The translations under genes were made by a program, and so were the position numbers. 64,000 nucleotides of DNA from Pseudoclavibacter sp. AY1F1 (GTDB lineage Bacteria; Actinomycetota; Actinomycetes; Actinomycetales; Microbacteriaceae). Under the pieces are notes generated by a model, which saw only the letters and a list, made by a program, of their open reading frames with translations, ran no database searches and was not told the origin of the DNA. The stretch lies in assembly GCF_002931075.1 (NCBI RefSeq), contig NZ_PSTQ01000001.1, positions 806,001-870,000 on the forward strand, written 5' to 3'. Below, piece after piece: positions 1 to 64,000 of the stretch (within the stretch, counting starts at the first letter, position 1; each line of letters opens with the position of its first letter).

Positions 1-1335
1 ACCGTGCACACCGACAACTACAAGCTCGTGCGGGATGCGGCTGAGGAGCTCGGCGTTCCCGTCGCGATCCTGGTCGACTTGCAGGGCCCGAAGATCCGTC
101 TCGAGAAGTTCGAGGACGGACCCCACGACCTCGCGGTCGGGGACATCTTCAAGATCACCTCTCAGGATGTGCCAGGCACGAAGGACCTCGTCGGCACGAC
201 CTACAAGGGCCTGCCCACCGATGTGAAGCCGGGCGACCCGCTCCTCATCGATGACGGCAAGGTGCTCGTGCGCGTCGTGGAGACCGACGGCGTGACCGTC
301 ACGACCCGCGTCGAGGTGCCAGGCAAGGTCTCGAACAACAAGGGCATCAACCTGCCGGGTGTCGCCGTGAACGTGCCGGCGCTGTCCGAGAAGGACGAGG
401 ACGACCTGCGCTGGGGTCTGCGCATCGGCGCCGACATCATCGCGCTCTCCTTCGTGCGCTCTGCCGAGGACATCAACCGCGTCCACGCGATCATGGACGA
501 GGAAGGCATCCGCCTCCCCGTCATCGCGAAGATCGAGAAGCCACAGGCTGTCGAGAACCTCAACGAGATCGTCGACGCGTTCGACGGCATCATGGTCGCC
601 CGCGGCGACCTCGGCGTTGAGCTTCCCCTCGAGCAGGTCCCGATCGTGCAGAAGAACGCGATCCAGCAGGCCCGCCGCTGGGCGAAGCCCGTCATCGTCG
701 CAACCCAGATGCTCGAGACGATGATCGAGAATCCGCGTCCCACCCGCGCGGAGGCCTCCGACTGCGCGAACGCCGTCCTCGACGGCGCTGACGCGCTCAT
801 GCTGTCCGGCGAGACGAGCGTCGGCGCGTTCCCGATCGAGGCCGTCAAGACCATGGCGCGCATCATCGAATCGACCGAGACGCACGGCATGGACCGCATC
901 CCGCCGCTTGGCACGAAGCCATTCACGCAGGGCGGCGCGATCACCCTCGCGGCGTCCGAGGTTGGCGAGTTCCTCAAGGCGAAGTACTACTGCGTGTTCA
1001 CGGAGTCGGGCGACTCCGTGCGCCGTATGGCTCGCCTGCGCACTGAGATCCCCGTGCTCGGGTTCACCCCGTCGCCACACATCGCGCGTCGCATGAACCT
1101 CTACTGGGGTGTCACGGCGGCCATCGTCGACCGCGTCACCCACACGGACGAGATGATCGGCCAGGTCGACAAGTACCTCATCGAGAACGGCCTCGCCCAG
1201 GCTGGCGACGTCGTCGTGGTCGTGGCCGGCATGCCGCCGGGACGCGCTGGCACCACAAACGACCTGCGCGTGCACCGCGTGGGTGTCGATGACGACCGCT
1301 CCGTCCCAGCGTACGAAGGCAAGCACACCCGCTGA
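1..1335 (+). CDS. pyk: pyruvate kinase, 5'-truncated by window edge
   Basis: Cytosolic glycolytic enzyme that converts phosphoenolpyruvate and ADP to pyruvate and ATP. The frame is open from base 1, so the true start lies outside; about 30 of the usual ~475 residues are missing, and the GTG at 4 is internal. Seen in order: DLQGPKIRLE (visible residues 25-34), the IAKIEKPQAVENL segment with the catalytic lysine (about 178), MVARGDLGVELP (about 199) and TQMLETMIENPRPTRAE, all standard pyruvate kinase blocks, followed by a complete C-terminal regulatory domain. The gene stops just before a strong terminator, so it ends its transcription unit. Identification is secure. Confidence 0.97.
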   Translation, partial: TVHTDNYKLVRDAAEELGVPVAILVDLQGPKIRLEKFEDGPHDLAVGDIFKITSQDVPGTKDLVGTTYKGLPTDVKPGDPLLIDDGKVLVRVVETDGVTVTTRVEVPGKVSNNKGINLPGVAVNVPALSEKDEDDLRWGLRIGADIIALSFVRSAEDINRVHAIMDEEGIRLPVIAKIEKPQAVENLNEIVDAFDGIMVARGDLGVELPLEQVPIVQKNAIQQARRWAKPVIVATQMLETMIENPRPTRAEASDCANAVLDGADALMLSGETSVGAFPIEAVKTMARIIESTETHGMDRIPPLGTKPFTQGGAITLAASEVGEFLKAKYYCVFTESGDSVRRMARLRTEIPVLGFTPSPHIARRMNLYWGVTAAIVDRVTHTDEMIGQVDKYLIENGLAQAGDVVVVVAGMPPGRAGTTNDLRVHRVGVDDDRSVPAYEGKHTR

Positions 1336-1352
1336 GCCCAGACATGTGCCTG

Positions 1353-1390
1353 AGAGGCCGGACAGGACCACAAGGTCCTGTCCGGCCTCT
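1353..1390 (+). terminator. intrinsic terminator after pyk
   Basis: Perfect 17-bp stem (1353-1369 with 1374-1390) around the loop ACAA, 17 nt after the pyk stop codon. The downstream side reads TTGCTGTCTG, a weak T-run typical of high-GC terminators. Confidence 0.85.
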
Positions 1391-1468
1391 TGCTGTCTGA
1401 GCACCAGCCCGCCTGCCTGACGCCGGGTATCGTTTGAGCATGTCGACCTCAGAGACCGGTAGCGAGAA

Positions 1469-2503
1469 GTGACTCCAGTGCAGGGCTCCACGGAGATGGA
1501 CTCCAGCGATTCGCTGGTCGCCTCGACGGCCTGGCGACCCGATGTGCTCGGCGCGGGGTTTTCCGCGCTCGACCTGCCGCTCAAGCCCGACCACGAGGGC
1601 GAGGTCGTCGCGACCCTCGTGCGAGGACCGCGGGCTGATCGCTTTGCGCGTGGTGCGGCTCGCGGCGCCGACGTCCTCTACGTGCACGGCTGGTCCGACT
1701 ACTTCTTCCAGAAGCACCATGCGCACTACTGGGCAGGGGAGGGAGCGCGCTTCTTCGCGCTCGACCTCCGCAAGTATGGGCGCAGCCTCCGGGACCACCA
1801 GACGCCGGGGTTCGTGACCGACCTCGCGACCTACGACGAGGACCTGGACCGCGCCCTCGAGGTCATGGGACACGGCCCAGGGGGACACCGCAGGGGCAGG
1901 CACCCGCTCATCCTGATCGGGCATTCCACCGGCGGGCTCACGCTGAGCCTGTGGGCCGACCGACACCCCGGGCGTGCGGATGCGCTCATCCTCAACAGTC
2001 CCTGGCTCGAGCTGCAGACGCGAGCTGCGGTGAGGACCGCGCTCACGCCCCTCATGACGGTGGCCGCGCAGCTGCGGCCCACGGACACGTTCAACAACAT
2101 CGACTTCGGCTTCTACACGCGCGCGGTCAAGAAGGAACTCGGCGGGGAGTGGGAGTTCGACGACCGCTGGCGGCCAACACCGAGCTTCACGGTGCGAGCC
2201 GGCTGGCTCAACGCGATCCTCGCCGGCCACGCGGCGGTCGCCGTTGGCCTCGACATCAAGGCCCCAGTGCTCACGATGCTGTCGTCGCGCAGCACCCTGT
2301 CGCCGATCTGGCATGACTCCATGCGCCGGACCGACTCGGTCCTGCGAGTTGATGACATCGCGAGGCGCTCGCTCAATCTTGGCGACACTGTCACGGTTCG
2401 GCGTCTGGATGGCGCCCTGCACGATGTGCTGCTCTCCGCACCCGACGTGCGCGCCAAGGCCTTCGAGGCGATGACCAGATGGCTCAAGGGCTACCTGAGC
2501 TGA
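1469..2503 (+). CDS. alpha/beta hydrolase (serine aminopeptidase S33-like)
   Basis: Predicted soluble alpha/beta-hydrolase of 344 residues; the substrate is unknown, and lysophospholipase- or monoacylglycerol lipase-like activity is plausible. YVHGWSDYFFQ forms the oxyanion region, GHSTGG carries the nucleophile Ser (about 153), and the late DGALHDVL supplies the likely catalytic His (about 318). No signal peptide is visible. The start is uncertain: GTG 1469, GTG 1478 and ATG 1496 are in frame and none has a good ribosome site. The gene lies alone between the pyk terminator and the next same-strand gene. Family assignment is firm, function is not. Confidence 0.85.
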   Translation: MTPVQGSTEMDSSDSLVASTAWRPDVLGAGFSALDLPLKPDHEGEVVATLVRGPRADRFARGAARGADVLYVHGWSDYFFQKHHAHYWAGEGARFFALDLRKYGRSLRDHQTPGFVTDLATYDEDLDRALEVMGHGPGGHRRGRHPLILIGHSTGGLTLSLWADRHPGRADALILNSPWLELQTRAAVRTALTPLMTVAAQLRPTDTFNNIDFGFYTRAVKKELGGEWEFDDRWRPTPSFTVRAGWLNAILAGHAAVAVGLDIKAPVLTMLSSRSTLSPIWHDSMRRTDSVLRVDDIARRSLNLGDTVTVRRLDGALHDVLLSAPDVRAKAFEAMTRWLKGYLS

Positions 2504-2567
2504 GGGGAACATCCGCCGCAGCATCGCGGTTGGATTGCGTGTACCCCCTCCGAGCCGAAAGGTCAGC

Positions 2568-3671
2568 ATGAGCCGTCTCTTGTCACCAGTCACCCTCCCG
2601 AGCGTGGAAGGCGACGGGCTGCCGCTCCGCAACGCGACCTTCCTGGCGCCCATGTGCCAGTACTCGGTGACGGAGCGTGACGGGCTGCCGACCTCCTGGC
2701 AGTTGGTGCATCTCGGAGCACGGGCCAGCGGCGGCTTCGGGCTGGTCTGGACGGAAGCGACCGCCGTGGTTCCTGAGGGCCGCATCTCGCCGGAGGACAC
2801 GGGCATCTGGAGTGACGAGCACACGGAGGCGTGGAAGCCGATCGTCGACTTCATCCACTCGCAGGGCGCAGCTGCCGGCATCCAGCTGGCTCACGCAGGG
2901 GGCAAGGCATCCACGTACCCCGCGCTCCCCGATGCTGAACGAGGCACTGTTCCCGAGAGCGCAGGGGGGTGGATAGCCGAGGCCCCATCGAGCAGCGATG
3001 TCTTCGGTCTTGCACTGCCAGCAGCGCTCAGCGTGGAGAAGATCGGCGAGCTCGTGGCCTCCTGGGGCCGCGCGGCGCGACGTGCCCACGAAGCCGGTTT
3101 CGACGCACTGCAGATCCACGCCGCGCATGGGTACCTGCTGCACGAGTTCCTCTCGCCGCGCTCGAACCAGCGCGAAGACGAGTACGGGGGATCGTTCGAG
3201 AACCGAATCCGCTTCGCCCTCGAAATCGTGACCGAAGTGCGACGCAACTGGCCAGCTGAGAAGCCACTTGCCATCCGGTTCTCTGGCGAGGACTGGATCG
3301 AAGGTGGTTGGACGATCGCAGAGACCGTCGAGCTCGCCACCCGCGTCCACAAGCTTGGTGTCACAGTGTTCGACCTGTCGAGCGGCGGCATCGGGGCGTT
3401 CACGGGCCCGACTGGGCCCGGCTACCAGGTGACGCTCGCGCGCGCCGTACGCGAAGCGCTGCCCCAAAAGGGCACCTTCGTGACGGCCGTTGGCCAGATC
3501 ACCGAGGCACGCCATGCCGAGGCTATCCTCGTGGCAGGAGACGCTGACGGCATCACAGTGGGGCGCGCCGCGCTCGCGAACCCAAACTGGGCCGTGCATG
3601 CGGCTGTCCAGCTGGGGGACGGACAGGAGCAGCTCGTCGCCCCGCAGTACTGGCGCGCAAGCATGGCCTAG
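2568..3671 (+). CDS. NADH:flavin oxidoreductase, Old Yellow Enzyme family (YqjM/NamA-like)
   Basis: FMN-dependent ene-reductase that would reduce activated C=C bonds of enals, enones or nitro compounds with NAD(P)H. I use ATG 2568 (367 aa), preceded by GAAAGG; an in-frame TTG at 2535 lacks a ribosome site. The TIM barrel shows APMCQYS with Cys30 (the position of the redox-tuning Cys in YqjM), HAAHGYLLHEFLSP with His184/His187 that bind the substrate, RFSGEDW, and the C-terminal FMN phosphate segment VGRAALANPNW. It runs towards the peroxide-sensor gene on the other strand; a role in handling reactive electrophiles would fit but is inference. Confidence 0.92.
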   Translation: MSRLLSPVTLPSVEGDGLPLRNATFLAPMCQYSVTERDGLPTSWQLVHLGARASGGFGLVWTEATAVVPEGRISPEDTGIWSDEHTEAWKPIVDFIHSQGAAAGIQLAHAGGKASTYPALPDAERGTVPESAGGWIAEAPSSSDVFGLALPAALSVEKIGELVASWGRAARRAHEAGFDALQIHAAHGYLLHEFLSPRSNQREDEYGGSFENRIRFALEIVTEVRRNWPAEKPLAIRFSGEDWIEGGWTIAETVELATRVHKLGVTVFDLSSGGIGAFTGPTGPGYQVTLARAVREALPQKGTFVTAVGQITEARHAEAILVAGDADGITVGRAALANPNWAVHAAVQLGDGQEQLVAPQYWRASMA

Positions 3672-3703
3672 CAGACCGCTCGGAGCCTTGCCGCCGAGGG
3701 TGG

Positions 3704-4162
3704 TCAGGCCTCGTCGCGCGTGGCCATATCCCCTTTGGCGGTCGTGGAGTCGGCCAGGAGCTGCGTAAGGGTGTCCTTGAGGGCCTCGAGCTCGGTTCGG
3801 CTCCATCCGAGTTCCGCGATGACCTTGACGGGCACCTCGACGGCTTTGAGCCGCAGCTTGCGGCCAGCCTCAGTGAGTCTGATCTCGACGGTACGCTCGT
3901 CCGCTGCCCGGCGCTGTCGGGTGATGAGACCGGAGGCCTCGAGGCGCTTCACGAGGGGGCTGAGGGTTGCCGGCTCGAGGTACAGCGCTTTGGCAAGCTG
4001 CCCGAGCGTCTGGCCGTCGTCCTCCCAGAGCCCGAGCATCACGAGGTATTGCGGGTGCGTCAGACCGAGGGGCTCGAGGATCGGACGGTACAGAGAGATG
4101 ACGCTCCTGCTCGCAGCGGCGAGGGCGAAGCAGAGTTGCTTATCGAGAGCGAGGAGGTCCAC
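3704..4162 (-). CDS. ohrR: MarR-family regulator, one-Cys OhrR type
   Basis: Dimeric winged-helix repressor that in this family senses organic hydroperoxides through one N-terminal cysteine. The protein (152 aa from GTG 4162) begins near DKQLCFALAAASR, strongly resembling B. subtilis OhrR around its sensing Cys; Cys11 is the only cysteine, so it fits the one-Cys class. ITRQRRAADERTVEI is the wing. The GGAGG at 4164-4168 is only 1 nt from the GTG, so the start is not certain. The gene is divergent from a 79-residue protein with a perfect palindrome between them. No ohr peroxidase is adjacent, which is unusual for OhrR. Confidence 0.85.
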   Translation of the reverse strand: MDLLALDKQLCFALAAASRSVISLYRPILEPLGLTHPQYLVMLGLWEDDGQTLGQLAKALYLEPATLSPLVKRLEASGLITRQRRAADERTVEIRLTEAGRKLRLKAVEVPVKVIAELGWSRTELEALKDTLTQLLADSTTAKGDMATRDEA

Positions 4163-4197
4163 TCCTCCAGCGTAGCGGTATCGACGCAGGGCACAAA

Positions 4198-4215
4198 TAG
4201 TTAGTACACTAACTA
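4198..4215. promoter_or_regulatory. palindromic operator, probably for OhrR-type repressor
   Basis: TAGTTAGT-AC-ACTAACTA: perfect 8-bp inverted repeat with 2-nt centre, in the divergent gap between the OhrR-like gene and the 79-residue gene. It ends one base before ATG 4217 and overlaps the probable -10 box of that gene, so binding would block its transcription directly. Assignment to the OhrR homologue is inferred from position. Confidence 0.75.
4205..4210 (+). promoter_or_regulatory. -10 box (TACACT), probable leaderless promoter
   Basis: TACACT ends 6 nt before ATG 4217, which would place transcription start on the A of ATG. No ribosome-binding sequence precedes the ATG. The hexamer lies inside the palindrome at 4198-4215. 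Confidence 0.55.
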
Positions 4216-4216
4216 C

Positions 4217-4456
4217 ATGCCGAGCGACAGACTCCCCAACCCGTACAAGGGTCAGCCTGGATGGTGGAACCGACTCAACCAGGCTCTCTTCCCGTTCATG
4301 GGTCCTGCCCAGGTGGGTACCGGGGGAGCCGTGCGAACCGACCCCGTGCGAGCCCCTGCGGCCTGCCGCGACTGCGGCCACCCGTACTCAGAGCACGAGA
4401 TCCGGAGGGGCATTGGCGGCAACCAGCCGAGCAGCATCCTCTGCCCGCGCGCTTAG
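4217..4456 (+). CDS. small conserved-type protein with Cys-rich C-terminus, unknown function
   Basis: 79-residue protein I cannot assign a function. The N-terminal part is aromatic/proline-rich (NPYKGQPGWWNRLNQ, then LFPFMGPAQVG). The C-terminus has Cys50-x2-Cys53, His55, His60 and Cys76, arranged like a small zinc-binding site. There are no membrane segments or signal peptide. I have the impression that similar small proteins occur in other Microbacteriaceae, but have not checked. It is preceded by the palindromic operator and no ribosome site, so it is probably a leaderless transcript controlled by the divergent OhrR-like repressor and hence inducible by peroxides. That regulation is inference. 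Confidence 0.75.
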   Translation: MPSDRLPNPYKGQPGWWNRLNQALFPFMGPAQVGTGGAVRTDPVRAPAACRDCGHPYSEHEIRRGIGGNQPSSILCPRA

Positions 4457-4466
4457 CTCGTTCGCG

Positions 4467-4820
4467 TCAGAGCGACACGGCGAGCGCAAGTGAGGCGAGG
4501 AGAAGCATCCCGAGGCAATTCAGCCAGAACTCGCGCCCGAGGAACCTGGCACGCACATGTGCGACCGTGGCGCAGATGAAGTAGGCGACGACGCCCACGT
4601 TGGCAGCGAAAGCAACACCGGGAACCCAGATACCCACGACAAGTCCACCTGCGGCGAGCAACTTGATCACGACGAGCAGCCACCACCAGTCACGCGGAAA
4701 CTCGACGCCGTCCAAGCAGTCGCGGATGAACTTGGGCGGCCTGATCGACATAGCCGCGTCACCCGCGAGCACAATTGCGAGCACGAGGGTCGGCCACCAC
4801 GGATCCGGAACGAGTGTCAT
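4467..4820 (-). CDS. DoxX-like integral membrane protein
   Basis: 117-residue protein with about four hydrophobic helices (VLAIVLAGDAA, WWLLVVIKLLAAGGLVVG, FAANVGVVAYFICATVAHV, NCLGMLLLASLALA), the size and layout of the DoxX_2 family. The biochemical role is not known. Its ATG overlaps the stop of the upstream TetR regulator (TGATG), so the two are translationally coupled and probably co-regulated by that TetR protein. Confidence 0.75.
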   Translation of the reverse strand: MTLVPDPWWPTLVLAIVLAGDAAMSIRPPKFIRDCLDGVEFPRDWWWLLVVIKLLAAGGLVVGIWVPGVAFAANVGVVAYFICATVAHVRARFLGREFWLNCLGMLLLASLALAVSL

Positions 4821-5437
4821 CAGTGCTCCTTGCAGGCGCAGATCGCGGCGAAGGCGCCGCGAAGGTCGGTCGAGAGCGCCGCGGCGTCGACCGTGCGGCG
4901 GGCCGACGCGGTGAAGAGCAGCCCGACGTACGTGAAGTACAGCGCACCAGCCTTGGCCGCCGCCTCGTCAGAACTCGTGCACCCCCGCTCGGTGATCACA
5001 GCGCGAAACTCCTGGGTGAGCCCAGTCGCCAGGTCTGCAAAGAGCCGCGAGTCGTGGCCGCCGGAGACAAGGATGGAAGCGTAGACGCGCGCGAGATCGT
5101 CGTGGCGCGTGAAAAGGGACACAAACGGCGCAGTGAGTGCCACCAAGCGGTCGGGGCAGGCGCCTGACCTCCCCGCAGCGGAGATCGCTGTGGCGCGAGG
5201 GACACCACGATCAGCCACCCGCTTGTTGTGCTCCGCCTCGATCGAGCGATCGAAGACGCTCACGAGCAGTGCCTGCTTGTCACCGACAGCCATGACGGTA
5301 CCCACACTGACCTGCGCCGCGTCGGCGATGCCACGCACGGTTGTCGCGGCGAACCCCTCGTCCTCGAAGAGACGCTCGGCGGCGTCGAGCACGCGGGCTT
5401 GCGTCGCGCGCTTGGTCTCCGCGCGTGTTGCTGGCAT
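4820..5437 (-). CDS. TetR/AcrR-family transcriptional regulator
   Basis: 205-residue repressor. The N-terminal helix-turn-helix is clear: RVLDAAERLFEDEGFAATTV followed by IADAAQVSVGTVMAVGDKQA (about residues 15-58); the C-terminal half is the variable ligand-binding/dimer domain. It is the first gene of a two-gene operon with the DoxX-like protein. Two tandem palindromes immediately upstream (5454-5478) are good candidates for its own operator, implying autoregulation. The ligand is unknown. Confidence 0.9.
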   Translation of the reverse strand: MPATRAETKRATQARVLDAAERLFEDEGFAATTVRGIADAAQVSVGTVMAVGDKQALLVSVFDRSIEAEHNKRVADRGVPRATAISAAGRSGACPDRLVALTAPFVSLFTRHDDLARVYASILVSGGHDSRLFADLATGLTQEFRAVITERGCTSSDEAAAKAGALYFTYVGLLFTASARRTVDAAALSTDLRGAFAAICACKEH

Positions 5438-5453
5438 ACGTGCACAATACCCT

Positions 5454-5478
5454 GAACACGTTCACTGAACTTGTTCAC
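5454..5478. promoter_or_regulatory. two tandem TetR-type operators
   Basis: TGAACACGTTCA (5454-5465) and TGAACTTGTTCA (5467-5478): each is a 5-bp inverted repeat TGAAC/GTTCA with a 2-nt centre, 13 bp apart centre to centre. They start 17 bp upstream of the TetR gene, where an autorepressor would bind. Confidence 0.75.
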
Positions 5479-5646
5479 TGAGAGAATCCCACCGCGCCCT
5501 CGGTCGATTTAACCTGTCGATCTGGGGTGTTCAGACCGTAAACCATCATCGAAACTAGATACGAGTTTGGCTGAAAAAGGCTGGTCTGGAACTCGTCATT
5601 GATCCGGTCCAGTGGTAGGCTGGTGGTGATCTTGGGGGAGGTTACC

Positions 5647-7221
5647 GTGGCATCGCAGCCGGGGCAGGAAGCGCGTTGTTTGTCGTCGATGGAGACGGCT
5701 GTTGTAGATGCGCTCCTCGAGGCCCGAACCCAACTTTCCGGAGTTCCTGACGCGGAGATCGTGGTCGTGCTGCACGAGTTGGCGGCTCGTCGGCGGGTGT
5801 TGGATGCGGCGTTGGTGGAAGTGGCTGCCGAGATGCTCCGGCGGGAGGATGAGTCGCCGCGGTCGGAGACGGTCGCACGCAAGGCGGGGTTCCGGAATCT
5901 GGCCGGCATGGTCGAGCAGGTGCTCGGCGTGAAGCTGTTCGAGGCGAACACGCTCGTCAAGGTGGCTTCCGTGACGCGGGAGCGGATGGGGATGACGGGG
6001 GAGCCGATCCCCGCGAAGTTCGCAGCGGTGTCCCGGGCGGTTTCGTTGGGGGTGATGTCGGTGGCGCAGGCGGCCGCGATCACGAAGGGGCTTGAGCACA
6101 CGCGTGACCGCGTCGACGTCGATGATCTCGCGCTGGCCGAGGCGGAGCTGGTGGCGTCGGCGTGTGGGGTGAACCCGGAGGATGAGCAGCCGGCGGTGCC
6201 GAAGGTGCTGGAGGTGCAGGCCGCGATGTGGGTGTCGTACCTGGATCCGGATGGTGACGAGCCGCGGTCGGAGAAGATCGCGGCGGAGCGGGGTTTGTGG
6301 TGGTCGCGGCGCGCTGATGGGGCGATCACGGGAAAGTTCGTCGCGACGCCCGAGCAGGGTGAGCAGCTGATCTTGGACATCGACGCGCTACTCTCGCCTC
6401 GCCGGGCGGTGGAGTTCCCCGCCGCGACGAGTTGCGGTGAGCCGCACGCCGCGGCCCTCGGCACGGACGGAAATCCGTGCGACGGTGACCACGCAGGCGC
6501 AGCCGTGGGCGCAGAAACAGATGCAGGGGCGGATGCAGGTACAGGCGCAAGCACGAGCTACGTCGGCGTCGAGGGTCACGAGGTGCAGGTTCCGTTGGAG
6601 GATCTGCGCACGCAGCCGCAGCGGCGCATGGACGCGCTCGCCTCGATTCTGACGTCCTACGCCGAATCGACCGACGCGCCCCGCATCGGCGGGGAAGCGC
6701 CCACGCTCGTCGTCGTGACCACCGAGGCTGGGCTCGAGGGAAACCCTGCGCGTCCCGAGGACGTGTCCCACTTCGAGCACACCGGCGAACCCGTCCCGGC
6801 GTCATTCGCCGCGAAAGTCATGTGCGACGGGTTCATCCGCGTCGCAGTCCAGGGGACGAACGGGGAGATCCTCGACCTCGGCAGGCGCCGACGACTCTTC
6901 ACGACGGGCCAGCGACGGGCGATCTTCGTCAGAGACCGACACTGCCGAGCTCCCGGCTGCCGAGCGCCAGCACGCTGGTGCGAAACACACCACGCCGTGC
7001 CCTGGAGCGAAGGCGGACCAACCGACGTGAAAGACGGCATCCTGCTCTGCTCCTTCCACCACCACAAAGTCCACCGAGACAGACTCACCCTCATCCTGGG
7101 CGCCGACGGCAGGTGGAGAGTCGTCGCGACCGTCGGCCACCACGTCCGACGCCGGACCCCACGGCGCCGCGTCTACCAACACACCGACGCGCCCCGACCC
7201 GACTGGAACCGCAGAAGCTGA
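5647..7221 (+). CDS. DUF222 / HNH-nuclease domain protein (13E12-repeat type)
   Basis: 524 residues from GTG 5647, which has GGGGGAGG 6 nt upstream; an in-frame upstream start at 5599 lacks a site. The N-terminal two thirds is a DUF222-type helical domain (LLEARTQLSGVPDAEIV, IPAKFAAVSRAVSLG). A low-complexity Ala/Gly/Asp/Thr stretch (about residues 285-305) precedes the end of that domain. The C-terminus is an HNH nuclease: CRAPGCRAPARWCETHH, SEGGPTDVKDG, LCSFHHHKVH, with paired Cys for structural zinc. The family is multi-copy in actinobacteria and related to the mycobacterial 13E12 repeat family; its role is unclear. No transposase or repeat boundary accompanies it. Confidence 0.9.
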   Translation: MASQPGQEARCLSSMETAVVDALLEARTQLSGVPDAEIVVVLHELAARRRVLDAALVEVAAEMLRREDESPRSETVARKAGFRNLAGMVEQVLGVKLFEANTLVKVASVTRERMGMTGEPIPAKFAAVSRAVSLGVMSVAQAAAITKGLEHTRDRVDVDDLALAEAELVASACGVNPEDEQPAVPKVLEVQAAMWVSYLDPDGDEPRSEKIAAERGLWWSRRADGAITGKFVATPEQGEQLILDIDALLSPRRAVEFPAATSCGEPHAAALGTDGNPCDGDHAGAAVGAETDAGADAGTGASTSYVGVEGHEVQVPLEDLRTQPQRRMDALASILTSYAESTDAPRIGGEAPTLVVVTTEAGLEGNPARPEDVSHFEHTGEPVPASFAAKVMCDGFIRVAVQGTNGEILDLGRRRRLFTTGQRRAIFVRDRHCRAPGCRAPARWCETHHAVPWSEGGPTDVKDGILLCSFHHHKVHRDRLTLILGADGRWRVVATVGHHVRRRTPRRRVYQHTDAPRPDWNRRS

Positions 7222-7326
7222 AACAGGAGAGTCTGGAACTGCCGCACCTGACACAATGTGCCTGAGAAGCGCGGCCCAAAGCGCGCCTAGCAGAGTGTCG
7301 ACGGCCCAAGCGAAGCAAGCACCGCG

Positions 7327-7374
7327 GCTGGTCTCAGGCGGCTGGTCTCAGGCGGCCGGTCTCAGGCGGCCGGC
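7327..7374. repeat. 14-bp tandem repeat, 3.4 copies
   Basis: GCTGGTCTCAGGCG at 7327-7340 and 7341-7354, then GCCGGTCTCAGGCG at 7355-7368 and a partial copy to 7374. The third copy contains the stop codon of the minus-strand HmuS-like gene, so the array lies across and beyond its 3' end. Confidence 0.85.
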
Positions 7375-8444
7375 AAGGACTCCAGCATGTGCTCCCAGGA
7401 CCGGAGCACGTCCTGCCCGACCAGCCCAAGCTGCGTCAGCACGGCCACGCAGCGAGAGTGCTCGTCGTAGAGCTCCAGGGCCGTCGTCGGCCCCTGCGGG
7501 CCCCACGACGTCACCAGCAGGCACGAGCGCAGCGCCGAGAGGTCTAGCTCCACGATTCCCTCACCCAGTGACACGACAAGCAGACTGCCCACGCGCTCGA
7601 CCAGGTGCACTCGGCCCGCACTCAACTGCAGGACAGCGCTCGACGGCACCCCGACGCACACCGGCAGACCAACGGAGCTCAGGTGCTCGAACAGCGCCGA
7701 GACCACCGAGCAGTCCACGCCGCGGCTGCTCCCGACCCCGCCAACGCCCCACACCCCGCGGGCCTCGCCCGAGCCGCCTCGCACCAGCGCCGCGTGACGA
7801 TCGGCACCGCCGTCCTCGAACACGGCGTCGAGCTGAGCGAGCTGGTCGCCGTCGCGCCAGCCCGTCTCCTCAGCACGCGAGAGCTGCGCACGAGCGAGCT
7901 GCGCCTCCGTCAGCCCCCGAGAACGGCCGAGTTCCGAGAGGAGCTGCGCATCAGCTTCGGAGTGGACCAGCACGCGATGCACGAGGTGCCCAGAACTCGA
8001 ATAGACGTAGAGAGTCGGCAGAGCGCCCGGCACCCCCTCGTCATGCGCGATGACAGCGGCGCCGAGGAGCGTCGGGCGCACCCGGAGCGTGATCCACGCA
8101 GAAGGGGGAACGAGCGCACTGCCGCAAGCCGTCGGGAGGTCGTAGCTGCCGATCTGGTGCATCGTGCACACAGCGTTCCGGGTTGTGGCCGTCGCCGTTC
8201 CGAATCCCACAAGCCCGTAGGCCAGCGCCTCCGGCGTGAGAGCAACCTTGCGAAGCATGGTGTGCGGGGAAGCGAGCAGCCTGTCGAGAGTGCCAGCTCC
8301 CTGCGCGCTCACCGGCCGGTGGTGCCCGGGGCTGGCGCTTGTGTGCCCGCGCTCGCCAGGCCCGCCGTGCCTCCGCCGCGCACACGGGCAGTTCCCGCTC
8401 ACCCCGCAGACCTCACCCTGGCCCGCGGTGTCCTCCGGCAGCAT
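7362..8444 (-). CDS. HmuS/ChuS-like haem-handling protein (divergent)
   Basis: Up to 360 residues from ATG 8444; an internal ATG at 8261 would give 299 residues and the start is unsettled. It resembles HmuS/ChuS haem-degrading factors: TRNAVCTMHQIGSYDLP matches the family's TRNE..VHEKVG.Y block, LYVYSSSGHLVHRVLVH matches FFD..G.AVHKVYLT, and the second half shows QLSAGRVHLVERVGSLLVV and TTALELYDEHSRCVAVL in matching order. The two-repeat layout is retained. ATG 8444 lies 3 nt after the stop of the diflavin reductase, so they are co-transcribed. Family members bind haem and some break it down using a reductase. The match is by eye and moderate. Confidence 0.6.
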   Translation of the reverse strand: MLPEDTAGQGEVCGVSGNCPCARRRHGGPGERGHTSASPGHHRPVSAQGAGTLDRLLASPHTMLRKVALTPEALAYGLVGFGTATATTRNAVCTMHQIGSYDLPTACGSALVPPSAWITLRVRPTLLGAAVIAHDEGVPGALPTLYVYSSSGHLVHRVLVHSEADAQLLSELGRSRGLTEAQLARAQLSRAEETGWRDGDQLAQLDAVFEDGGADRHAALVRGGSGEARGVWGVGGVGSSRGVDCSVVSALFEHLSSVGLPVCVGVPSSAVLQLSAGRVHLVERVGSLLVVSLGEGIVELDLSALRSCLLVTSWGPQGPTTALELYDEHSRCVAVLTQLGLVGQDVLRSWEHMLESLPAA

Positions 8445-8447
8445 GGC

Positions 8448-10190
8448 TCAGTACACGTCCCGCACGTAGCGCTTCTGGCGCTTCAGGGCAGCCACGTACT
8501 CCGCTGCCCCCTCCGAGGTGACGCCGCGCTCCTGGGCTACGACGGCGTGCAGCGCATCGTCGACGTCGCGCGCCATTCGGGAAGCGTCGCCACAGACGTA
8601 GAAGTGCCCGCCCTCCTCGAGCCACGCGTACAGCTCCGCGCTGTGCTCAAGCATCCGCGTCTGCACATAGATCTTCTCCGCCTGATCACGCGAGAATGCC
8701 AGATCGAGGCGATCGAGCACACCGCGTTCGGTGAGCCCCTCGAGCTCCTCCTCGTAGATGAAGTCGCTTTCGCGGTGCTGGTCGCCGAAGAGCAGCCAGT
8801 TGCGGCCAGCCGCGCCTCTCGCCTCGCGCTCGTGCAGGAACCCGCGGAACGGGGCGATGCCCGTGCCAGGGCCGACCATGATCATGGGTGCGTCGTTGTC
8901 CTCCGGGACGCGGAACGCGGCGTTCGGCTGCAGGAAGAGGTGCACGGGGTCGAGGTCGCCAACACGATCCGCGAGGAACGTGGAGCAGACACCGCCGTAG
9001 CGCCGCGCCTCGTTCCCGTACCGAACCGAGGCGACGGTCAGGTGGATGCGGTCCGGGCTCGCCAGCGGGCTCGACGAGATCGAGTATGCGCGGTGCTGCA
9101 GTGGGCGGAGCAAAGCCGCGAATTCGTCCGCGCCGAACGCCACTCCCTGCGCGGCCTTGAGCACGTCGAGCGTGTCGCGGCCCCACAGCCAGCCGTCGAG
9201 CTGCGCCTTGTCGCCGCGCTGCACGAGCTCGGCGACCGCCCCGCTGGGTTCACGCGCGGAGAGCTCAGCGAGCAGGTCCTTCGAGGGCGCCGTGATGTCA
9301 AGCTCCCGCTCGAACGCGGTCCGCACGCTCGAGCCGCTCTCGAGCGTCTCGTCCCCGGAGAAGCCGAGGTGCCCAAGCAACTCGTCGACCAGCGCCGTCT
9401 CGTTGACCGGCACGACCGCGAGGGCGTCGCCGGCCGCGTAGGTGATGCCGCTGTCGCCGAGATCGAACTCGTAGTGTCGGATCTCCTTCGAGCTGCGGGG
9501 GCCGGAGAGCACGCGGTTCACTGCGAGACGGGACGGGTACGGGGTCTTCTTGTTCCAAGGGGAGCGCACCCGGGCCGGCGCCGCCGCGGCCGCTGGAGCC
9601 GGAGCCGGGGCCGCCGTGTTCGGCTGCAGCGCCCCGAAGTGCTCGACGACCTCGGCGATCCAGGCCGCAGCACTGTCCTCGTAGTCGACGTCGCAGTCGA
9701 CCCGCTGGACCACGCGGGTGGCGCCGAGCTGCTCAAGGCGGGTGTCGATGAGCTTCCCCGCCTGGCAGTAGTCGTCGTAGCTGCTGTCGCCAAGCGCGAG
9801 CACCGCGAACTTCGCAGACTCAAGCCGTGGGGCACCGTCGGCGGACAGCTCCTCCCAGAACAGCTCGGCGTTGTCCGGCATCTCGCCCTCGCCGTACGTG
9901 GACGTCACAACGATGATGTTGCGTTCGCCGCCGAGCGCCTCAGGCGAGACGGAATCGAGCGGTGCGAGCGTCGCGGCCAGCCCGGCACCGCGGGCAGCCG
10001 CCGCGAGGTCCTCCGCGACGAACTCGCAGTTCCCGGTCTGCGTTCCGATGAGGATCTCCAAGGTGAGCGTCGCCGCCTGGACCTCCTTGTCGGCGGTCGG
10101 GATAGCGGCAAGCCCCGCCATGAACCCCGATAGCCAGGCCTGCTGCTCCCGGGTGAACGGTGCGTCTACCGGGATGAACGGCGCGCTCAC
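8448..10190 (-). CDS. diflavin NADPH reductase (CysJ / P450-reductase type)
   Basis: 580-residue electron-transfer flavoprotein passing electrons from NADPH through FAD and FMN. The start is GTG 10190, with GGGAGG upstream and a 4-base GTGA overlap with the stop of the GltB-like gene. Domains: flavodoxin (LIGTQTGNCEFVAEDL at about 50, TSTYGEGEMPDNAELFWEEL, LALGDSSYDDYC), Ala/Pro-rich linker, FAD domain (HRAYSISSSP and GGVCSTFL) and NADPH domain (MVGPGTGIAPFRGFLHERE, YVCGDASRMARDVD). It looks like bacterial sulfite reductase flavoprotein alpha, but no haemoprotein beta subunit is nearby. Its partner is therefore more likely a product of its own operon. That last point is inference. Confidence 0.92.
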   Translation of the reverse strand: MSAPFIPVDAPFTREQQAWLSGFMAGLAAIPTADKEVQAATLTLEILIGTQTGNCEFVAEDLAAAARGAGLAATLAPLDSVSPEALGGERNIIVVTSTYGEGEMPDNAELFWEELSADGAPRLESAKFAVLALGDSSYDDYCQAGKLIDTRLEQLGATRVVQRVDCDVDYEDSAAAWIAEVVEHFGALQPNTAAPAPAPAAAAAPARVRSPWNKKTPYPSRLAVNRVLSGPRSSKEIRHYEFDLGDSGITYAAGDALAVVPVNETALVDELLGHLGFSGDETLESGSSVRTAFERELDITAPSKDLLAELSAREPSGAVAELVQRGDKAQLDGWLWGRDTLDVLKAAQGVAFGADEFAALLRPLQHRAYSISSSPLASPDRIHLTVASVRYGNEARRYGGVCSTFLADRVGDLDPVHLFLQPNAAFRVPEDNDAPMIMVGPGTGIAPFRGFLHEREARGAAGRNWLLFGDQHRESDFIYEEELEGLTERGVLDRLDLAFSRDQAEKIYVQTRMLEHSAELYAWLEEGGHFYVCGDASRMARDVDDALHAVVAQERGVTSEGAAEYVAALKRQKRYVRDVY

Positions 10191-13100
10191 GCGAGTCCTC
10201 CCGCGGTCGCTGCGAGTCCCGCGACGGGAACGGACGGCTGCTGGCGCTTCTCCGTGACGACAAGTTCCCTTGCAATGTCCACCATCGCGGCCGTGGCGAG
10301 GATCTCGTCGGTCCCGACAGACTCCAGGAGGCGCCGGTTCTTCACGTTCTGGTGCATGATCCACCCCGTCGTTCCTGGCGCGTCGATGCTGCGCACATTG
10401 CGCAGGCGAAGGGCGTCCTTATAGTCCTCGAGTCGCTTGGCGGCGATGAGCGCCGCCAGTTCCGCATCCTCGAAGCGGTCGAGCTCACCGCGCAGGTACT
10501 TGTTCACGCGTTGCATGACGAAGAAGTCCTCCGTGAGGATGAGCTTGCGCACGGCGTCAACTACCCGGGGGTCGTCCGGACCCTGAGCATCCGGCACCCG
10601 AGTGAGAGCGATGTCCTGCGAGATGTTCAGCACCGCGTAGGACGCCAGCAGGGCGAACCGGTCGTCGCGATCCGACTCTGACCCGCTCGGAGTGCGACCG
10701 TCGATGACGGGGTGTCCGCCGCGGTAGGCCTCCTTGAAAAGGCGGATGCGCTGGGTCGCGATGGAGGTCGAGAGCTCGTCGAGCAGCTCCTTGCGTCCCT
10801 TCGCCGCGAGGATCTCGTCGGCGTCCTGGTAGAGCAGAAGCGCGCGCGGCATCCCGCAGAAGAACTTGCTCCGCTCGACCTCCCAGTCACCGAGAATCCG
10901 CGCGGCGAGCGGGGACCCCGTCGCGTCGAGATGCCACTGCAGGAGGAGCTTGACGGCGGCCTCGTGGAAGTCTCCGCGGCTGGTGTCGGTGATGGGGAAC
11001 ACGAGGAGCGAGTCCGCGCTCACGTTGTCGCGAGTCGACCCGTCGGCGTCGTACTGGTAGACGAAGCCGCCGCTCATCCCGTTGCCGAGGCCCTTGCCCG
11101 CGGCCCCGAGGTTGAGCACGGCCCCGTTGGTCATGTACTCGCACCCGAAGTCGCCGATGCCCTCGACGACCGCCGTTGCGCCGGAGTTTCGCACGGCGAA
11201 GCGGTCGCCGGCCTCTCCCTGCACAAACGTGCGTCCACCCGTCGCCCCGAAGAGCGCGAAGTTTCCGATGAGCACGTTCTCGCCGGGCTCCGAACCTCCG
11301 CCGCCGGGGGAGAGGACGACGATCGTGCCACCGCCCTGGCTCTTGCCGACTCCGTCGTTCGCGGTGCCCGTGTGCACGAGGCGCATGCCGTCGTTGCTGA
11401 ACGCGCCGTAGGACTGGCCCGCCGACCCCTGGGTCGTGACGATCACGCTGCCATCGACAAGCGAGCGTCTGCCGCGCTCGTCCTCGACAACTGCCGGAAG
11501 CCCTGCCACCGTCTCGGCGTCGAGCTCGTAGTTGAGCATCCGCTCGATATCGATCGACAACTGCCCGCCGACCGACTTGAAGCGATTGCCCATCTCGACC
11601 CCTTCGATGCGCACCTCGGGCTCGGCCCGCTCGACGAGCGCCGCGCGGATCTGCTCGACAAGCGAGTCGTCGATGCTGAAGTCCTTCTCGAGGTAGATCG
11701 GGTCGACGACGATCTTCTCCGGCACTTTCGCAAGCATGTCGCGCACGTCGAGGTCGCCGACGCTCGCCGGGTGCGCGAGGAGCTGCAGCAGGTCGCCGCG
11801 GCCCCGAGCCTCTGCGAGGGACCGGAGGCCGAGCGACGCGAGGATCTCCCGCACCTCGTGCGAGATGTTCAGCAGGTACTGCGCGAGTGCCCGCGGGTCG
11901 CCGTCGAACACCTCGGGGTTCGTCGTGAGCCCCGCCGGGCACTTGATGTTGCAGTTCTTGGCCATGACGCAGCCGAGCATCATGAGTGCCGTCGTGCCGA
12001 ACTCGAAGCTGTCGCCGCCGAGGAGCGCCGAGGTGACGACGTCGCTCGCCATCTGGTGAGCGCCAGAGCACCGCAGCACCACTTTCTGCCTGAGGCCGTT
12101 GGCGAGCAGCGCCTGGTGCACCTCCGCGACGCCGATCTCTGCCGAGCGACCCGCGTACTTGAGGCTCGTGACGGCCGCAGCCCCCGTGCCACCCGTGTTG
12201 CCCGCGACGTTGATGACGTCGGCGCCTGCCTTTGCGACACCCACGGCGATCGTGCCGATGCCCTCGGACGAGACGAGCTTCACGACGACGCGCACACGCG
12301 CCGCCTTGCAGTCGTGGATGAGCTGGGCGAGGTCCTCAATCGAGTACGTGTCGTGGTGCGGTGGCGGGGAGACGAGCTCGACGCCGGGGGTGCCGCCTCG
12401 CGCCGCCGCGATATCTACCGTGACCTTCGGTGCTGGCAGCTGCCCGCCCTCACCCGGCTTGGCGCCCTGGCCGATCTTGATCTCCAGCTCCTGCAGCATC
12501 GGGTCGGCGAGGTAGCCGGCCCAGATGCCGAATCGGCCGGAGGCGAACTGCTTGATGCGCGAGCCGCGGATCGTGTTGTAGCGGGTGATGTGCTCGCCAC
12601 CCTCGCCGCAGTTCGACATGCCGCCGACCATGTTTGTGCCGTGCGCGACCGATTCGTGGGCCGTCGCGACGAGCGCGCCGTGGCTCATTGCTCCGGATGC
12701 GAGCGTGCGCGCGATCTCGTGCGCTGGCTGCACCTCGCTGAGCGAGATGCTGTCCGGCGCAGTCCTCAGCAGGCTCAGGATGCCCGCGGAACCGGGAGCC
12801 ACCGTGATCTCGAGGTGTGAATCCGTTGCAGTGGTCTCGACGACGACCTCCGCGTCGAGCGCCGTGAGCACCTGGGCGAGGGCATCGTGGCGCGTGGCGT
12901 CGCCGCCGAGCGGGCCCGTCAGCGTGAGGCGGTAGAGCTCGTTGGCGACACGGTCGATCTCGAGGCCGCGGACGCGGACGTCGCTGTTGCCCTCAAGCGA
13001 GAACCTGCTCAGCTCGCGTGCGAACTCGGCAGGCGTGGAGGCGAGTCTGACGTCGGCGGGCAGCGAGAGCACGTCACGCAGCGCGGACGGACGCCTCGTG

Positions 13101-15787
13101 CGCTCCTGGATGGTGTTGGTGACGAAGTCGCGATAGCCGGGGGTGATCTCGAACGCGTCGATCTGCTCGGGGGTGAGCGCCCCGTATCCGCTGTAGGTGT
13201 ATGCCTTGTCGTCGAGCCCGAATGCGTCGCCGAGCTGGCCGAGCGTGAGCAGGCGCAGCGAGTCGTGGCCAGGGTGGGGTTCGGCCACGCCCGGTTCCCT
13301 CGCCGCAGCGGCGTCGCGCGTCTCGAGGATGCGCGGCTCCTCCGTCATGTCGATGAATCCACGGACGGCTGTCGTGCCGAAGGAGTGACCTGCGCCCTCC
13401 TGGCGCTCCTTGAAGAGTCCGAGTAGGGGGATCTGCTTCTCGTCGGCAACTGCGACGGCTCGTTCGTGCCACTCGGCGACGGCGAGGGCGATGCGCTCGA
13501 ACCGCACCCCGCCGACGGGGGCCGCGAGGTGCGGGAAGTAGTCGGCGAGGACGGGGTCCTTCGTGTCCAGGTAGTTGGGTTCGAAGAACTCCCCGCCGAT
13601 GTAGCTCTCGACCGTGCACAGGCCGACCCGGCCCATCGTCTTCATGAGCGACTTCTCTGCCGCCTTCGCGAAGCGGGCGACCGCGAGGTCGGTCTCCGTG
13701 ATCGTGTCGACGGATGCGGCGCCGCTCGGGTAGCGTTCCTCGGCGCGCAGGCGCACGCACAGTGGGTAGACGGCGGCAGCGCCGAACCCCAGCGCAGAGG
13801 CGATGTGGTGGGAGGAGGGCAGCTGGCCGCTCTCGGCGATGATCGAGACGCGAAGACGCAGCCCCTCCCTGATGAGCCGCTGGTTGACGGCGGCGATCAC
13901 AAGGATGAGGGGGATGGCCGCCGCTTCTCGTGACACGTTGCGGTCCGTGAGCACGGCGATCCCGCCCTGTGTCCGCGCGAAGCCGGTGACGGCGTCGCAG
14001 ACACGCTCGACGGCGGCGCGCAGCGAGGCCGCGTTCGCGGCAGCGTCGCCCTGGACCGGCGTGTAGAGGATTTCGAACCGCTCGAGCGGCGCGAGACGCT
14101 GCTCGCGCAGCGCCACCATGTTGAGGTGGCTCAGGATGGGCGAGGGCACGACGATCTGGCGTGTCCGGTTTCCACCGTCCGGCTTCGCCCCGAGCGCCAC
14201 GCGGAGCGTCATTCCGTCGGCTTCCCTGATGCTGTCGAGCGGCGGGTTCGTGACCTGCGCGAATCGCTGCGAGAAGTACTTCGCGAGCCCACCTTCCTGG
14301 TCGGAGAGCGCGTTGATCGCGTTGCCGTAGCCCATGGCAGAGATCCGCTCGGTGCCGTTGGCGAGCATCGGATCCATCATGAACTTGAAGCTCTCCTGGT
14401 TGAGCGAGTACGCGACGTACCTGCCTGCGGGGGAGAGGTCGCCCTCGTAACCGAGCGTGTTGCTGCCGCGGCTGATCTCGGGGAGTTCGATGTCCTCGAT
14501 GTTCACTCGCGCGGCTCCGAGCTCCGCACTGTAATCGCGTCGAAGCGCGAGCTGCTCAAGGGCCTCCCACGTGCGGAAGCTGCGTCCCTGCCTGTGGTCG
14601 AAGTAGAGCATCCCGCCCGCTTCGATACGGCCGCGGCGGATGATCGTGCCGGGCGAGAACTGGATCTGGCCCGCCTCCGAGCTGACGACGAGGTAGTCGT
14701 CGGTCTCGACCGTGCGCAATGGGCGCAGACCGAGGCGGTCGAGACGCGCGCCGATGATGTCGCCGTTGCTGAACACGAGGGCGGCGGGCCCGTCGTTCTT
14801 CTCCTCGTAGAGCGAGAAGAACTCGAGCATGTCGCGGACTTCGGGGGTCAGCGTGCGGTCGTTCTCCCAGGCGGGCGGCATGGTCGAGACGACTGCCTCG
14901 ACGAGCTCGAGACCGTCGTCGAAGACGCGGCTCTGCAGCGTCTGGTCGAACCGGCTGCTGTCCGACTGCCCGGGCGGATGCACGATGACGCGCCCGCGAG
15001 CCGTCGCGAGTGCGTTCTCGGAGAGCCGGTTCTTGCGGTCGGTGTTGAGCTCGCCGTTGTGCGCGAGCATGCGGAAGGGCTGCGCCATGCTCGGGTGCGG
15101 TTCCGTGTTCGTGGAGAAGCGCGTGTGGAAGAAGAGCGTTCGCACGGACTGGCGCTCGTCGAGGAGGTCCGTGAAGTAGGGGATGACCTCGTTCGAATTG
15201 AGACGCCCCTTGAGTGTCTGCGTGCGAGCGCTCAGTGAGAGCGGGTAAAGGCCCTGCAGCGCAGGGTCGGCGTAGGCGACGCCCTCGATCTCGAGGAGCG
15301 CGGTGTTCGCCGCCGCATCCATCTCCGCCCGGCTCCACCCCGGGGCGGCCTCGAAGACCCACTGCACGATCGGGAGTTGGTAGTGCTCGGCCGCCGGACG
15401 GGCCACGGAAGGGTCGACAGGAACGTCGCGCACGAGCACGGGTTCGATTCCGTGTGCCCTCAGCGTGCTGGAGATCAGCTCGTGAGCGGCTCCGAGCTGG
15501 TCCTTGTCGCTCGGCATGAAGAAGTTACCGACGCCGAAGAGGCCGGCCGTGAGCGGCCTGCCGACCACAGCACTGAAGAACTCGACCGAGAGGTCCACGT
15601 TGATGCCGGCACCGTCGCCGACACCCTCGGCCGACATGCCGCCGCGGTGCGGGATCGCGCACAGCGCCTCGTTGCCGAGACGGATCACGTCATGGTGCTG
15701 CACACCGTCTTTGCGTGTGACGAAACCAACGCCGCAGTCGCTCTTCTCGAGCTCAGGACGGTACAGACCAGCGATTTTTTGCGACAC
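10187..15787 (-). CDS. GltB-like glutamate synthase large subunit, extended form
   Basis: Predicted glutamine:2-oxoglutarate amidotransferase, 1,866 residues against about 1,500 for classical GltB. Start GTG 15787 has GGAGG 7 nt upstream. Order: short propeptide, then Cys18 in CGVGF (type-2 glutaminase nucleophile) with AIPHRGGMSAEGVGDGAG; central domain; FMN domain (GAMSHGALVATAHE, GGMSNCGEGGE, VAGNTGGTGAA); Fe-S cysteines in CVMAKNCNIKCP (about 1274; spacing x5/x3 rather than the usual x5/x4); glycine-rich beta-helix (about 1400-1640); a C-terminal extension of about 225 residues. No GltD small subunit follows; a diflavin reductase overlaps the stop. Homology is certain; whether it is the housekeeping GOGAT is not. 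Confidence 0.88.
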   Translation of the reverse strand: MSQKIAGLYRPELEKSDCGVGFVTRKDGVQHHDVIRLGNEALCAIPHRGGMSAEGVGDGAGINVDLSVEFFSAVVGRPLTAGLFGVGNFFMPSDKDQLGAAHELISSTLRAHGIEPVLVRDVPVDPSVARPAAEHYQLPIVQWVFEAAPGWSRAEMDAAANTALLEIEGVAYADPALQGLYPLSLSARTQTLKGRLNSNEVIPYFTDLLDERQSVRTLFFHTRFSTNTEPHPSMAQPFRMLAHNGELNTDRKNRLSENALATARGRVIVHPPGQSDSSRFDQTLQSRVFDDGLELVEAVVSTMPPAWENDRTLTPEVRDMLEFFSLYEEKNDGPAALVFSNGDIIGARLDRLGLRPLRTVETDDYLVVSSEAGQIQFSPGTIIRRGRIEAGGMLYFDHRQGRSFRTWEALEQLALRRDYSAELGAARVNIEDIELPEISRGSNTLGYEGDLSPAGRYVAYSLNQESFKFMMDPMLANGTERISAMGYGNAINALSDQEGGLAKYFSQRFAQVTNPPLDSIREADGMTLRVALGAKPDGGNRTRQIVVPSPILSHLNMVALREQRLAPLERFEILYTPVQGDAAANAASLRAAVERVCDAVTGFARTQGGIAVLTDRNVSREAAAIPLILVIAAVNQRLIREGLRLRVSIIAESGQLPSSHHIASALGFGAAAVYPLCVRLRAEERYPSGAASVDTITETDLAVARFAKAAEKSLMKTMGRVGLCTVESYIGGEFFEPNYLDTKDPVLADYFPHLAAPVGGVRFERIALAVAEWHERAVAVADEKQIPLLGLFKERQEGAGHSFGTTAVRGFIDMTEEPRILETRDAAAAREPGVAEPHPGHDSLRLLTLGQLGDAFGLDDKAYTYSGYGALTPEQIDAFEITPGYRDFVTNTIQERTRRPSALRDVLSLPADVRLASTPAEFARELSRFSLEGNSDVRVRGLEIDRVANELYRLTLTGPLGGDATRHDALAQVLTALDAEVVVETTATDSHLEITVAPGSAGILSLLRTAPDSISLSEVQPAHEIARTLASGAMSHGALVATAHESVAHGTNMVGGMSNCGEGGEHITRYNTIRGSRIKQFASGRFGIWAGYLADPMLQELEIKIGQGAKPGEGGQLPAPKVTVDIAAARGGTPGVELVSPPPHHDTYSIEDLAQLIHDCKAARVRVVVKLVSSEGIGTIAVGVAKAGADVINVAGNTGGTGAAAVTSLKYAGRSAEIGVAEVHQALLANGLRQKVVLRCSGAHQMASDVVTSALLGGDSFEFGTTALMMLGCVMAKNCNIKCPAGLTTNPEVFDGDPRALAQYLLNISHEVREILASLGLRSLAEARGRGDLLQLLAHPASVGDLDVRDMLAKVPEKIVVDPIYLEKDFSIDDSLVEQIRAALVERAEPEVRIEGVEMGNRFKSVGGQLSIDIERMLNYELDAETVAGLPAVVEDERGRRSLVDGSVIVTTQGSAGQSYGAFSNDGMRLVHTGTANDGVGKSQGGGTIVVLSPGGGGSEPGENVLIGNFALFGATGGRTFVQGEAGDRFAVRNSGATAVVEGIGDFGCEYMTNGAVLNLGAAGKGLGNGMSGGFVYQYDADGSTRDNVSADSLLVFPITDTSRGDFHEAAVKLLLQWHLDATGSPLAARILGDWEVERSKFFCGMPRALLLYQDADEILAAKGRKELLDELSTSIATQRIRLFKEAYRGGHPVIDGRTPSGSESDRDDRFALLASYAVLNISQDIALTRVPDAQGPDDPRVVDAVRKLILTEDFFVMQRVNKYLRGELDRFEDAELAALIAAKRLEDYKDALRLRNVRSIDAPGTTGWIMHQNVKNRRLLESVGTDEILATAAMVDIARELVVTEKRQQPSVPVAGLAATAGGLA

Positions 15788-16046
15788 GAAGATGCCTCCA
15801 GGGGACAGCAGCGAGGGGAACAGGCGACGCGAACACTGCAACGTTGGAGGTTTCGTCTGCGGGAGTCGGCACTTGGTGCGGTGCGAGCTTCCCAGCGGCA
15901 AAGCGGTATACGTACGGTAAGGGTTGCCTAAAGCTGATGCAAGGCCACGCGCCGCTAATCCTGGCAAACGCTGACCTACCACCTGGTGGGCTGAGGAGTA
16001 CGATCCGGAACGCGCACTCGCGCCAGCACCAACAGTAAGAGGCACC

Positions 16047-16853
16047 ATGAGCACCATCTTCATCACCGGAACGTCAACGGGACTCGGCCGCGCGACCGTC
16101 GAGCTCTTCTCCGCGAGGGGCTGGCGCGTCATCGCCACGATGCGAACGCCAGAGAAGGAAACCGCCCTCGGTGAGCTCCCCGGCGTGACACTCAAGCAAC
16201 TCGATGTGACCGACCCTGACGCCATCGTGCGAGTCGTCGCCGAGACGCTCGCGGAGGAGCCGGTCGACGTCCTCTTCAACAATGCGGGCTACGGTCTCGC
16301 CGGCCCCTTCGAAGCGGCGACGGATGAGCAGATCGTGCAGAACATCTCGACGAACCTCCTCGGCGTCATGCGCGTCACCAAGGAGTTCATCCCGCACTTC
16401 CGCGAATGCGGCACCGGGGTCATCCTCACGACGACTTCCATCGGCGGCAAGGTCACGATGCCCTTCAACTCCGTGTACCACGCCGCGAAGTTCGGCGCCG
16501 AAGGCTGGAGCGAGGGGCTCTCCTACGAGCTGGCTCCGTACGGCATCCGCGTCAAGACGATTGCGCCTGGCGGGATCCGCACCGACTTCGGCGGCCGTAG
16601 CCTCGACCAGACCGGCCACCCCGAGTACATGGATGCGCTCATCAAGGCGACGTCGCGGTTCCGCGACCCTGCCCGCGACGCGACACGCTCATCTGCCGAG
16701 CAGGTCGCCCAGGCAGCGTTCGACGCGGTGACGGACGGCACCGAGCAGATCAGCTACGTCATCGGCGAGGACGCGCAGGAGTACCTGAGCATGCGCGAGC
16801 AGCTGGGGCAGACGGGGTTCGTCGCGGCATCCACGAAGCTCTTCTTCGGCTGA
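16047..16853 (+). CDS. short-chain dehydrogenase/reductase (SDR)
   Basis: 268-residue Rossmann-fold oxidoreductase, classical SDR. TGTSTGLG (residues 8-15) binds NAD(P), NNAG follows beta-4, TTTSIGG carries the catalytic Ser and YHAAK the Tyr and Lys. The ATG has AAGAGG upstream. The substrate is unknown; the closest flavour is the SDR group near 17-beta-hydroxysteroid dehydrogenases. It is divergent from the GltB-like gene across a 259-bp gap that must hold both promoters and contains the small palindrome CCACCTGGTGG (15979-15989). Its stop lies in a tandem repeat. Confidence 0.9.
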   Translation: MSTIFITGTSTGLGRATVELFSARGWRVIATMRTPEKETALGELPGVTLKQLDVTDPDAIVRVVAETLAEEPVDVLFNNAGYGLAGPFEAATDEQIVQNISTNLLGVMRVTKEFIPHFRECGTGVILTTTSIGGKVTMPFNSVYHAAKFGAEGWSEGLSYELAPYGIRVKTIAPGGIRTDFGGRSLDQTGHPEYMDALIKATSRFRDPARDATRSSAEQVAQAAFDAVTDGTEQISYVIGEDAQEYLSMREQLGQTGFVAASTKLFFG

Positions 16854-16938
16854 GATGGTCGTGGTGACTGAGATGGTCGCGGCGGCTGACATGGTCAGGC
16901 GACTGACATGGTCGCGGTGGCTGAGATGATGGGCGCAT
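16852..16938. repeat. 18-bp tandem repeat, about five copies
   Basis: Units of the form GASATGGTCGYGGYGRCT start at 16852, 16870, 16888 (17 nt), 16905 and 16923. The first copy starts in the SDR stop codon and the last, diverged, ends at ATG 16937 of the next gene. The repeat therefore fills the whole intergenic space. Confidence 0.85.
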
Positions 16939-17197
16939 GAGCGAAGTCAAGACATACATGCGAACCGCCTCGGCCGAGGCTGACGCCGGGGAGGAGGCCC
17001 TCTCGGACGTGACTGACAAGCTCGTGCAGCGACTTGTCGAGGCTGGGGCTGCCGACGGCGTCACGATTCCCGAGAGCGAGGTCGAGGTCGACGTCCTGGT
17101 CGACGACACCTTGAATCTCTGGGATGCGACGGCCACGTGGTCGGGCACAGGCGCCAGCTCCGGCGAAGTTGAAGAGCAGCCTGCAGCCGTCGAATAG
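16937..17197 (+). CDS. small acidic protein, unknown function
   Basis: 86 residues, rich in Glu, Asp, Ala and Val (ESEVEVDVLVDDTL), no cysteine, no membrane segment. I do not recognise it. ATG 16937 has no clear ribosome site and is preceded by a tandem repeat, but codon use is normal and a strong terminator follows at 17223, which supports a real gene ending there. It could be a small regulator or adaptor; nothing in the sequence decides. Confidence 0.55.
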   Translation: MSEVKTYMRTASAEADAGEEALSDVTDKLVQRLVEAGAADGVTIPESEVEVDVLVDDTLNLWDATATWSGTGASSGEVEEQPAAVE

Positions 17198-17222
17198 CAC
17201 CCAGGACGGCCACCATCGACGG

Positions 17223-17269
17223 AAGAAGCCCCGACTTACCAGTGATTCACTGGCAAGCCGGGGCTTCTT
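17223..17269. terminator. bidirectional terminator between small acidic gene and tRNA-Leu
   Basis: Long hairpin: 11 bp (17223-17233 with 17259-17269), then 3 bp and 6 bp separated by single mismatches, with loop ATT at 17245-17247. It can stop the plus-strand gene and the minus-strand tRNA transcript, whose 3' end is 4 nt away. Confidence 0.85.
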
Positions 17270-17272
17270 GTC

Positions 17273-17358
17273 TGGTGCCGGCTGTGGGATTCGAACCCAC
17301 ACGCCCTCTCGGACAGAGCATTTTGAGTGCACCGCGTCTGCCATTCCGCCAAGCCGGC
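17273..17358 (-). tRNA. tRNA-Leu(CAA)
   Basis: 86-nt class II tRNA on the minus strand. Acceptor arms GCCGGCT and AGCCGGC pair perfectly, followed by discriminator A and encoded CCA (17273-17275). The T-arm reads GTGGGTTCGAATCCCAC. The anticodon loop is CTCAAAA, giving anticodon CAA, which reads UUG. A long variable arm is present, as expected for Leu. Confidence 0.95.
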
Positions 17359-17381
17359 GCTTTACCTCGGACACAGTATCG

Positions 17382-17387
17382 TAAGCT
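17382..17387 (+). promoter_or_regulatory. -10 box (TAAGCT), probable leaderless promoter of pdtaR
   Basis: TAAGCT ends exactly 6 nt before GTG 17394 and no ribosome site is present. On the other strand TACGAT (17383-17378) could be the -10 box of tRNA-Leu, so the two promoters would overlap. Confidence 0.55.
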
Positions 17388-17393
17388 CACTAC

Positions 17394-17996
17394 GTGACTG
17401 AACAGGAAACCTCTCAAGCCCCGCGCCGTGTAGTCGTCGCTGAAGACGAGTCGCTCATCCGGCTCGACATCGTGGAGATCCTCCGCGACAACGGCTTCGA
17501 CGTGGTCGGAGAGGCCGGCGACGGGGAGACCGCGGTCGCCCTCGCGAAGGAACTTCGCCCCGACCTCGTCATCATGGATGTCAAGATGCCGCAGCTCGAC
17601 GGCATCTCCGCAGCCGAGCAGCTGTCGAAGGACAGCATCGCCCCGGTTGTGCTCCTCACCGCTTTCAGCCAGAAGGAACTGGTCGAGCGCGCGACCGAGG
17701 CAGGCGCCCTCGCCTACGTCGTGAAGCCGTTCACGCAGAACGACCTGCTTCCCGCGATCGAGATCGCACTGGCACGCCACGCGCAGCTCATCGCGCTCGA
17801 GGCCGAGATCTCCGATCTCAACGAGCGGTTCGAGACGCGCAAGCAGGTCGACCGCGCGAAGGGCCTCCTCACCCAGAAGATGGGCCTCAGCGAGCCGGAG
17901 GCGTTCCGTTGGATCCAGAAGGCCTCGATGGACCGCCGCCTGACGATGCAGGAGGTCGCGCAGGCGGTCATCCAGCAGCTCTCGGCCAAGAAGTAG
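17394..17996 (+). CDS. pdtaR: ANTAR-domain response regulator PdtaR
   Basis: 200-residue response regulator that acts on RNA rather than DNA. Receiver domain: acidic pocket EDE (17-19), phospho-acceptor Asp62 in VIMDVKMPQLDG, and the conserved Lys in VVKPF (about 112). The ANTAR domain (about 130-190: RKQVDRAKGLLTQKMGLSE, AFRWIQKASMDRR) binds paired stem-loops in nascent RNA and antiterminates. In actinobacteria the partner kinase is PdtaS, not present here. The gene is monocistronic: its own promoter in front, strong terminator behind. Confidence 0.95.
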   Translation: MTEQETSQAPRRVVVAEDESLIRLDIVEILRDNGFDVVGEAGDGETAVALAKELRPDLVIMDVKMPQLDGISAAEQLSKDSIAPVVLLTAFSQKELVERATEAGALAYVVKPFTQNDLLPAIEIALARHAQLIALEAEISDLNERFETRKQVDRAKGLLTQKMGLSEPEAFRWIQKASMDRRLTMQEVAQAVIQQLSAKK

Positions 17997-18012
17997 CCGG
18001 GCCCCAATCAAC

Positions 18013-18048
18013 AGAAGCCCTCACCGCGTTGTCGCGGTGAGGGCTTCT
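18013..18048. terminator. bidirectional terminator, pdtaR / thioesterase
   Basis: Perfect 16-bp stem (18013-18028 with 18033-18048), loop TTGT, lying between convergent genes. Confidence 0.9.
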
Positions 18049-18064
18049 TCGGCCCTGCCTCGAA

Positions 18065-18514
18065 TTACTTGGCAGTCCGAATGAGGTTCGTGATGCGCAC
18101 GGTCGAGCAGCGTTTCCCGCTCTCGTCGGTGATGACGATCTCGTGAACCGTCATCGACCCTCCGAGGTGGATGGCCGTGCACTCGCCCGTGACCCAGCCG
18201 CTCACGGCGGATCCAGTGTGGGTCGCGTTGATGTCGATGCCGACCGCGAAGCGCCCGGGGCCGGCGTGCACGTTGGCAGCCATGGAGCCCAGGGATTCAC
18301 CGAGCACGCAGTATGCGCCACCGTGCAGCAGGCCGATGGGCTGCGTGTTCCCCTCAACCGGCATGACGGCCACGGAGCGTTCTGGACTCAGCTCGACGCA
18401 GAGGATGCCCATGCGCTCGGCGAGCGCGCCGAAGCCGCGCCCGTAGGTCACTTCGTGCTGGTCGGGGATCGCGAGACCGTTGACCGTCGACGGCGGTGTT
18501 TCCAGGGGTGTCAT
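18065..18514 (-). CDS. PaaI-family hotdog thioesterase
   Basis: 149 residues from ATG 18514, which has GGAGGAA at good spacing; an upstream ATG at 18547 lacks one. Hotdog fold with the family signature IGLLHGGAYCVLGESLGS, in which the acidic Glu (ESLG) is the likely catalytic base, and a DINATHTGSA strand. It would hydrolyse acyl- or aryl-CoA thioesters; the chain preference is unknown. It is convergent with pdtaR and divergent from polA. Confidence 0.88.
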   Translation of the reverse strand: MTPLETPPSTVNGLAIPDQHEVTYGRGFGALAERMGILCVELSPERSVAVMPVEGNTQPIGLLHGGAYCVLGESLGSMAANVHAGPGRFAVGIDINATHTGSAVSGWVTGECTAIHLGGSMTVHEIVITDESGKRCSTVRITNLIRTAK

Positions 18515-18579
18515 CACGCTTCCTCCTCGAAGAACGCCCCACAACACGCGCGCATCGGCGCAGTGTCTGGGGCGGCAAG

Positions 18580-18585
18580 TAGGCT
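18580..18585 (+). promoter_or_regulatory. -10 box (TAGGCT), probable leaderless promoter of polA
   Basis: TAGGCT ends 6 nt before GTG 18592; there is no Shine-Dalgarno sequence in front of the GTG. Confidence 0.55.
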
Positions 18586-18591
18586 GACCGT

Positions 18592-21249
18592 GTGTCAGCG
18601 CAAAATCAGCCTACCCTCATGGTCATCGACGGCCACTCGCTTGCCTTCAGGGCGTTCTTCGCCCTGCCGGTCGACAGTTTCGTGAACGCCGAGGGGCAGC
18701 ACACGAACGCCATTCATGGCTTCGTCTCGATGCTCCTCAACCTGCTGCAGAACGAGAATCCGAGCCACATCGCGGTGGCATTCGACATCTCGCGCAGCTC
18801 CTTCCGCACCCGCGAGTATCCGGAATACAAGGCGGGCCGCGATGCGACCCCCGTCGAGTTCAAGGGTCAGGTCCCGTTGCTTCGCGACGCCCTGCACGCG
18901 ATGGGCATCACGACCGTCGTGAAGGAGGACTTCGAGGCAGACGACATCCTCGCCACGCTTGCGCGCCAGGGGCGCGAGCAGGGCTTCAAGGTGCTTGTCG
19001 TCTCCGGCGACCGCGACTCGATCCAGCTCGTCACCGACGACGTCACGCTGCTCTACCCGTCCACGCAGGGCGTGACGAAGCTCACTCGCTACGACCCGGC
19101 GAAGGTCGAGGAGCGTTACAGCGTTCGCCCCGAGCAGTACCCGGATGTGGCCGCACTTGTCGGCGAGAAGAGCGACAACCTGCCAGGCGTCCCGAAGGTC
19201 GGCGAGAAGACGGCGGCCAAGTGGCTCGCCCAGTACGGCTCGCTGCAGGGCATCCTCGACCACGCCGACGAGATCGGCGGCAAGGTCGGCGAGTCGTTCC
19301 GTGAGCACCGGGAGAACGCCGTCAGGAACCGCAAGCTCAACCGCCTCATCGACGACGTCGAGCTGCCGGTCGCGCCAGCCCAGTTGGGTCGCGGCTCCAT
19401 CGATGCGGATGCGGTGCGCGAGATCTTCACGAAGCTCCAGTTCCGCACCCTGCAGGACCGCGTGCTCAAGCTCGCCGACGAGGCAGGCGATGACCTCGCA
19501 CCAGCAGAGATCGTCGCGGCCCCGGTTCGCCCGGAGCTGCTCGACGAGGAGCTCGAGCAGTGGCTGGAGAAGGCCGTCGCCGCAACCCCGGAGGGTCTCG
19601 GTCTCACGGTGCAGCACGGTCCAGAGGGCGGCGTCCTCGCCGTCGGAGTCTCAACAGCCGCGGAGGCCACGGAGCTCCGCTGGATCCCGGACCGAGTCGA
19701 CTACGCCCCCTTCGAGGCGTGGCTTGCGAGCGATGCCCCGAAGCTCATGTTCGACGCCAAGCCCCAGCTCAAGGCGCTGACGGTTGCCGGGCTCGAGGTT
19801 GGCGGACAGGTGAAGGACGGCCAGCTCGCCGGCTGGCTGTACCGCCCCCAGAACGCGCCGAAGCGCCTCGCCGAGCTCGTGCAGATGCGCCTCGACGAAC
19901 AGCTCCCTGAGGTCGACCCGAACCAGCTGCAGATCGGCGACGAGTCGTCGCTCGCCGCGAGTGACGCCTGGTACACCCAGCGCGCGACCACGGCTGCGCT
20001 CGGCATGCTCGAACCAGGCACCCTCGACGTGTTCACGTCGATCGAGACGCCACTGCTCTCCACGCTGTCGAGCATGGAGCTCCAGGGCGTTGCCATCGAT
20101 CGGGAGTTCCTGCAGGGCCTCGCCGACGACCTCTCCGAGCGCATCCGCACCTACGAGCAGGAGGCCTTCGACGCCATCGGCGGTACCGAGATCAACCTCG
20201 GCTCGCCGAAGCAGTTGCAGGTTGTGCTGTTCGAGACCCTCGAGATGCCGAAGACTCGCAAGACGAAGACGGGCTTCTCGACCGACGCCGAGTCGCTCGC
20301 CGACCTCGAACGCAACAGCCCGCACCCGTTCCTCGGTGCCCTCCGCAAGCACCGCGACGCGGTGAAGCTCCGTCAGATCATGGAGGGCCTGCTCAAAGCC
20401 ATCGATGACGGCTCCCGCATCCACACGAGCTACCACCAGATCGGCTCGGCGACGGGTCGCCTCTCCTCGAACGACCCCAACCTGCAGAACATTCCCATCC
20501 GCTCTGAGGAGGGCAGGCGCATCCGTCGCGCGTTTGTTCACGGGCCCGAATTCGAGTCGCTGCTTACGGCCGACTACTCCCAGATCGAGATGCGCATCAT
20601 GGCGCACCTCTCCGGCGACGCTGCCCTGATCGAGGCGTTCAACGCGGGGGAGGACCTCCACCGCTTCGTCGGTTCCCGCGTCTTCGGCGTGGACCCCGCT
20701 GATGTGACGCCCGCGATGCGCTCGAAGGTGAAGGCCATGTCGTACGGCCTTGCGTACGGCCTCTCGGCCTTCGGCCTCTCGAAGCAGCTGCAGATCGACG
20801 TCGCCGAGGCTAAGAAGCTCATGATCGACTACTTCGAGCGCTTCGGGAACGTCCGCGACTACCTGCGCAACGTCGTGCTCCAGGCCAAGGAGGACGGCTA
20901 CACGGAGACGATCTTCGGTCGCAGGCGCCCGTTCCCAGACCTGCACTCGACGAATCGGATCGCCAGAGAGAATGCCGAGCGACAGGCGCTCAACTCGCCC
21001 ATCCAGGGGTCGGCGGCTGACATCATCAAGCGCGCGATGAACTCGATCGAGGACCGTATCCGCAACGAGAAGCTTGCATCGCGGATGCTCCTCCAGGTCC
21101 ACGACGAGCTCGTGTTCGAGGTCGCGGAGGGCGAGGGCGAGGCGATGGAGGCCATCGTCCGCGAGGAGATGGCCGGCGCCGCCGACCTCACGGTGCCGCT
21201 AGAGGTCCAGATCGGCCGCGGTCCGAACTGGGACGAGGCCGGTCACTAG
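18592..21249 (+). CDS. polA: DNA polymerase I
   Basis: 885-residue repair polymerase. The N-terminal 5' nuclease domain (1-~300) has DGHSLAFRAFF, EADDILATLA, VSGDRDSIQLV and GEKSDNLPGVPKVGEKTA. The middle domain (~320-500) lacks the DxE metal-binding motif of a 3'-5' proofreading exonuclease (the position reads GLGLTVQH), so proofreading is probably absent, as in many Gram-positives. Polymerase motifs: SNDPNLQNIP, TADYSQIEMRIMAHLSGD (motif A), RSKVKAMSYGLAYG (motif B) and LLQVHDELVFE (motif C). GTG start, apparently leaderless. Confidence 0.97.
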   Translation: MSAQNQPTLMVIDGHSLAFRAFFALPVDSFVNAEGQHTNAIHGFVSMLLNLLQNENPSHIAVAFDISRSSFRTREYPEYKAGRDATPVEFKGQVPLLRDALHAMGITTVVKEDFEADDILATLARQGREQGFKVLVVSGDRDSIQLVTDDVTLLYPSTQGVTKLTRYDPAKVEERYSVRPEQYPDVAALVGEKSDNLPGVPKVGEKTAAKWLAQYGSLQGILDHADEIGGKVGESFREHRENAVRNRKLNRLIDDVELPVAPAQLGRGSIDADAVREIFTKLQFRTLQDRVLKLADEAGDDLAPAEIVAAPVRPELLDEELEQWLEKAVAATPEGLGLTVQHGPEGGVLAVGVSTAAEATELRWIPDRVDYAPFEAWLASDAPKLMFDAKPQLKALTVAGLEVGGQVKDGQLAGWLYRPQNAPKRLAELVQMRLDEQLPEVDPNQLQIGDESSLAASDAWYTQRATTAALGMLEPGTLDVFTSIETPLLSTLSSMELQGVAIDREFLQGLADDLSERIRTYEQEAFDAIGGTEINLGSPKQLQVVLFETLEMPKTRKTKTGFSTDAESLADLERNSPHPFLGALRKHRDAVKLRQIMEGLLKAIDDGSRIHTSYHQIGSATGRLSSNDPNLQNIPIRSEEGRRIRRAFVHGPEFESLLTADYSQIEMRIMAHLSGDAALIEAFNAGEDLHRFVGSRVFGVDPADVTPAMRSKVKAMSYGLAYGLSAFGLSKQLQIDVAEAKKLMIDYFERFGNVRDYLRNVVLQAKEDGYTETIFGRRRPFPDLHSTNRIARENAERQALNSPIQGSAADIIKRAMNSIEDRIRNEKLASRMLLQVHDELVFEVAEGEGEAMEAIVREEMAGAADLTVPLEVQIGRGPNWDEAGH

Positions 21250-21281
21250 CCGCGCCGGACGCGCCTCGCCCTCGCCCCTCA

Positions 21282-21316
21282 GCTGTTCGCTGTTCGCTGT
21301 TCGCCGTTCGCCGTTC
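21282..21316. repeat. 7-bp tandem repeat, five copies
   Basis: GCTGTTC x3 (21282-21302) then GCCGTTC x2 (21303-21316), in the short gap after polA and about 25 bp before the -10 box of the next gene. Confidence 0.85.
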
Positions 21317-21340
21317 AGCGTGCTTGCCGAGGGGCGAGCA

Positions 21341-21346
21341 TAGGCT
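21341..21346 (+). promoter_or_regulatory. -10 box (TAGGCT) of DUF885 gene
   Basis: TAGGCT ends 6 nt before ATG 21353. The spacer is TGGGGG, which leaves no room for an untranslated leader, so the mRNA is probably leaderless. Confidence 0.5.
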
Positions 21347-21352
21347 TGGGGG

Positions 21353-23050
21353 ATGACGACTTCCGCTCCACTTCCCCAGAACACCGGTCAGACGCGACCG
21401 CAGACCGACATCGACCGGCTCGCGGAGGCCTGGGTCTCCACCGAGATCGAGCTCTCACCCGAGCGGCGGGTTGAGCTCGGCGTCGAGGGCGACAAGTCCG
21501 AGTACGGCGACTACTCGTCAGCGGCGGCGCCCCGCAAGCGCGCCGCGATCGTCGAGGTCCTCGCGAAGCTCGACACGCTGGAAGAGGCCGACGAGGTCGA
21601 TCGCGTGACGGCCCTCGAGCTTCGGCGCAGCCTCGGCCTCGAGGTCGAGATGATCGACGCCAGGCTGCACCTTCGAGAACTCTCCAACATCGCATCTCCT
21701 GCCCAGGACATCCGCATGGTGTTCGACCTCATGGCCCGCGAGACCGTGACCGACTTCGAGGACATCGCTCGACGCCTCGAGAACCTTCCAGCAGCTGTCG
21801 AGGGGTACACGGAGCGCCTCGGCGCCGGCATCATGGCCGGCGTCGTCCCCGCCAAGCGACAGGTGCGCGAGGTCGCGGTCCAGACGGGCGAGTACGCCGC
21901 GGCCGGGAACTTCTTCGAGCAGCTCGCGGAGTCGACACCGACGCACGGCGAGGTCTCGCAGGAGCTCCGTGAGCGGCTGCGCCGCGGCGCGCAGCTTGCC
22001 TCGGCGGCCTATGGTGCGTTCACGACCTTCCTCGACGACGAGCTGCTGCCGGCAGCAAGCGAGACCGACGGCGTCGGGCGCGAGCACTACGCCCTCGCCT
22101 CGCGCGGATTCCTCGGCGCGGCGGTCGACCTCGACGAGACCTACGAGTGGGGTCTCGCCGAGCTCGCCCGCATGAAGGCCGAGCAGGAGGCGATCGCAAA
22201 CGAGATCCTCCCGGGCGCGACGGTCGCCGAGGCCATCGCCCACCTCGAGCTCGACCCGGCACGCAAGCTGCACGGCAAGCCTGCGCTCAAGGCGTGGATG
22301 CAGGAGACCAGCGACCGCGCGGTTGCCGAGCTCGCCGAGAGCCACTTCGACATCCCGGAGCAGATGCGACGCCTCGAGTGCATGATCGCCCCGACGGAAG
22401 AGGGCGGCATCTATTACACGGGCCCGTCAGAGGACTTCTCGAGGCCGGGCCGCATGTGGTGGTCGGTCACGCCGGGTGTCACGCAGTTCGACACGTGGCG
22501 TGAGCTCACGACCGTTTACCACGAGGGCGTCCCGGGCCACCACCTGCAGATCGCGCGCGCAACGCTCAACCGCGACCAGTTGAACGCCTGGCGGCGCAAC
22601 AACTGGACCTCAGGCCACGGAGAGGGTTGGGCGCTCTACGCCGAACGCCTCATGGAGCAGCTCGGCTACCTCGACGAGCCAGCAGACAGGCTGGGCATGC
22701 TCGACGGGCAGCGGATGCGAGCGGCACGCGTTGTCCTCGACATCGGCGTCCACTTGGGCAAGACCGTTCCGGAGGGCGACAAGGTCTGGGACTACGAGTA
22801 CGCGCTCGCCTTCCTCCGCCAGCATGTGAACATGCCAGACGGCTTCGTGAAGTTCGAGGTCAACCGCTACTTCGGCTGGCCGGGCCAGGCCCCCTCGTAC
22901 AAGATCGGGCAGCGCATCTGGGAAGACCTTCGCGCGGACGCCGAGCGGCGCGGCGGCGACGACTTTGACCTCAAGGCGTGGCACTCGCGTGCGCTCGACC
23001 TCGGTGGCCTCGGTCTCGACACGCTTCGCGAGGTGCTGAGCACCGACTGA
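21353..23050 (+). CDS. DUF885 zinc-peptidase-like protein
   Basis: 565-residue protein of the DUF885 family. The core signature VYHEGVPGHHLQ (about residues 385-396) is an HExxH-like zinc site, and GEGWALYAE (about 421-429) supplies the third ligand or acid, as in gluzincin-type peptidases. No signal peptide is visible, so it is probably cytosolic. Members are predicted dipeptidyl or carboxy-type peptidases with unknown substrates. It is transcribed from its own TAGGCT promoter. Confidence 0.88.
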   Translation: MTTSAPLPQNTGQTRPQTDIDRLAEAWVSTEIELSPERRVELGVEGDKSEYGDYSSAAAPRKRAAIVEVLAKLDTLEEADEVDRVTALELRRSLGLEVEMIDARLHLRELSNIASPAQDIRMVFDLMARETVTDFEDIARRLENLPAAVEGYTERLGAGIMAGVVPAKRQVREVAVQTGEYAAAGNFFEQLAESTPTHGEVSQELRERLRRGAQLASAAYGAFTTFLDDELLPAASETDGVGREHYALASRGFLGAAVDLDETYEWGLAELARMKAEQEAIANEILPGATVAEAIAHLELDPARKLHGKPALKAWMQETSDRAVAELAESHFDIPEQMRRLECMIAPTEEGGIYYTGPSEDFSRPGRMWWSVTPGVTQFDTWRELTTVYHEGVPGHHLQIARATLNRDQLNAWRRNNWTSGHGEGWALYAERLMEQLGYLDEPADRLGMLDGQRMRAARVVLDIGVHLGKTVPEGDKVWDYEYALAFLRQHVNMPDGFVKFEVNRYFGWPGQAPSYKIGQRIWEDLRADAERRGGDDFDLKAWHSRALDLGGLGLDTLREVLSTD

Positions 23051-23125
23051 TCCGGCGCCTCGAGCTGTCGGTCTCCGAGAGCGAGGCGCACACCTGTGGT
23101 CTGTCCTCTTTCAGGCTGGCTGGCC

Positions 23126-23167
23126 TAGGCTCGCGGCAGCGAGTGCATGGATGCACTCGCTGCCGCG
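23126..23167 (+). promoter_or_regulatory. -10 box followed by 36-bp palindrome
   Basis: TAGGCT at 23126-23131 is followed directly by a perfect inverted repeat, 23132-23148 with 23151-23167 (17 bp, centre GG). The palindrome would cover the start of transcription and end 6 bp before the AGGAGG of the GAF-regulator gene. It can act as an operator or as an RNA hairpin at the 5' end; as a terminator for the upstream gene it lacks a T-run. Confidence 0.7.
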
Positions 23168-23186
23168 AATCCGAGGAGGCCGCAAG

Positions 23187-24515
23187 GTGCACCCGCAGAG
23201 TGGCGATTCGGCAGGGTCCGATCAGGCTGCCGCGGCATCCGCTCATTCCCTCATCGATGCCGACGGAGGCAGGGGTGGGGGAGTCGACCTGCGCTCGGCG
23301 GTTGCCGGGCTCCGCAGTGTCGTCCGGGATTCCTGGCTCAGGTCGCTGCAGCACCTCGGCAGCCCGGCAAACGCGAAGGCCCGCGACCTCGATCAGTTCG
23401 AGCCGCTCTCGGCGGCGAGAGAGCGCAGCCCCCTCCAGCACGTCCTTCCGGTGCTTGATCGCCTGCTCGTGGAGCCGGCGAGGGACACCGGCCTCATCGT
23501 CGCGATCACCAATGAGCAGGGGCGGCTCCTGTGGGTGCGCGGTGACAGCGCGACGTTGCGTCGCGCGGAGCACATGGACTTCGTGGCAGGCGCGGACTGG
23601 TCTGAGGCCGCCGTCGGCACGAGCGCGCCAGGTACGGCCCTCGTGTCCGGCCGCGGCGTGCAGATCGCCGGCGCGGAGCACTTCGCCCCTGCCGTTCAGC
23701 TGCTGAGCTGCACGGCCGTGCCGATTCACGACCCGATCTCGGGTGTCGCCGTCGGCGCCATCGACCTGACGGGCGACGAGCGTGCCGTAGGTCCGCATTC
23801 ACTCGCCCTCATGCGCGCCGCGGTAGCCGCCTCGGAAGCTGAGATGCACCTCGCCCTGCTCCTCGCGGGGCACCAGAACCGTTCCGGCGTCGCATCGCCA
23901 TCGCCGTCCTCGCCGGTCGACGCCGCCGCTGGGCGGGTCAGCTCGCTCGGCGTTCAGCGCGCCCGCCTCTCCACTCGGGGCTCCGCCACGCTCGAGCTGA
24001 GCGGGCGGCACGGAGAGATCCTGACGCTGCTCGCCGCGCGCCCGTCCGGACTCACCGCTGGCGAACTCTCGCTCCGCGTCTACGGGGAGAGCGCCAAGGA
24101 GGTCACGCTCAGGGCAGAGCTGGCCAGACTCAGGCCGCTCCTCGCCGAACGTGGCCTCGACCTTGCCCCTCGCCCCTACCGGGTCGTCCAGGGAGTCAGC
24201 AGCGACGCAACAGAGGTGCTCCGGCTGCTCGCAACCGGCGACGTGGCTTCGGCCGTCTCCGCCTACCGCGGCGAGCTCCTCCCCGCGTCCGATGCTCCGG
24301 GCATCCGGGAGCTGCGCGCCGAGATCTCTGCGACCCTCCGCGACCAGGTGCTCGGCACCGCAGACACGCCGACCTTGCTCGCGTACCTCGACCTGCCAGA
24401 GGTCGCGCAGGATACAGAGGCATTTCGCACGGCGCTCGCCGTGCTCCCGCCCCACTCGCCGGCGCGCTCGAGGTTCGTCGCACGGATCGAGGCACTCGAG
24501 TCGCTCGACTCCTGA
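23187..24515 (+). CDS. GAF-domain transcriptional regulator, next to aldehyde dehydrogenase
   Basis: 442 residues from GTG 23187 with AGGAGG 7 nt upstream. The N-terminal part (VVRDSWLRSL, then LLVEPARDTGLIVAITNEQG to VGAIDLTGDE) is the GAF sensory region seen in AcoR-type activators; no AAA+ sigma-54 domain follows. Instead the C-terminus has a winged-helix region (ELSGRHGEILTLLAARPSGL, ELSLRVYGE, LRAELARLRPLL). I infer that it activates the aldehyde dehydrogenase gene 123 bp downstream on the same strand, a neighbour arrangement I associate with this family in actinobacteria. The effector may be an alcohol or aldehyde, which is inference. Confidence 0.8.
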   Translation: MHPQSGDSAGSDQAAAASAHSLIDADGGRGGGVDLRSAVAGLRSVVRDSWLRSLQHLGSPANAKARDLDQFEPLSAARERSPLQHVLPVLDRLLVEPARDTGLIVAITNEQGRLLWVRGDSATLRRAEHMDFVAGADWSEAAVGTSAPGTALVSGRGVQIAGAEHFAPAVQLLSCTAVPIHDPISGVAVGAIDLTGDERAVGPHSLALMRAAVAASEAEMHLALLLAGHQNRSGVASPSPSSPVDAAAGRVSSLGVQRARLSTRGSATLELSGRHGEILTLLAARPSGLTAGELSLRVYGESAKEVTLRAELARLRPLLAERGLDLAPRPYRVVQGVSSDATEVLRLLATGDVASAVSAYRGELLPASDAPGIRELRAEISATLRDQVLGTADTPTLLAYLDLPEVAQDTEAFRTALAVLPPHSPARSRFVARIEALESLDS

Positions 24516-24541
24516 GGCGAGCTCGCCGGCCAGCTGGCCCC

Positions 24542-24616
24542 TGCAACGTAGATGCAACGTCGCCGCTCCTACGCTTCGAGGGAAGAGTTCACTCGCGCAG
24601 CGCGGTGACGCTGCGC
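24542..24616 (+). promoter_or_regulatory. control region of aldehyde dehydrogenase: direct repeats and hairpin
   Basis: TGCAACGT occurs at 24542-24549 and again at 24553-24560, 11 bp apart (one helical turn), a usual activator-site layout. Further down an 8-bp inverted repeat GCGCAGCG/CGCTGCGC (24595-24602 with 24609-24616, 6-nt loop) lies just before the ribosome site. Confidence 0.5.
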
Positions 24617-24637
24617 ACCTAGGACAAGGGAGTCCTC

Positions 24638-26161
24638 ATGACTGTTTACGCGAAGCCAGGCACCGACGGGGCTCTTGTCTCGTTCAAGCCCCGCTACGAG
24701 CACTACATCGGCGGCCAGTGGGTGCCGCCCGTGAAGGGCGAGTACTTCGAGAACATCACCCCGGTGACCGGGCAGCCATTCACCGAGGTTGCAAGGGGGA
24801 CGGCTGAGGACATCGAAGCCGCTCTGGACGCGGCCCACGCCGCGGCCCCGGCTTGGGGGAAGACGAGCCCCGCCGAGCGCGCGATCATCCTGAACAAGAT
24901 CGCGGACCGCATCGAGGAGAACCTCGAGTACATCGCGGTCGCGGAGACCTGGGACAACGGCAAGCCGATCCGCGAATGCCTCGCGGCCGATATCCCACTC
25001 GCCATCGACCATTTCCGCTACTTCGCCGGGGCGATCAGGGCCCAGGAGGGCACGCTCAGCCAACTCGACGAGAACACGACCTCGTACCACTTCCACGAGC
25101 CGCTCGGCGTGGTCGGACAGATCATCCCCTGGAACTTCCCGATCCTCATGGCCGTCTGGAAGCTCGCCCCAGCACTCGCCGCGGGCAACGCGATCGTACT
25201 GAAGCCGGCCGAGCAGACGCCGACCTCGATCCTCGTGCTGTTCGAGCTCATCGGCGACCTGCTCCCGCCAGGCGTCGTGAACATCGTCAACGGGTTCGGC
25301 GCCGAAGCGGGCAAGCCCCTCGCGTCGAACTCGCGGATCCGCAAGATCGCCTTCACGGGGGAGACCACCACGGGGCGCCTCATCATGCAGTACGCCTCGC
25401 AGAACATCATCCCCGTGACGCTCGAGCTCGGGGGCAAGAGCCCGAACATCTTCTTCGAGGACATCGCGCTCCGAGACGACGCCTTTTACGACAAGGCCCA
25501 GGAGGGCTTCACCCTCTTCGCGCTCAACCAGGGCGAGGTCTGCACGTGCCCGTCGCGTGCCCTCATCCAGGACTCGATCTACGACCGATTCCTCGAGGAC
25601 GTGACGGAGCGCACGCGCAAGATCGTGCAGGGCAACCCGCTCGACACCGACACCCAGGTCGGGGCGCAGGCCTCGAACGACCAGCTCGAGAAGATCCTCA
25701 GCTACCTCGAGATCGGTCGGCAGGAGGGCGCTAAGGTGCGCATCGGAGGCGCGCGCGCCGAGCTCGATGGCGACCTCGCGGGCGGCTACTACGTGCAGCC
25801 CACGATCTTCGAGGGGCAGAACAGCATGCGCATCTTCCAGGAGGAGATCTTCGGCCCGGTTGTCGCAGTCACGAAGTTCTCCGACTACGACGACGCCATC
25901 TCGATCGCCAACGACACCCTGTACGGTCTCGGCGCGGGCGTCTGGTCGAGGATGGGCAACACTGCCTACCGCGCGGGTCGAGACATCCAGGCCGGTCGCG
26001 TCTGGGTCAACCAGTACCACGCGTACCCGGCGCACTCCGCATTCGGTGGCTACAAGTCATCCGGCATCGGCCGCGAGAACCACCTCATGATGCTCGACCA
26101 CTACCAGCAGACGAAGAACCTGCTCGTGAGCTACAGCGAGGACAAGCTCGGCTTCTTCTGA
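24638..26161 (+). CDS. exaC: NAD-dependent aldehyde dehydrogenase (ExaC/AcoD type)
   Basis: 507 residues, tetrameric cytosolic enzyme oxidising acetaldehyde and other aldehydes to acids with NAD. Visible: [28 protein letters not shown], catalytic Cys302 in [12 protein letters not shown], and the [11 protein letters not shown] segment. The N-terminal [18 protein letters not shown] and the double Cys (302, 304) are typical of the ExaC group for ethanol/acetaldehyde use. It sits between the GAF regulator and a DUF779 protein, the usual partners of this enzyme. The ribosome site AAGGGA lies in the loop of a small stem AGGAC/GTCCT (24621-24636). Confidence 0.92.
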
Positions 26162-26172
26162 TTCCCTGAGCC

Positions 26173-26215
26173 CGCCGGGCATCCGAGTACTCACCGACTC
26201 CTCGGGCGCCCGGCG
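26173..26215 (+). terminator. probable terminator after aldehyde dehydrogenase
   Basis: 8-bp stem CGCCGGGC (26173-26180 with 26208-26215) continued, after a 2x2 internal loop, by CCGAG/CTCGG, with a 13-nt loop. A smaller hairpin GCACGGC/GCCGTGC follows at 26230-26248. Some read-through into DUF779 is possible. Confidence 0.55.
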
Positions 26216-26294
26216 TACGCTCGCCGCAGGCACGGCTCCTTGCCGTGCATCGATCACGACTCCAACAGCCACGACAGAATCCGCAGGTGATCCT

Positions 26295-26756
26295 ATGCAC
26301 AGCGAAGTGCGCAATGACGTTGACAAGCTCGGTCAGGCAGCTCACCTCGCCTCGACGCCTGCCATCGAGGGAGAGACTTTCTCCAGGGTCTCCTTCACCG
26401 GGGAGGCGGTCGACATGATCTCCTCGCTCGGGCGACGCCACGGACCCCTCATGTTCCACCAGTCCGGCGGATGCTGCGACGGTTCATCGCCCATGTGCTA
26501 CCCGGCCGGAGACTTCCTCACGGGTGACGCCGACGTGCTTCTGGGTACGGCTGATATCCCGGATGCGGGCCACGTCGACTTCTGGATGTCGCGGGAGCAG
26601 TTCAACTACTGGCGACACACGCGCCTCACCGTCGACATCGTGCCTGGCCGAGGCTCCGGGTTCTCGCTCGAGGCTCCGGAAGGCAAGCGGTTCCTGATCA
26701 GGTCACAGCTCATGAACGAGGACGGCACGGACGTGGAGCCCTCGGCAGTTTCCTGA
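26295..26756 (+). CDS. DUF779 domain protein
   Basis: 153-residue protein with the DUF779 core MFHQSGGCCDGSSPMCYP (about residues 53-70), whose Cys/His cluster may bind a metal, and GHVDFWMSREQFNYW further on. The family's biochemical role is unknown to me, but it is repeatedly found beside ExaC-type aldehyde dehydrogenases and alcohol dehydrogenases, as here, which argues for a part in alcohol/aldehyde metabolism. ATG 26295 has only a weak ribosome site (CAGGTGATCCT). Confidence 0.82.
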   Translation: MHSEVRNDVDKLGQAAHLASTPAIEGETFSRVSFTGEAVDMISSLGRRHGPLMFHQSGGCCDGSSPMCYPAGDFLTGDADVLLGTADIPDAGHVDFWMSREQFNYWRHTRLTVDIVPGRGSGFSLEAPEGKRFLIRSQLMNEDGTDVEPSAVS

Positions 26757-26833
26757 CCCGGCCGCAAGCTATGTTCTCGGGCCCCAGCGTGCGACTCGCC
26801 TCGAAACACGGGGGAACTCCCCGCGCGCGGCAC

Positions 26834-26863
26834 TTGCCCTCGCTTGGGGTGGCCGACTAGGCT
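26834..26863 (+). promoter_or_regulatory. rpsA promoter
   Basis: TTGCCC (26834-26839), 18-bp spacer, TAGGCT (26858-26863). Transcription would begin near 26870, leaving a 5' leader of about 113 nt before ATG 26983. Confidence 0.6.
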
Positions 26864-26982
26864 GACAGAGCACTTTTCTGTGTGCACGTATCCGTATTCC
26901 CGGATGAACCCCGTTGCCCTTGGCTTCTTGCCTCGAGCGGCGCATCCGGGCCGACTTATAGCCCACCTGGAGCATTACCTAC

Positions 26983-28440
26983 ATGACCACCACCACGACC
27001 GAAAAGGCAACCAAGCAGGTCGCCATCAACGACATCGGATCTGCTGAGGACTTTCTTGCCGCGGTCGAAGAGACGCTGAAGTTCTTCAACGACGGGGACC
27101 TCATCGAGGGCACCGTCGTTCGCATCGACCGCGACGAGGTCCTCCTCGACGTCGGTTACAAGACCGAGGGTGTCATCCCCTCGCGCGAGCTTTCGATCAA
27201 GCACGACGTCGACCCCACCGAGGTCGTTCAGGTCGGCGACACCGTTGAGGCCCTCGTTCTCCAGAAGGAGGACAAGGAAGGCCGTCTGATCCTGTCCAAG
27301 AAGCGTGCTCAGTACGAGCGTGCTTGGGGCGACGTGGAGAAGATCAAGGAAGAAGACGGCGTCGTCACCGGCACCGTCATCGAGGTCGTCAAGGGCGGTC
27401 TCATCGTTGACATCGGCCTCCGCGGCTTCCTCCCGGCTTCGCTCATCGAGCTCCGCCGCGTGCGCGACCTCACGCCGTACCTCGGTCAGGAACTCGAAGC
27501 CAAGGTCCTCGAGCTCGACAAGAACCGCAACAACGTCGTGCTCTCGCGCCGCGCGCTCCTCGAGCAGACGCAGTCCGAGACTCGCTCGAACTTCCTCAAC
27601 AACCTCCAGAAGGGCCAGGTCCGCAAGGGTGTGGTCTCCTCGATCGTCAACTTCGGTGCGTTCGTCGACCTGGGCGGCGTTGACGGCCTCGTGCACGTCT
27701 CCGAGCTCAGCTGGAAGCACATCGAGCACGCTTCCGAGGTTGTCGAAGTTGGCCAGGAGGTCACCGTCGAGATCCTTGAGGTCGACCTCGACCGCGAGCG
27801 TGTCTCGCTCTCGCTGAAGGCAACGCAGGAAGACCCGTGGCAGGTGCTTGCACGCACGCACGCCATCGGACAGATCGCACCGGGCAAGGTCACGAAGCTG
27901 GTTCCGTTCGGCGCGTTCGTTCGCGTCGCAGACGGCATCGAGGGCCTCGTGCACATCTCGGAGCTCTCGAGCGGTCACGTCGAGCTCGCCGAGCAGGTCG
28001 TGTCGGTTGGCCAGGAGCTGTTCGTCAAGATCATCGACATCGATCTCGACCGCCGCCGCATCTCGCTCTCGCTCAAGCAGGCGAACGATGGCGTCGACCC
28101 CGAGGGCACCGAGTTCGATGCCGCGCTCTACGGCATGGTTTCCGAGTACGACGCCGAGGGGAACTACACGTACCCCGAGGGCTTCGACCCCGAGACCAAC
28201 GAGTGGAAGGAAGGCTTCGACGCTCAGCGCGAAGCTTGGGAGCAGGAGTACGCTCTCGCCCAGACTCGCTGGGAAGCGCACAAGAAGCAGGTCGCCTCGG
28301 CAGCCGAGATCGAGCAGAACGTCAGCGCCGTCGCGCCGTCGAGCTCCTCGAACTCGTTCACGAGCGAAGCAGCTGGCGCAGGAACGCTTGCCGACGACGA
28401 GTCGCTTGCAGCCCTTCGCGAGAAGCTCGCAGGGAACTAG
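26983..28440 (+). CDS. rpsA: 30S ribosomal protein S1
   Basis: 485-residue RNA-binding protein that helps mRNA bind the small ribosomal subunit. Four S1 (OB-fold) domains can be followed: GTVVRIDRDEVLLDVGYKTEG (about 40-105), GTVIEVVKGGLIVDIGLRGF (about 123-190), GVVSSIVNFGAFVDLGGVDG (about 210-277) and GKVTKLVPFGAFVRVADGIEG (about 297-362). The acidic tail after about 370 (YDAEGNYTYPEGFDPETNEW) is typical of actinobacteria. Four domains instead of the six of E. coli is normal for this phylum. Only a weak GGAG precedes the start. Confidence 0.97.
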   Translation: MTTTTTEKATKQVAINDIGSAEDFLAAVEETLKFFNDGDLIEGTVVRIDRDEVLLDVGYKTEGVIPSRELSIKHDVDPTEVVQVGDTVEALVLQKEDKEGRLILSKKRAQYERAWGDVEKIKEEDGVVTGTVIEVVKGGLIVDIGLRGFLPASLIELRRVRDLTPYLGQELEAKVLELDKNRNNVVLSRRALLEQTQSETRSNFLNNLQKGQVRKGVVSSIVNFGAFVDLGGVDGLVHVSELSWKHIEHASEVVEVGQEVTVEILEVDLDRERVSLSLKATQEDPWQVLARTHAIGQIAPGKVTKLVPFGAFVRVADGIEGLVHISELSSGHVELAEQVVSVGQELFVKIIDIDLDRRRISLSLKQANDGVDPEGTEFDAALYGMVSEYDAEGNYTYPEGFDPETNEWKEGFDAQREAWEQEYALAQTRWEAHKKQVASAAEIEQNVSAVAPSSSSNSFTSEAAGAGTLADDESLAALREKLAGN

Positions 28441-28460
28441 TTCCCAGCAGCATCACTGCA

Positions 28461-28496
28461 CCGAAGGCCGGTCCCAGTTCTGGGGCCGGCCTTCGG
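28461..28496 (+). terminator. rpsA terminator
   Basis: 15-bp stem with one G-U pair (28461-28475 with 28482-28496), loop AGTTCT, followed by TCGTTCGT. Confidence 0.85.
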
Positions 28497-28535
28497 TCGT
28501 TCGTGGAGAGACTCGTAGAGAGATGAGAAGAAAGA

Positions 28536-28569
28536 GCAACGCCCGGTCGCAGATGCGACCGGGCGTTGC
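28536..28569 (-). terminator. terminator of the DUF4126 gene
   Basis: Perfect 15-bp stem (28536-28550 with 28555-28569), loop AGAT. Read on the minus strand it is followed by TCTTTCTTCTC, a good T-rich tract. Confidence 0.88.
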
Positions 28570-28596
28570 TGCGCCTGAACGAGCGCTGGTGTGAAG

Positions 28597-29241
28597 TCAG
28601 GCGGTGAAGCCCGGGGCTGGCGGCACCGGGGGAGCGGCGGACTTCCCCCTGGCGGCTCTGGCATCCCTCACCCGCTTGAAGCTCCTGAAGAGGAACCACG
28701 CGAGGACGCCGAGCATCGCGAGCATGACCAACACGAACAACGGCACGAGGATCGCCGAGAAGAGCAGCCCAACACTGATGGCATCCTCGCCCACACTCAG
28801 CACGGGAGCGGCGGCGCCTGCAGTCACCACATTCGCTGCGGCGCGCGTGCTGCTCTTCGTGAGATGTGTCAGGAGGGCGACGCCGATGCCGATGACCACT
28901 GGCACCCAGGCGTTGCTCGTGAAGAAGGACGCGGGATCCTGGATCGCCGCGGTGGAGCTCGCCGTGCCTGCGCCGAAGACGATGCCACCGGAGGTCGGGC
29001 GGATGACCGTCTGTATCCAGTCATTGACGTGGTCGAGGGCCGGGATCTTGTCGGCGACAAGCTCGAGCACCAGCAGTAGGCCGAAGATGATGAGAACCCA
29101 GTCGTTGCTCAGCCAGGCCCAGCCGGCGGGGAGCGCGATGAGGTCCGTGAAGCGGGCGAGAAGCCCGATGCCCAGCAGGGGGATGAACGCGTTCAGGCCA
29201 CTCGCCGTCGCGAGCCCCAGGCCGGTCAGAATTTCAAGCAT
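28597..29241 (-). CDS. DUF4126 integral membrane protein
   Basis: 214 residues with five or six hydrophobic helices: a first helix containing SGLNAFIPLLGIGLLARF, then VLIIFGLLLVLELVAD, NAWVPVVIGIGVALLTHL, ANVVTAGAAAPVLSVGE and LFSAILVPLFVLVMLAMLGV, ending in a basic, Pro/Ala-rich tail. The repeated glycine-rich helices match DUF4126. Function unknown, perhaps transport. Single gene with its own terminator, divergent from coaE. Confidence 0.82.
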   Translation of the reverse strand: MLEILTGLGLATASGLNAFIPLLGIGLLARFTDLIALPAGWAWLSNDWVLIIFGLLLVLELVADKIPALDHVNDWIQTVIRPTSGGIVFGAGTASSTAAIQDPASFFTSNAWVPVVIGIGVALLTHLTKSSTRAAANVVTAGAAAPVLSVGEDAISVGLLFSAILVPLFVLVMLAMLGVLAWFLFRSFKRVRDARAARGKSAAPPVPPAPGFTA

Positions 29242-29395
29242 GTGTCTAGTGCCTCCTGCGTCTCAGTCTGGCACGCGGGAAGCACCAAGGCGGGTCGGAA
29301 TGCCGCAGGGCGCTCACGGCCTCCGCGCAGTAGCGTTGGCCTCAACCAAGATGCCGGAGCTGGCGCGGCATCCGCAGACGAGAGGACGGCACATC

Positions 29396-30031
29396 ATGGT
29401 CACCATCGCTCTGACCGGGGGGATCGGCTCCGGCAAGACGACCATCGCGAAGCGCCTGGCCGAGCTCGGCGGTGTGATCCTCGACGCCGACGTCTTCGCG
29501 AGGGAGGCCGTCGCCGTCGGCTCGCCCGCGCTCAGACAGATCGCCGCGCGATTCGGGGAGCACCTGCTGCTCGCCGACGGCACGCTCGATCGTCCCGCGC
29601 TCGGCGCGCTGGTCTTCGGCGATGAGGAGGCCCGGGGCGCGTTGAACGACATCGTGCATCCCGAGGTGCGTCGCCTCACCGGAGAGCGGCTCGACGAGGT
29701 GCTCGCCGACGACCCCACGGCCCTGGTTGTGCACGTCATCCCCCTCCTGGTCGAGTCGAAGAGCAACTACGACTACGAGGAGATCTGGGTCGCGGATGCG
29801 CCAGCCGCGGTCCGCGAGGAACGACTCGTCGAGGGCCGTGGCATGTCGCTGGCGGAGGCCAAGGCTCGCATCGCGTCGCAGGCAAGCGACGAAGAGCGGC
29901 GACGCATCGCCGACGTGCTGATCGACACGAGCGCCCCGCTTGACGAGACGCTCGAGCAGGTCGACGGGGAGTGGCGTCGACTCGCCGGGGCAGCACTCCG
30001 GGCGCCGGAGACGCAGACCTACGGCGTCTGA
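29396..30031 (+). CDS. coaE: dephospho-CoA kinase
   Basis: Last step of coenzyme A synthesis: phosphorylates the 3'-OH of dephospho-CoA with ATP. I use ATG 29396 (211 aa, the family's normal length); the frame is open far upstream but without coding features. Walker A GGIGSGKT (8-15), LDADVFAREAV (substrate-binding Asp), HPEVRRL, VVHVIPLLVES and LASQ-type RIASQASDEER lid region are all present. The short gap after it holds an 18-bp tandem repeat. Confidence 0.95.
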   Translation: MVTIALTGGIGSGKTTIAKRLAELGGVILDADVFAREAVAVGSPALRQIAARFGEHLLLADGTLDRPALGALVFGDEEARGALNDIVHPEVRRLTGERLDEVLADDPTALVVHVIPLLVESKSNYDYEEIWVADAPAAVREERLVEGRGMSLAEAKARIASQASDEERRRIADVLIDTSAPLDETLEQVDGEWRRLAGAALRAPETQTYGV

Positions 30032-30032
30032 C

Positions 30033-30075
30033 CGGCACAGACTGGAGCGTCGGCACAGGCTGGAGCGTCGGCACA
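30033..30075. repeat. 18-bp tandem repeat, 2.4 copies
   Basis: CGGCACAGACTGGAGCGT (30033-30050), CGGCACAGGCTGGAGCGT (30051-30068) and a partial third CGGCACA, starting 2 bp after the coaE stop codon. Confidence 0.85.
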
Positions 30076-30116
30076 CGCCGAGGCGACGACGCAGCTGGCC
30101 TACGGAATCGGGGAGC

Positions 30117-30833
30117 TCAGGCGAGGTCGACCCACTCGGTGCCGAGCTCGACAAGCGACCCCTGACCCGCGGTGACGGCGGCGACCTCCGAGTACAGGCG
30201 CGCTCTGGCGTCCACCGAATCAGGCACCGCCAGACTGAGCATGGCCGAGGTGCCGACATAGTCCGCCCCTGATACGAGGATCCCTCGCGCGCGGAGTTCG
30301 TTCTCCCATCGCCCCGCCGTCGCGTGTGGCGCGTCGAGACCGAACACGGCCCGTGCCTCGCGAGTCACCAGACGCGCGAGCTGCAGGGTCGATGAGACCG
30401 ACTCGGAGTATGCGCGCGCAAGACCTCCGGCCCCGAGCAGGACACCGCCGAAGTACCTCGTGACGACTGCGACCACGTCGCTCACATCCGCTGCTCCCAC
30501 GCCGTCGCGCTCGTGGAGCACCACAGCCTCGAGCATGGGCGTACCGGCGGTGCCAGCAGGCTCGCCGTCGTCGTTGGAACGCTGGACCGTCCGCCCGGCC
30601 CCGAGCACAAACGCACTGCAGTGATGGCGCGCGAGGCGGTGTGCGGTCCGGCGCCCCGCGATGACGTCCCTCGCCTCCGCCTCGTCCTCCACGCGCTGGA
30701 GGCGGCAGATGAACCGGGACCTGCGGATCTCGATCTCGTGGTCGATAGGAATCGTATCGGCGAGGACACCGTAGCGCGGCGCGGGGGCTGCGCGAGCAGC
30801 GTGCTCGGAGCCATCAGACCGTTCGGCGCGCAT
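30117..30833 (-). CDS. YigZ/IMPACT-family protein (UPF0029)
   Basis: 238 residues. The N-terminal UPF0029 domain has the family hallmarks RSRFICRLQRV, HHCSAFVLG, SNDDGEPAGTAGTPML and VTRYFGGVLLGAGGLARAY; the C-terminal ferredoxin-like DUF1949 region follows (about 150-215). Homologues are linked to translation control or proline-peptidase-like annotations, but the bacterial function is not settled. Convergent with coaE. Confidence 0.9.
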   Translation of the reverse strand: MRAERSDGSEHAARAAPAPRYGVLADTIPIDHEIEIRRSRFICRLQRVEDEAEARDVIAGRRTAHRLARHHCSAFVLGAGRTVQRSNDDGEPAGTAGTPMLEAVVLHERDGVGAADVSDVVAVVTRYFGGVLLGAGGLARAYSESVSSTLQLARLVTREARAVFGLDAPHATAGRWENELRARGILVSGADYVGTSAMLSLAVPDSVDARARLYSEVAAVTAGQGSLVELGTEWVDLA

Positions 30834-30978
30834 CCGGGCAGTCTACGGCCGCGCCTTCGCAATCCCGCCCACGTTCCGACCAAACGTTCAGACCTGGCTG
30901 ACAAGGTTGAACTCCCCCCGATACGCATGGGATCCACTGATCGGGAGTCGCGGCACGCGCTCCCAAGAGAGGACTGAC

Positions 30979-31515
30979 ATGACCACGACAGCCTCAGGCC
31001 AGCAGACCGAGAACGGCGAATACACGGTCCCCGGGCTCTCGCTCGACAAGGGCCACGAGATCGGAGAGCTCCTCCAGCTCCGCCTGCACGCGCTCAACGA
31101 CCTCCACCTCACGCTGAAGCACGCGCACTGGAACGTCATCGGGCGCGACTTCATCAGCGTCCACGAGATGCTCGACCCGCAGATCGAGCTCGTCCGTGGA
31201 TACGCGGACGAGGTCGCGGAGCGCATGGCAACGCTGGGCGTCCCACCGAACGGGCTGCCCGGAGCGCTCGTCGAGGCCCGGACATGGGGAGACTACGACG
31301 TGTTCAGGGCTGGCACGCGCCAGCACCTCGAGGCGCTCGACCACGTGTATGTGGGGGTCATCACCGACCACCGCGAGGCCATCAAGAAGCTCGACGACCT
31401 CGACCTCGTGACCCAGGACCTCGTCATCGGTCAGGTCTCCGAGCTCGAGAAGTTCCAGTGGTTCATCCGAGCTCACCTCGAGAACACGCAGGGCGTGCTC
31501 TCGAGCGAGAACTAA
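30979..31515 (+). CDS. dps: Dps-family ferritin-like DNA-protection protein
   Basis: 178 residues from ATG 30979, which has AGAGAGGA upstream; an in-frame start at 30907 is less likely. Twelve-subunit miniferritin that oxidises Fe(II) with H2O2 and stores iron. The inter-subunit ferroxidase ligands are seen in LKHAHWNVIGRDFISVHEMLD and in YADEVAERM. It has its own terminator and precedes uvrB but is not in that operon. Iron or peroxide control is likely, but I see no clear operator. Confidence 0.93.
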   Translation: MTTTASGQQTENGEYTVPGLSLDKGHEIGELLQLRLHALNDLHLTLKHAHWNVIGRDFISVHEMLDPQIELVRGYADEVAERMATLGVPPNGLPGALVEARTWGDYDVFRAGTRQHLEALDHVYVGVITDHREAIKKLDDLDLVTQDLVIGQVSELEKFQWFIRAHLENTQGVLSSEN

Positions 31516-31534
31516 GCCGCGCCGACGGCACACC

Positions 31535-31574
31535 GGGGCCTCCATGATCGCGTAGAGCGCATCAGGGAGGCCCC
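31535..31574 (+). terminator. dps terminator
   Basis: GGGGCCTCC (31535-31543) pairs with GGAGGCCCC (31566-31574); inner TGAT/ATCA pairing extends the stem. It ends 21 bp before the uvrB -10 box. Confidence 0.75.
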
Positions 31575-31594
31575 GAAATGTCGCCATCGCCACG

Positions 31595-31600
31595 TACACT
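31595..31600 (+). promoter_or_regulatory. -10 box (TACACT), probable leaderless promoter of uvrB
   Basis: TACACT ends 6 nt before ATG 31607; the intervening TGTTCT is no ribosome site. I see no clear SOS (LexA) box overlapping it. Confidence 0.55.
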
Positions 31601-31606
31601 TGTTCT

Positions 31607-33685
31607 ATGCAAGCAACACGCAGCGTCCGTCCCTTCGAAGTCGTCAGCGAGTACACGCCGAGTGGCGACCAGCCGAAGGCCATCGAGGAGCTTGCGAGCC
31701 GCATCAACGCGGGCGAACCGGACGTCGTGCTGCTGGGCGCCACGGGAACCGGCAAATCGGCCACAACCGCCTGGCTCATTGAGAAGCTCCAGCGCCCGGC
31801 GCTCGTGCTCGCGCACAACAAGACGCTGGCCGCGCAGCTCGCCACGGAGTTCCGCGAGCTCATGCCCAACAACGCGGTCGAGTACTTCGTGTCGTACTAC
31901 GACTACTACCAGCCAGAGGCCTATGTACCGCAGACCGACACCTTCATCGAGAAGGACAGCTCGGTCAACGAGGAAGTCGAGAGGCTCCGACACTCGACGA
32001 CCAACTCACTCCTGAGCCGCCGCGACGTCATCGTCGTGTCGACGGTCTCCTGCATTTACGGCCTCGGAAAACCAGAAGAATACTTCAACTCCATGCTGGC
32101 CATGCACGTCGGCGACCGCATCCCGAGGCAGGAGCTGCTCAGGCGATTCGTGACGATGCAGTACCAGCGCAACGACGTCGCCTTCCAGCGCGGAACCTTT
32201 CGCGTGCGCGGTGACACCATTGAGATCATCCCGGTGTACGAGGAGCTCGCGATCCGCATCGAGATGTTCGGCGACGAGATCGAGGCGCTCACCGCCCTGA
32301 ACCCGCTGACCGGCGACGTTGTCCGTTCAATGGACTCCGTGAGCGTGTTCCCTGGCTCGCACTACGTGGCGGGCGCCGACGCCATGCAGCGAGCGATGGG
32401 CCAGATCCGCGACGAGCTCGACGACCGCCTCAGCGTCTTCGAGCGCGAGCAGAAGCTGCTCGAAGCCCAGCGCCTGCGCATGCGCACGTCCTTCGATCTC
32501 GAGATGATGGAGCAGATCGGCTTCTGCTCGGGGATCGAGAACTACTCGCGCCACATGGACGGCCGCGCGCCTGGCGAGGCTCCGCACTGCCTCATCGACT
32601 ACTTCCCGGACGACTTCATCACCGTCATCGACGAATCGCACGTCACCGTCCCCCAGATCGGGGCGATGTACGAGGGAGACGCGTCACGGAAGCGCACGCT
32701 CGTCGACCACGGCTTCCGCCTCCCGAGCGCCCTCGACAACCGGCCGCTGCGCTGGGACGAGTTCAGCGACCGCGTCGGCCAGACCGTCTACCTCTCAGCC
32801 ACGCCCGGCAAGTACGAGCTCGCTCAGGCGGACGGATTCGTCGAGCAGATCATCCGACCAACGGGACTCGTTGACCCACAGATCGTCGTCAAGCCGTCCA
32901 AGGGCCAGATCGACGACCTGCTCGAAGAGATCCGCGTGCGGGCCGATCGCGACGAGCGAGTCCTCGTCACGACGCTCACCAAGAAGATGGCCGAGGAGCT
33001 CACCGACTTCCTCGGGGAGAACGGCGTCCGCGTCCGCTACCTGCACGCGGACGTTGACACGCTTCGACGTGTCGAGCTGCTCTCCGAGCTGCGGGCGGGC
33101 ATCTACGACGTCCTGGTCGGCATCAACCTCCTGAGGGAGGGCCTCGACCTCCCAGAGGTCTCTCTGGTCGCGATCCTGGATGCAGACAAGGAAGGCTTCC
33201 TCCGTTCGAGCACCTCCCTCATCCAGACGATCGGACGTGCCGCCAGAAACGTGACGGGCGAGGTACACATGTACGCCGACCGCATCACCGACAGCATGGC
33301 AAAGGCCATCGAAGAGACCGACAGGCGCCGCGACCGTCAGCTTGCCTACAACAAGGAGCACGGCATCGACCCGACTCCGCTGCGCAAGAAGATCGCCGAC
33401 ATCACCGAGTCGCTCATGCGCGAGGGCCAGGACACCGAGAAGCTCCTCGCGGCCAGGGGCAAGGGCGACAACAAGCGTCAGACGACACCTAAACTCAAGC
33501 GCGAGGGACTCGCCGCATCCGGCGCAAGGGAGCTCGAGAACATGATCTCGGATCTCAACGCTCAGATGCTCGACGCCGCCTCCGAGCTCAAGTTCGAGCT
33601 CGCGGCACGCCTCCGAGACGAGCTCTCGGCCTTGAAGCAGGACCTGCGGACCATGGAACGTGCCGGGCACGTCACCAAGGGCTGA
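31607..33685 (+). CDS. uvrB: excinuclease ABC subunit B
   Basis: 692-residue damage-verification helicase of nucleotide excision repair; loaded by UvrA, it then recruits UvrC. Walker [10 protein letters not shown] (about 44-52), the beta-hairpin region [20 protein letters not shown], the Walker-B-type box [36 protein letters not shown] (motif V) and QTIGRAARN (motif VI) are all present. The C-terminal UvrC-binding UVR segment is [19 protein letters not shown]. The uvrA and uvrC genes follow. Confidence 0.97.
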
Positions 33686-33749
33686 CCACGGCCGCCCACC
33701 CACGCCGGGCACACAGAGCATCCACACGAATAGAGAACCCGAAAGAGCT

Positions 33750-36623
33750 ATGGCCGTCCTTCCTCCTTCTTCGCAGCTGCGCGTCCAAGGCGCCCGCGTG
33801 CACAACCTCAAGAACGTCGACCTCGAGATCCCGCGTGACAGCCTTGTCGTTTTCACCGGCCTCTCCGGGTCAGGTAAGTCATCGCTCGCGTTCGACACGA
33901 TCTTCGCCGAAGGCCAGCGCCGGTACGTCGAATCGCTCTCGGCCTACGCCAGGCAGTTCCTCGGTCAGGTCGACCGCCCAGACGTCGACTTCATCGAGGG
34001 CCTGAGCCCCGCGGTCTCGATCGACCAGAAATCGACCAACCGCAACCCGCGCTCGACGGTCGGCACGATCACGGAGATCTACGACTACCTGCGTCTCCTG
34101 TGGGCCAGAATCGGCGTACCGCACTGCCCGGTCTGCGGTGAGGTCATCCAGCGACAGACGGTCCAGCAGATCGCCGACCACCTCATGGAACTCGAAGAGG
34201 GCACCCGATACCAGGTGCTTGCCCCGGTCGTCCAGCAGAAGAAGGGCGAGTTCGTCGACCTGTTCCAGTCGCTCTCAGGTCAGGGCTACGCCAGAGCGAT
34301 GGTCGACGGCGAGCGCGTGCAACTCACCGACCCGCCGAAGCTCAAGAAATCCTTCAAGCACGACATCTCCGTGATCGTCGACCGCCTCGTGGCGGCAGAC
34401 GACGTACTCGGTCGGCTCACCGACTCACTCGAGACGGCGCTGCGGCTCGCGGACGGCCTCGTGCAGATCAACTTCGTGGATGCGGACGGTGACGACGCGT
34501 GGACGACGTTCTCCGAGCAGCTCTCGTGCCCGAACAACCATCCCATCGCGCTCACCGAAATCGAGCCGAGGACGTTCTCCTTCAACGCACCATTCGGTGC
34601 CTGCCAGACGTGCGACGGACTCGGAACGCGCATGTCCGTCGACCGGGAGCTCCTGATCGGCGACCCCCTCGACTCGATCGCCGACGGCGTCATCCTCCCG
34701 TGGAGCGGGCAGGGAAAGAGCCTCTACCAGTACTACGAGCGCCTCCTCCTCGGCCTTTCCGAGCAGATCCAGTTCAAACTCACGACTCCGTGGAAGAAGC
34801 TCCCTGAAGAGGTTCGCGAAGCGATCCTCGAGGGGCGCGAGTACGAGGTCAGGGTCAAGTACCGCAACCGCTTCGGGCGGCAGATGACCTACAGCTCAGG
34901 CTTCGAGGGCGTCATGCCGTACATCGAGCGTCAGTACGCCGAGGCTGAGACCGACGCCACACGCGCGCGCTGGGCGCAGTACCTGCGCGAAATCCCGTGC
35001 TCCGCGTGCAACGGAGCGCGACTGCGCCCCGAAGTGCTCGCCGTCAAGGTGCACGGTCGCTCCATCGCAGACGCGACAACGCTGAGCCTCGCCGACTGCC
35101 TCGACTTCATGAACACGGTAGAGCTCACCGACCGCGAGGCTAAGATCGCGGCACAGGTGCTCCGAGAGATCCGAGCTCGCCTCGACTTCCTCATCGAAGT
35201 CGGCCTCAGCTACCTCGACCTCGCGCGTGCCGCCGGCACTCTCTCCGGCGGCGAGGCGCAGCGCATCCGCCTCGCGACGCAGATCGGGTCAGGGCTCACG
35301 GGCGTGCTCTACGTCCTCGACGAGCCCTCCATCGGCCTCCACCAGCGCGACAACCGCAGACTCATCGAGACGCTCATCAAGCTGCGCGACCTCGGCAACA
35401 CGCTCATCGTCGTCGAGCACGACGAGGACACCATCCGCACTTCGGACTGGATCGTCGACATCGGTCCCGGAGCAGGCGAGCACGGGGGAGAGGTCGTACA
35501 CAGCGGCTCCGTCGCCGACCTCGAGAAGAACACCAGGTCGATCACGGGTGACTACCTTTCTGGACGGGTTGGCATCGAGACGCCCAAGAAGCGCCGCAAG
35601 TACGACAAGAAGCGCGAGCTCACCGTCGTCGGCGCACGAGCCAACAACCTGCAGAACGTGCAGGTCAGCTTCCCGCTCGGGATCCTGACGGCAGTCACTG
35701 GAGTCAGCGGGTCCGGAAAATCCTCGCTGGTCAACGACATCCTGTACCGCGTGCTCGCCGCCAAACTCAACGGCGCCCGCGCCGTCGCCGGCAAGCACAC
35801 GCGGATCACGGGCGTCGACCAGCTCGACAAGGTCATCCACGTCGACCAGAACCCGATCGGCCGCACGCCTCGCTCGAACCCGGCCACCTACACCGGTGTG
35901 TTCGACCGCATCCGCACGCTCTTCGCCGAGACAAGCGAAGCGAAGGCCCGCGGCTACCTGCCCGGCCGTTTCAGCTTCAACGTCAAGGGCGGACGCTGCG
36001 AGGCCTGCTCCGGCGATGGCACGCTCAAGATCGAGATGAACTTCCTGCCGGACGTCTACGTGCTGTGCGAGGTGTGCGGTGGGTCGAGGTACAACCGCGA
36101 GACGCTGAGCGTGCACTACAAAGGCAAGAACATCGCAGAGGTCCTCCAGATGCCGATCGCCGAGGCCGCGGACTTCTTCGAGCCCATCACGGCCATCCAC
36201 CGCTACCTCTCGACCCTCGTGGAGGTTGGGCTCGGCTACGTGCGACTCGGCCAGTCGGCGACGACGCTCTCGGGTGGCGAGGCACAGCGCGTGAAGCTCG
36301 CCACAGAGCTGCAACGCCGCTCCAACGGGCGTAGCGTTTACGTGCTCGACGAGCCGACAACCGGGCTTCACTTCGAGGATGTCCGCAAGCTCCTCAAGGT
36401 GCTCGGCGGGCTGGTCGACAAGGGCAACACCGTCATCGTCATCGAGCACAACCTCGACGTCATCAAGTCGGCGGACTGGCTCATCGACATAGGGCCAGAA
36501 GGCGGTTCCGGCGGCGGAACCGTGGTCGGAGTCGGCACGCCGGAGAAGATCGCGGGCCTCGCCGAGAGCCACACTGGTCAGTACCTCAAGGAGATCTTCG
36601 AGCGGGAGGCAGCTGCGCGCTGA
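33750..36623 (+). CDS. uvrA: excinuclease ABC subunit A
   Basis: 957-residue ABC-type damage sensor. ATG 33750 has GAAAGAG upstream; an in-frame ATG at 33660 overlaps uvrB and has no conserved sequence after it. Two ATPase modules: Walker [16 protein letters not shown] (N-terminal) and [13 protein letters not shown] (C-terminal), signatures [12 protein letters not shown] and [12 protein letters not shown], with [12 protein letters not shown] and [12 protein letters not shown]. Zinc-finger cysteines are seen in CPVCG and in CEACSGDG...CEVCGG. Its stop overlaps the uvrC ATG. Confidence 0.97.
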
Positions 36624-38545
36624 TGGCGAACGTCCTGCCATACCGCCCCGCGACGGGTGACATCCCGACGGCCCCCGGTGTCTACAGATTCCTTGGGGAC
36701 GATGAACGTGTGCTCTACGTCGGCAAGGCGAAGAACCTCCGCGCGAGGCTGAGCAACTACTTCGCGCCACTCGAACGACTCCACGAGCGCACGCGCCACA
36801 TGGTGACAACCGCGACTCGCGTCGAGTGGACCGTTGTGCGCACCGAAACCGAGGCGCTGCAGCTCGAATACACCTGGATCCAGGAGTTCTCCCCGCCGTT
36901 CAACGTCAAGTTCAAGGACGACAAGAGCTACCCGTTCATGGCCGTCACGCTCGGGGACGAAGCCCCTCGCGTGCTGGTCACTCGCAACGGTCGCATTCGG
37001 GGCGCCCGCTACTTCGGCCCGTACCCCAAGGTGTGGGCGGTCAACGAGACCATCGATCTCATGGTCAAGGCGTTCCCGATCCGCACGTGCAACGACGCGA
37101 ACTACAAGCGAGCCATGCAGAGCGGCCGGCCGTGCTTCCCCGGTCAGATCGGCCGATGCGGAGGGCCGTGCAGCGGTCGCGTGACGATCCAAGAGCACCG
37201 CGTCATCGTCAACGAGTTCGTGCGATTCATGGAGAGCTACGACCGCAGCCTGCTGACGACGCTGCAAGACGAGATGAAGCTCGCCGCGAGCGAGATGAGG
37301 TTCGAGGACGCGGCCAGGCTCCGTGACCGCATCGGCGCGCTTGAGAACGTCCTGGAGAAAAGCGCGGTTGTCTTGCCGGACAACGTCGATCTCGACCTCT
37401 TCGGCATCGCCGAGGACGAGTTGAGCGCTTCCGTGCAGCAGTTCACGGTTCGAGGCGGCCGCATCCGCGGAGTACGCAACTGGGTTCTTGACAAAGAACT
37501 CGACACGGATCTCGGAACGATCATCGACCAGACAATGCAGCGCGTTTACGGCAAGGAGGGCCTCTTCCCGCCAGGTGAGATCATCGTGCCGGCCCTCCCC
37601 GACGATTCCGAAGCGCTTTCCGAGTGGCTCGAGGCCACCAGGCAGGCCAAGGTGAAGCTGCGCACGGCGCAACGCGGTCCCAAGTCCGAGCTGCTCAAGA
37701 CCGCGACGATCAACGCCATGGGGTCGCTCGCGCAGTACAAGCTCAAGCGCAGCAGCGACTACGTCGCTCGCTCAGATGCGCTGACCGAGCTGCAGCACGC
37801 GCTCGGGCTCCCCGAAGCCCCGCTCCGCATCGAGTGCTACGACATCTCGCACCTGCAGGGAACCGGCATCGTCGGGTCGATGGTGGTGTTCGAGGACGGT
37901 CTGGCACGTAAGTCCCATTACCGGCGTTTCAACATCGCGTCGTCGACCGATGACACCGATTCCATCCACCAGGTGCTCACCCGCAGACTGGCGTATCTGC
38001 GCGACGACGCAACACCCGCAGAGATCGTTGAAGACGCGGCGCTCTCGGCCGACCCTGCCAAAGCAGCAGGCCAGGAATCGACGCGCGCCAAATTCGCCTA
38101 CCGTCCGCAGCTGCTCCTCATCGACGGCGGCGTGCCGCAGGTGAACGCAGCCCAACGGGCGTTGGAGGAATCCGGCGTCCGCGGTATCGCCGTGGTCGGC
38201 ATCGCCAAGCGCCTCGAGGAGCTCTGGCTTCCCGACGACGACTTCCCGGTCATCCTTCCGCGTGGCTCCGAGGCGCTCTTCCTCGTGCAGCGCCTCCGCG
38301 ACGAGGCCCACCGCTTCGCGATCAGGCATCAGCGCACGAAGCGCAAGGCCGACATCAACACGGTGCTGGCGGACATCCCCGGCCTCGGGCCGACGAGGGT
38401 CGCGGCCCTGCTCAAGAAGTTCGGTTCCGTCAAGCGGCTCCGCGCTGCATCCGTCGACGAGCTCACTGCTGTCCAGGGCATCGGCGAGGCCACGGCAACG
38501 GCTATTTCCGAGCGATTCGCACGAGAACAATCGGCGGAAGAGTGA
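36623..38545 (+). CDS. uvrC: excinuclease ABC subunit C
   Basis: 640-residue endonuclease making both incisions in nucleotide excision repair. ATG 36623 overlaps the uvrA stop by one base (TGATG). Domains: GIY-YIG nuclease at the N-terminus ([20 protein letters not shown]), Cys-rich element ([14 protein letters not shown]), UVR segment ([21 protein letters not shown]), RNase H-like nuclease ([31 protein letters not shown]) and C-terminal helix-hairpin-helix ([28 protein letters not shown]). Confidence 0.97.
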
Positions 38546-38566
38546 GAGACGCACGCTCGGGCTATG

Positions 38567-38572
38567 TAGGCT
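38567..38572 (+). promoter_or_regulatory. -10 box (TAGGCT) upstream of rapZ
   Basis: TAGGCT 31 bp before the chosen rapZ start, giving a short leader that contains GGGAGG. Confidence 0.5.
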
Positions 38573-38603
38573 GGTGTTTTAGTCCATGGGAGGTGACCTG
38601 CGC

Positions 38604-39491
38604 ATGAGTTCGGCGGAGATCGACGGCGAAGGACGCCAGCACATCATGATCGTCACTGGCATGTCCGGTGCGGGACGGTCGACAGCTTGCAAGGCGTTCG
38701 AGGACCTCGACTGGTTCGTGGTGGACAACCTGCCCCCGCAGATGATCAGGCCCCTCATCGAGGTCGCTGGCAAGGCTCGAGACTCGCTCCCGAAGCTCGC
38801 CGTCTCGGTTGATGTGCGCGGCGGTCACCTGCTCGAGGAATTCACTGCTCTCGTCGGTGGTCTGCGCGAGACACACGAAGTCGACGTGCTCTTCCTGGAC
38901 GCCACGGACGGAACGCTTGTGCGGCGCTTCGAGGCCGTACGCCGCCCGCACCCGTTGCAGGGCAACGGGACGATCCTCGACGGCATCGCGCGCGAGCGCA
39001 GCCGCCTTCAGGAGATCCGCGAGGCGAGCGACATCGTGATCGATACTTCGGAGCTCAACGGGCACCAGCTCGTAACCCGCATCGTGAAGCGCTTCGGCGA
39101 AGCAGACCAGAACAAGGTCGCCGTCACGGTTCAGAGCTTCGGCTTCAAGTACGGGATCCCAACGGATGCCGACCTTGTCGTCGACATGCGCTTCCTCCCC
39201 AACCCCTTCTGGGAGCCAGAACTCCGCGCCTTCAACGGCCGAGACAAGCGCGTTTCCGACTACGTCTTCGACCAAGAAGGTGCAGACGAGTTCCTGACCC
39301 ACTACATTGAGATGCTTGACCCCGTCCTGCGGGGTTACGAGCGAGAGAACAAGCGGCACGTCACGCTCGCCGTCGGATGCACCGGCGGCAAGCACCGTTC
39401 GGTCGCCATGACCGAGCGCATTGCGAGTCTGCTGCGCGAACGCGATGACACGATCATCAGCGTGCGCCACCGCGACCTCGGTCGCGAGTGA
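38604..39491 (+). CDS. rapZ: RapZ/YvcJ-family nucleotide-binding protein
   Basis: 295 residues from ATG 38604 (GGGAGG 10 nt upstream; ATG 38586 is the alternative). P-loop near the N-terminus, [12 protein letters not shown], followed by [14 protein letters not shown], both family hallmarks, and in the C-terminal domain [18 protein letters not shown] and CTGGKHRSV. In E. coli the homologue directs small-RNA decay in amino-sugar control; in Gram-positives the role is less clear. It lies between uvrC and whiA, but the yvcK gene often found between rapZ and whiA is absent. Confidence 0.93.
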
Positions 39492-39562
39492 CTCTCGTTC
39501 CATCTCGCATTCGCGACGACGCTTCGTCGCGCCCACTCACTCTGATCCATGGAGGTACCCCG

Positions 39563-40540
39563 GTGACGCTCACCGCCGATGTCAAGCACGAGCTTCTGCG
39601 CACTCGCGCAGCCACAACCCAAGCTCGTGCTGCCGAGGTCGCGTCGCTCCTGAGGTTCGCGGGTGGTCTGCAGCTCATCTCGGGGCGCATCGCAGTCGAA
39701 GCCCAGCTCGACTCGGAGATGCTCGCCCGCCGACTCGGTCGCGAGCTCCTCGAGCTCTACGGGGTCCGCGCGAAGATCTCCATCGTCGCCGGCTCCGGCG
39801 CACGACCGGGGGAGAGCTACCTCCTGCGCGTGCTCGAGAACGGCGAGACGCTCGCGCGACAGACCGGGCTCATGGATGCTCGCCGACGCACCGTCCGCGG
39901 CCTCCCGAATCGGCTCACGACCGGCAGCCAGGACGACCTGACCGCCGTCTGGCGTGGAGCGTTCCTCGCGGCAGGTTCCCTCACCGATCCGGGCCGCTCC
40001 GCTTCCCTAGACATCATCACTCCGAACTCGGAGACGGCGATGGCCCTCGTCGGAGCCGCCGGTCGGCTCGGCGTCTCGTCGAAGGCGCGAGAGGTTCGCG
40101 GAGTCCATCGGGTCGTCATCCGTGACGGCGACGCCATCAGCGCCATGTTGACGGTCATCGGCGCCCACGCGACCGTCGAGAGCTGGGAGAGCCTGCGACA
40201 GCGTCGCGAGACCCGGGCGACAGCGAATCGTCTCGTGAACTTCGACGATGCCAACCTTCGCCGGTCGGCTCAGGCCGCGGTCACCGCGTGCACCCGCGTC
40301 GAGCGGGCCCTCGAGATCCTCGGCGAGGGAGCCCCCGACCACCTCAAGTACGCGGGACAGCTGCGCCTGGCGCACCGAGAAGCATCGCTCGACGAGCTCG
40401 GCCGCTACGCGGATCCGCCCATGACGAAGGACGCCGTCGCCGGGCGCATCCGTCGACTGCTCGCTCTGGCGGATAAGCAGGCTTCGGACCGCGGCATCCC
40501 CGGCACGGAGTCGAATCTGCCCGTCCTCGACGAGCTCTGA
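39563..40540 (+). CDS. whiA: sporulation-type regulator WhiA
   Basis: 325 residues from GTG 39563, with GGAGG 7 nt upstream. The N-terminal part resembles a degenerate LAGLIDADG homing endonuclease fold ([38 protein letters not shown]); the C-terminal helix-turn-helix contains [14 protein letters not shown] and [17 protein letters not shown]. WhiA acts in cell division and chromosome segregation control, and is present in non-sporulating actinobacteria like this one probably is. It is followed by the gap-pgk-tpiA operon, the usual order. Confidence 0.95.
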
Positions 40541-40595
40541 TTCCCGCACGGGTCAGCTCTCCCCATTTGGTCACCTCGGCGACCGCCCATGGGAC

Positions 40596-40601
40596 TAGGC
40601 T
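40596..40601 (+). promoter_or_regulatory. -10 box (TAGGCT) of the gap operon
   Basis: TAGGCT in the 183-bp whiA-gap gap. Transcription would start near 40608, leaving a leader of about 115 nt before GTG 40724. No convincing -35 at 16-18 bp. Confidence 0.5.
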
Positions 40602-40612
40602 GACGATGTTGA

Positions 40613-41725
<1,113 letters not shown>

Positions 41726-41756
41726 CCACTTCGGCACAAGAGGAAGGATCGCCAAC

Positions 41757-42961
<1,205 letters not shown>

Positions 42962-42968
<7 letters not shown>

Positions 42969-43750
42969 CGACTCGCACCCCGCTCATGGCGGGCAACTGG
43001 AAGATGAACCTGGACCACCTCCAGGCCATCGCGTTCACGCAGAAGCTCGCTTGGGCGCTCAAGGATGCGAAGCACGATTTCGATGACGTCGAGGTCGCGG
43101 TCTTCCCTCCGTACACCGATCTTCGCAGCGTGCAGACGCTCGTGGACGCCGACAAGCTCTCGCTGAGCTATGGCGCCCAGGACGTTTCGGCCCACGACTC
43201 CGGTGCCTACACGGGTGAGATCTCGGGTGCTTTCCTGAGCGCTCTCGCCTGCAAGTACGTCATCCTCGGGCATTCAGAGCGCCGCACATTGCACGCGGAG
43301 ACCGATGAGGTCGTCGGCAGCAAGGTCAAGGCTGCGCTCAAGCACGGGCTTGTCCCGGTGCTGTGCGTCGGCGAGACGTCTGAGGACCTCGAGAAGTTCG
43401 GCGCAAGCGCCGTCCCCGTCGCTCAGCTCAAGGCTGCGCTCGAGGGCGTCGAAGGCACCCCGGACCTCGTGGTCGCCTATGAGCCCGTCTGGGCCATCGG
43501 CTCAGGCCAGGCCGCAACTCCCGACCAGGCGCAGACCGTCGCTCACGCGCTCCGCGCCGCGCTCGAAGAGCTGCTCGGCGAGGAAGTGGCCGCGGCGACT
43601 CGCATCCTGTACGGCGGTTCGGTCAAGTCGGACAACATCGCCGGCTTCATGCGCGAGCCTGACGTCGACGGTGCACTCATCGGAGGCGCGAGCCTCAAGG
43701 TCGATGAGTTCAGCGCCATTGCCCGGTTCCGACAGCACGTCGGTTCCTAG
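42962..43750 (+). CDS. tpiA: triose-phosphate isomerase
   Basis: 262-residue TIM-barrel enzyme interconverting dihydroxyacetone phosphate and glyceraldehyde 3-phosphate. [11 protein letters not shown] carries the Asn and Lys of the active site, VILGHSERR the catalytic His, and [17 protein letters not shown] the catalytic Glu and the closing loop; [11 protein letters not shown] binds phosphate. The ATG lies inside the last codons of pgk, so translation is coupled. Confidence 0.97.
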
Positions 43751-43768
43751 CCGCGAACCCCAACCATC

Positions 43769-43774
43769 TATACT
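43769..43774 (+). promoter_or_regulatory. -10 box (TATACT) of secG-rbpA
   Basis: TATACT reaches into the first two bases of the stem at 43773-43808. Start of transcription near 43781 would fall inside the left arm of that hairpin. Confidence 0.55.
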
Positions 43775-43808
43775 CGGACGTGGCCTGTTCATTCAGGCCA
43801 CGTCCGAG
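43773..43808 (+). terminator. tpiA terminator
   Basis: Perfect 15-bp stem (43773-43787 with 43794-43808), loop TTCATT, 23 bp after the tpiA stop. The trailing sequence TCCGTTCATCT is only moderately T-rich. Confidence 0.75.
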
Positions 43809-43831
43809 TCCGTTCATCTGAGAGGGATTCC

Positions 43832-44089
43832 GTGGATATTCTCCTCGTCATCCTGCAGGTCGTGCTGGCCATCACCAGCGTCCTGCTGATCCTGTTCATC
43901 CTGTTGCACCGCGGACGAGGCGGCGGACTCTCCGACATGTTCGGTGGGGGCATGGGATCGAACCTCGGCGCGTCAGGCGTCGCCGAGAAGAACCTGAACC
44001 GCATCACGGTGACCCTCGCGGTCATCTGGCTGCTGGCCATCGTCGCCATGGGAATCATCACCCGCATCCAGACCGTCGTGGTGAGCTAG
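43832..44089 (+). CDS. secG: preprotein translocase subunit SecG
   Basis: 85-residue membrane protein that stimulates SecYEG-dependent export. Two transmembrane helices (ILLVILQVVLAITSVLLILF and TVTLAVIWLLAIVAMGIITR) flank the cytosolic loop LLHRGRGGGLSDMFGGGMG, which is the SecG signature. GTG start with GAGAGGG upstream. The stop is directly followed by the rbpA start. Confidence 0.95.
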   Translation: MDILLVILQVVLAITSVLLILFILLHRGRGGGLSDMFGGGMGSNLGASGVAEKNLNRITVTLAVIWLLAIVAMGIITRIQTVVVS

Positions 44090-44458
44090 GTGGCGCAGGG
44101 GGGCTCAGCGATCAGGGGATCGCGCGTCGGCGCGGGACCTATGGGGGAGTTGGACCACGGTGTGCACGCTGCGCGCCGCACCATCTCCTACTGGGACGCG
44201 CTCGGCAACGAGACGGTCAGGCACTACTCCGCGGAGATCGCGGAGGACGACATCCCTGAACTCATCGACTGCCCGATCTCCGGACTTCCTGCGGGCCGCG
44301 ACCGCGAGAACCCGCCGGCTGCCGTGAAGAATGAGCCGTACAAGACGCACCTCGCGTACGTCAAAGAACGACGCACAAGCGAGGAAGCCGAGCGACTGCT
44401 CGATGAGGCGCTCTTGAAGCTCCGCGAGCGTCGCGGAAAGACGACCTCCAAGCGCTGA
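44090..44458 (+). CDS. rbpA: RNA polymerase-binding protein RbpA
   Basis: 122-residue actinobacterial transcription factor that binds sigma A and core polymerase and stabilises open promoter complexes. Conserved pieces: N-terminal AIRGSRVGAGPMG, the zinc-domain region YWDALGNETVRHYSAEIAED, and the sigma-interacting helix RTSEEAERLLDEALLKLRER. The GTG abuts the secG stop codon (0 nt), so the two are coupled. Marker of Actinobacteria. Confidence 0.95.
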   Translation: MAQGGSAIRGSRVGAGPMGELDHGVHAARRTISYWDALGNETVRHYSAEIAEDDIPELIDCPISGLPAGRDRENPPAAVKNEPYKTHLAYVKERRTSEEAERLLDEALLKLRERRGKTTSKR

Positions 44459-44476
44459 TCACGGTTACGCGGTCAA

Positions 44477-44534
44477 AGAAACGGCTCCGGTCGTGAACCA
44501 CCACGAGGGTGCGTTCACGACCGGAGCCGTTTCT
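44477..44534. terminator. bidirectional terminator, rbpA / pgl
   Basis: Perfect 22-bp stem (44477-44498 with 44513-44534) around a 14-nt loop, between convergent genes. It separates the glycolysis side from the pentose-phosphate side. Confidence 0.9.
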
Positions 44535-44553
44535 GCCGGTGCCTGAGCTTCGG

Positions 44554-45309
44554 CTAGCCGAGCGCCTCGGCCGCGGCCGCATCGAGCAGCAGCAGCGTCT
44601 CCACACGGCCGGTCGCCGCACCGAGCGGTGACTCCTCGGCGGTGACGCCTTCGGTGGCGGCCAGCCGCACCGCATCCGCCTTCTCGGCACCTGTGACAAC
44701 GGCCCAGACGCGTGCAGCCCCTCGAATGGCGGGTAGCGTCAGCGTCAGCCTCTCCGGCGGCGGCTTGGGCGAGTCGCGGACGCTCTCGACAAGCGCGGGC
44801 GCCGTCTCGAGCCCGGGCCTCCCCGGGAACAACGAGGCGGTATGCCCGTCACCGCCCGCGCCGAGGAGCACGAGGTCAAGCGATGGGACGCCGCCAAGGA
44901 CTCCGTCTGCGGGAGGCACGAGTGCTCGCAGCTCAGCCTCGTACGCGACCGCGGCGTCGTCGAGCGACTCGCCGCTGTCGCTCGCGAGTGTCGCGTGCAG
45001 GCGTGACTGTTCGAACCCCTTGGCTCCCTTGAGCGCCTCCGCCACGGCTACGACGTTACGGTCGTCATGACCGGTCGGCACGAAGCGCTCGTCAGCGAAC
45101 CACACATGTACGCGCGTCCAGTCGAGTCCGGCGCTGTCAACAGCTGCCACGAAGGCGGGAAGCACTTTGGTGGCAACAGAACCGCCGCTCACGGCGATGT
45201 GCAGTTCCGCGGTGGTCGACGCGAGGAGCCCCGCAAAGCGCCGGGCCGCGTCGTGTGCAACTCCGGCGACCGAGGGCTCTACGTGCCTGACCCGCGTGGC
45301 CTGCGTCAT
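44554..45309 (-). CDS. pgl: 6-phosphogluconolactonase
   Basis: 251 residues; hydrolyses 6-phosphogluconolactone, the second step of the oxidative pentose phosphate pathway. AVSGGSVATKVLPAF, VWFADERFVP, LVLLGAGGDGHTASLFPG and the C-terminal WAVVTGAEKADAVRLA are family blocks. ATG 45309 overlaps the opcA stop by 4 bases (ATGA). Last gene of zwf-opcA-pgl. Confidence 0.95.
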   Translation of the reverse strand: MTQATRVRHVEPSVAGVAHDAARRFAGLLASTTAELHIAVSGGSVATKVLPAFVAAVDSAGLDWTRVHVWFADERFVPTGHDDRNVVAVAEALKGAKGFEQSRLHATLASDSGESLDDAAVAYEAELRALVPPADGVLGGVPSLDLVLLGAGGDGHTASLFPGRPGLETAPALVESVRDSPKPPPERLTLTLPAIRGAARVWAVVTGAEKADAVRLAATEGVTAEESPLGAATGRVETLLLLDAAAAEALG

Positions 45310-46289
45310 GCCTGCTCCTGCTCGTCGTCGGAGGGCGCTGCCTCCGCCGACTCCCGGGCCTCGGCTTCCGTCTCCGCAGCCGCGGCGAGCACCTCGCCGA
45401 AAACCCGGTCAGGCCCGAGCGAGCGCAGCTCCTCTGCGAGAACATCTGGGAGGTCGCGGACGGGCATGGGGATCTTCTGCTCCGGCTGCCCCGGCTGCGT
45501 GAGCACAACGGCCGAGTCGCTCACGCGCTCGAACGAGACGACGCCGCTCGGGCGCGTGAGCTTGATCGCGCGCAGTTGTGCGCGTCCGAGCTCGCGGTCG
45601 GTGGCCTGAGAGAGGCGCACGGGCACCTGCAGCGCGAGCTGCAGCCAGGCCGCCATGAGCAACGTCGAGGTCTGCGATGGGCGCCCGATGACCTCCACCT
45701 CCTGGATCGGCTCGTACGGCGGCTGATCGAGGACAGCCGCGATCTGTGCACGCCAGCTGGTGAGGCGCGTCCAGGCGAGGTCGCTGTCCCCGTCGCAGAA
45801 GCCCGCCGCGAGCTTCGTGACGGTCTCTTCACCATTGGTGGAGCTCCCGGAGTCGACGATGCGCAGCTGCGCGATGCGACCGAGCGACGAGGCGCTTGGT
45901 GCGCCGAGCGCGGAGTCGGGCCACCAGGCTACGACCGGGGCGTCGGGGAGGAGGAGTGCCTGCACAAGCGTCTCCGGATCGTCCGCGGCGGGGCCGGAGA
46001 CGTGGAGCACGATGACCTCGCTCGCTCCGGCGTCTCCGCCGACGCGGATCTCCGCGTCCATGTTGGAGGTCTTCGCGTCGCGATCGACCACGTGGATGAC
46101 GATGACGCGCATGGGGTGCTCGCCCGACGCCGAGTTCGCAGCGGCGATCGCAGCTTCGCCCCGGCGCTCGCCGGTCGAGATGACAAGCGTGAGGACGCGA
46201 CCGAGAGCGACCGCTCCGCCTTCTTCACGCATCGAGACCAGCCGCTTCGAAACGGCTGAGGTCGTGGTGTTGCCGAGTTCGATAATCAC
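45306..46289 (-). CDS. opcA: glucose-6-phosphate dehydrogenase assembly protein OpcA
   Basis: 327 residues; known in actinobacteria and cyanobacteria as a protein needed for full activity of glucose-6-phosphate dehydrogenase. The N-terminal GRVLTLVISTG segment, ASEVIVLHVSG with LLPDAPVVAWWPDSAL, and SDLAWTRLTSWRAQIAAVLDQP are typical. The C-terminal tail is Glu/Ala-rich. Its start overlaps the zwf stop by 4 bases and its stop overlaps the pgl start by 4 bases. Confidence 0.95.
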   Translation of the reverse strand: MIIELGNTTTSAVSKRLVSMREEGGAVALGRVLTLVISTGERRGEAAIAAANSASGEHPMRVIVIHVVDRDAKTSNMDAEIRVGGDAGASEVIVLHVSGPAADDPETLVQALLLPDAPVVAWWPDSALGAPSASSLGRIAQLRIVDSGSSTNGEETVTKLAAGFCDGDSDLAWTRLTSWRAQIAAVLDQPPYEPIQEVEVIGRPSQTSTLLMAAWLQLALQVPVRLSQATDRELGRAQLRAIKLTRPSGVVSFERVSDSAVVLTQPGQPEQKIPMPVRDLPDVLAEELRSLGPDRVFGEVLAAAAETEAEARESAEAAPSDDEQEQA

Positions 46290-47827
46290 GGGCGCCTCCA
46301 GGTGCGGCCATCGCGGGCGAGGAGCGCAGTGGCAGATGCCGGGCCCCAGCTGCCGGGTTTGTAGAGTTCGGGCTGGCCCTGCGTCGCCCAGTACTCCTCG
46401 ACGGGGTCGAGGATCTTCCAGGAGAGCTCGACCTCCTCGTGGCGGGGGAAGAGGGGCGGGTCGCCCAGAAGGACGTCCAGGATGAGACGCTCGTAGGCTT
46501 CCGGGCTGGACTCGGTGAAGGCGTGGCCGTAGCCGAAGTCCATGGTCACGTCACGGACATGCATGCCGGATCCCGGGATCTTGGAGCCGAAGCGGATGGT
46601 GACACCCTCATCTGGCTGAACGCGGATCACGAGTGCGTTCGGCCCGAGCGAGGTGCGCTGCGCCTCGTCGAAGAGATACAGCGGCCCCTGCTTGAACGTG
46701 ACGGCGATTTCCGTCACACGGCGACCGAGTCGCTTCCCGGTGCGCAGGTAGAACGGGACTCCCGCCCAGCGGCGCGAGTCGAGCTCGACACGGAGAGCCG
46801 CGTAAGTCTCAGTCGTCGACTGCGGGTTCATGCCTTCTTCCTCGAGGAAGCCACGCACGAGTTCGCCGCCCTGCCATCCGGAGCCGTACTGGCCACGAGC
46901 GGATGCCAGCGACAGGTCGCGGGGGAGTCGAACGGCTGCTAGGGCCTTCTCCTTCTCCTGCCGGAGGTCCTTGGCGTTGAAGGAGAGCGGCTCTTCCATG
47001 GCAGTGAGTGCGAGGAGCTGCAGGAGGTGGTTCTGGATGACATCTCGCGCGGCGCCGACGCCGTCGTAGTAGCCGGCACGGCCTGATACCCCGATATCCT
47101 CCGCCATCGTGATCTGCACATGGTCGACCGTGTTGGCGTTCCAGAGCGGCTCGAACATGGAGTTCGCGAAGCGCAGCGCGAGGATGTTCTGCACCGTCTC
47201 CTTGCCAAGGTAGTGGTCGATGCGGAAGATCGCGTCGCTCGCGAAGACCGACTCTACGATGCTGTTCAGTTCGCGCGCCGAGGCGAGGTCGTGACCGAAG
47301 GGCTTCTCGATGATGACGCGGCGCCAGGAGTCCTCACGTTCCTCCGCCAGGCCAGAGCGGCGCAGCTGCGTCGTGACCTCGGGGAACGAGCGTGGCGGGA
47401 TGGAGAGGTAGAACGCGTGGTTGCCGCGCGTCCCCTGGTCTTCGTCGAGCTCCCCGAGGACAAGCTTGAGCGAGTCGAAGGACTCGTCGTTGTCGAACTC
47501 GCCGGAGACGAAGCGGATTCCTTTCGCGAGCTGCGTCCAGACGTCCTCATTGAATGGCGTCCTGGCGTGCTGTTCGACGTTCTCCTTGACGAAAGCGCGG
47601 AACTCGTCGTCTGACCAGGGCCGGCGAGCGAAGCCGACGAGGCCGAATGAGGGCGAGAGCAGGCCGCGGTTCGCGAGGTCGTAGACCGCCGGCAGGAGCT
47701 TCTTTCGGGAGAGGTCTCCCGTTACTCCGAAGATGACGAGGCTCGACGGGCCGGCGATGCGGCTGAGCCGTCCATCGTCGATGGACCTGAGGGGGTTGTT
47801 GTCAGCGCTGATGTCGACTGGCGTCAC
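46286..47827 (-). CDS. zwf: glucose-6-phosphate 1-dehydrogenase
   Basis: 513 residues from GTG 47827, with AAGGAGG at good distance; the open frame upstream is not conserved. Commits glucose 6-phosphate to the pentose phosphate pathway and makes NADPH. The dinucleotide site is IFGVTGDLSRKKLLPAVYDL, the active site RIDHYLGKETVQNIL; IEKPFGHDLASA is also conserved. A 109-bp gap with three hairpins separates it from pgi, so expression may be partly independent. Confidence 0.97.
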   Translation of the reverse strand: MTPVDISADNNPLRSIDDGRLSRIAGPSSLVIFGVTGDLSRKKLLPAVYDLANRGLLSPSFGLVGFARRPWSDDEFRAFVKENVEQHARTPFNEDVWTQLAKGIRFVSGEFDNDESFDSLKLVLGELDEDQGTRGNHAFYLSIPPRSFPEVTTQLRRSGLAEEREDSWRRVIIEKPFGHDLASARELNSIVESVFASDAIFRIDHYLGKETVQNILALRFANSMFEPLWNANTVDHVQITMAEDIGVSGRAGYYDGVGAARDVIQNHLLQLLALTAMEEPLSFNAKDLRQEKEKALAAVRLPRDLSLASARGQYGSGWQGGELVRGFLEEEGMNPQSTTETYAALRVELDSRRWAGVPFYLRTGKRLGRRVTEIAVTFKQGPLYLFDEAQRTSLGPNALVIRVQPDEGVTIRFGSKIPGSGMHVRDVTMDFGYGHAFTESSPEAYERLILDVLLGDPPLFPRHEEVELSWKILDPVEEYWATQGQPELYKPGSWGPASATALLARDGRTWRRP

Positions 47828-47851
47828 AGCGTCGCCTCCTTGTTTTCTAGG

Positions 47852-47924
47852 CACGGGCGTTGGGTGGGCCCGTGTGTGTCCTGCAGACACGAGTGCGGGG
47901 ATGCGAAGGTGTTCGCATCCCCGC
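47852..47924 (-). promoter_or_regulatory. three consecutive hairpins between pgi and zwf
   Basis: In minus-strand order: a perfect 13-bp stem (47924-47912 with 47907-47895, 4-nt loop), a 5-bp stem GTGTC/GACAC (47890-47876), and a 7-bp stem CACGGGC/GCCCGTG (47874-47852). The first is probably the pgi terminator or attenuator; the others would lie in the zwf leader. No strong T-run follows the first. Confidence 0.6.
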
Positions 47925-47936
47925 CCCGCTGATCGA

Positions 47937-49523
47937 TTAGCGCGAGATGGCGCCGAGGAGCGCGGCGAGTCCGTGACCGGATTCGCCGAGCTCGATGCGC
48001 AGCACTGGCTGCGCGTGCGACTCCAGCACGGACGCGTCGCCGGCTGCCTGCGCCGAGATGAGCGTGCCGAACGTGAAGGGGCGTTCCGGGATCTCCAGAT
48101 CGTTCGGCTCTGCCGAGGTGATCTGCAGGAACGCGCCGACCTTCGGGCCGCCCTTGTGGAACTGTCCGGTTGAGTGCAGGAAGCGCGGACCCCAGCCGAA
48201 GGTGACGGGTCGCCCTGAGCGCTTCGCGAGCTCGTCGCGGAGCGATTCGAGAGCGCCGAAGCGGTTCCGGTCGACGTACGCCTGGACCGACAGGTAGCCA
48301 TCGGCGGGGATGAGCGCCACGAGCGCGTCGATGGCGCCGCTCAGTGTGCTCTGGCCCTCGACGACCGCCTGCGTGCCGCGCACCTCGACGCCATCAACTG
48401 CGAAGGCTGCCGGTGTCGGCTCGGGCGTCGCCTCGAGCAGTCCTCTGGCGGCGACCTTGGCGGACTCGACGTCGGGCTGATCGTACGGGTTGATGCCGAT
48501 GACGGCTCCCGCGACGGCTACTGCCGTCTCCCAGAGCACGAACTGCCCACCAAGCGAGCCTGACACGGCGATGTCGTCGCCGCTCGCCGGGGAAGCCTCC
48601 GCGTCGGCCACGACACGGACCAGCTGCAGGTCGGCCGGTCGCGAGTCGATCTCGGGAGCGCTCGGCGTGAGCACGACGGGCAGAATACCGAGGTCGTCCT
48701 TGCCGCTCGATTCCGCGATCAGCTGCTCGACCCAGTCACCGAATCCGACGATCGATGTTCCGTCGTCGACGACGCCAAGGAAGCGCTTGGCTGCGATAGC
48801 GGCGCCGAGAACAAGCGCTGGGTTGGACTCGTCGTCCAGGGCCACAGCCGCGGCGGCCACGCCGGCGTCGTCAAGGAGGCCCGCGATGTCGACGCCGGCC
48901 AGCCCGGACGGGACGAGACCGAACGCCGTCAGCGCCGAGAACCGTCCGCCCACGTGGGGGTCGGCGAGGAACACCCGGTAACCGGCCTCACGTGAGGCGG
49001 CTTCCATGGGCGACCCCGGGTCGGTGACGATCACGACGCGTCCGGCTGGGTCGATTCCAGCACCCTCGAACGCGTTCACGAAGGCGCGACGCTGGGAGTC
49101 AGTCTCGACCGTGGATCCCGACTTGGAGGAGACGACGATCGCGGTGCGCTCGACGCCTTCCTCGACCGCGGCGCGAACCTGTGCCGGGTCGGTCGAGTCG
49201 AGCACAACAAGCTCGACGCCGGCAGTCCGAGTGATGACCTCGGGAGCTAGCGAGGAGCCGCCCATGCCGCACAGCACGAACCTGGTAACACCGGCCGCGG
49301 CGAACTCGTCGCGAAGCGAGAGGATGCCGTCGACGAGTTCCCGGGAGACCTCGTGAGCGCGCGTCCATCCAAGCCGGACTGCAGACTCGGCTTCGGCTGC
49401 CGCGCCCCAGAGCGTTGCATCCTGTGCGAAGAGGCGAGAGGCGAAACGATCGGCGACGAGGCCGCCGAGCTTCTCCGCAGCGGCTTCGCTCGCGGCTCCG
49501 GCAGCGCTGACCTTGATGCCCAT
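47937..49523 (-). CDS. pgi: glucose-6-phosphate isomerase
   Basis: 528-residue sugar isomerase with SIS domains. LCGMGGSSLAPEVITR and SSKSGSTVETDSQRRAF bind the sugar phosphate; FSALTAFGLVPSGLAG and FLHSTGQFHKGGPKVG near the C-terminus carry the remaining active-site residues. Starts 11 bp after tal ends, so same operon. Followed by the hairpins that precede zwf. Confidence 0.94.
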   Translation of the reverse strand: MGIKVSAAGAASEAAAEKLGGLVADRFASRLFAQDATLWGAAAEAESAVRLGWTRAHEVSRELVDGILSLRDEFAAAGVTRFVLCGMGGSSLAPEVITRTAGVELVVLDSTDPAQVRAAVEEGVERTAIVVSSKSGSTVETDSQRRAFVNAFEGAGIDPAGRVVIVTDPGSPMEAASREAGYRVFLADPHVGGRFSALTAFGLVPSGLAGVDIAGLLDDAGVAAAAVALDDESNPALVLGAAIAAKRFLGVVDDGTSIVGFGDWVEQLIAESSGKDDLGILPVVLTPSAPEIDSRPADLQLVRVVADAEASPASGDDIAVSGSLGGQFVLWETAVAVAGAVIGINPYDQPDVESAKVAARGLLEATPEPTPAAFAVDGVEVRGTQAVVEGQSTLSGAIDALVALIPADGYLSVQAYVDRNRFGALESLRDELAKRSGRPVTFGWGPRFLHSTGQFHKGGPKVGAFLQITSAEPNDLEIPERPFTFGTLISAQAAGDASVLESHAQPVLRIELGESGHGLAALLGAISR

Positions 49524-49534
49524 GGCGGTGGCCC

Positions 49535-50653
49535 CTACGCCTTCGCCGCGGCAGCTTGCAGCTGCGAGTCGACGGTTGCCTTGAGCTCCTGCCAGGAGAC
49601 GATGAACTTGTCAACGCCCTCGGTCTCGAGCTGCTCGGTCACCTCGACGTAGCTGACACCGATAGCCTCGAGCTCGTCGAGCGTGGTGTTGGCGGCGTGG
49701 GCGGTGCCCGCCACGGTGTTCCCCGTGATGACGCCGTGGTCGGCGACAGCCTCGAGCGTCTTCTCCGGCATGGTGTTGACCGTGTGCGGCGCGACGAGCT
49801 CCGTAACGTAGAGCGTGTCGGGCAGCGCCGGGTCCTTGACACCCGTCGAGGCCCAGAGCGGACGCTGGACGTTGGCGCCCTCTGCGAGCAGGAGCTTCGC
49901 GCGCTCACTCGAGAACTCCTCCTCGAAGGCGGCGTAGGCGAGACGAGCGTTCGCGAGGGCCGCGAGACTCTTGAGCGCGATCGCCTCGTCACTTCCGACG
50001 GCCACGAGGCGCTTGTCGATCTCTGCATCGACGCGCGATACGAAGAACGAGGCGACGGAGCGGATCGTCGACAGTGCGTGTCCTCGCTCGCGAGCCTGCT
50101 CGAGACCTGAGAGGTAGGCGTTGACAACCTCGCGGTAGCGGCTGAGGCTGAAGATGAGCGTGACGTTGACGCTGATGCCGGAAGCGATGACCTCGGTGAT
50201 GGCGGGGAGACCCTCGACGGTCGCCGGGATCTTGATCATCGCGTTCTTGCGATCGACGGTGGCCCAGAGACGCTTGGCCTCCTCGATCGTCGCCGCGGTG
50301 TCGCGGGCGAGTTCGGGGGAGACCTCGATCGAGACTCGCCCGTCGAGACCGTCCGTGGACTCGTAGATCGGCAGGAAGAGGTCGCATGCCGAGCGCACGT
50401 CGTCGGTGGTGATCTCGAAGATCGCCTCGTCGACGCTCGCGCCGCGAGCCTGGAGCTCCGCGACCTGCGCGTCGTAGGCCTCGCCCTTGCTGAGTGCGCC
50501 GGCGAAGATAGTCGGGTTGGTCGTGACGCCGACGATCCCGCGCTCGGAGATGAGACGTTCGAGAGCGCCGGATTCGAGGCTGGAGCGTGAGAGGTCGTCG
50601 AGCCAGATGCTGACGCCGGCCTCGGCGAGTGCTGCTGTTGGTGTGGAAGTCAT
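49535..50653 (-). CDS. tal: transaldolase
   Basis: 372 residues from ATG 50653 (AAGGAA upstream). Schiff-base enzyme of the non-oxidative pentose phosphate branch. [30 protein letters not shown] and the catalytic Lys in NAMIKIPAT are the family blocks; [12 protein letters not shown] and [16 protein letters not shown] follow. It is of the longer actinobacterial type. Lies between tkt and pgi. Confidence 0.96.
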
Positions 50654-50709
50654 TGTTGGTGTTCCTTCGCGTTGCAGGTGAAGAAGAGCTGAGTTGTGGT
50701 GCGCAGGCG

Positions 50710-52800
50710 CTACTTGGCGAGCGACTCGAGCGCCGCGTCGACGACGGCCGCTGCGGTGATCCCGTAGGCCTTGTAGAGCTCCGGCTGGTCGGCGGATGCG
50801 CCGAACGTCTCGATCGAGATGCTGCGCCCCTTCGGACCGACGAACTGCAGCCAGGGAAGGGCGAGGCCTGCCTCGATGCTCACGCGAGCCTCGACTGCGG
50901 CGGGGAGCACGTGCTCTCGGTACGCCTCGTCCTGCTCTGCGAACCACTCGAAGCTGGGGACGGAGACGACGCGCGTCGGGTGGCCCTGCTCTTGGAGCGT
51001 CTCGCGAGCCTCAAGTGCGTACTGCACCTCGGAGCCGGTCGCGAGCACGATGACCTCAGGCGATCCACCGGCAGCTTCTGCGAGCACGTAGGCGCCCCGC
51101 TTGGTTCCAGCGGCCGAGCCGAACTCCTGCTCGTTGGCGTCACCCGAGCCGCGCGCGATGACCGGGAGGTCCTGGCGGGAGAGGATGAGGCCGGTCGGGC
51201 CGCCGCGGCGGCTGACGACCTCGAGCCACGCGGCTGCGGTCTCTGGTCCGTCGGCCGGGCGAACGACCGCGAGGTTCGGGATCGCGCGCAGAGCGGTGAG
51301 CGATTCGACTGGCTGGTGCGTCGGCCCGTCGCCACCGAGGGCGATCGAGTCGTGCGTCCACACGAAGATCGATGGGATGTTCATGAGGGCGGCGAGACGC
51401 ACTGAGGGGCGCATGTAGTCGCTGAACATGAGGAAGGTCCCGCCGAAGGCGCGCGTCTTGCCGTGCAGCGTGATGCCGTTGAGGATCGCGCCCATTGCGT
51501 GCTCACGGATGCCGAAGTGGAGGACTCGCCCGTAGGGGTTGCCCGTCCAGCTCGACGTCGAGAACTTCTCCGGGATGAACGACGCCGCGCCGTTGATGGT
51601 CGTGTTGTTCGAGCCTGCGAGGTCGGCGGAGCCGCCCCAGAGCTCGGGGAGCTGCGCGGCGAGCGCGTTGATCGCGTCCCCGGACGCCTTGCGGGTGGAG
51701 ACCTTGGCAACGCCCGCGTAGTCGGGAAGCGCCTCCGCGAGGTCTTCCGGCAGCTCGCCAGCTTCGAGGCGCGCGAAGAGCTCAGCTCGTTCCGGGTTGC
51801 TGCTCTTCCAGGCGTCGAAGCTCTGCTGCCATTCATCACGAACGGGGGCGACGCGGTCCGCGAGGCCGCGCGTGTAAGCGAGGACGTCCTCCGGGACCTC
51901 GAAACTCTGCTTCGGGTCGAAGCCGACGAGGCTCTTCACAGCCTCGAGTTCGGTCTCGCCGAGCGCGGAGCCGTGGATGGCGCCCGTGTTCTGCTTGTTC
52001 GGGCTCGGCCAGCCGATGATCGTGCGGAGCACGATGATCGAGGGACGGCCGGTCTCGGCCTGGGCCGCGAGGGTTGCGTCGTGGAGTGCCGCGAGGTCCT
52101 CGTGGTACTGCTCGCCAGCCGTCCAGTCCACCGTCTGCACGTGCCAGCCGTACGCCTCGTAGCGCTTGGCGACATCTTCCGTGAAGGCGATGTCGGTGTC
52201 GTCCTCGATGGAGATCTGGTTGGCGTCGTAGAAGACGATCAGGTTCCCGAGCTCCTGGTGGCCGGCGAGCGAGGAGGCCTCGCTCGTGACGCCCTCCTGG
52301 AGGTCGCCGTCGCTCGCGATGACATAGACCCTGTGATCGAAGGGGCTCTGGCCCGCCTCACCCTCTGGGTCGAACAGTCCGCGCTCGAAGCGCTGCGCGT
52401 AGGCGAAGCCGACCGCGGATGCGAGCCCCTGACCGAGCGGTCCGGTGGTCATCTCGACGTGGTCGGTGTGGCCGAACTCGGGGTGCCCCGGCGTCTTCGA
52501 GCCGAACTGGCGAAGCTGCTTGAGATCGTCGAGCTCGAGGCCGAAGCCGCCAAGGTAGAGCTGGCAGTACTGCGTCAGCGAGGAGTGACCCGCGGAGAGA
52601 ATGAAGCGGTCTCGCCCGATCCAGTGCGGGTCCTTCGGGTCGACCCGCATCACGTGCTGGTAGAGCAACGTCGCGAGGGGGGCGAGGCTCATCGCCGTAC
52701 CGGGGTGACCACCCTTCGCCTTCTCAACTGCATCTGCCGCCAAGATCCTTGCTGTGTCGACTGCACGTCGATCGAGCTCGGACCACTCAAAATTCGTCAC
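50710..52800 (-). CDS. tkt: transketolase
   Basis: 696 residues from GTG 52800; the frame extends upstream but only this start gives the conserved N-terminus. Thiamine-diphosphate enzyme moving two-carbon units between sugar phosphates. [43 protein letters not shown]-type [20 protein letters not shown] and [20 protein letters not shown] are diagnostic. Head of tkt-tal-pgi; a minus-strand TAAGCT about 36 bp upstream of the GTG is a candidate -10. Confidence 0.96.
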
Positions 52801-52983
52801 ACTGCGTCCCGTCGTCGTTGGGAAAGGGCCGCCTGACAGCTTATCGCCACGTCGGGTCCGCGCGGGGGGAAGAGTGTTCAGTTGCCGGCCATGTTTCTGA
52901 TTGCGACGGGCCTCACGGTGTCTGGAGCGGGGTGTGACACGTGGCTCGCTCAGCAAACGGGACGGCTTCTGGGCAAGAGCAGA

Positions 52984-52989
52984 TAGAAT
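52984..52989 (+). promoter_or_regulatory. -10 box (TAGAAT) of ctaB
   Basis: TAGAAT 31 bp before GTG 53020, in the 216-bp gap shared with divergent tkt. Confidence 0.5.
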
Positions 52990-53016
52990 TGCCAGGAGTT
53001 TTCGAGCGAAGAGGAA

Positions 53017-53946
53017 TTGGTGGCTTTGTCTGTCGACGAACTAGTGGCTGTCGCACCCCCGGAGCGCAAGCCTTTCGGGCGCAAGGTTCGGGCCTACGTG
53101 GCGCTGACAAAACCTCGCATCATCGAGCTGCTCCTCATCACGACGGTGCCGACGATGTTCCTGGCCCACGGCGGCATCCCGAACCTGTGGCTTGTCCTCG
53201 GCGTCGTGCTCGGCGGAGCCATGTCCGCGGGAAGCGCGAGCGCGTTCAACTGCTACATCGACCGCGACATCGACCGCCTCATGAAGCGCACTGCCAAACG
53301 CCCGCTTGTGACCGGAGAGCTCACTGATCGCGAGGCTCTCGTCTTCTCGTTTGCGCTCGGCATCCTGTCGATCGTCGTACTGTGGCTCGTCGCGAACCCG
53401 CTGACCGCGGCCCTCTCGCTCGGCGCCATCCTGCTCTACGTCGTGTTCTACACGATCGTGCTCAAGCGACGCACCGAGCAGAACATCATCTGGGGTGGCG
53501 TCGCCGGCTGCATGCCCGTGCTCATCGGCTGGGCGGGAGTCACCAACTCACTCAGCTGGGCTCCGTTTGTGCTCTTCGCCATCATCTTCCTGTGGACGCC
53601 GGCCCACTACTGGCCGCTCTCGGTCAAGTACCGCGATGACTACGCCAAGGCCAGCGTGCCGATGCTCTCCGTCACCGAAGGCGAGCTCTCCGTCTCCCTG
53701 CAGACCGTGCTCTACGCGTGGGCGACGGTCATCTGCTCGCTCCTGCTCGTCCCGATCGCAGGCATGGGATGGCTGTACACGTCCGTCGCGCTGCTCTCGG
53801 GCGGCTGGTTCCTCTACGAGGCCCACGTGCTCTACTACCGCACGATCACGGGGAAGGGCGGCAAGCCTATGAAGGTCTTCCACCTCTCCATCACGTACCT
53901 CACGCTCGTCTTCGTCGCCGTGGGCATCGACCCGCTGCTCGGCTAG
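53017..53946 (+). CDS. ctaB: protohaem IX farnesyltransferase (haem O synthase)
   Basis: 309-residue UbiA-family membrane enzyme adding the farnesyl tail to haem B for cytochrome oxidase. About eight to nine membrane helices. The prenyl-diphosphate motifs are [19 protein letters not shown] (first Asp-rich) and [16 protein letters not shown] (second); RPLVTGEL is also typical. TTG 53017, GTG 53020 and TTG 53029 are possible starts, with GAAGAGGA just upstream, so the N-terminus is uncertain by a few residues. Works with ctaA, convergent next to it. Confidence 0.95.
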
Positions 53947-54016
53947 CACCGAGCGAACGGCGCGCAAGAAGCGAGCGGTCTGCCACAGGCAACGACGCGG
54001 CGGCCGCGCACAGCAA

Positions 54017-54051
54017 TCAGCCCCGACGAGAGATTCTCTCGTCGGGGCTGA
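54017..54051. terminator. bidirectional terminator, ctaB / ctaA
   Basis: Near-perfect inverted repeat of about 15-17 bp (54017-54033 with 54035-54051); the physical loop is the central GATTC. Lies between convergent genes. Confidence 0.85.
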
Positions 54052-54084
54052 GCCGTCTGTATCTGGTTGTACCCCCCGCGAGTC

Positions 54085-55050
54085 TCAGACTCGCCCGGGG
54101 CGCCCCTCGCGACGGATGGTCGCGACCGCGGTGGTCGCGACGGCGATGCTCGTGACCGACAGGACCATGTGCACGATCACGAGCCCGATTGGGAGCCCCG
54201 TCCTGGCCTGCCAGATGCCGACGATCGCTTGGGCCACGATGAGCCCGAGGAGCGCGAACGAGACCCGGCGCGTGGCGGGGAACCCGCGGACGGCGGCGAC
54301 CACAGCGAAGGCAAGTGCGCACGCGAGCAGGATGTAGGCGGGCCACGAGTGGACATGCTGCATGACGACGGGGTCAAGACCGTTCCTGGCCGAACCGGAG
54401 TCACCGGCGTGCGGGCCGGACCCGGTGGTGAGCGTTCCGACGAAGACTGTTACCCAGACCCATACGTTCACGACGACGCTCAGGGTGAGCACAAGACCAG
54501 ACCGGCTCATGTCGAGACGCGCCCCGACTTCTGGGACCTGCTCGCCCCTGCGCACGCGGAACAGCAGGACTGCGGCGATGGCGACCATGAGTCCCGAGAT
54601 GAGGAAGTGGAACCCGACGATGTCGGGGTTGAGGCCCGTGAGCACGGTGATGCCGCCGACGATCGCCTGGACGATGATGAGCAGGCCGATCGCGAAAGCG
54701 GGGACGGCGAGGCGCATCCCGCTCGGCCGGGCCCGGAGGACCGCGAGGAACAGCAGGAGCGCGATGATTGCGAGGACGCCCGTCAGCGTCCGGTTCCCGA
54801 ACTCGATGATCCCGTGGATACCCATCTCGGGCGTGTTGATGAGTGACTCGTCGGTGCAGTACGGCCACGTGGGGCAGCCGAGGCCGGAGCCCGTGAGCCG
54901 CACCAGGCCGCCGGTCCCGACGATGCCGATGTTGGCCACGAGACTCGCCCACGCGAGGAATCGCGTGTACCTCGTGATGCTCGTCGGCATCAGTCTCGCG
55001 AGGAGAGCATCCGCGCGTGGGGGACGGACGGGAGCGACTTGCGCGGTCAC
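54085..55050 (-). CDS. ctaA: haem A synthase (CtaA/COX15)
   Basis: 321-residue polytopic membrane protein oxidising haem O to haem A. GTG 55050. Eight hydrophobic helices. Conserved LVRLTGSGLGCPTWPYC has a Cys pair (CPTWPYC) in the extracytoplasmic loop; the ligand histidines are in IIEFGNRTLTG-adjacent GIHG, IVGFHFLISG, MQHVHSWPAY and IVHMVLSV. Divergent from the suf operon and convergent with ctaB. Confidence 0.95.
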   Translation of the reverse strand: MTAQVAPVRPPRADALLARLMPTSITRYTRFLAWASLVANIGIVGTGGLVRLTGSGLGCPTWPYCTDESLINTPEMGIHGIIEFGNRTLTGVLAIIALLLFLAVLRARPSGMRLAVPAFAIGLLIIVQAIVGGITVLTGLNPDIVGFHFLISGLMVAIAAVLLFRVRRGEQVPEVGARLDMSRSGLVLTLSVVVNVWVWVTVFVGTLTTGSGPHAGDSGSARNGLDPVVMQHVHSWPAYILLACALAFAVVAAVRGFPATRRVSFALLGLIVAQAIVGIWQARTGLPIGLVIVHMVLSVTSIAVATTAVATIRREGRPGRV

Positions 55051-55060
55051 GATTGCCTTT

Positions 55061-55088
55061 CAGACGCCGAGTATGTCTGGCGTAGGAT
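55061..55088 (+). promoter_or_regulatory. sufB promoter region with overlapping inverted repeats
   Basis: TAGGAT (55083-55088) is the likely -10. CAGAC/GTCTG (55061-55065 with 55075-55079) and ACGCC/GGCGT (55064-55068 with 55079-55083) overlap each other just upstream. A regulator site is plausible; no SufR gene is in the window. The leader to ATG 55314 is about 220 nt and includes GATATATC near 55238-55245. Confidence 0.45.
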
Positions 55089-55313
55089 AGAAGTTGTTGT
55101 CTTCGCTCGGGACGTGTGCCCGAATCGCGGCGCAGGGAACAATGGAGGCCCTTCGCGGGTTCCATTCTACGAGAGGTAGACGCACGCCGTCTGCCCGAGC
55201 AGCCGCGGGCCCACCGGCCGAAGACCCCACGCGCAAGATATATCGAAGGCGAAGAGCCCGAGGTTGAGCCGCGTGTGCAGAACGACTTCAGAGATGAGAG
55301 AGACGAGGCAGAC

Positions 55314-56732
55314 ATGTCAGATGTCCTGATCGATCGCCCAGAACTTGAGGGCCTCGGCCGTTACGAGTTCGGCTGGGCTGACTCCGACGTAGCGGGATCG
55401 TCCGCGAGGCGTGGCATCAGCGATGCCGTCGTCGCCGACATCTCGCGCCTGAAAGACGAGCCTGAGTGGATGCTCAAGACGCGCCTCAAGGGCTACAAGA
55501 TGTTCGAGCGAAAGCCGATGCCCAACTGGGGCGCTGACCTCTCCGGCATCGACTTCGACAACATCAAGTACTTCGTGCGCTCGACGGAGAAGCAGGCCCA
55601 GACCTGGGAAGACCTGCCAGACGACATCAAGAACACGTACGAGAAGCTCGGCATTCCGGACGCGGAGCGCCAGCGCCTCGTCGCCGGCGTTGCGGCCCAG
55701 TACGAGTCCGAGGTCGTCTACCACCAGATCAACGAGGAGCTCGAGAAGCAGGGTGTCATCTTCATGGACACCGACACGGCGCTTCGCGAGCACCCGGAGT
55801 TCTTCGAGGAGTACTTCGGCACGGTCATCCCGTCAGGCGACAACAAGTTCGCGGCGCTCAACACGGCCGTCTGGTCCGGAGGCTCGTTCGTCTACGTGCC
55901 GAAGGGTGTCCACGTCGAGATCCCGCTGCAGGCCTACTTCCGCATTAACACGGAGAACATGGGTCAGTTCGAGCGGACGCTGATCATCGCCGATGAGGGC
56001 AGCTACGTGCACTACATCGAGGGCTGCACGGCTCCCATCTACAAGTCCGACTCCTTGCACTCGGCGGTTGTCGAGATCATCGTGAAGAAGAACGCCCGCG
56101 TTCGCTACACGACGATCCAGAACTGGTCGAACAACGTCTACAACCTGGTCACGAAGCGCGCGATCGCGGAAGAGGGCGCGACGATGGAGTGGGTCGACGG
56201 CAACATCGGCTCGAAGGTCACGATGAAGTACCCGTCGATCTACCTGGTCGGCGAGCACGCAAAGGGCGAGACCATGTCCGTCGCGTTCGCAGGCCCCGGC
56301 CAGCACCAGGACGCCGGAGCGAAGATGATCCACATGGCTCCGTACACGCAGTCTTCGATCACGTCGAAGTCCATAGCGCGAGGCGGGGGACGAGCCGGCT
56401 ACCGGGGCGAGGTCCGCATCGACGCCAAGGCACACCACTCGTCGAACAGCGTCGTCTGCGACGCGCTGCTCGTCGACACGCAGTCACGCTCTGACACGTA
56501 CCCCGCGATCGACATCCGAGTCGACGACGTCCAGCTCGGCCACGAGGCGACGGTCACGAAGGTGTCGGAGGAGCAGCTCTTCTACCTCATGAGCCGCGGC
56601 CTCCCGGAGACCGAGGCGATGGCCATGATCGTGCGCGGATTCATCGAGCCGATCGCGCGCGAGCTGCCGATGGAGTACGCACTGGAACTCAACAAGCTCA
56701 TCGAGATGAGCATGGAAGGATCGGTCGGCTAG
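55314..56732 (+). CDS. sufB: Fe-S cluster assembly scaffold SufB
   Basis: 472 residues from ATG 55314; the open frame upstream is a non-conserved leader. SufB forms the SufBCD scaffold on which Fe-S clusters are built. Seen: [63 protein letters not shown] and the C-terminal [20 protein letters not shown]. Cysteines in EGCTAP and VVCDALL are retained. First gene of sufB-sufD-Rieske-sufC-sufT. Confidence 0.96.
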
Positions 56733-57938
56733 ATGACGACGCAGGTCACGAGCGAGCAGATCAACCCGCTCGGTCTCAACAAGCACAGCCACGGGCCGGG
56801 GTCCGAGGTCCCGGTGCAGACGAGGTCGGAGCGGTTCACTTCCTTCGACTTCGCCGACTTCGCGCCACTGAGCGGCCGCGAGATCGAGTGGAAGTACACC
56901 CCCGTCGCGAAGCTGGACGCGCTCATCAACGGTGAGCTCACTGGCTCCCGCTCCGAGCTCGAGTTCACGGAGACAGAGGGCGTCTCGGTCAGCTGGATCC
57001 CTCGTTCGGATGCGCGCATCGGTTCGGCCGGGAAGCCGGAAGACCGCGCATCCGCAAACGCATGGACCAACTTCGAAGAGGCGCTCCTCGTCGAAGTCTC
57101 AGGCGAAGACGACAAGCAGTTTGTCCTCGACCGCAACGGGTTCGGCGGAGCTGCTGTCGCTGCTCACGTCGTGATCGACATCAAGCCGCACGCCAGGGGC
57201 CTCATCATCCTCCGCCACACGGGCGAGGCGACGGTCGCCGAGAACGTCGAGCTCCTCGTGGGCGACGGTGCGAACGTCACGGTCGTCTCCATGCAGGAGT
57301 GGGAAGACTCGGCGCAGCACCTGTCGACGCACTTCGTGTCGGTCGGGCGCGACGCGTTCATCAAGCACATCGTCGTCTCGCTCGGCGGCGGCATCGTCCG
57401 TCTGAACCCGACACTGCAGCTCAACGCGCAGGGCGCGGATGGGGAGCTCTACGGCCTCTACTACTCGGACGCGGGACAGCACCTCGAGCACCAGGTCTTC
57501 GTCGACCACAATGCGCCGCACACTCGCAGTCGCGTTAACTACAAGGGCGCCCTGCAAGGCCAAGGGGCGCGAGCCGTGTGGATCGGGGATGTGCTCATCC
57601 GCCGGAACGCACCGGGCACTGACTCCTACGAGCAGAACCGCAACCTCGTGCTCTCTGAGGGCACACGGGCCGATTCGGTCCCGAACCTCGAGATCGAGAC
57701 CGGCGACATCGAGGGGGCAGGCCACGCTTCCGCGACGGGCCGCTTCGATGACGAGCAGCTCTTCTACCTGATGAGCCGCGGCATCTCCGAGGCCATGAGC
57801 CGCCGTCTTGTTGTGCACGGCTTCCTCAACGAGATCGTCCAGCAGATCGGCAACGAGGAGATCGCCACCCACCTGCGGGATGCGCTCGAACGCGAGCTCA
57901 ACGAGGGCGCAAGCCCTCTGCTCGTCGCAGAGCGATGA
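56733..57938 (+). CDS. sufD: Fe-S cluster assembly protein SufD
   Basis: 401-residue partner of SufB in the SufBC2D complex. Beta-helix core with NVTVVSMQEWEDSAQHLSTH, LYGLYYSDAGQHLEHQVFVD-type strand, HNAPHTRSRVNYKGAL and the C-terminal [23 protein letters not shown] 56733 directly follows the sufB stop (0 nt). Its stop overlaps the next start by 4 bases. Confidence 0.95.
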   Translation: MTTQVTSEQINPLGLNKHSHGPGSEVPVQTRSERFTSFDFADFAPLSGREIEWKYTPVAKLDALINGELTGSRSELEFTETEGVSVSWIPRSDARIGSAGKPEDRASANAWTNFEEALLVEVSGEDDKQFVLDRNGFGGAAVAAHVVIDIKPHARGLIILRHTGEATVAENVELLVGDGANVTVVSMQEWEDSAQHLSTHFVSVGRDAFIKHIVVSLGGGIVRLNPTLQLNAQGADGELYGLYYSDAGQHLEHQVFVDHNAPHTRSRVNYKGALQGQGARAVWIGDVLIRRNAPGTDSYEQNRNLVLSEGTRADSVPNLEIETGDIEGAGHASATGRFDDEQLFYLMSRGISEAMSRRLVVHGFLNEIVQQIGNEEIATHLRDALERELNEGASPLLVAER

Positions 57939-58267
57939 CCTCGGTGCGTCTCTGCGCGGCAGATGACGTGAAGGTCGAGGCGCCGCAGCGCTTCGAGATC
58001 GAGGGACAGGCCATCTGCGTCGTCCGAGACTCGGCCGGTGAGCTCTTCGCTCTCGGGGACCGGTGCTCGCACGGAGACATCTCACTCGCCGAGGGCTTCG
58101 TGGAGGACGACTCGATCGAGTGCTGGGCGCACGGCTCCCAGTTCTCGCTCAAGACCGGCTGGCCCCGCACCCTCCCCGCCTACGAACCAGTGCCCGTGTA
58201 CCGCATCCAGGTGCAAGAGGGCGACATCTACATCGACCCCACTCCAATCTTCGAGGAGAAGAGCTAG
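57935..58267 (+). CDS. Rieske [2Fe-2S] ferredoxin-type protein in suf operon
   Basis: 110 residues with the Rieske cluster ligands Cys44-x-His46 and Cys63-x2-His66 (RCSHGDISLAEG, ECWAHGSQFSL). Size and sequence match the non-haem iron oxygenase ferredoxin family, but no oxygenase is near. It overlaps sufD by ATGA and ends 3 nt before sufC, so it is an integral member of the operon; a role in electron delivery to cluster assembly or as a client of it is inference. Confidence 0.93.
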   Translation: MTSVRLCAADDVKVEAPQRFEIEGQAICVVRDSAGELFALGDRCSHGDISLAEGFVEDDSIECWAHGSQFSLKTGWPRTLPAYEPVPVYRIQVQEGDIYIDPTPIFEEKS

Positions 58268-58270
58268 CAC

Positions 58271-59035
58271 ATGTCCACGCTGCAGATATCCGACCTCCAC
58301 GTCACGGTCGAGACCGACCAGGGCACCAAGGAAATCCTCCGCGGTGTCGACCTGACGATCAACAAGGGCGAGATCCACGCCATCATGGGCCCAAACGGCT
58401 CCGGCAAGTCGACCCTCGCCTACACGATCGCGGGCCACCCGAAGTACGAGGTGACCAGCGGCTCGATCACGCTCGACGGCGAGGACGTCCTCGAGATGTC
58501 CGTCGACGAGCGAGCGAAAGCGGGCCTCTTCCTCGCGATGCAGTACCCCGTCGAGATCCCTGGCGTCACGGTCGCGAACTTCCTGCGCACGGCGAAGACC
58601 GCCGTCGCTGGCGAAGCTCCGCCTCTGCGCCCGTGGCTGAAGGAGGTCAAGGCCTCCATGGCGGCACTCCGCATGGACCCGGTCTTCTCCGAGCGCAACG
58701 TCAACGAAGGCTTCTCCGGTGGCGAGAAGAAGCGCAACGAGATCCTTCAGCTCGAGCTCCTCAAGCCGAAGTTCGCCGTCCTCGATGAGACCGACTCCGG
58801 CCTCGACGTGGATGCGCTGCGCATCGTGTCGGAGGGCGTCAACCGCGTCAAGGAGAACACCGGCCTCGGTGTGCTCCTCATCACCCACTACACGCGCATC
58901 CTCCGCTACATCAAGCCGGACTTCGTGCACGTTTTCGTCGCTGGCAAGGTCGCTGACCAGGGCGGACCCGAGCTTGCTGACCGCCTCGAGAACGAGGGGT
59001 ACGACCGCTACCTCGCGCAGCAGGTCGAGGCGTAG
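58271..59035 (+). CDS. sufC: Fe-S assembly ATPase SufC
   Basis: 254-residue ABC-type ATPase powering the SufBCD complex. Walker [10 protein letters not shown] (about 40), the SufC-specific ABC signature [17 protein letters not shown], Walker [19 protein letters not shown] and the switch His in [10 protein letters not shown]. The long insertion after Walker A ([21 protein letters not shown]) is typical of SufC. 3 nt downstream of the Rieske gene. Confidence 0.97.
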
Positions 59036-59044
59036 GATCTCGCC

Positions 59045-59377
59045 ATGGCACTGACGACACTCGAAGCGACACGCTACGACGAGATCGAAGAGGCGCTCAA
59101 GGAGGTCGTTGACCCGGAGCTCGGCGTCAACATCGTCGACCTGGGGCTCATCTACGACCTGAACTGGGACGACGACTCCGACGCACTTGTCATCTCCATG
59201 ACACTGACGTCGGCGGGTTGCCCGCTGACGGACGTCATCGAGTCCGAGACGGCGCAGGCGCTGGACGGCGAAGTCGAACGCTTCGTCATCAACTGGGTCT
59301 GGATGCCGCCGTGGGGCCCGGAGAAGATCACGGACGACGGGCGCGACATGATGCGCGCTCTCGGCTTCAACATCTGA
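59045..59377 (+). CDS. sufT: SufT/MIP18-type metal-sulfur cluster assembly factor (DUF59)
   Basis: 110 residues of the MIP18/PaaD-like family. VVDPELGVNIVDLGLIYDL, MTLTSAGCPLTDVIE (the family's Cys) and VWMPPWGPEKITDDGRD are characteristic. In actinobacteria this gene closes the suf operon and helps cluster maturation. ATG 59045 is 9 nt after sufC. SufS (cysteine desulfurase) and SufU, which often lie between sufC and this gene, are not here. Confidence 0.93.
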   Translation: MALTTLEATRYDEIEEALKEVVDPELGVNIVDLGLIYDLNWDDDSDALVISMTLTSAGCPLTDVIESETAQALDGEVERFVINWVWMPPWGPEKITDDGRDMMRALGFNI

Positions 59378-59393
59378 CCGTTGCCCTGACGGC

Positions 59394-59422
59394 GAAGAGC
59401 CCCGCCATTGGTGGGGCTCTTC
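59394..59422 (+). terminator. suf operon terminator
   Basis: 13-bp stem with one G-U pair (59394-59406 with 59410-59422), loop ATT, 16 bp after the sufT stop. Confidence 0.85.
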
Positions 59423-59433
59423 CGCGTCTCGTC

Positions 59434-59439
59434 TAGACT
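59434..59439 (+). promoter_or_regulatory. -10 box (TAGACT) of the ABC-F gene
   Basis: TAGACT 11 bp after the suf terminator. Leader of about 104 nt before the TTG start at 59550, long enough for translation-dependent attenuation as known for some ABC-F genes, but I see no clear leader peptide. Confidence 0.45.
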
Positions 59440-59549
59440 GGGAAGGTTGTCGGCTCCGGGGCAGCACCGGTTGCCTCCGACGCCAGCTCCGATCGACCTC
59501 GGCTCCTCACCACGAAGCCCTCCCGCACACCACTGAATGGAATCACTTC

Positions 59550-61148
59550 TTGCTCGCCGTACATGACCTCGAAATCACCATGGGTGCCCGCACCCTCATG
59601 TCGGGAGTCGACTTTCGTGTTGCCGCTGGCGACAAGATCGGCCTCGTTGGCCGGAACGGCGCTGGCAAGACGACGCTGACCAAGATCCTGGCGGGGGACA
59701 CCCTGCCCACCGCTGGAAAGATCGAGCGACGCGGCGAGATCGGCTACCTCCCGCAGGACCCGCGGAGCGGGGACCCAACGCAGACGGCCCGAACGCGCAT
59801 CCTGGACGCACGAGGCCTCGGCGAACTCCGCCTCGGCATCGACGAGGCGACCGTGGCAATGGCGGACGGCAGCCCTGCCGAGCAGGAGGCCGCGATGAAG
59901 AAGTACTCGCGGCTCGACGATCGCTTCCTCGCGCTCGGCGGCTACGCGGCCGAAGCCGAGGCCGCCGCGATCGCCAGCAACCTCAAGCTGCCTGACCGCA
60001 TCCTCGACCAGGAGCTGCAGACCCTCTCCGGCGGACAGCGTCGACGTATCGAGCTCGCGCGCATCCTGTTCTCCGGCGCAGAGACGATGCTCCTCGACGA
60101 GCCCACGAACCACCTCGACATCGACTCGGTGATCTGGCTCCGAGAGTTCCTGAAGGGCTACTCGGGTGGGCTCATCGTGATCTCCCACGACGTCGAGCTC
60201 GTGGGCGACACCGTCAACCGCGTCTTCTACCTCGACGCCAACCGTCAGGTCATCGACGTCTACAACATGGGCTGGAAGCACTACCTGCGTCAGCGGGAGG
60301 CAGACCAGGAGCGACGCAAGAAGGAACGCGCCAATATCGAGAAGAAGGCGACCGTGCTCCAGCAGCAGGCCGCCAAGTTCGGTGCAAAGGCGACGAAGGC
60401 CACTGCAGCGCACCAGATGGCGCGTCGTGCCGAGAAAATGCTTTCCGGGCTCGAGGAGGTCCGCGTCGCCGACCGCGTCGCGAAGCTCCGCTTCCCAACG
60501 CCAGCCGCGTGCGGAAAGACGCCGCTGCGCGCATCCAACCTTTCGAAGTCGTACGGCTCGCTTGAGATCTTCACCGCCGTCGACCTCGCCATCGACCGCG
60601 GATCACGCGTCGTCATCCTCGGCCTCAACGGAGCGGGTAAGACGACGCTTCTGCGCATGCTCGCAGGAGTCGACGAGCCGGACACCGGCGCGCTCGAGCC
60701 CGGTCACGGCCTCAAGATCGGCTACTACGCCCAAGAGCACGAGACCCTCGACGTCGCCCGCAGCGTGCTGCAGAACATGGTGAGCGTCTCGAGCCACCTC
60801 ACGGAGACCGAGGCGCGCAAGGTGCTCGGCTCCTTCCTATTCTCGGGAGACGACGTGCACAAGCCCGCCGGCGTCTTGTCTGGCGGCGAGAAGACCAGGC
60901 TCGCGCTGGCGATGCTCGTTGTCTCGAGCGCCAACGTGCTGCTCCTCGACGAGCCCACGAACAACCTGGACCCGCTGAGCCGTGAGCAGATCCTCGACGC
61001 TCTTGCTCATTACGAGGGTTCGGTTGTGCTGGTCAGCCACGACGAGGGTGCTGTCGCGGCGCTCAACCCCGAGCGCGTGCTCATCATGCCGGACGGCGTC
61101 GAAGACCACTGGACGCCCGACTACTTCGACCTCATCACGATGAATTAG
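59550..61148 (+). CDS. ABC-F family ribosome-associated ATPase
   Basis: 532 residues, two ABC modules in one chain and no membrane domain. Module 1: Walker A GRNGAGKTT (about 34), LSGGQRRRIELA, LLDEPTNHLDI. Module 2: Walker A GLNGAGKTTLL, LSGGEKTRLALA, LLDEPTNNLDP. The basic interdomain linker (QREADQERRKKERANIEKKA) contacts tRNA in this family. Role is translation: EttA/Uup-like housekeeping or ribosome-protection; no evidence here for a resistance subtype. TTG start without a clear ribosome site. Confidence 0.92.
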   Translation: MLAVHDLEITMGARTLMSGVDFRVAAGDKIGLVGRNGAGKTTLTKILAGDTLPTAGKIERRGEIGYLPQDPRSGDPTQTARTRILDARGLGELRLGIDEATVAMADGSPAEQEAAMKKYSRLDDRFLALGGYAAEAEAAAIASNLKLPDRILDQELQTLSGGQRRRIELARILFSGAETMLLDEPTNHLDIDSVIWLREFLKGYSGGLIVISHDVELVGDTVNRVFYLDANRQVIDVYNMGWKHYLRQREADQERRKKERANIEKKATVLQQQAAKFGAKATKATAAHQMARRAEKMLSGLEEVRVADRVAKLRFPTPAACGKTPLRASNLSKSYGSLEIFTAVDLAIDRGSRVVILGLNGAGKTTLLRMLAGVDEPDTGALEPGHGLKIGYYAQEHETLDVARSVLQNMVSVSSHLTETEARKVLGSFLFSGDDVHKPAGVLSGGEKTRLALAMLVVSSANVLLLDEPTNNLDPLSREQILDALAHYEGSVVLVSHDEGAVAALNPERVLIMPDGVEDHWTPDYFDLITMN

Positions 61149-61180
61149 CCGGGCCCGCCAGGGCACAGGCTCACATCTGC

Positions 61181-61220
61181 AGCGAAGCGCATGCTCCTCC
61201 CGGGGAGCATGCGCTTCGCT
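61181..61220. terminator. bidirectional terminator, ABC-F / SURF1
   Basis: Perfect 17-bp stem (61181-61197 with 61204-61220), 6-nt loop, between convergent genes. Confidence 0.9.
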
Positions 61221-61245
61221 CATTCGTGACCGAGCGCCGAGGCGA

Positions 61246-62100
61246 TCAGCCGCCGGCGCGGTCGAGCAGCTCGTCCTCGATCTCGGCGTCGGTCTTGCGA
61301 CGTTTGCCGGCTCGTTCGCGTTCGCGGGCGATCGCCTGCCGAACCTTCGGGTCGTCCGGGTTGCGGTCGCGGTACTCAGCGCGCAGACCGAAGATGAGAC
61401 CCAGGAGAGCGATGATCGCGAAGATGATCCACTGGAAGGCGTAGGAAAGGTGGTTCCCCTCCGTCAGCGCGGGCTTGGCCGTGAGCGCACCGGTCTCGGT
61501 CGCCGGTCGCTCAGCCGAAAGCAGGCCGTAGGCGCCCGTGTAGACACGGTCGGCCCCGAGCTCGGCCGCGAACTGCGGCAGGTGGATGGTCGCGATCTGG
61601 CCGGCTGGGGCGCTGCGGCCCGGGATCTCCGGCTCGCCGGGTTTGAGGCGTGCCACAACTGTGACGTCACCGGCTGGCGCAGCCGGAACATGGTCGGGGG
61701 AGTCCTGCGCATCGCCCGTCGGAATCCACCCGCGGTTCACGATGAACACGCGGCCGTCGTCGGTCTCGAACGGCGTGAGGATCTCGAAGCCGGGGAGGCC
61801 GTTGTGCGGCCGCGACCTCGCGAGCAGTTGCTCGTCGGTGAGGTACCGGCCCTCCATGAGCACGGGCGTCCACTCCTGATTGATCGTGAAGTCGTCGAGT
61901 TCGGCGAGCTCGCCCTCGAGCGGCACGGGTTCCCGGTCGAAGTTGCCCGTGATGCGCGCGTTCTCGGAGACCCGCTCATCGCGCCGCTCGAACTGCCAGT
62001 GGCTCAGGAAGCCACACGCGATGGCGAACACGACGAGCAGCCCGAGGTAGCCGAGCCAACGCTTCGAGAACGCGAATCGCCAGCGGCGCTCGCCGCTCAC
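61246..62100 (-). CDS. SURF1-family cytochrome oxidase assembly protein
   Basis: 284 residues with the SURF1 layout: N-terminal membrane helix (WLGYLGLLVVFAIACGFLSHWQ, followed by FERR), large outer domain (GFEILTPFETDDGRVFIVNRGW is the family core), and a second helix near the C-terminus (LSYAFQWIIFAIIALLGLIFG) with the HLSYAFQW signature. Needed for haem A insertion into oxidase, consistent with ctaA/ctaB nearby. Its GTG overlaps the stop of the 92-residue gene (GTGA). Confidence 0.93.
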   Translation of the reverse strand: MSGERRWRFAFSKRWLGYLGLLVVFAIACGFLSHWQFERRDERVSENARITGNFDREPVPLEGELAELDDFTINQEWTPVLMEGRYLTDEQLLARSRPHNGLPGFEILTPFETDDGRVFIVNRGWIPTGDAQDSPDHVPAAPAGDVTVVARLKPGEPEIPGRSAPAGQIATIHLPQFAAELGADRVYTGAYGLLSAERPATETGALTAKPALTEGNHLSYAFQWIIFAIIALLGLIFGLRAEYRDRNPDDPKVRQAIARERERAGKRRKTDAEIEDELLDRAGG

Positions 62101-62375
62101 GCGTGCCCGTCCACGTCATCAAGACGGCCAGCCGAGATCGGGGAGGCCGCTACCGGGAAGTCGCGCTGGCGGAGGAAGCCCTCGAGGTAGCCGGCGTGCT
62201 CGTCGCACGCGAGCCAGACCTTGCGGCGAGACTCGTCGTGGATGCGGGGGTTGCGCCACACGAGGCGCGTCGTCGCATCCGCGCCGCACGCCGCGCGCGA
62301 GCATCGAGGCTCGTCGCCGATGGCGTCGAGGCCAGCACCCTGCAGCGCGCCGAGCAGGTCGAATCCGTCACGCAT
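62097..62375 (-). CDS. small zinc-ribbon-like protein, unknown function
   Basis: 92 residues I cannot name. Cys25-x4-Cys30 and Cys57-x2-His60 (RCSRAAC, LACDEHAGYL) look like a zinc site; RLVWRNPRIH and EGFLRQRDFP frame it. I have the impression that similar proteins accompany SURF1 in other actinobacteria. It overlaps the DUF3099 gene by 8 bases and SURF1 by 4, so the three are translated together, suggesting a role in oxidase assembly (inference). Confidence 0.8.
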   Translation of the reverse strand: MRDGFDLLGALQGAGLDAIGDEPRCSRAACGADATTRLVWRNPRIHDESRRKVWLACDEHAGYLEGFLRQRDFPVAASPISAGRLDDVDGHA

Positions 62376-62643
62376 CCGGCTTGCCTCGGCGCTGCAGGAA
62401 GCTGGGTCGCTCGACCTTGCGCGTTCGGCGCTGGGTCGCGGCGTTGGCGATGACGACGGCGAAGTACGGCAGGAAGATGGCGCCGGCCGCGAAGACGAAC
62501 ATCCACGGTCCCCGCACCCAGATGAGCGCGACGAAGCAGGCCACCCTGATGAGCATCATGATGGTGTACTTCTTCATGCGAGCGGCGCGCTCGTCGTACT
62601 CGCTGTCCGCCATGGAGGTGACGTTCGTAGTTGTTGATCGCAC
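62368..62643 (-). CDS. DUF3099 membrane protein
   Basis: 91 residues from GTG 62643, or about 81 from ATG 62613. YDERAARMKKYTIMMLIR followed by two membrane helices (VACFVALIWVRGPWMFVFA, GAIFLPYFAVVIANAA) and a basic tail is the DUF3099 pattern, an actinobacterial family of unknown function. Leads the operon with the 92-residue gene and SURF1; divergent from fabG. Confidence 0.85.
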   Translation of the reverse strand: MRSTTTNVTSMADSEYDERAARMKKYTIMMLIRVACFVALIWVRGPWMFVFAAGAIFLPYFAVVIANAATQRRTRKVERPSFLQRRGKPDA

Positions 62644-62691
62644 GGTGGCAGGTGCTCCTCTCGGCGATCTGCTCAGCTTACTCCTCGCCCC

Positions 62692-62697
62692 TAGACT
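62692..62697 (+). promoter_or_regulatory. -10 box (TAGACT) of fabG
   Basis: TAGACT with transcription start near 62704, leaving a leader of about 20 nt containing AAGGGAG. Confidence 0.55.
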
Positions 62698-62723
62698 GGA
62701 GCGAACCGTCTCAAGGGAGCAGC

Positions 62724-63434
62724 ATGACCCACAGAACCGTCCTCGTCACGGGAGGAAACCGCGGCATCGGCTTCGCCATCGCCGCACACTTCGTCAGCCT
62801 GGGCCACCGCGTTGCGGTGACCTCACGCTCGGGAGAGGGCGGGCCGGAAGGCGCGCTCACCGTGCAGGCCGACGTCACCGACTCCGCGAGCGTCGACGCG
62901 GCGTTCAAGGCGGTCGAGCAGGAGCTCGGCGCCGTCGAGGTCCTCATCGCCAACGCCGGCATCACGAAGGACAACCTGCTTTTGCGCATGTCCGAGGACG
63001 ACTTCCAGCAGGTCATCGACACGAACCTGACCGGCGTCTTCCGCGTCCTGAAGCGTTCCTCCAAGGGCATGCTGAAGGCTCGCTTCGGGCGCGTCATCTT
63101 CATCTCGAGCGTCGTGGGCCTCTTCGGCTCGCCCGGCCAGATCAACTACTCGTCCGCGAAGGCGGGCCTCGTCGGGATGGCCCGCTCGCTCACCCGGGAG
63201 CTGGGGTCGCGCGGTATCACGGCCAACGTCATCGCGCCGGGGTTCATCGAGACCGAGATGACGGCGGTGCTCCCCGAGGACACCAAGAAGGAGTACCTCT
63301 CGCAGATTCCCGCAGCGCGCTACGGCAGCGTCGACGAGATCGCGAAGACCGCCGCCTGGCTCGCGAGCGACGACGCCGGGTACATCTCCGGTGCCGTCAT
63401 CCCCGTCGACGGTGGACTCGGCATGGGTCACTAG
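62724..63434 (+). CDS. fabG: 3-oxoacyl-ACP reductase FabG-like SDR
   Basis: 236 residues from ATG 62724 (AAGGGAG upstream). NADPH-dependent reductase of the fatty-acid elongation cycle. TGGNRGIGFAIA binds cofactor, NAGITKDNLLLRMSEDDF is a FabG hallmark, ISSVVGLFGSPGQINYSSAK carries Ser, Tyr and Lys, and ITANVIAPGFIETEMT follows. In actinobacteria this form can act in mycolate-like or general lipid synthesis. Single gene with its own promoter and terminator. Confidence 0.9.
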   Translation: MTHRTVLVTGGNRGIGFAIAAHFVSLGHRVAVTSRSGEGGPEGALTVQADVTDSASVDAAFKAVEQELGAVEVLIANAGITKDNLLLRMSEDDFQQVIDTNLTGVFRVLKRSSKGMLKARFGRVIFISSVVGLFGSPGQINYSSAKAGLVGMARSLTRELGSRGITANVIAPGFIETEMTAVLPEDTKKEYLSQIPAARYGSVDEIAKTAAWLASDDAGYISGAVIPVDGGLGMGH

Positions 63435-63456
63435 CCAGCGGCTCACCGAGCGAACA

Positions 63457-63500
63457 CGCGAGGGGCCGACCGGATGCGTGCATCCGGTCGGCCCCTCGCG
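63457..63500. terminator. bidirectional terminator, fabG / serB
   Basis: Perfect 21-bp inverted repeat (63457-63477 with 63480-63500), centre GT, between convergent genes. Confidence 0.9.
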
Positions 63501-63513
63501 TTCGTGTCGCGCG

Positions 63514-64000
63514 TCAGCCCTGAAGGCCGAGCACGTGCAGCACTTGACGCATATCGCGGTCGGGGAGACTCACGTGAGCCTGTTCGCGCACGACCGGCTT
63601 CGCGTCGAACGCAACCGAGAGTCCTGCAGCCGACATCATGCCGAGGTCGTTGGCTCCGTCGCCAATCGCGACCGTGCGCGTCGGGTCGACGCCGAGCTCC
63701 TCAGCCCACTCGAGCAGCGTCTCCCGCTTCGCCTCCCGCCCGATGATCGGGCCTGAGACGCGCCCCGTGAGCTTCCCGTCGGAGACCTCGAACCGATTGG
63801 CTCGCCACCGGTCAAGGCCGAGCCTTTCGGCGAGCTCGTCGAGGATCTCGTGGAACCCGCCGGAGACAGCCGCGATGTAGCCACCAGCCTCGTGGACACC
63901 CGCCACGAGCTCGGGAACCCCGTCTGTGACGACAACGCGATCGACGACGGACGCCACGTCGGCCGCGGAGACACCCTCGAGCAACGCCACGCGATCGCGC
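63514..64000 (-). CDS. serB: phosphoserine phosphatase, 5' end outside window
   Basis: HAD-family enzyme removing phosphate from phosphoserine, last step of serine synthesis. The frame stays open to the window edge, so the N-terminus, including the DxDxT nucleophile, is outside. Visible: RVALLEGVSAADV, then motif II AAVSGGFHEILDELAERLGL, RANRFEVSDGKLTGRV, GREAKRETLLEWAEELG with the motif III lysine, and motif IV TVAIGDGANDLGMMSAAGLSVAF. Convergent with fabG. Confidence 0.95.
   Translation of the reverse strand, partial: RDRVALLEGVSAADVASVVDRVVVTDGVPELVAGVHEAGGYIAAVSGGFHEILDELAERLGLDRWRANRFEVSDGKLTGRVSGPIIGREAKRETLLEWAEELGVDPTRTVAIGDGANDLGMMSAAGLSVAFDAKPVVREQAHVSLPDRDMRQVLHVLGLQG

Follow-up and report, generated by a model that had tools for sequence, protein, structure and literature searches.

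The divergent gene pair and the palindrome between them

The window analysed here is the whole of a 64,000-nucleotide stretch of DNA from Pseudoclavibacter sp. AY1F1. Near its start, a gene for an OhrR-like repressor and a gene for a small cysteine-containing protein diverge from a short intergenic region, which holds a palindrome that we regard as a putative operator. The features of the locus are as follows.

3704-4162, minus strand: OhrR-like MarR repressor of 152 amino acids, GTG start, single Cys11 (PF01047, 6.9e-16)
4169-4174, minus strand: candidate -10 element TACGCT of the regulator gene, ending 6 nt before the GTG (from sequence)
4181-4186, plus strand: candidate -35 element TCGACG of the small gene, 18-nt spacer, weak (read by eye)
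4191-4196, minus strand: candidate -35 element TTGTGC of the regulator gene, 16-nt spacer, one base from the operator (read by eye)
4198-4215, no strand assigned: operator palindrome TAGTTAGTACACTAACTA, sole match in the window, sole exact copy in the genome, kept in relatives
4205-4210, plus strand: candidate -10 element TACACT of the small gene, inside the operator, ending 6 nt before the ATG (from sequence)
4217-4456, plus strand: small protein of 79 amino acids with the motif C50-x2-C53-x6-H60-x15-C76-P77 (open reading frame, motif and coding constraint)

An oxidoreductase of the old-yellow-enzyme family (2535-3671) converges on the regulator gene. On the other side, a DoxX-like membrane protein and a TetR regulator are both encoded on the minus strand (4467-5437).

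One base lies between the end of the palindrome and the ATG of the 79-residue reading frame, and 35 bases separate it from the start of the OhrR-like gene on the opposite strand. When up to three mismatches are allowed, TAGTTAGTACACTAACTA matches the window at this position only, and it is found in none of 100 shuffles. The complete genome (4,096,156 bases, or 4.1 Mb, in 29 contigs) contains a single exact copy and one other place with 3 mismatches. A preliminary description of this DNA had placed a perfect palindrome between a one-cysteine OhrR homologue and a 79-residue protein, and had assigned to it the -10 box of the latter. Our sequence search bears out each of these points: the palindrome occupies 4198-4215, the regulator gene encodes exactly one cysteine, and the -10-like TACACT falls within the palindrome.

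The regulator keeps the sensing residues of OhrR

The regulator is a MarR winged-helix protein, and the solved chains most similar to it are OhrR proteins (2pfb, with an E-value of 3e-36; 2pex; 1z91). The best NCBIfam model is the OhrR equivalog NF052638, a model named for Vibrio OhrR, which the regulator matches at 132.7 bits, below the cut-off of 200. We compared 100 distinct regulators, each encoded at a locus that also has the small protein. All of them have C11, Y25 and Y39, and 92 contain just one cysteine. By the solved-chain alignment, together with the accessible part of PMC5201249, the three residues align with Cys22, Tyr36 and Tyr47 of X. campestris OhrR, which that text ties to peroxide sensing. 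Their invariance makes it likely that the window regulator senses by thiol oxidation, and plausible that the small protein belongs to the organic-peroxide response. Position 15, which is Tyr in the canonical OhrR of the same genome, is Ala in 86, Val in 12 and Ser in 2 of the 100 regulators, so that sensing may differ.

The small protein is a conserved family with a likely zinc-thiolate site

The 79-residue reading frame is under coding constraint. Compared with four close relatives, its differences at codon positions 1/2/3 number 6/2/27, 5/3/26, 5/4/24 and 6/3/28. With a profile built from six sequences, we detected the protein in 204 of 299 Microbacteriaceae genomes; in an order-level sample it occurs in 27 of 297 genomes, 22 of them Microbacteriaceae and 5 in two other families. 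In a genome of the same genus (G234), the small protein is identical to that of Pseudoclavibacter terrae (L018, L010). A search for it on plasmids gave no match.

In an alignment of 111 members, from which two divergent ones (L104, L106) were left out, G29, C50, C53, H60, C76 and P77 are invariant, and N21, P30, G34, P51 and R64 nearly so. This invariant C-x2-C...H...C-P pattern makes a single zinc-thiolate site likely. In Pfam and NCBIfam, no family scores above its cut-off with the protein of the window. The 111 members together give weak matches in those collections, mostly to zinc hooks and ribbons (best E 7e-4, the Rad50 zinc hook), and a profile search of the PDB likewise gives weak matches, rubredoxins among them (best E 0.009). 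An AlphaFold model from six sequences is poor (pLDDT 70.7, pTM 0.35), and a fold search of the PDB with this poor model returned no match at E 0.001.

The two genes are linked across the family

We examined 115 loci that contain the small gene: the window's own, 5 from named relatives, 29 returned by the profile search, and 80 chosen from its list, a choice that leans toward better-scoring matches. An OhrR-like gene lies divergent to the small gene in 92 of them, beside it on the same strand in 9, and facing it in a single case (L084). No OhrR-like gene is in the stretch read for the remaining 13, several of which are without the operator too; part of the small-protein family is thus under other control. 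Members with neither regulator nor operator nearby include L026, L029, L033, L045 and L054. By eye, a reading frame beside the small gene resembles a TetR regulator in L026 and L029, and a membrane transporter in L045 and L054.

The association can also be assessed by genome. Among 60 genomes, the small protein is present in 38, a regulator scoring 190 bits or more in 40, and both in 37 (Fisher p 1.4e-11), counts that include one weak small-protein call (G018) and that, like the counts for Ohr given below, are confounded by phylogeny and genome size. In three of these genomes (G003, G019, G051), such a regulator occurs without the small protein.

A set of sister regulators scoring 186-199 bits (L232, L233, L234 and L239, from G003, G019, G051 and G014, respectively, that of G014 being a second copy) diverges from a different small protein, one with two likely membrane helices. 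These loci are without the usual operator, their best sites having 4 to 5 mismatches.

The operator is conserved and nearly confined to this locus

The Microbacteriaceae are soil and plant-associated bacteria. Across the family, the operator has the consensus GTTAGT-NN-ACTAAC. In 113 distinct regions upstream of the small gene, the best match has 0/1/2/3/4/5/6 mismatches in 13/36/20/25/10/3/6 cases. That is, 69 of the 113 regions carry a site with at most 2 mismatches, compared with 7 of 2260 shuffles, and 44 have only matches with 3 or more. Five intergenic regions of the Pseudoclavibacter type have GTTAGTACACTAAC in identical form between flanks that differ. The preliminary description had proposed to check whether the operator is kept beside homologues, and this is what we find. 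In a reduced genome of 1.4 Mb (G027, L235), regulator and small protein are retained and the operator has shifted to GTTTGTGCACAAAC.

We also sought TTAGTNNACTAA in all 299 genomes without reference to genes. This blind scan found the site in 106 genomes. Among the 75 sites that it listed, a part of the total, 51 immediately precede a small-protein match. For the 24 initially unexplained sites, we read stretches from 15 genomes, which cover 16 of them (one stretch holds two sites); 4 more sites proved to lie upstream of a small gene (L158-L161), which brings the number to 55 of the 75 listed. The centre of the site matters: of the listed sites with a purine-pyrimidine centre, 54 of 57 are at the small gene, as against 1 of 18 with other centres. 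The three purine-pyrimidine sites away from the family are L156, which adjoins what by eye is a GntR-type/ABC gene pair, and L157 and L162, where the stretches read contain neither small gene nor regulator.

Since the sites found blindly lie mostly at the small gene, the operator is a switch for little more than one locus per genome. And because it is conserved and tied to both genes, it is very likely that the regulator in the window controls the small gene, as the preliminary description had supposed in assigning the small cysteine-containing protein to this repressor.

Both mRNAs look leaderless

Leaderless mRNAs make up 33% of transcripts in C. glutamicum, where the -10 consensus is TANNNT (accessible part of PMC5401885). 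With start codons picked by rule (8 of 100 regulators have no usual start codon by this rule), 57 of 113 small genes have TANNNT at a distance of 5-8 nt from the start, and 6 of 113 have it 15-18 nt upstream; for the regulators, the corresponding numbers are 56 and 14 of 100. Moreover, the first in-frame start codon lies 3-5 nt behind the operator 14-mer in 33 of the 69 good operators. These spacings fit leaderless mRNAs, and both genes of the pair look leaderless. Bound at 4198-4215, a repressor would cover the small gene's -10 element, and a single base would separate it from the candidate -35 element of its own gene.

The genome has a separate, canonical ohrR-ohr system

The preliminary description called the palindrome an OhrR operator and stated that ohr is absent. 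The latter is correct for the neighbourhood, and no Ohr gene occurs in any of the 115 small-protein loci read. It does not hold for the genome, in which two genes score above the curated cut-off for Ohr; one of the two (L015) follows immediately upon another ohrR gene, of the canonical type. Upstream of this operon lies a classical OhrR box, ACAACTGAATTGT, which fits the boxes ACAATTNAATTGT and GCAACTNAATTGC given in the accessible part of PMC6034001. The accessible part of PMC5478616 gives no operator for the OhrR of M. smegmatis.

Ohr scores over the cut-off in 28 of the 60 genomes of Microbacteriaceae, and we read one ohr locus in each. An OhrR-like gene is present in 9 of these 28 loci, and ACAA-N5-TTGT, at 0 or 1 mismatch, lies upstream of it in 7 of the 9. 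By contrast, TTAGT-NN-ACTAA at no more than 2 mismatches is upstream of ohr or the regulator in none of the 28. In a quick maximum-likelihood tree, one branch (SH-aLRT 100) splits 100 regulators linked to the small protein from 10 ohr-linked rows, which include the genome's own OhrR twice.

By sequence, the window regulator is an OhrR-like paralogue that belongs to a distinct clade with an operator of its own. The label of OhrR operator is not upheld, given the classical box at the genome's own ohrR-ohr and the lack of window-type sites in the 28 ohr loci. Nor did the proposed search for the same palindrome at ohr elsewhere succeed, as the only exact copy in the genome is that of the window. 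We reject a reading of the regulator as canonical OhrR, because its operator is not an OhrR box and its clade is separate from the ohr-linked regulators. We also reject a MarR regulator of the CrtR type, whose TTAA motif (accessible part of PMC5401885) is unlike the operator.

A third set of OhrR-like genes, scoring 157-175 bits (G042:C5, G035:C2, G007:C1, G004:C2), adjoins OsmC/Ohr-like genes that score below the Ohr cut-off.

Discussion

Taken as a whole, the locus is probably a dedicated two-gene module of Microbacteriaceae, composed of a redox repressor and a small protein. The OhrR-like repressor would bind 4198-4215 as a dimer, cover the -10 element of the small gene and crowd the -35 element of its own promoter, so that both divergent and probably leaderless genes are kept low. 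The signal would be an organic hydroperoxide or a thiol oxidant of a similar kind, which would oxidise Cys11, the only cysteine, in the pocket formed with Tyr25 and Tyr39, and so release the repressor. The small protein would then be made, most likely as a zinc-thiolate protein that acts in response to that oxidant.

It is important to weigh this module against other accounts of the same locus. The regulator may have kept the fold and the cysteine of OhrR while answering another signal, such as reactive sulfur, a quinone or another electrophile, or a bound metabolite; the small protein would then serve in that pathway instead of the organic-peroxide response. The loss of the canonical tyrosine at position 15, the separate clade with its different operator, and the presence of a canonical OhrR-Ohr pair in the same genome all speak for such a change, as does the claim, made in the title of PMC11211675, that MarR-family proteins sense sulfane sulfur. 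We nevertheless consider it unlikely, though worth serious attention, because C11, Y25 and Y39 are all invariant. Of the 60 genomes, 28 have a true Ohr, and the small protein is present in 27 of these; among the 32 without Ohr, it is present in 11. This distribution also leans toward a peroxide link, with the confounding by phylogeny and genome size noted above.

Autoregulation is usual for MarR-family genes, and the palindrome might serve that purpose only, the small gene being a passenger transcribed from the same region. The position of the operator makes this very improbable: it holds the -10 element of the small gene and, as described above, often lies 3-5 nt before that gene's start; furthermore, four loci with no regulator (L049, L080, L082, L083) keep an operator-like site with 2 or 3 mismatches upstream of the small gene. 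Most improbable is that the window protein regulates the genome's two Ohr genes in trans and uses the window site mainly for its own gene, since the palindrome has no other copy in the genome, an OhrR and an OhrR box are already present at the ohrR-ohr operon, and window-type sites at no more than 2 mismatches are absent from all 28 ohr loci.

Returning to the two-gene redox module, the closest described arrangement is EstR-estC of Agrobacterium tumefaciens. As far as the accessible part of PMC5201249 goes, EstR is an OhrR paralogue whose divergent target, estC, encodes an esterase; it responds to organic hydroperoxide through Cys16, and it has its own palindrome, GTTATCGCGATAAC, unlike the OhrR box, with no cross-regulation with OhrR/ohr. 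The window pair shares with it an OhrR paralogue, a divergent target other than ohr, a palindrome of its own that is predicted to overlap promoter elements, and the sensing cysteine with two tyrosines. It differs in the operator sequence, in its target, a small C-x2-C...H...C protein instead of an esterase, and in its spread over the whole family Microbacteriaceae. Judged by anatomy, the window pair would work like EstR-estC upon another target. With the canonical OhrR-Ohr system, as seen at L015 and, in the accessible part of PMC6034001, in Streptomyces avermitilis, the regulator shares the repressor superfamily, a single cysteine of the reactive type and the pair of tyrosines; it differs in clade, in having no link to ohr, and in an operator that is not of the ACAATTNAATTGT type.

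For the small protein, the accessible part of PMC7448276 offers a parallel in zinc-thiolate proteins that act on oxidation, namely Hsp33 and Ruc. The latter (Rv0991c of M. tuberculosis) is a redox-regulated chaperone with a cysteine-based metal site, under the stress repressor HrcA. The window protein would resemble Ruc as a small actinobacterial protein with a cysteine-based metal site, predicted here, under a stress repressor. Ruc, however, has four zinc cysteines, compared with three invariant cysteines and one invariant histidine here, so that Ruc and Hsp33 stand as analogies and not as fellow members of a family. Chaperone action of the small protein is thus a working model, by analogy only. 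In the literature searched, mostly titles and the beginnings of abstracts, we recognised no description of the regulator/small-protein pair.

More tentatively, and with considerable doubt about the whole, the small protein may represent an undescribed family of redox switches: a zinc-thiolate protein, derepressed by an oxidant and made from a leaderless mRNA, would itself be oxidised under the same stress, release its zinc and act as a chaperone, zinc buffer or thiol partner. An OhrR-like clade would have been recruited to this role across Microbacteriaceae, with sister regulators driving the two-helix membrane protein.

Within Microbacteriaceae, two lineages of OhrR-like regulators coexist, each with an operator and a target of its own. 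For a protein family that is widespread (204 of 299 genomes) and annotated without a function, the locus supplies a regulator with its operator and suggests the likely kind of trigger, all directly testable. Being almost confined to one site, the regulon could serve as a clean reporter of the oxidant, whichever it is, that the repressor senses.
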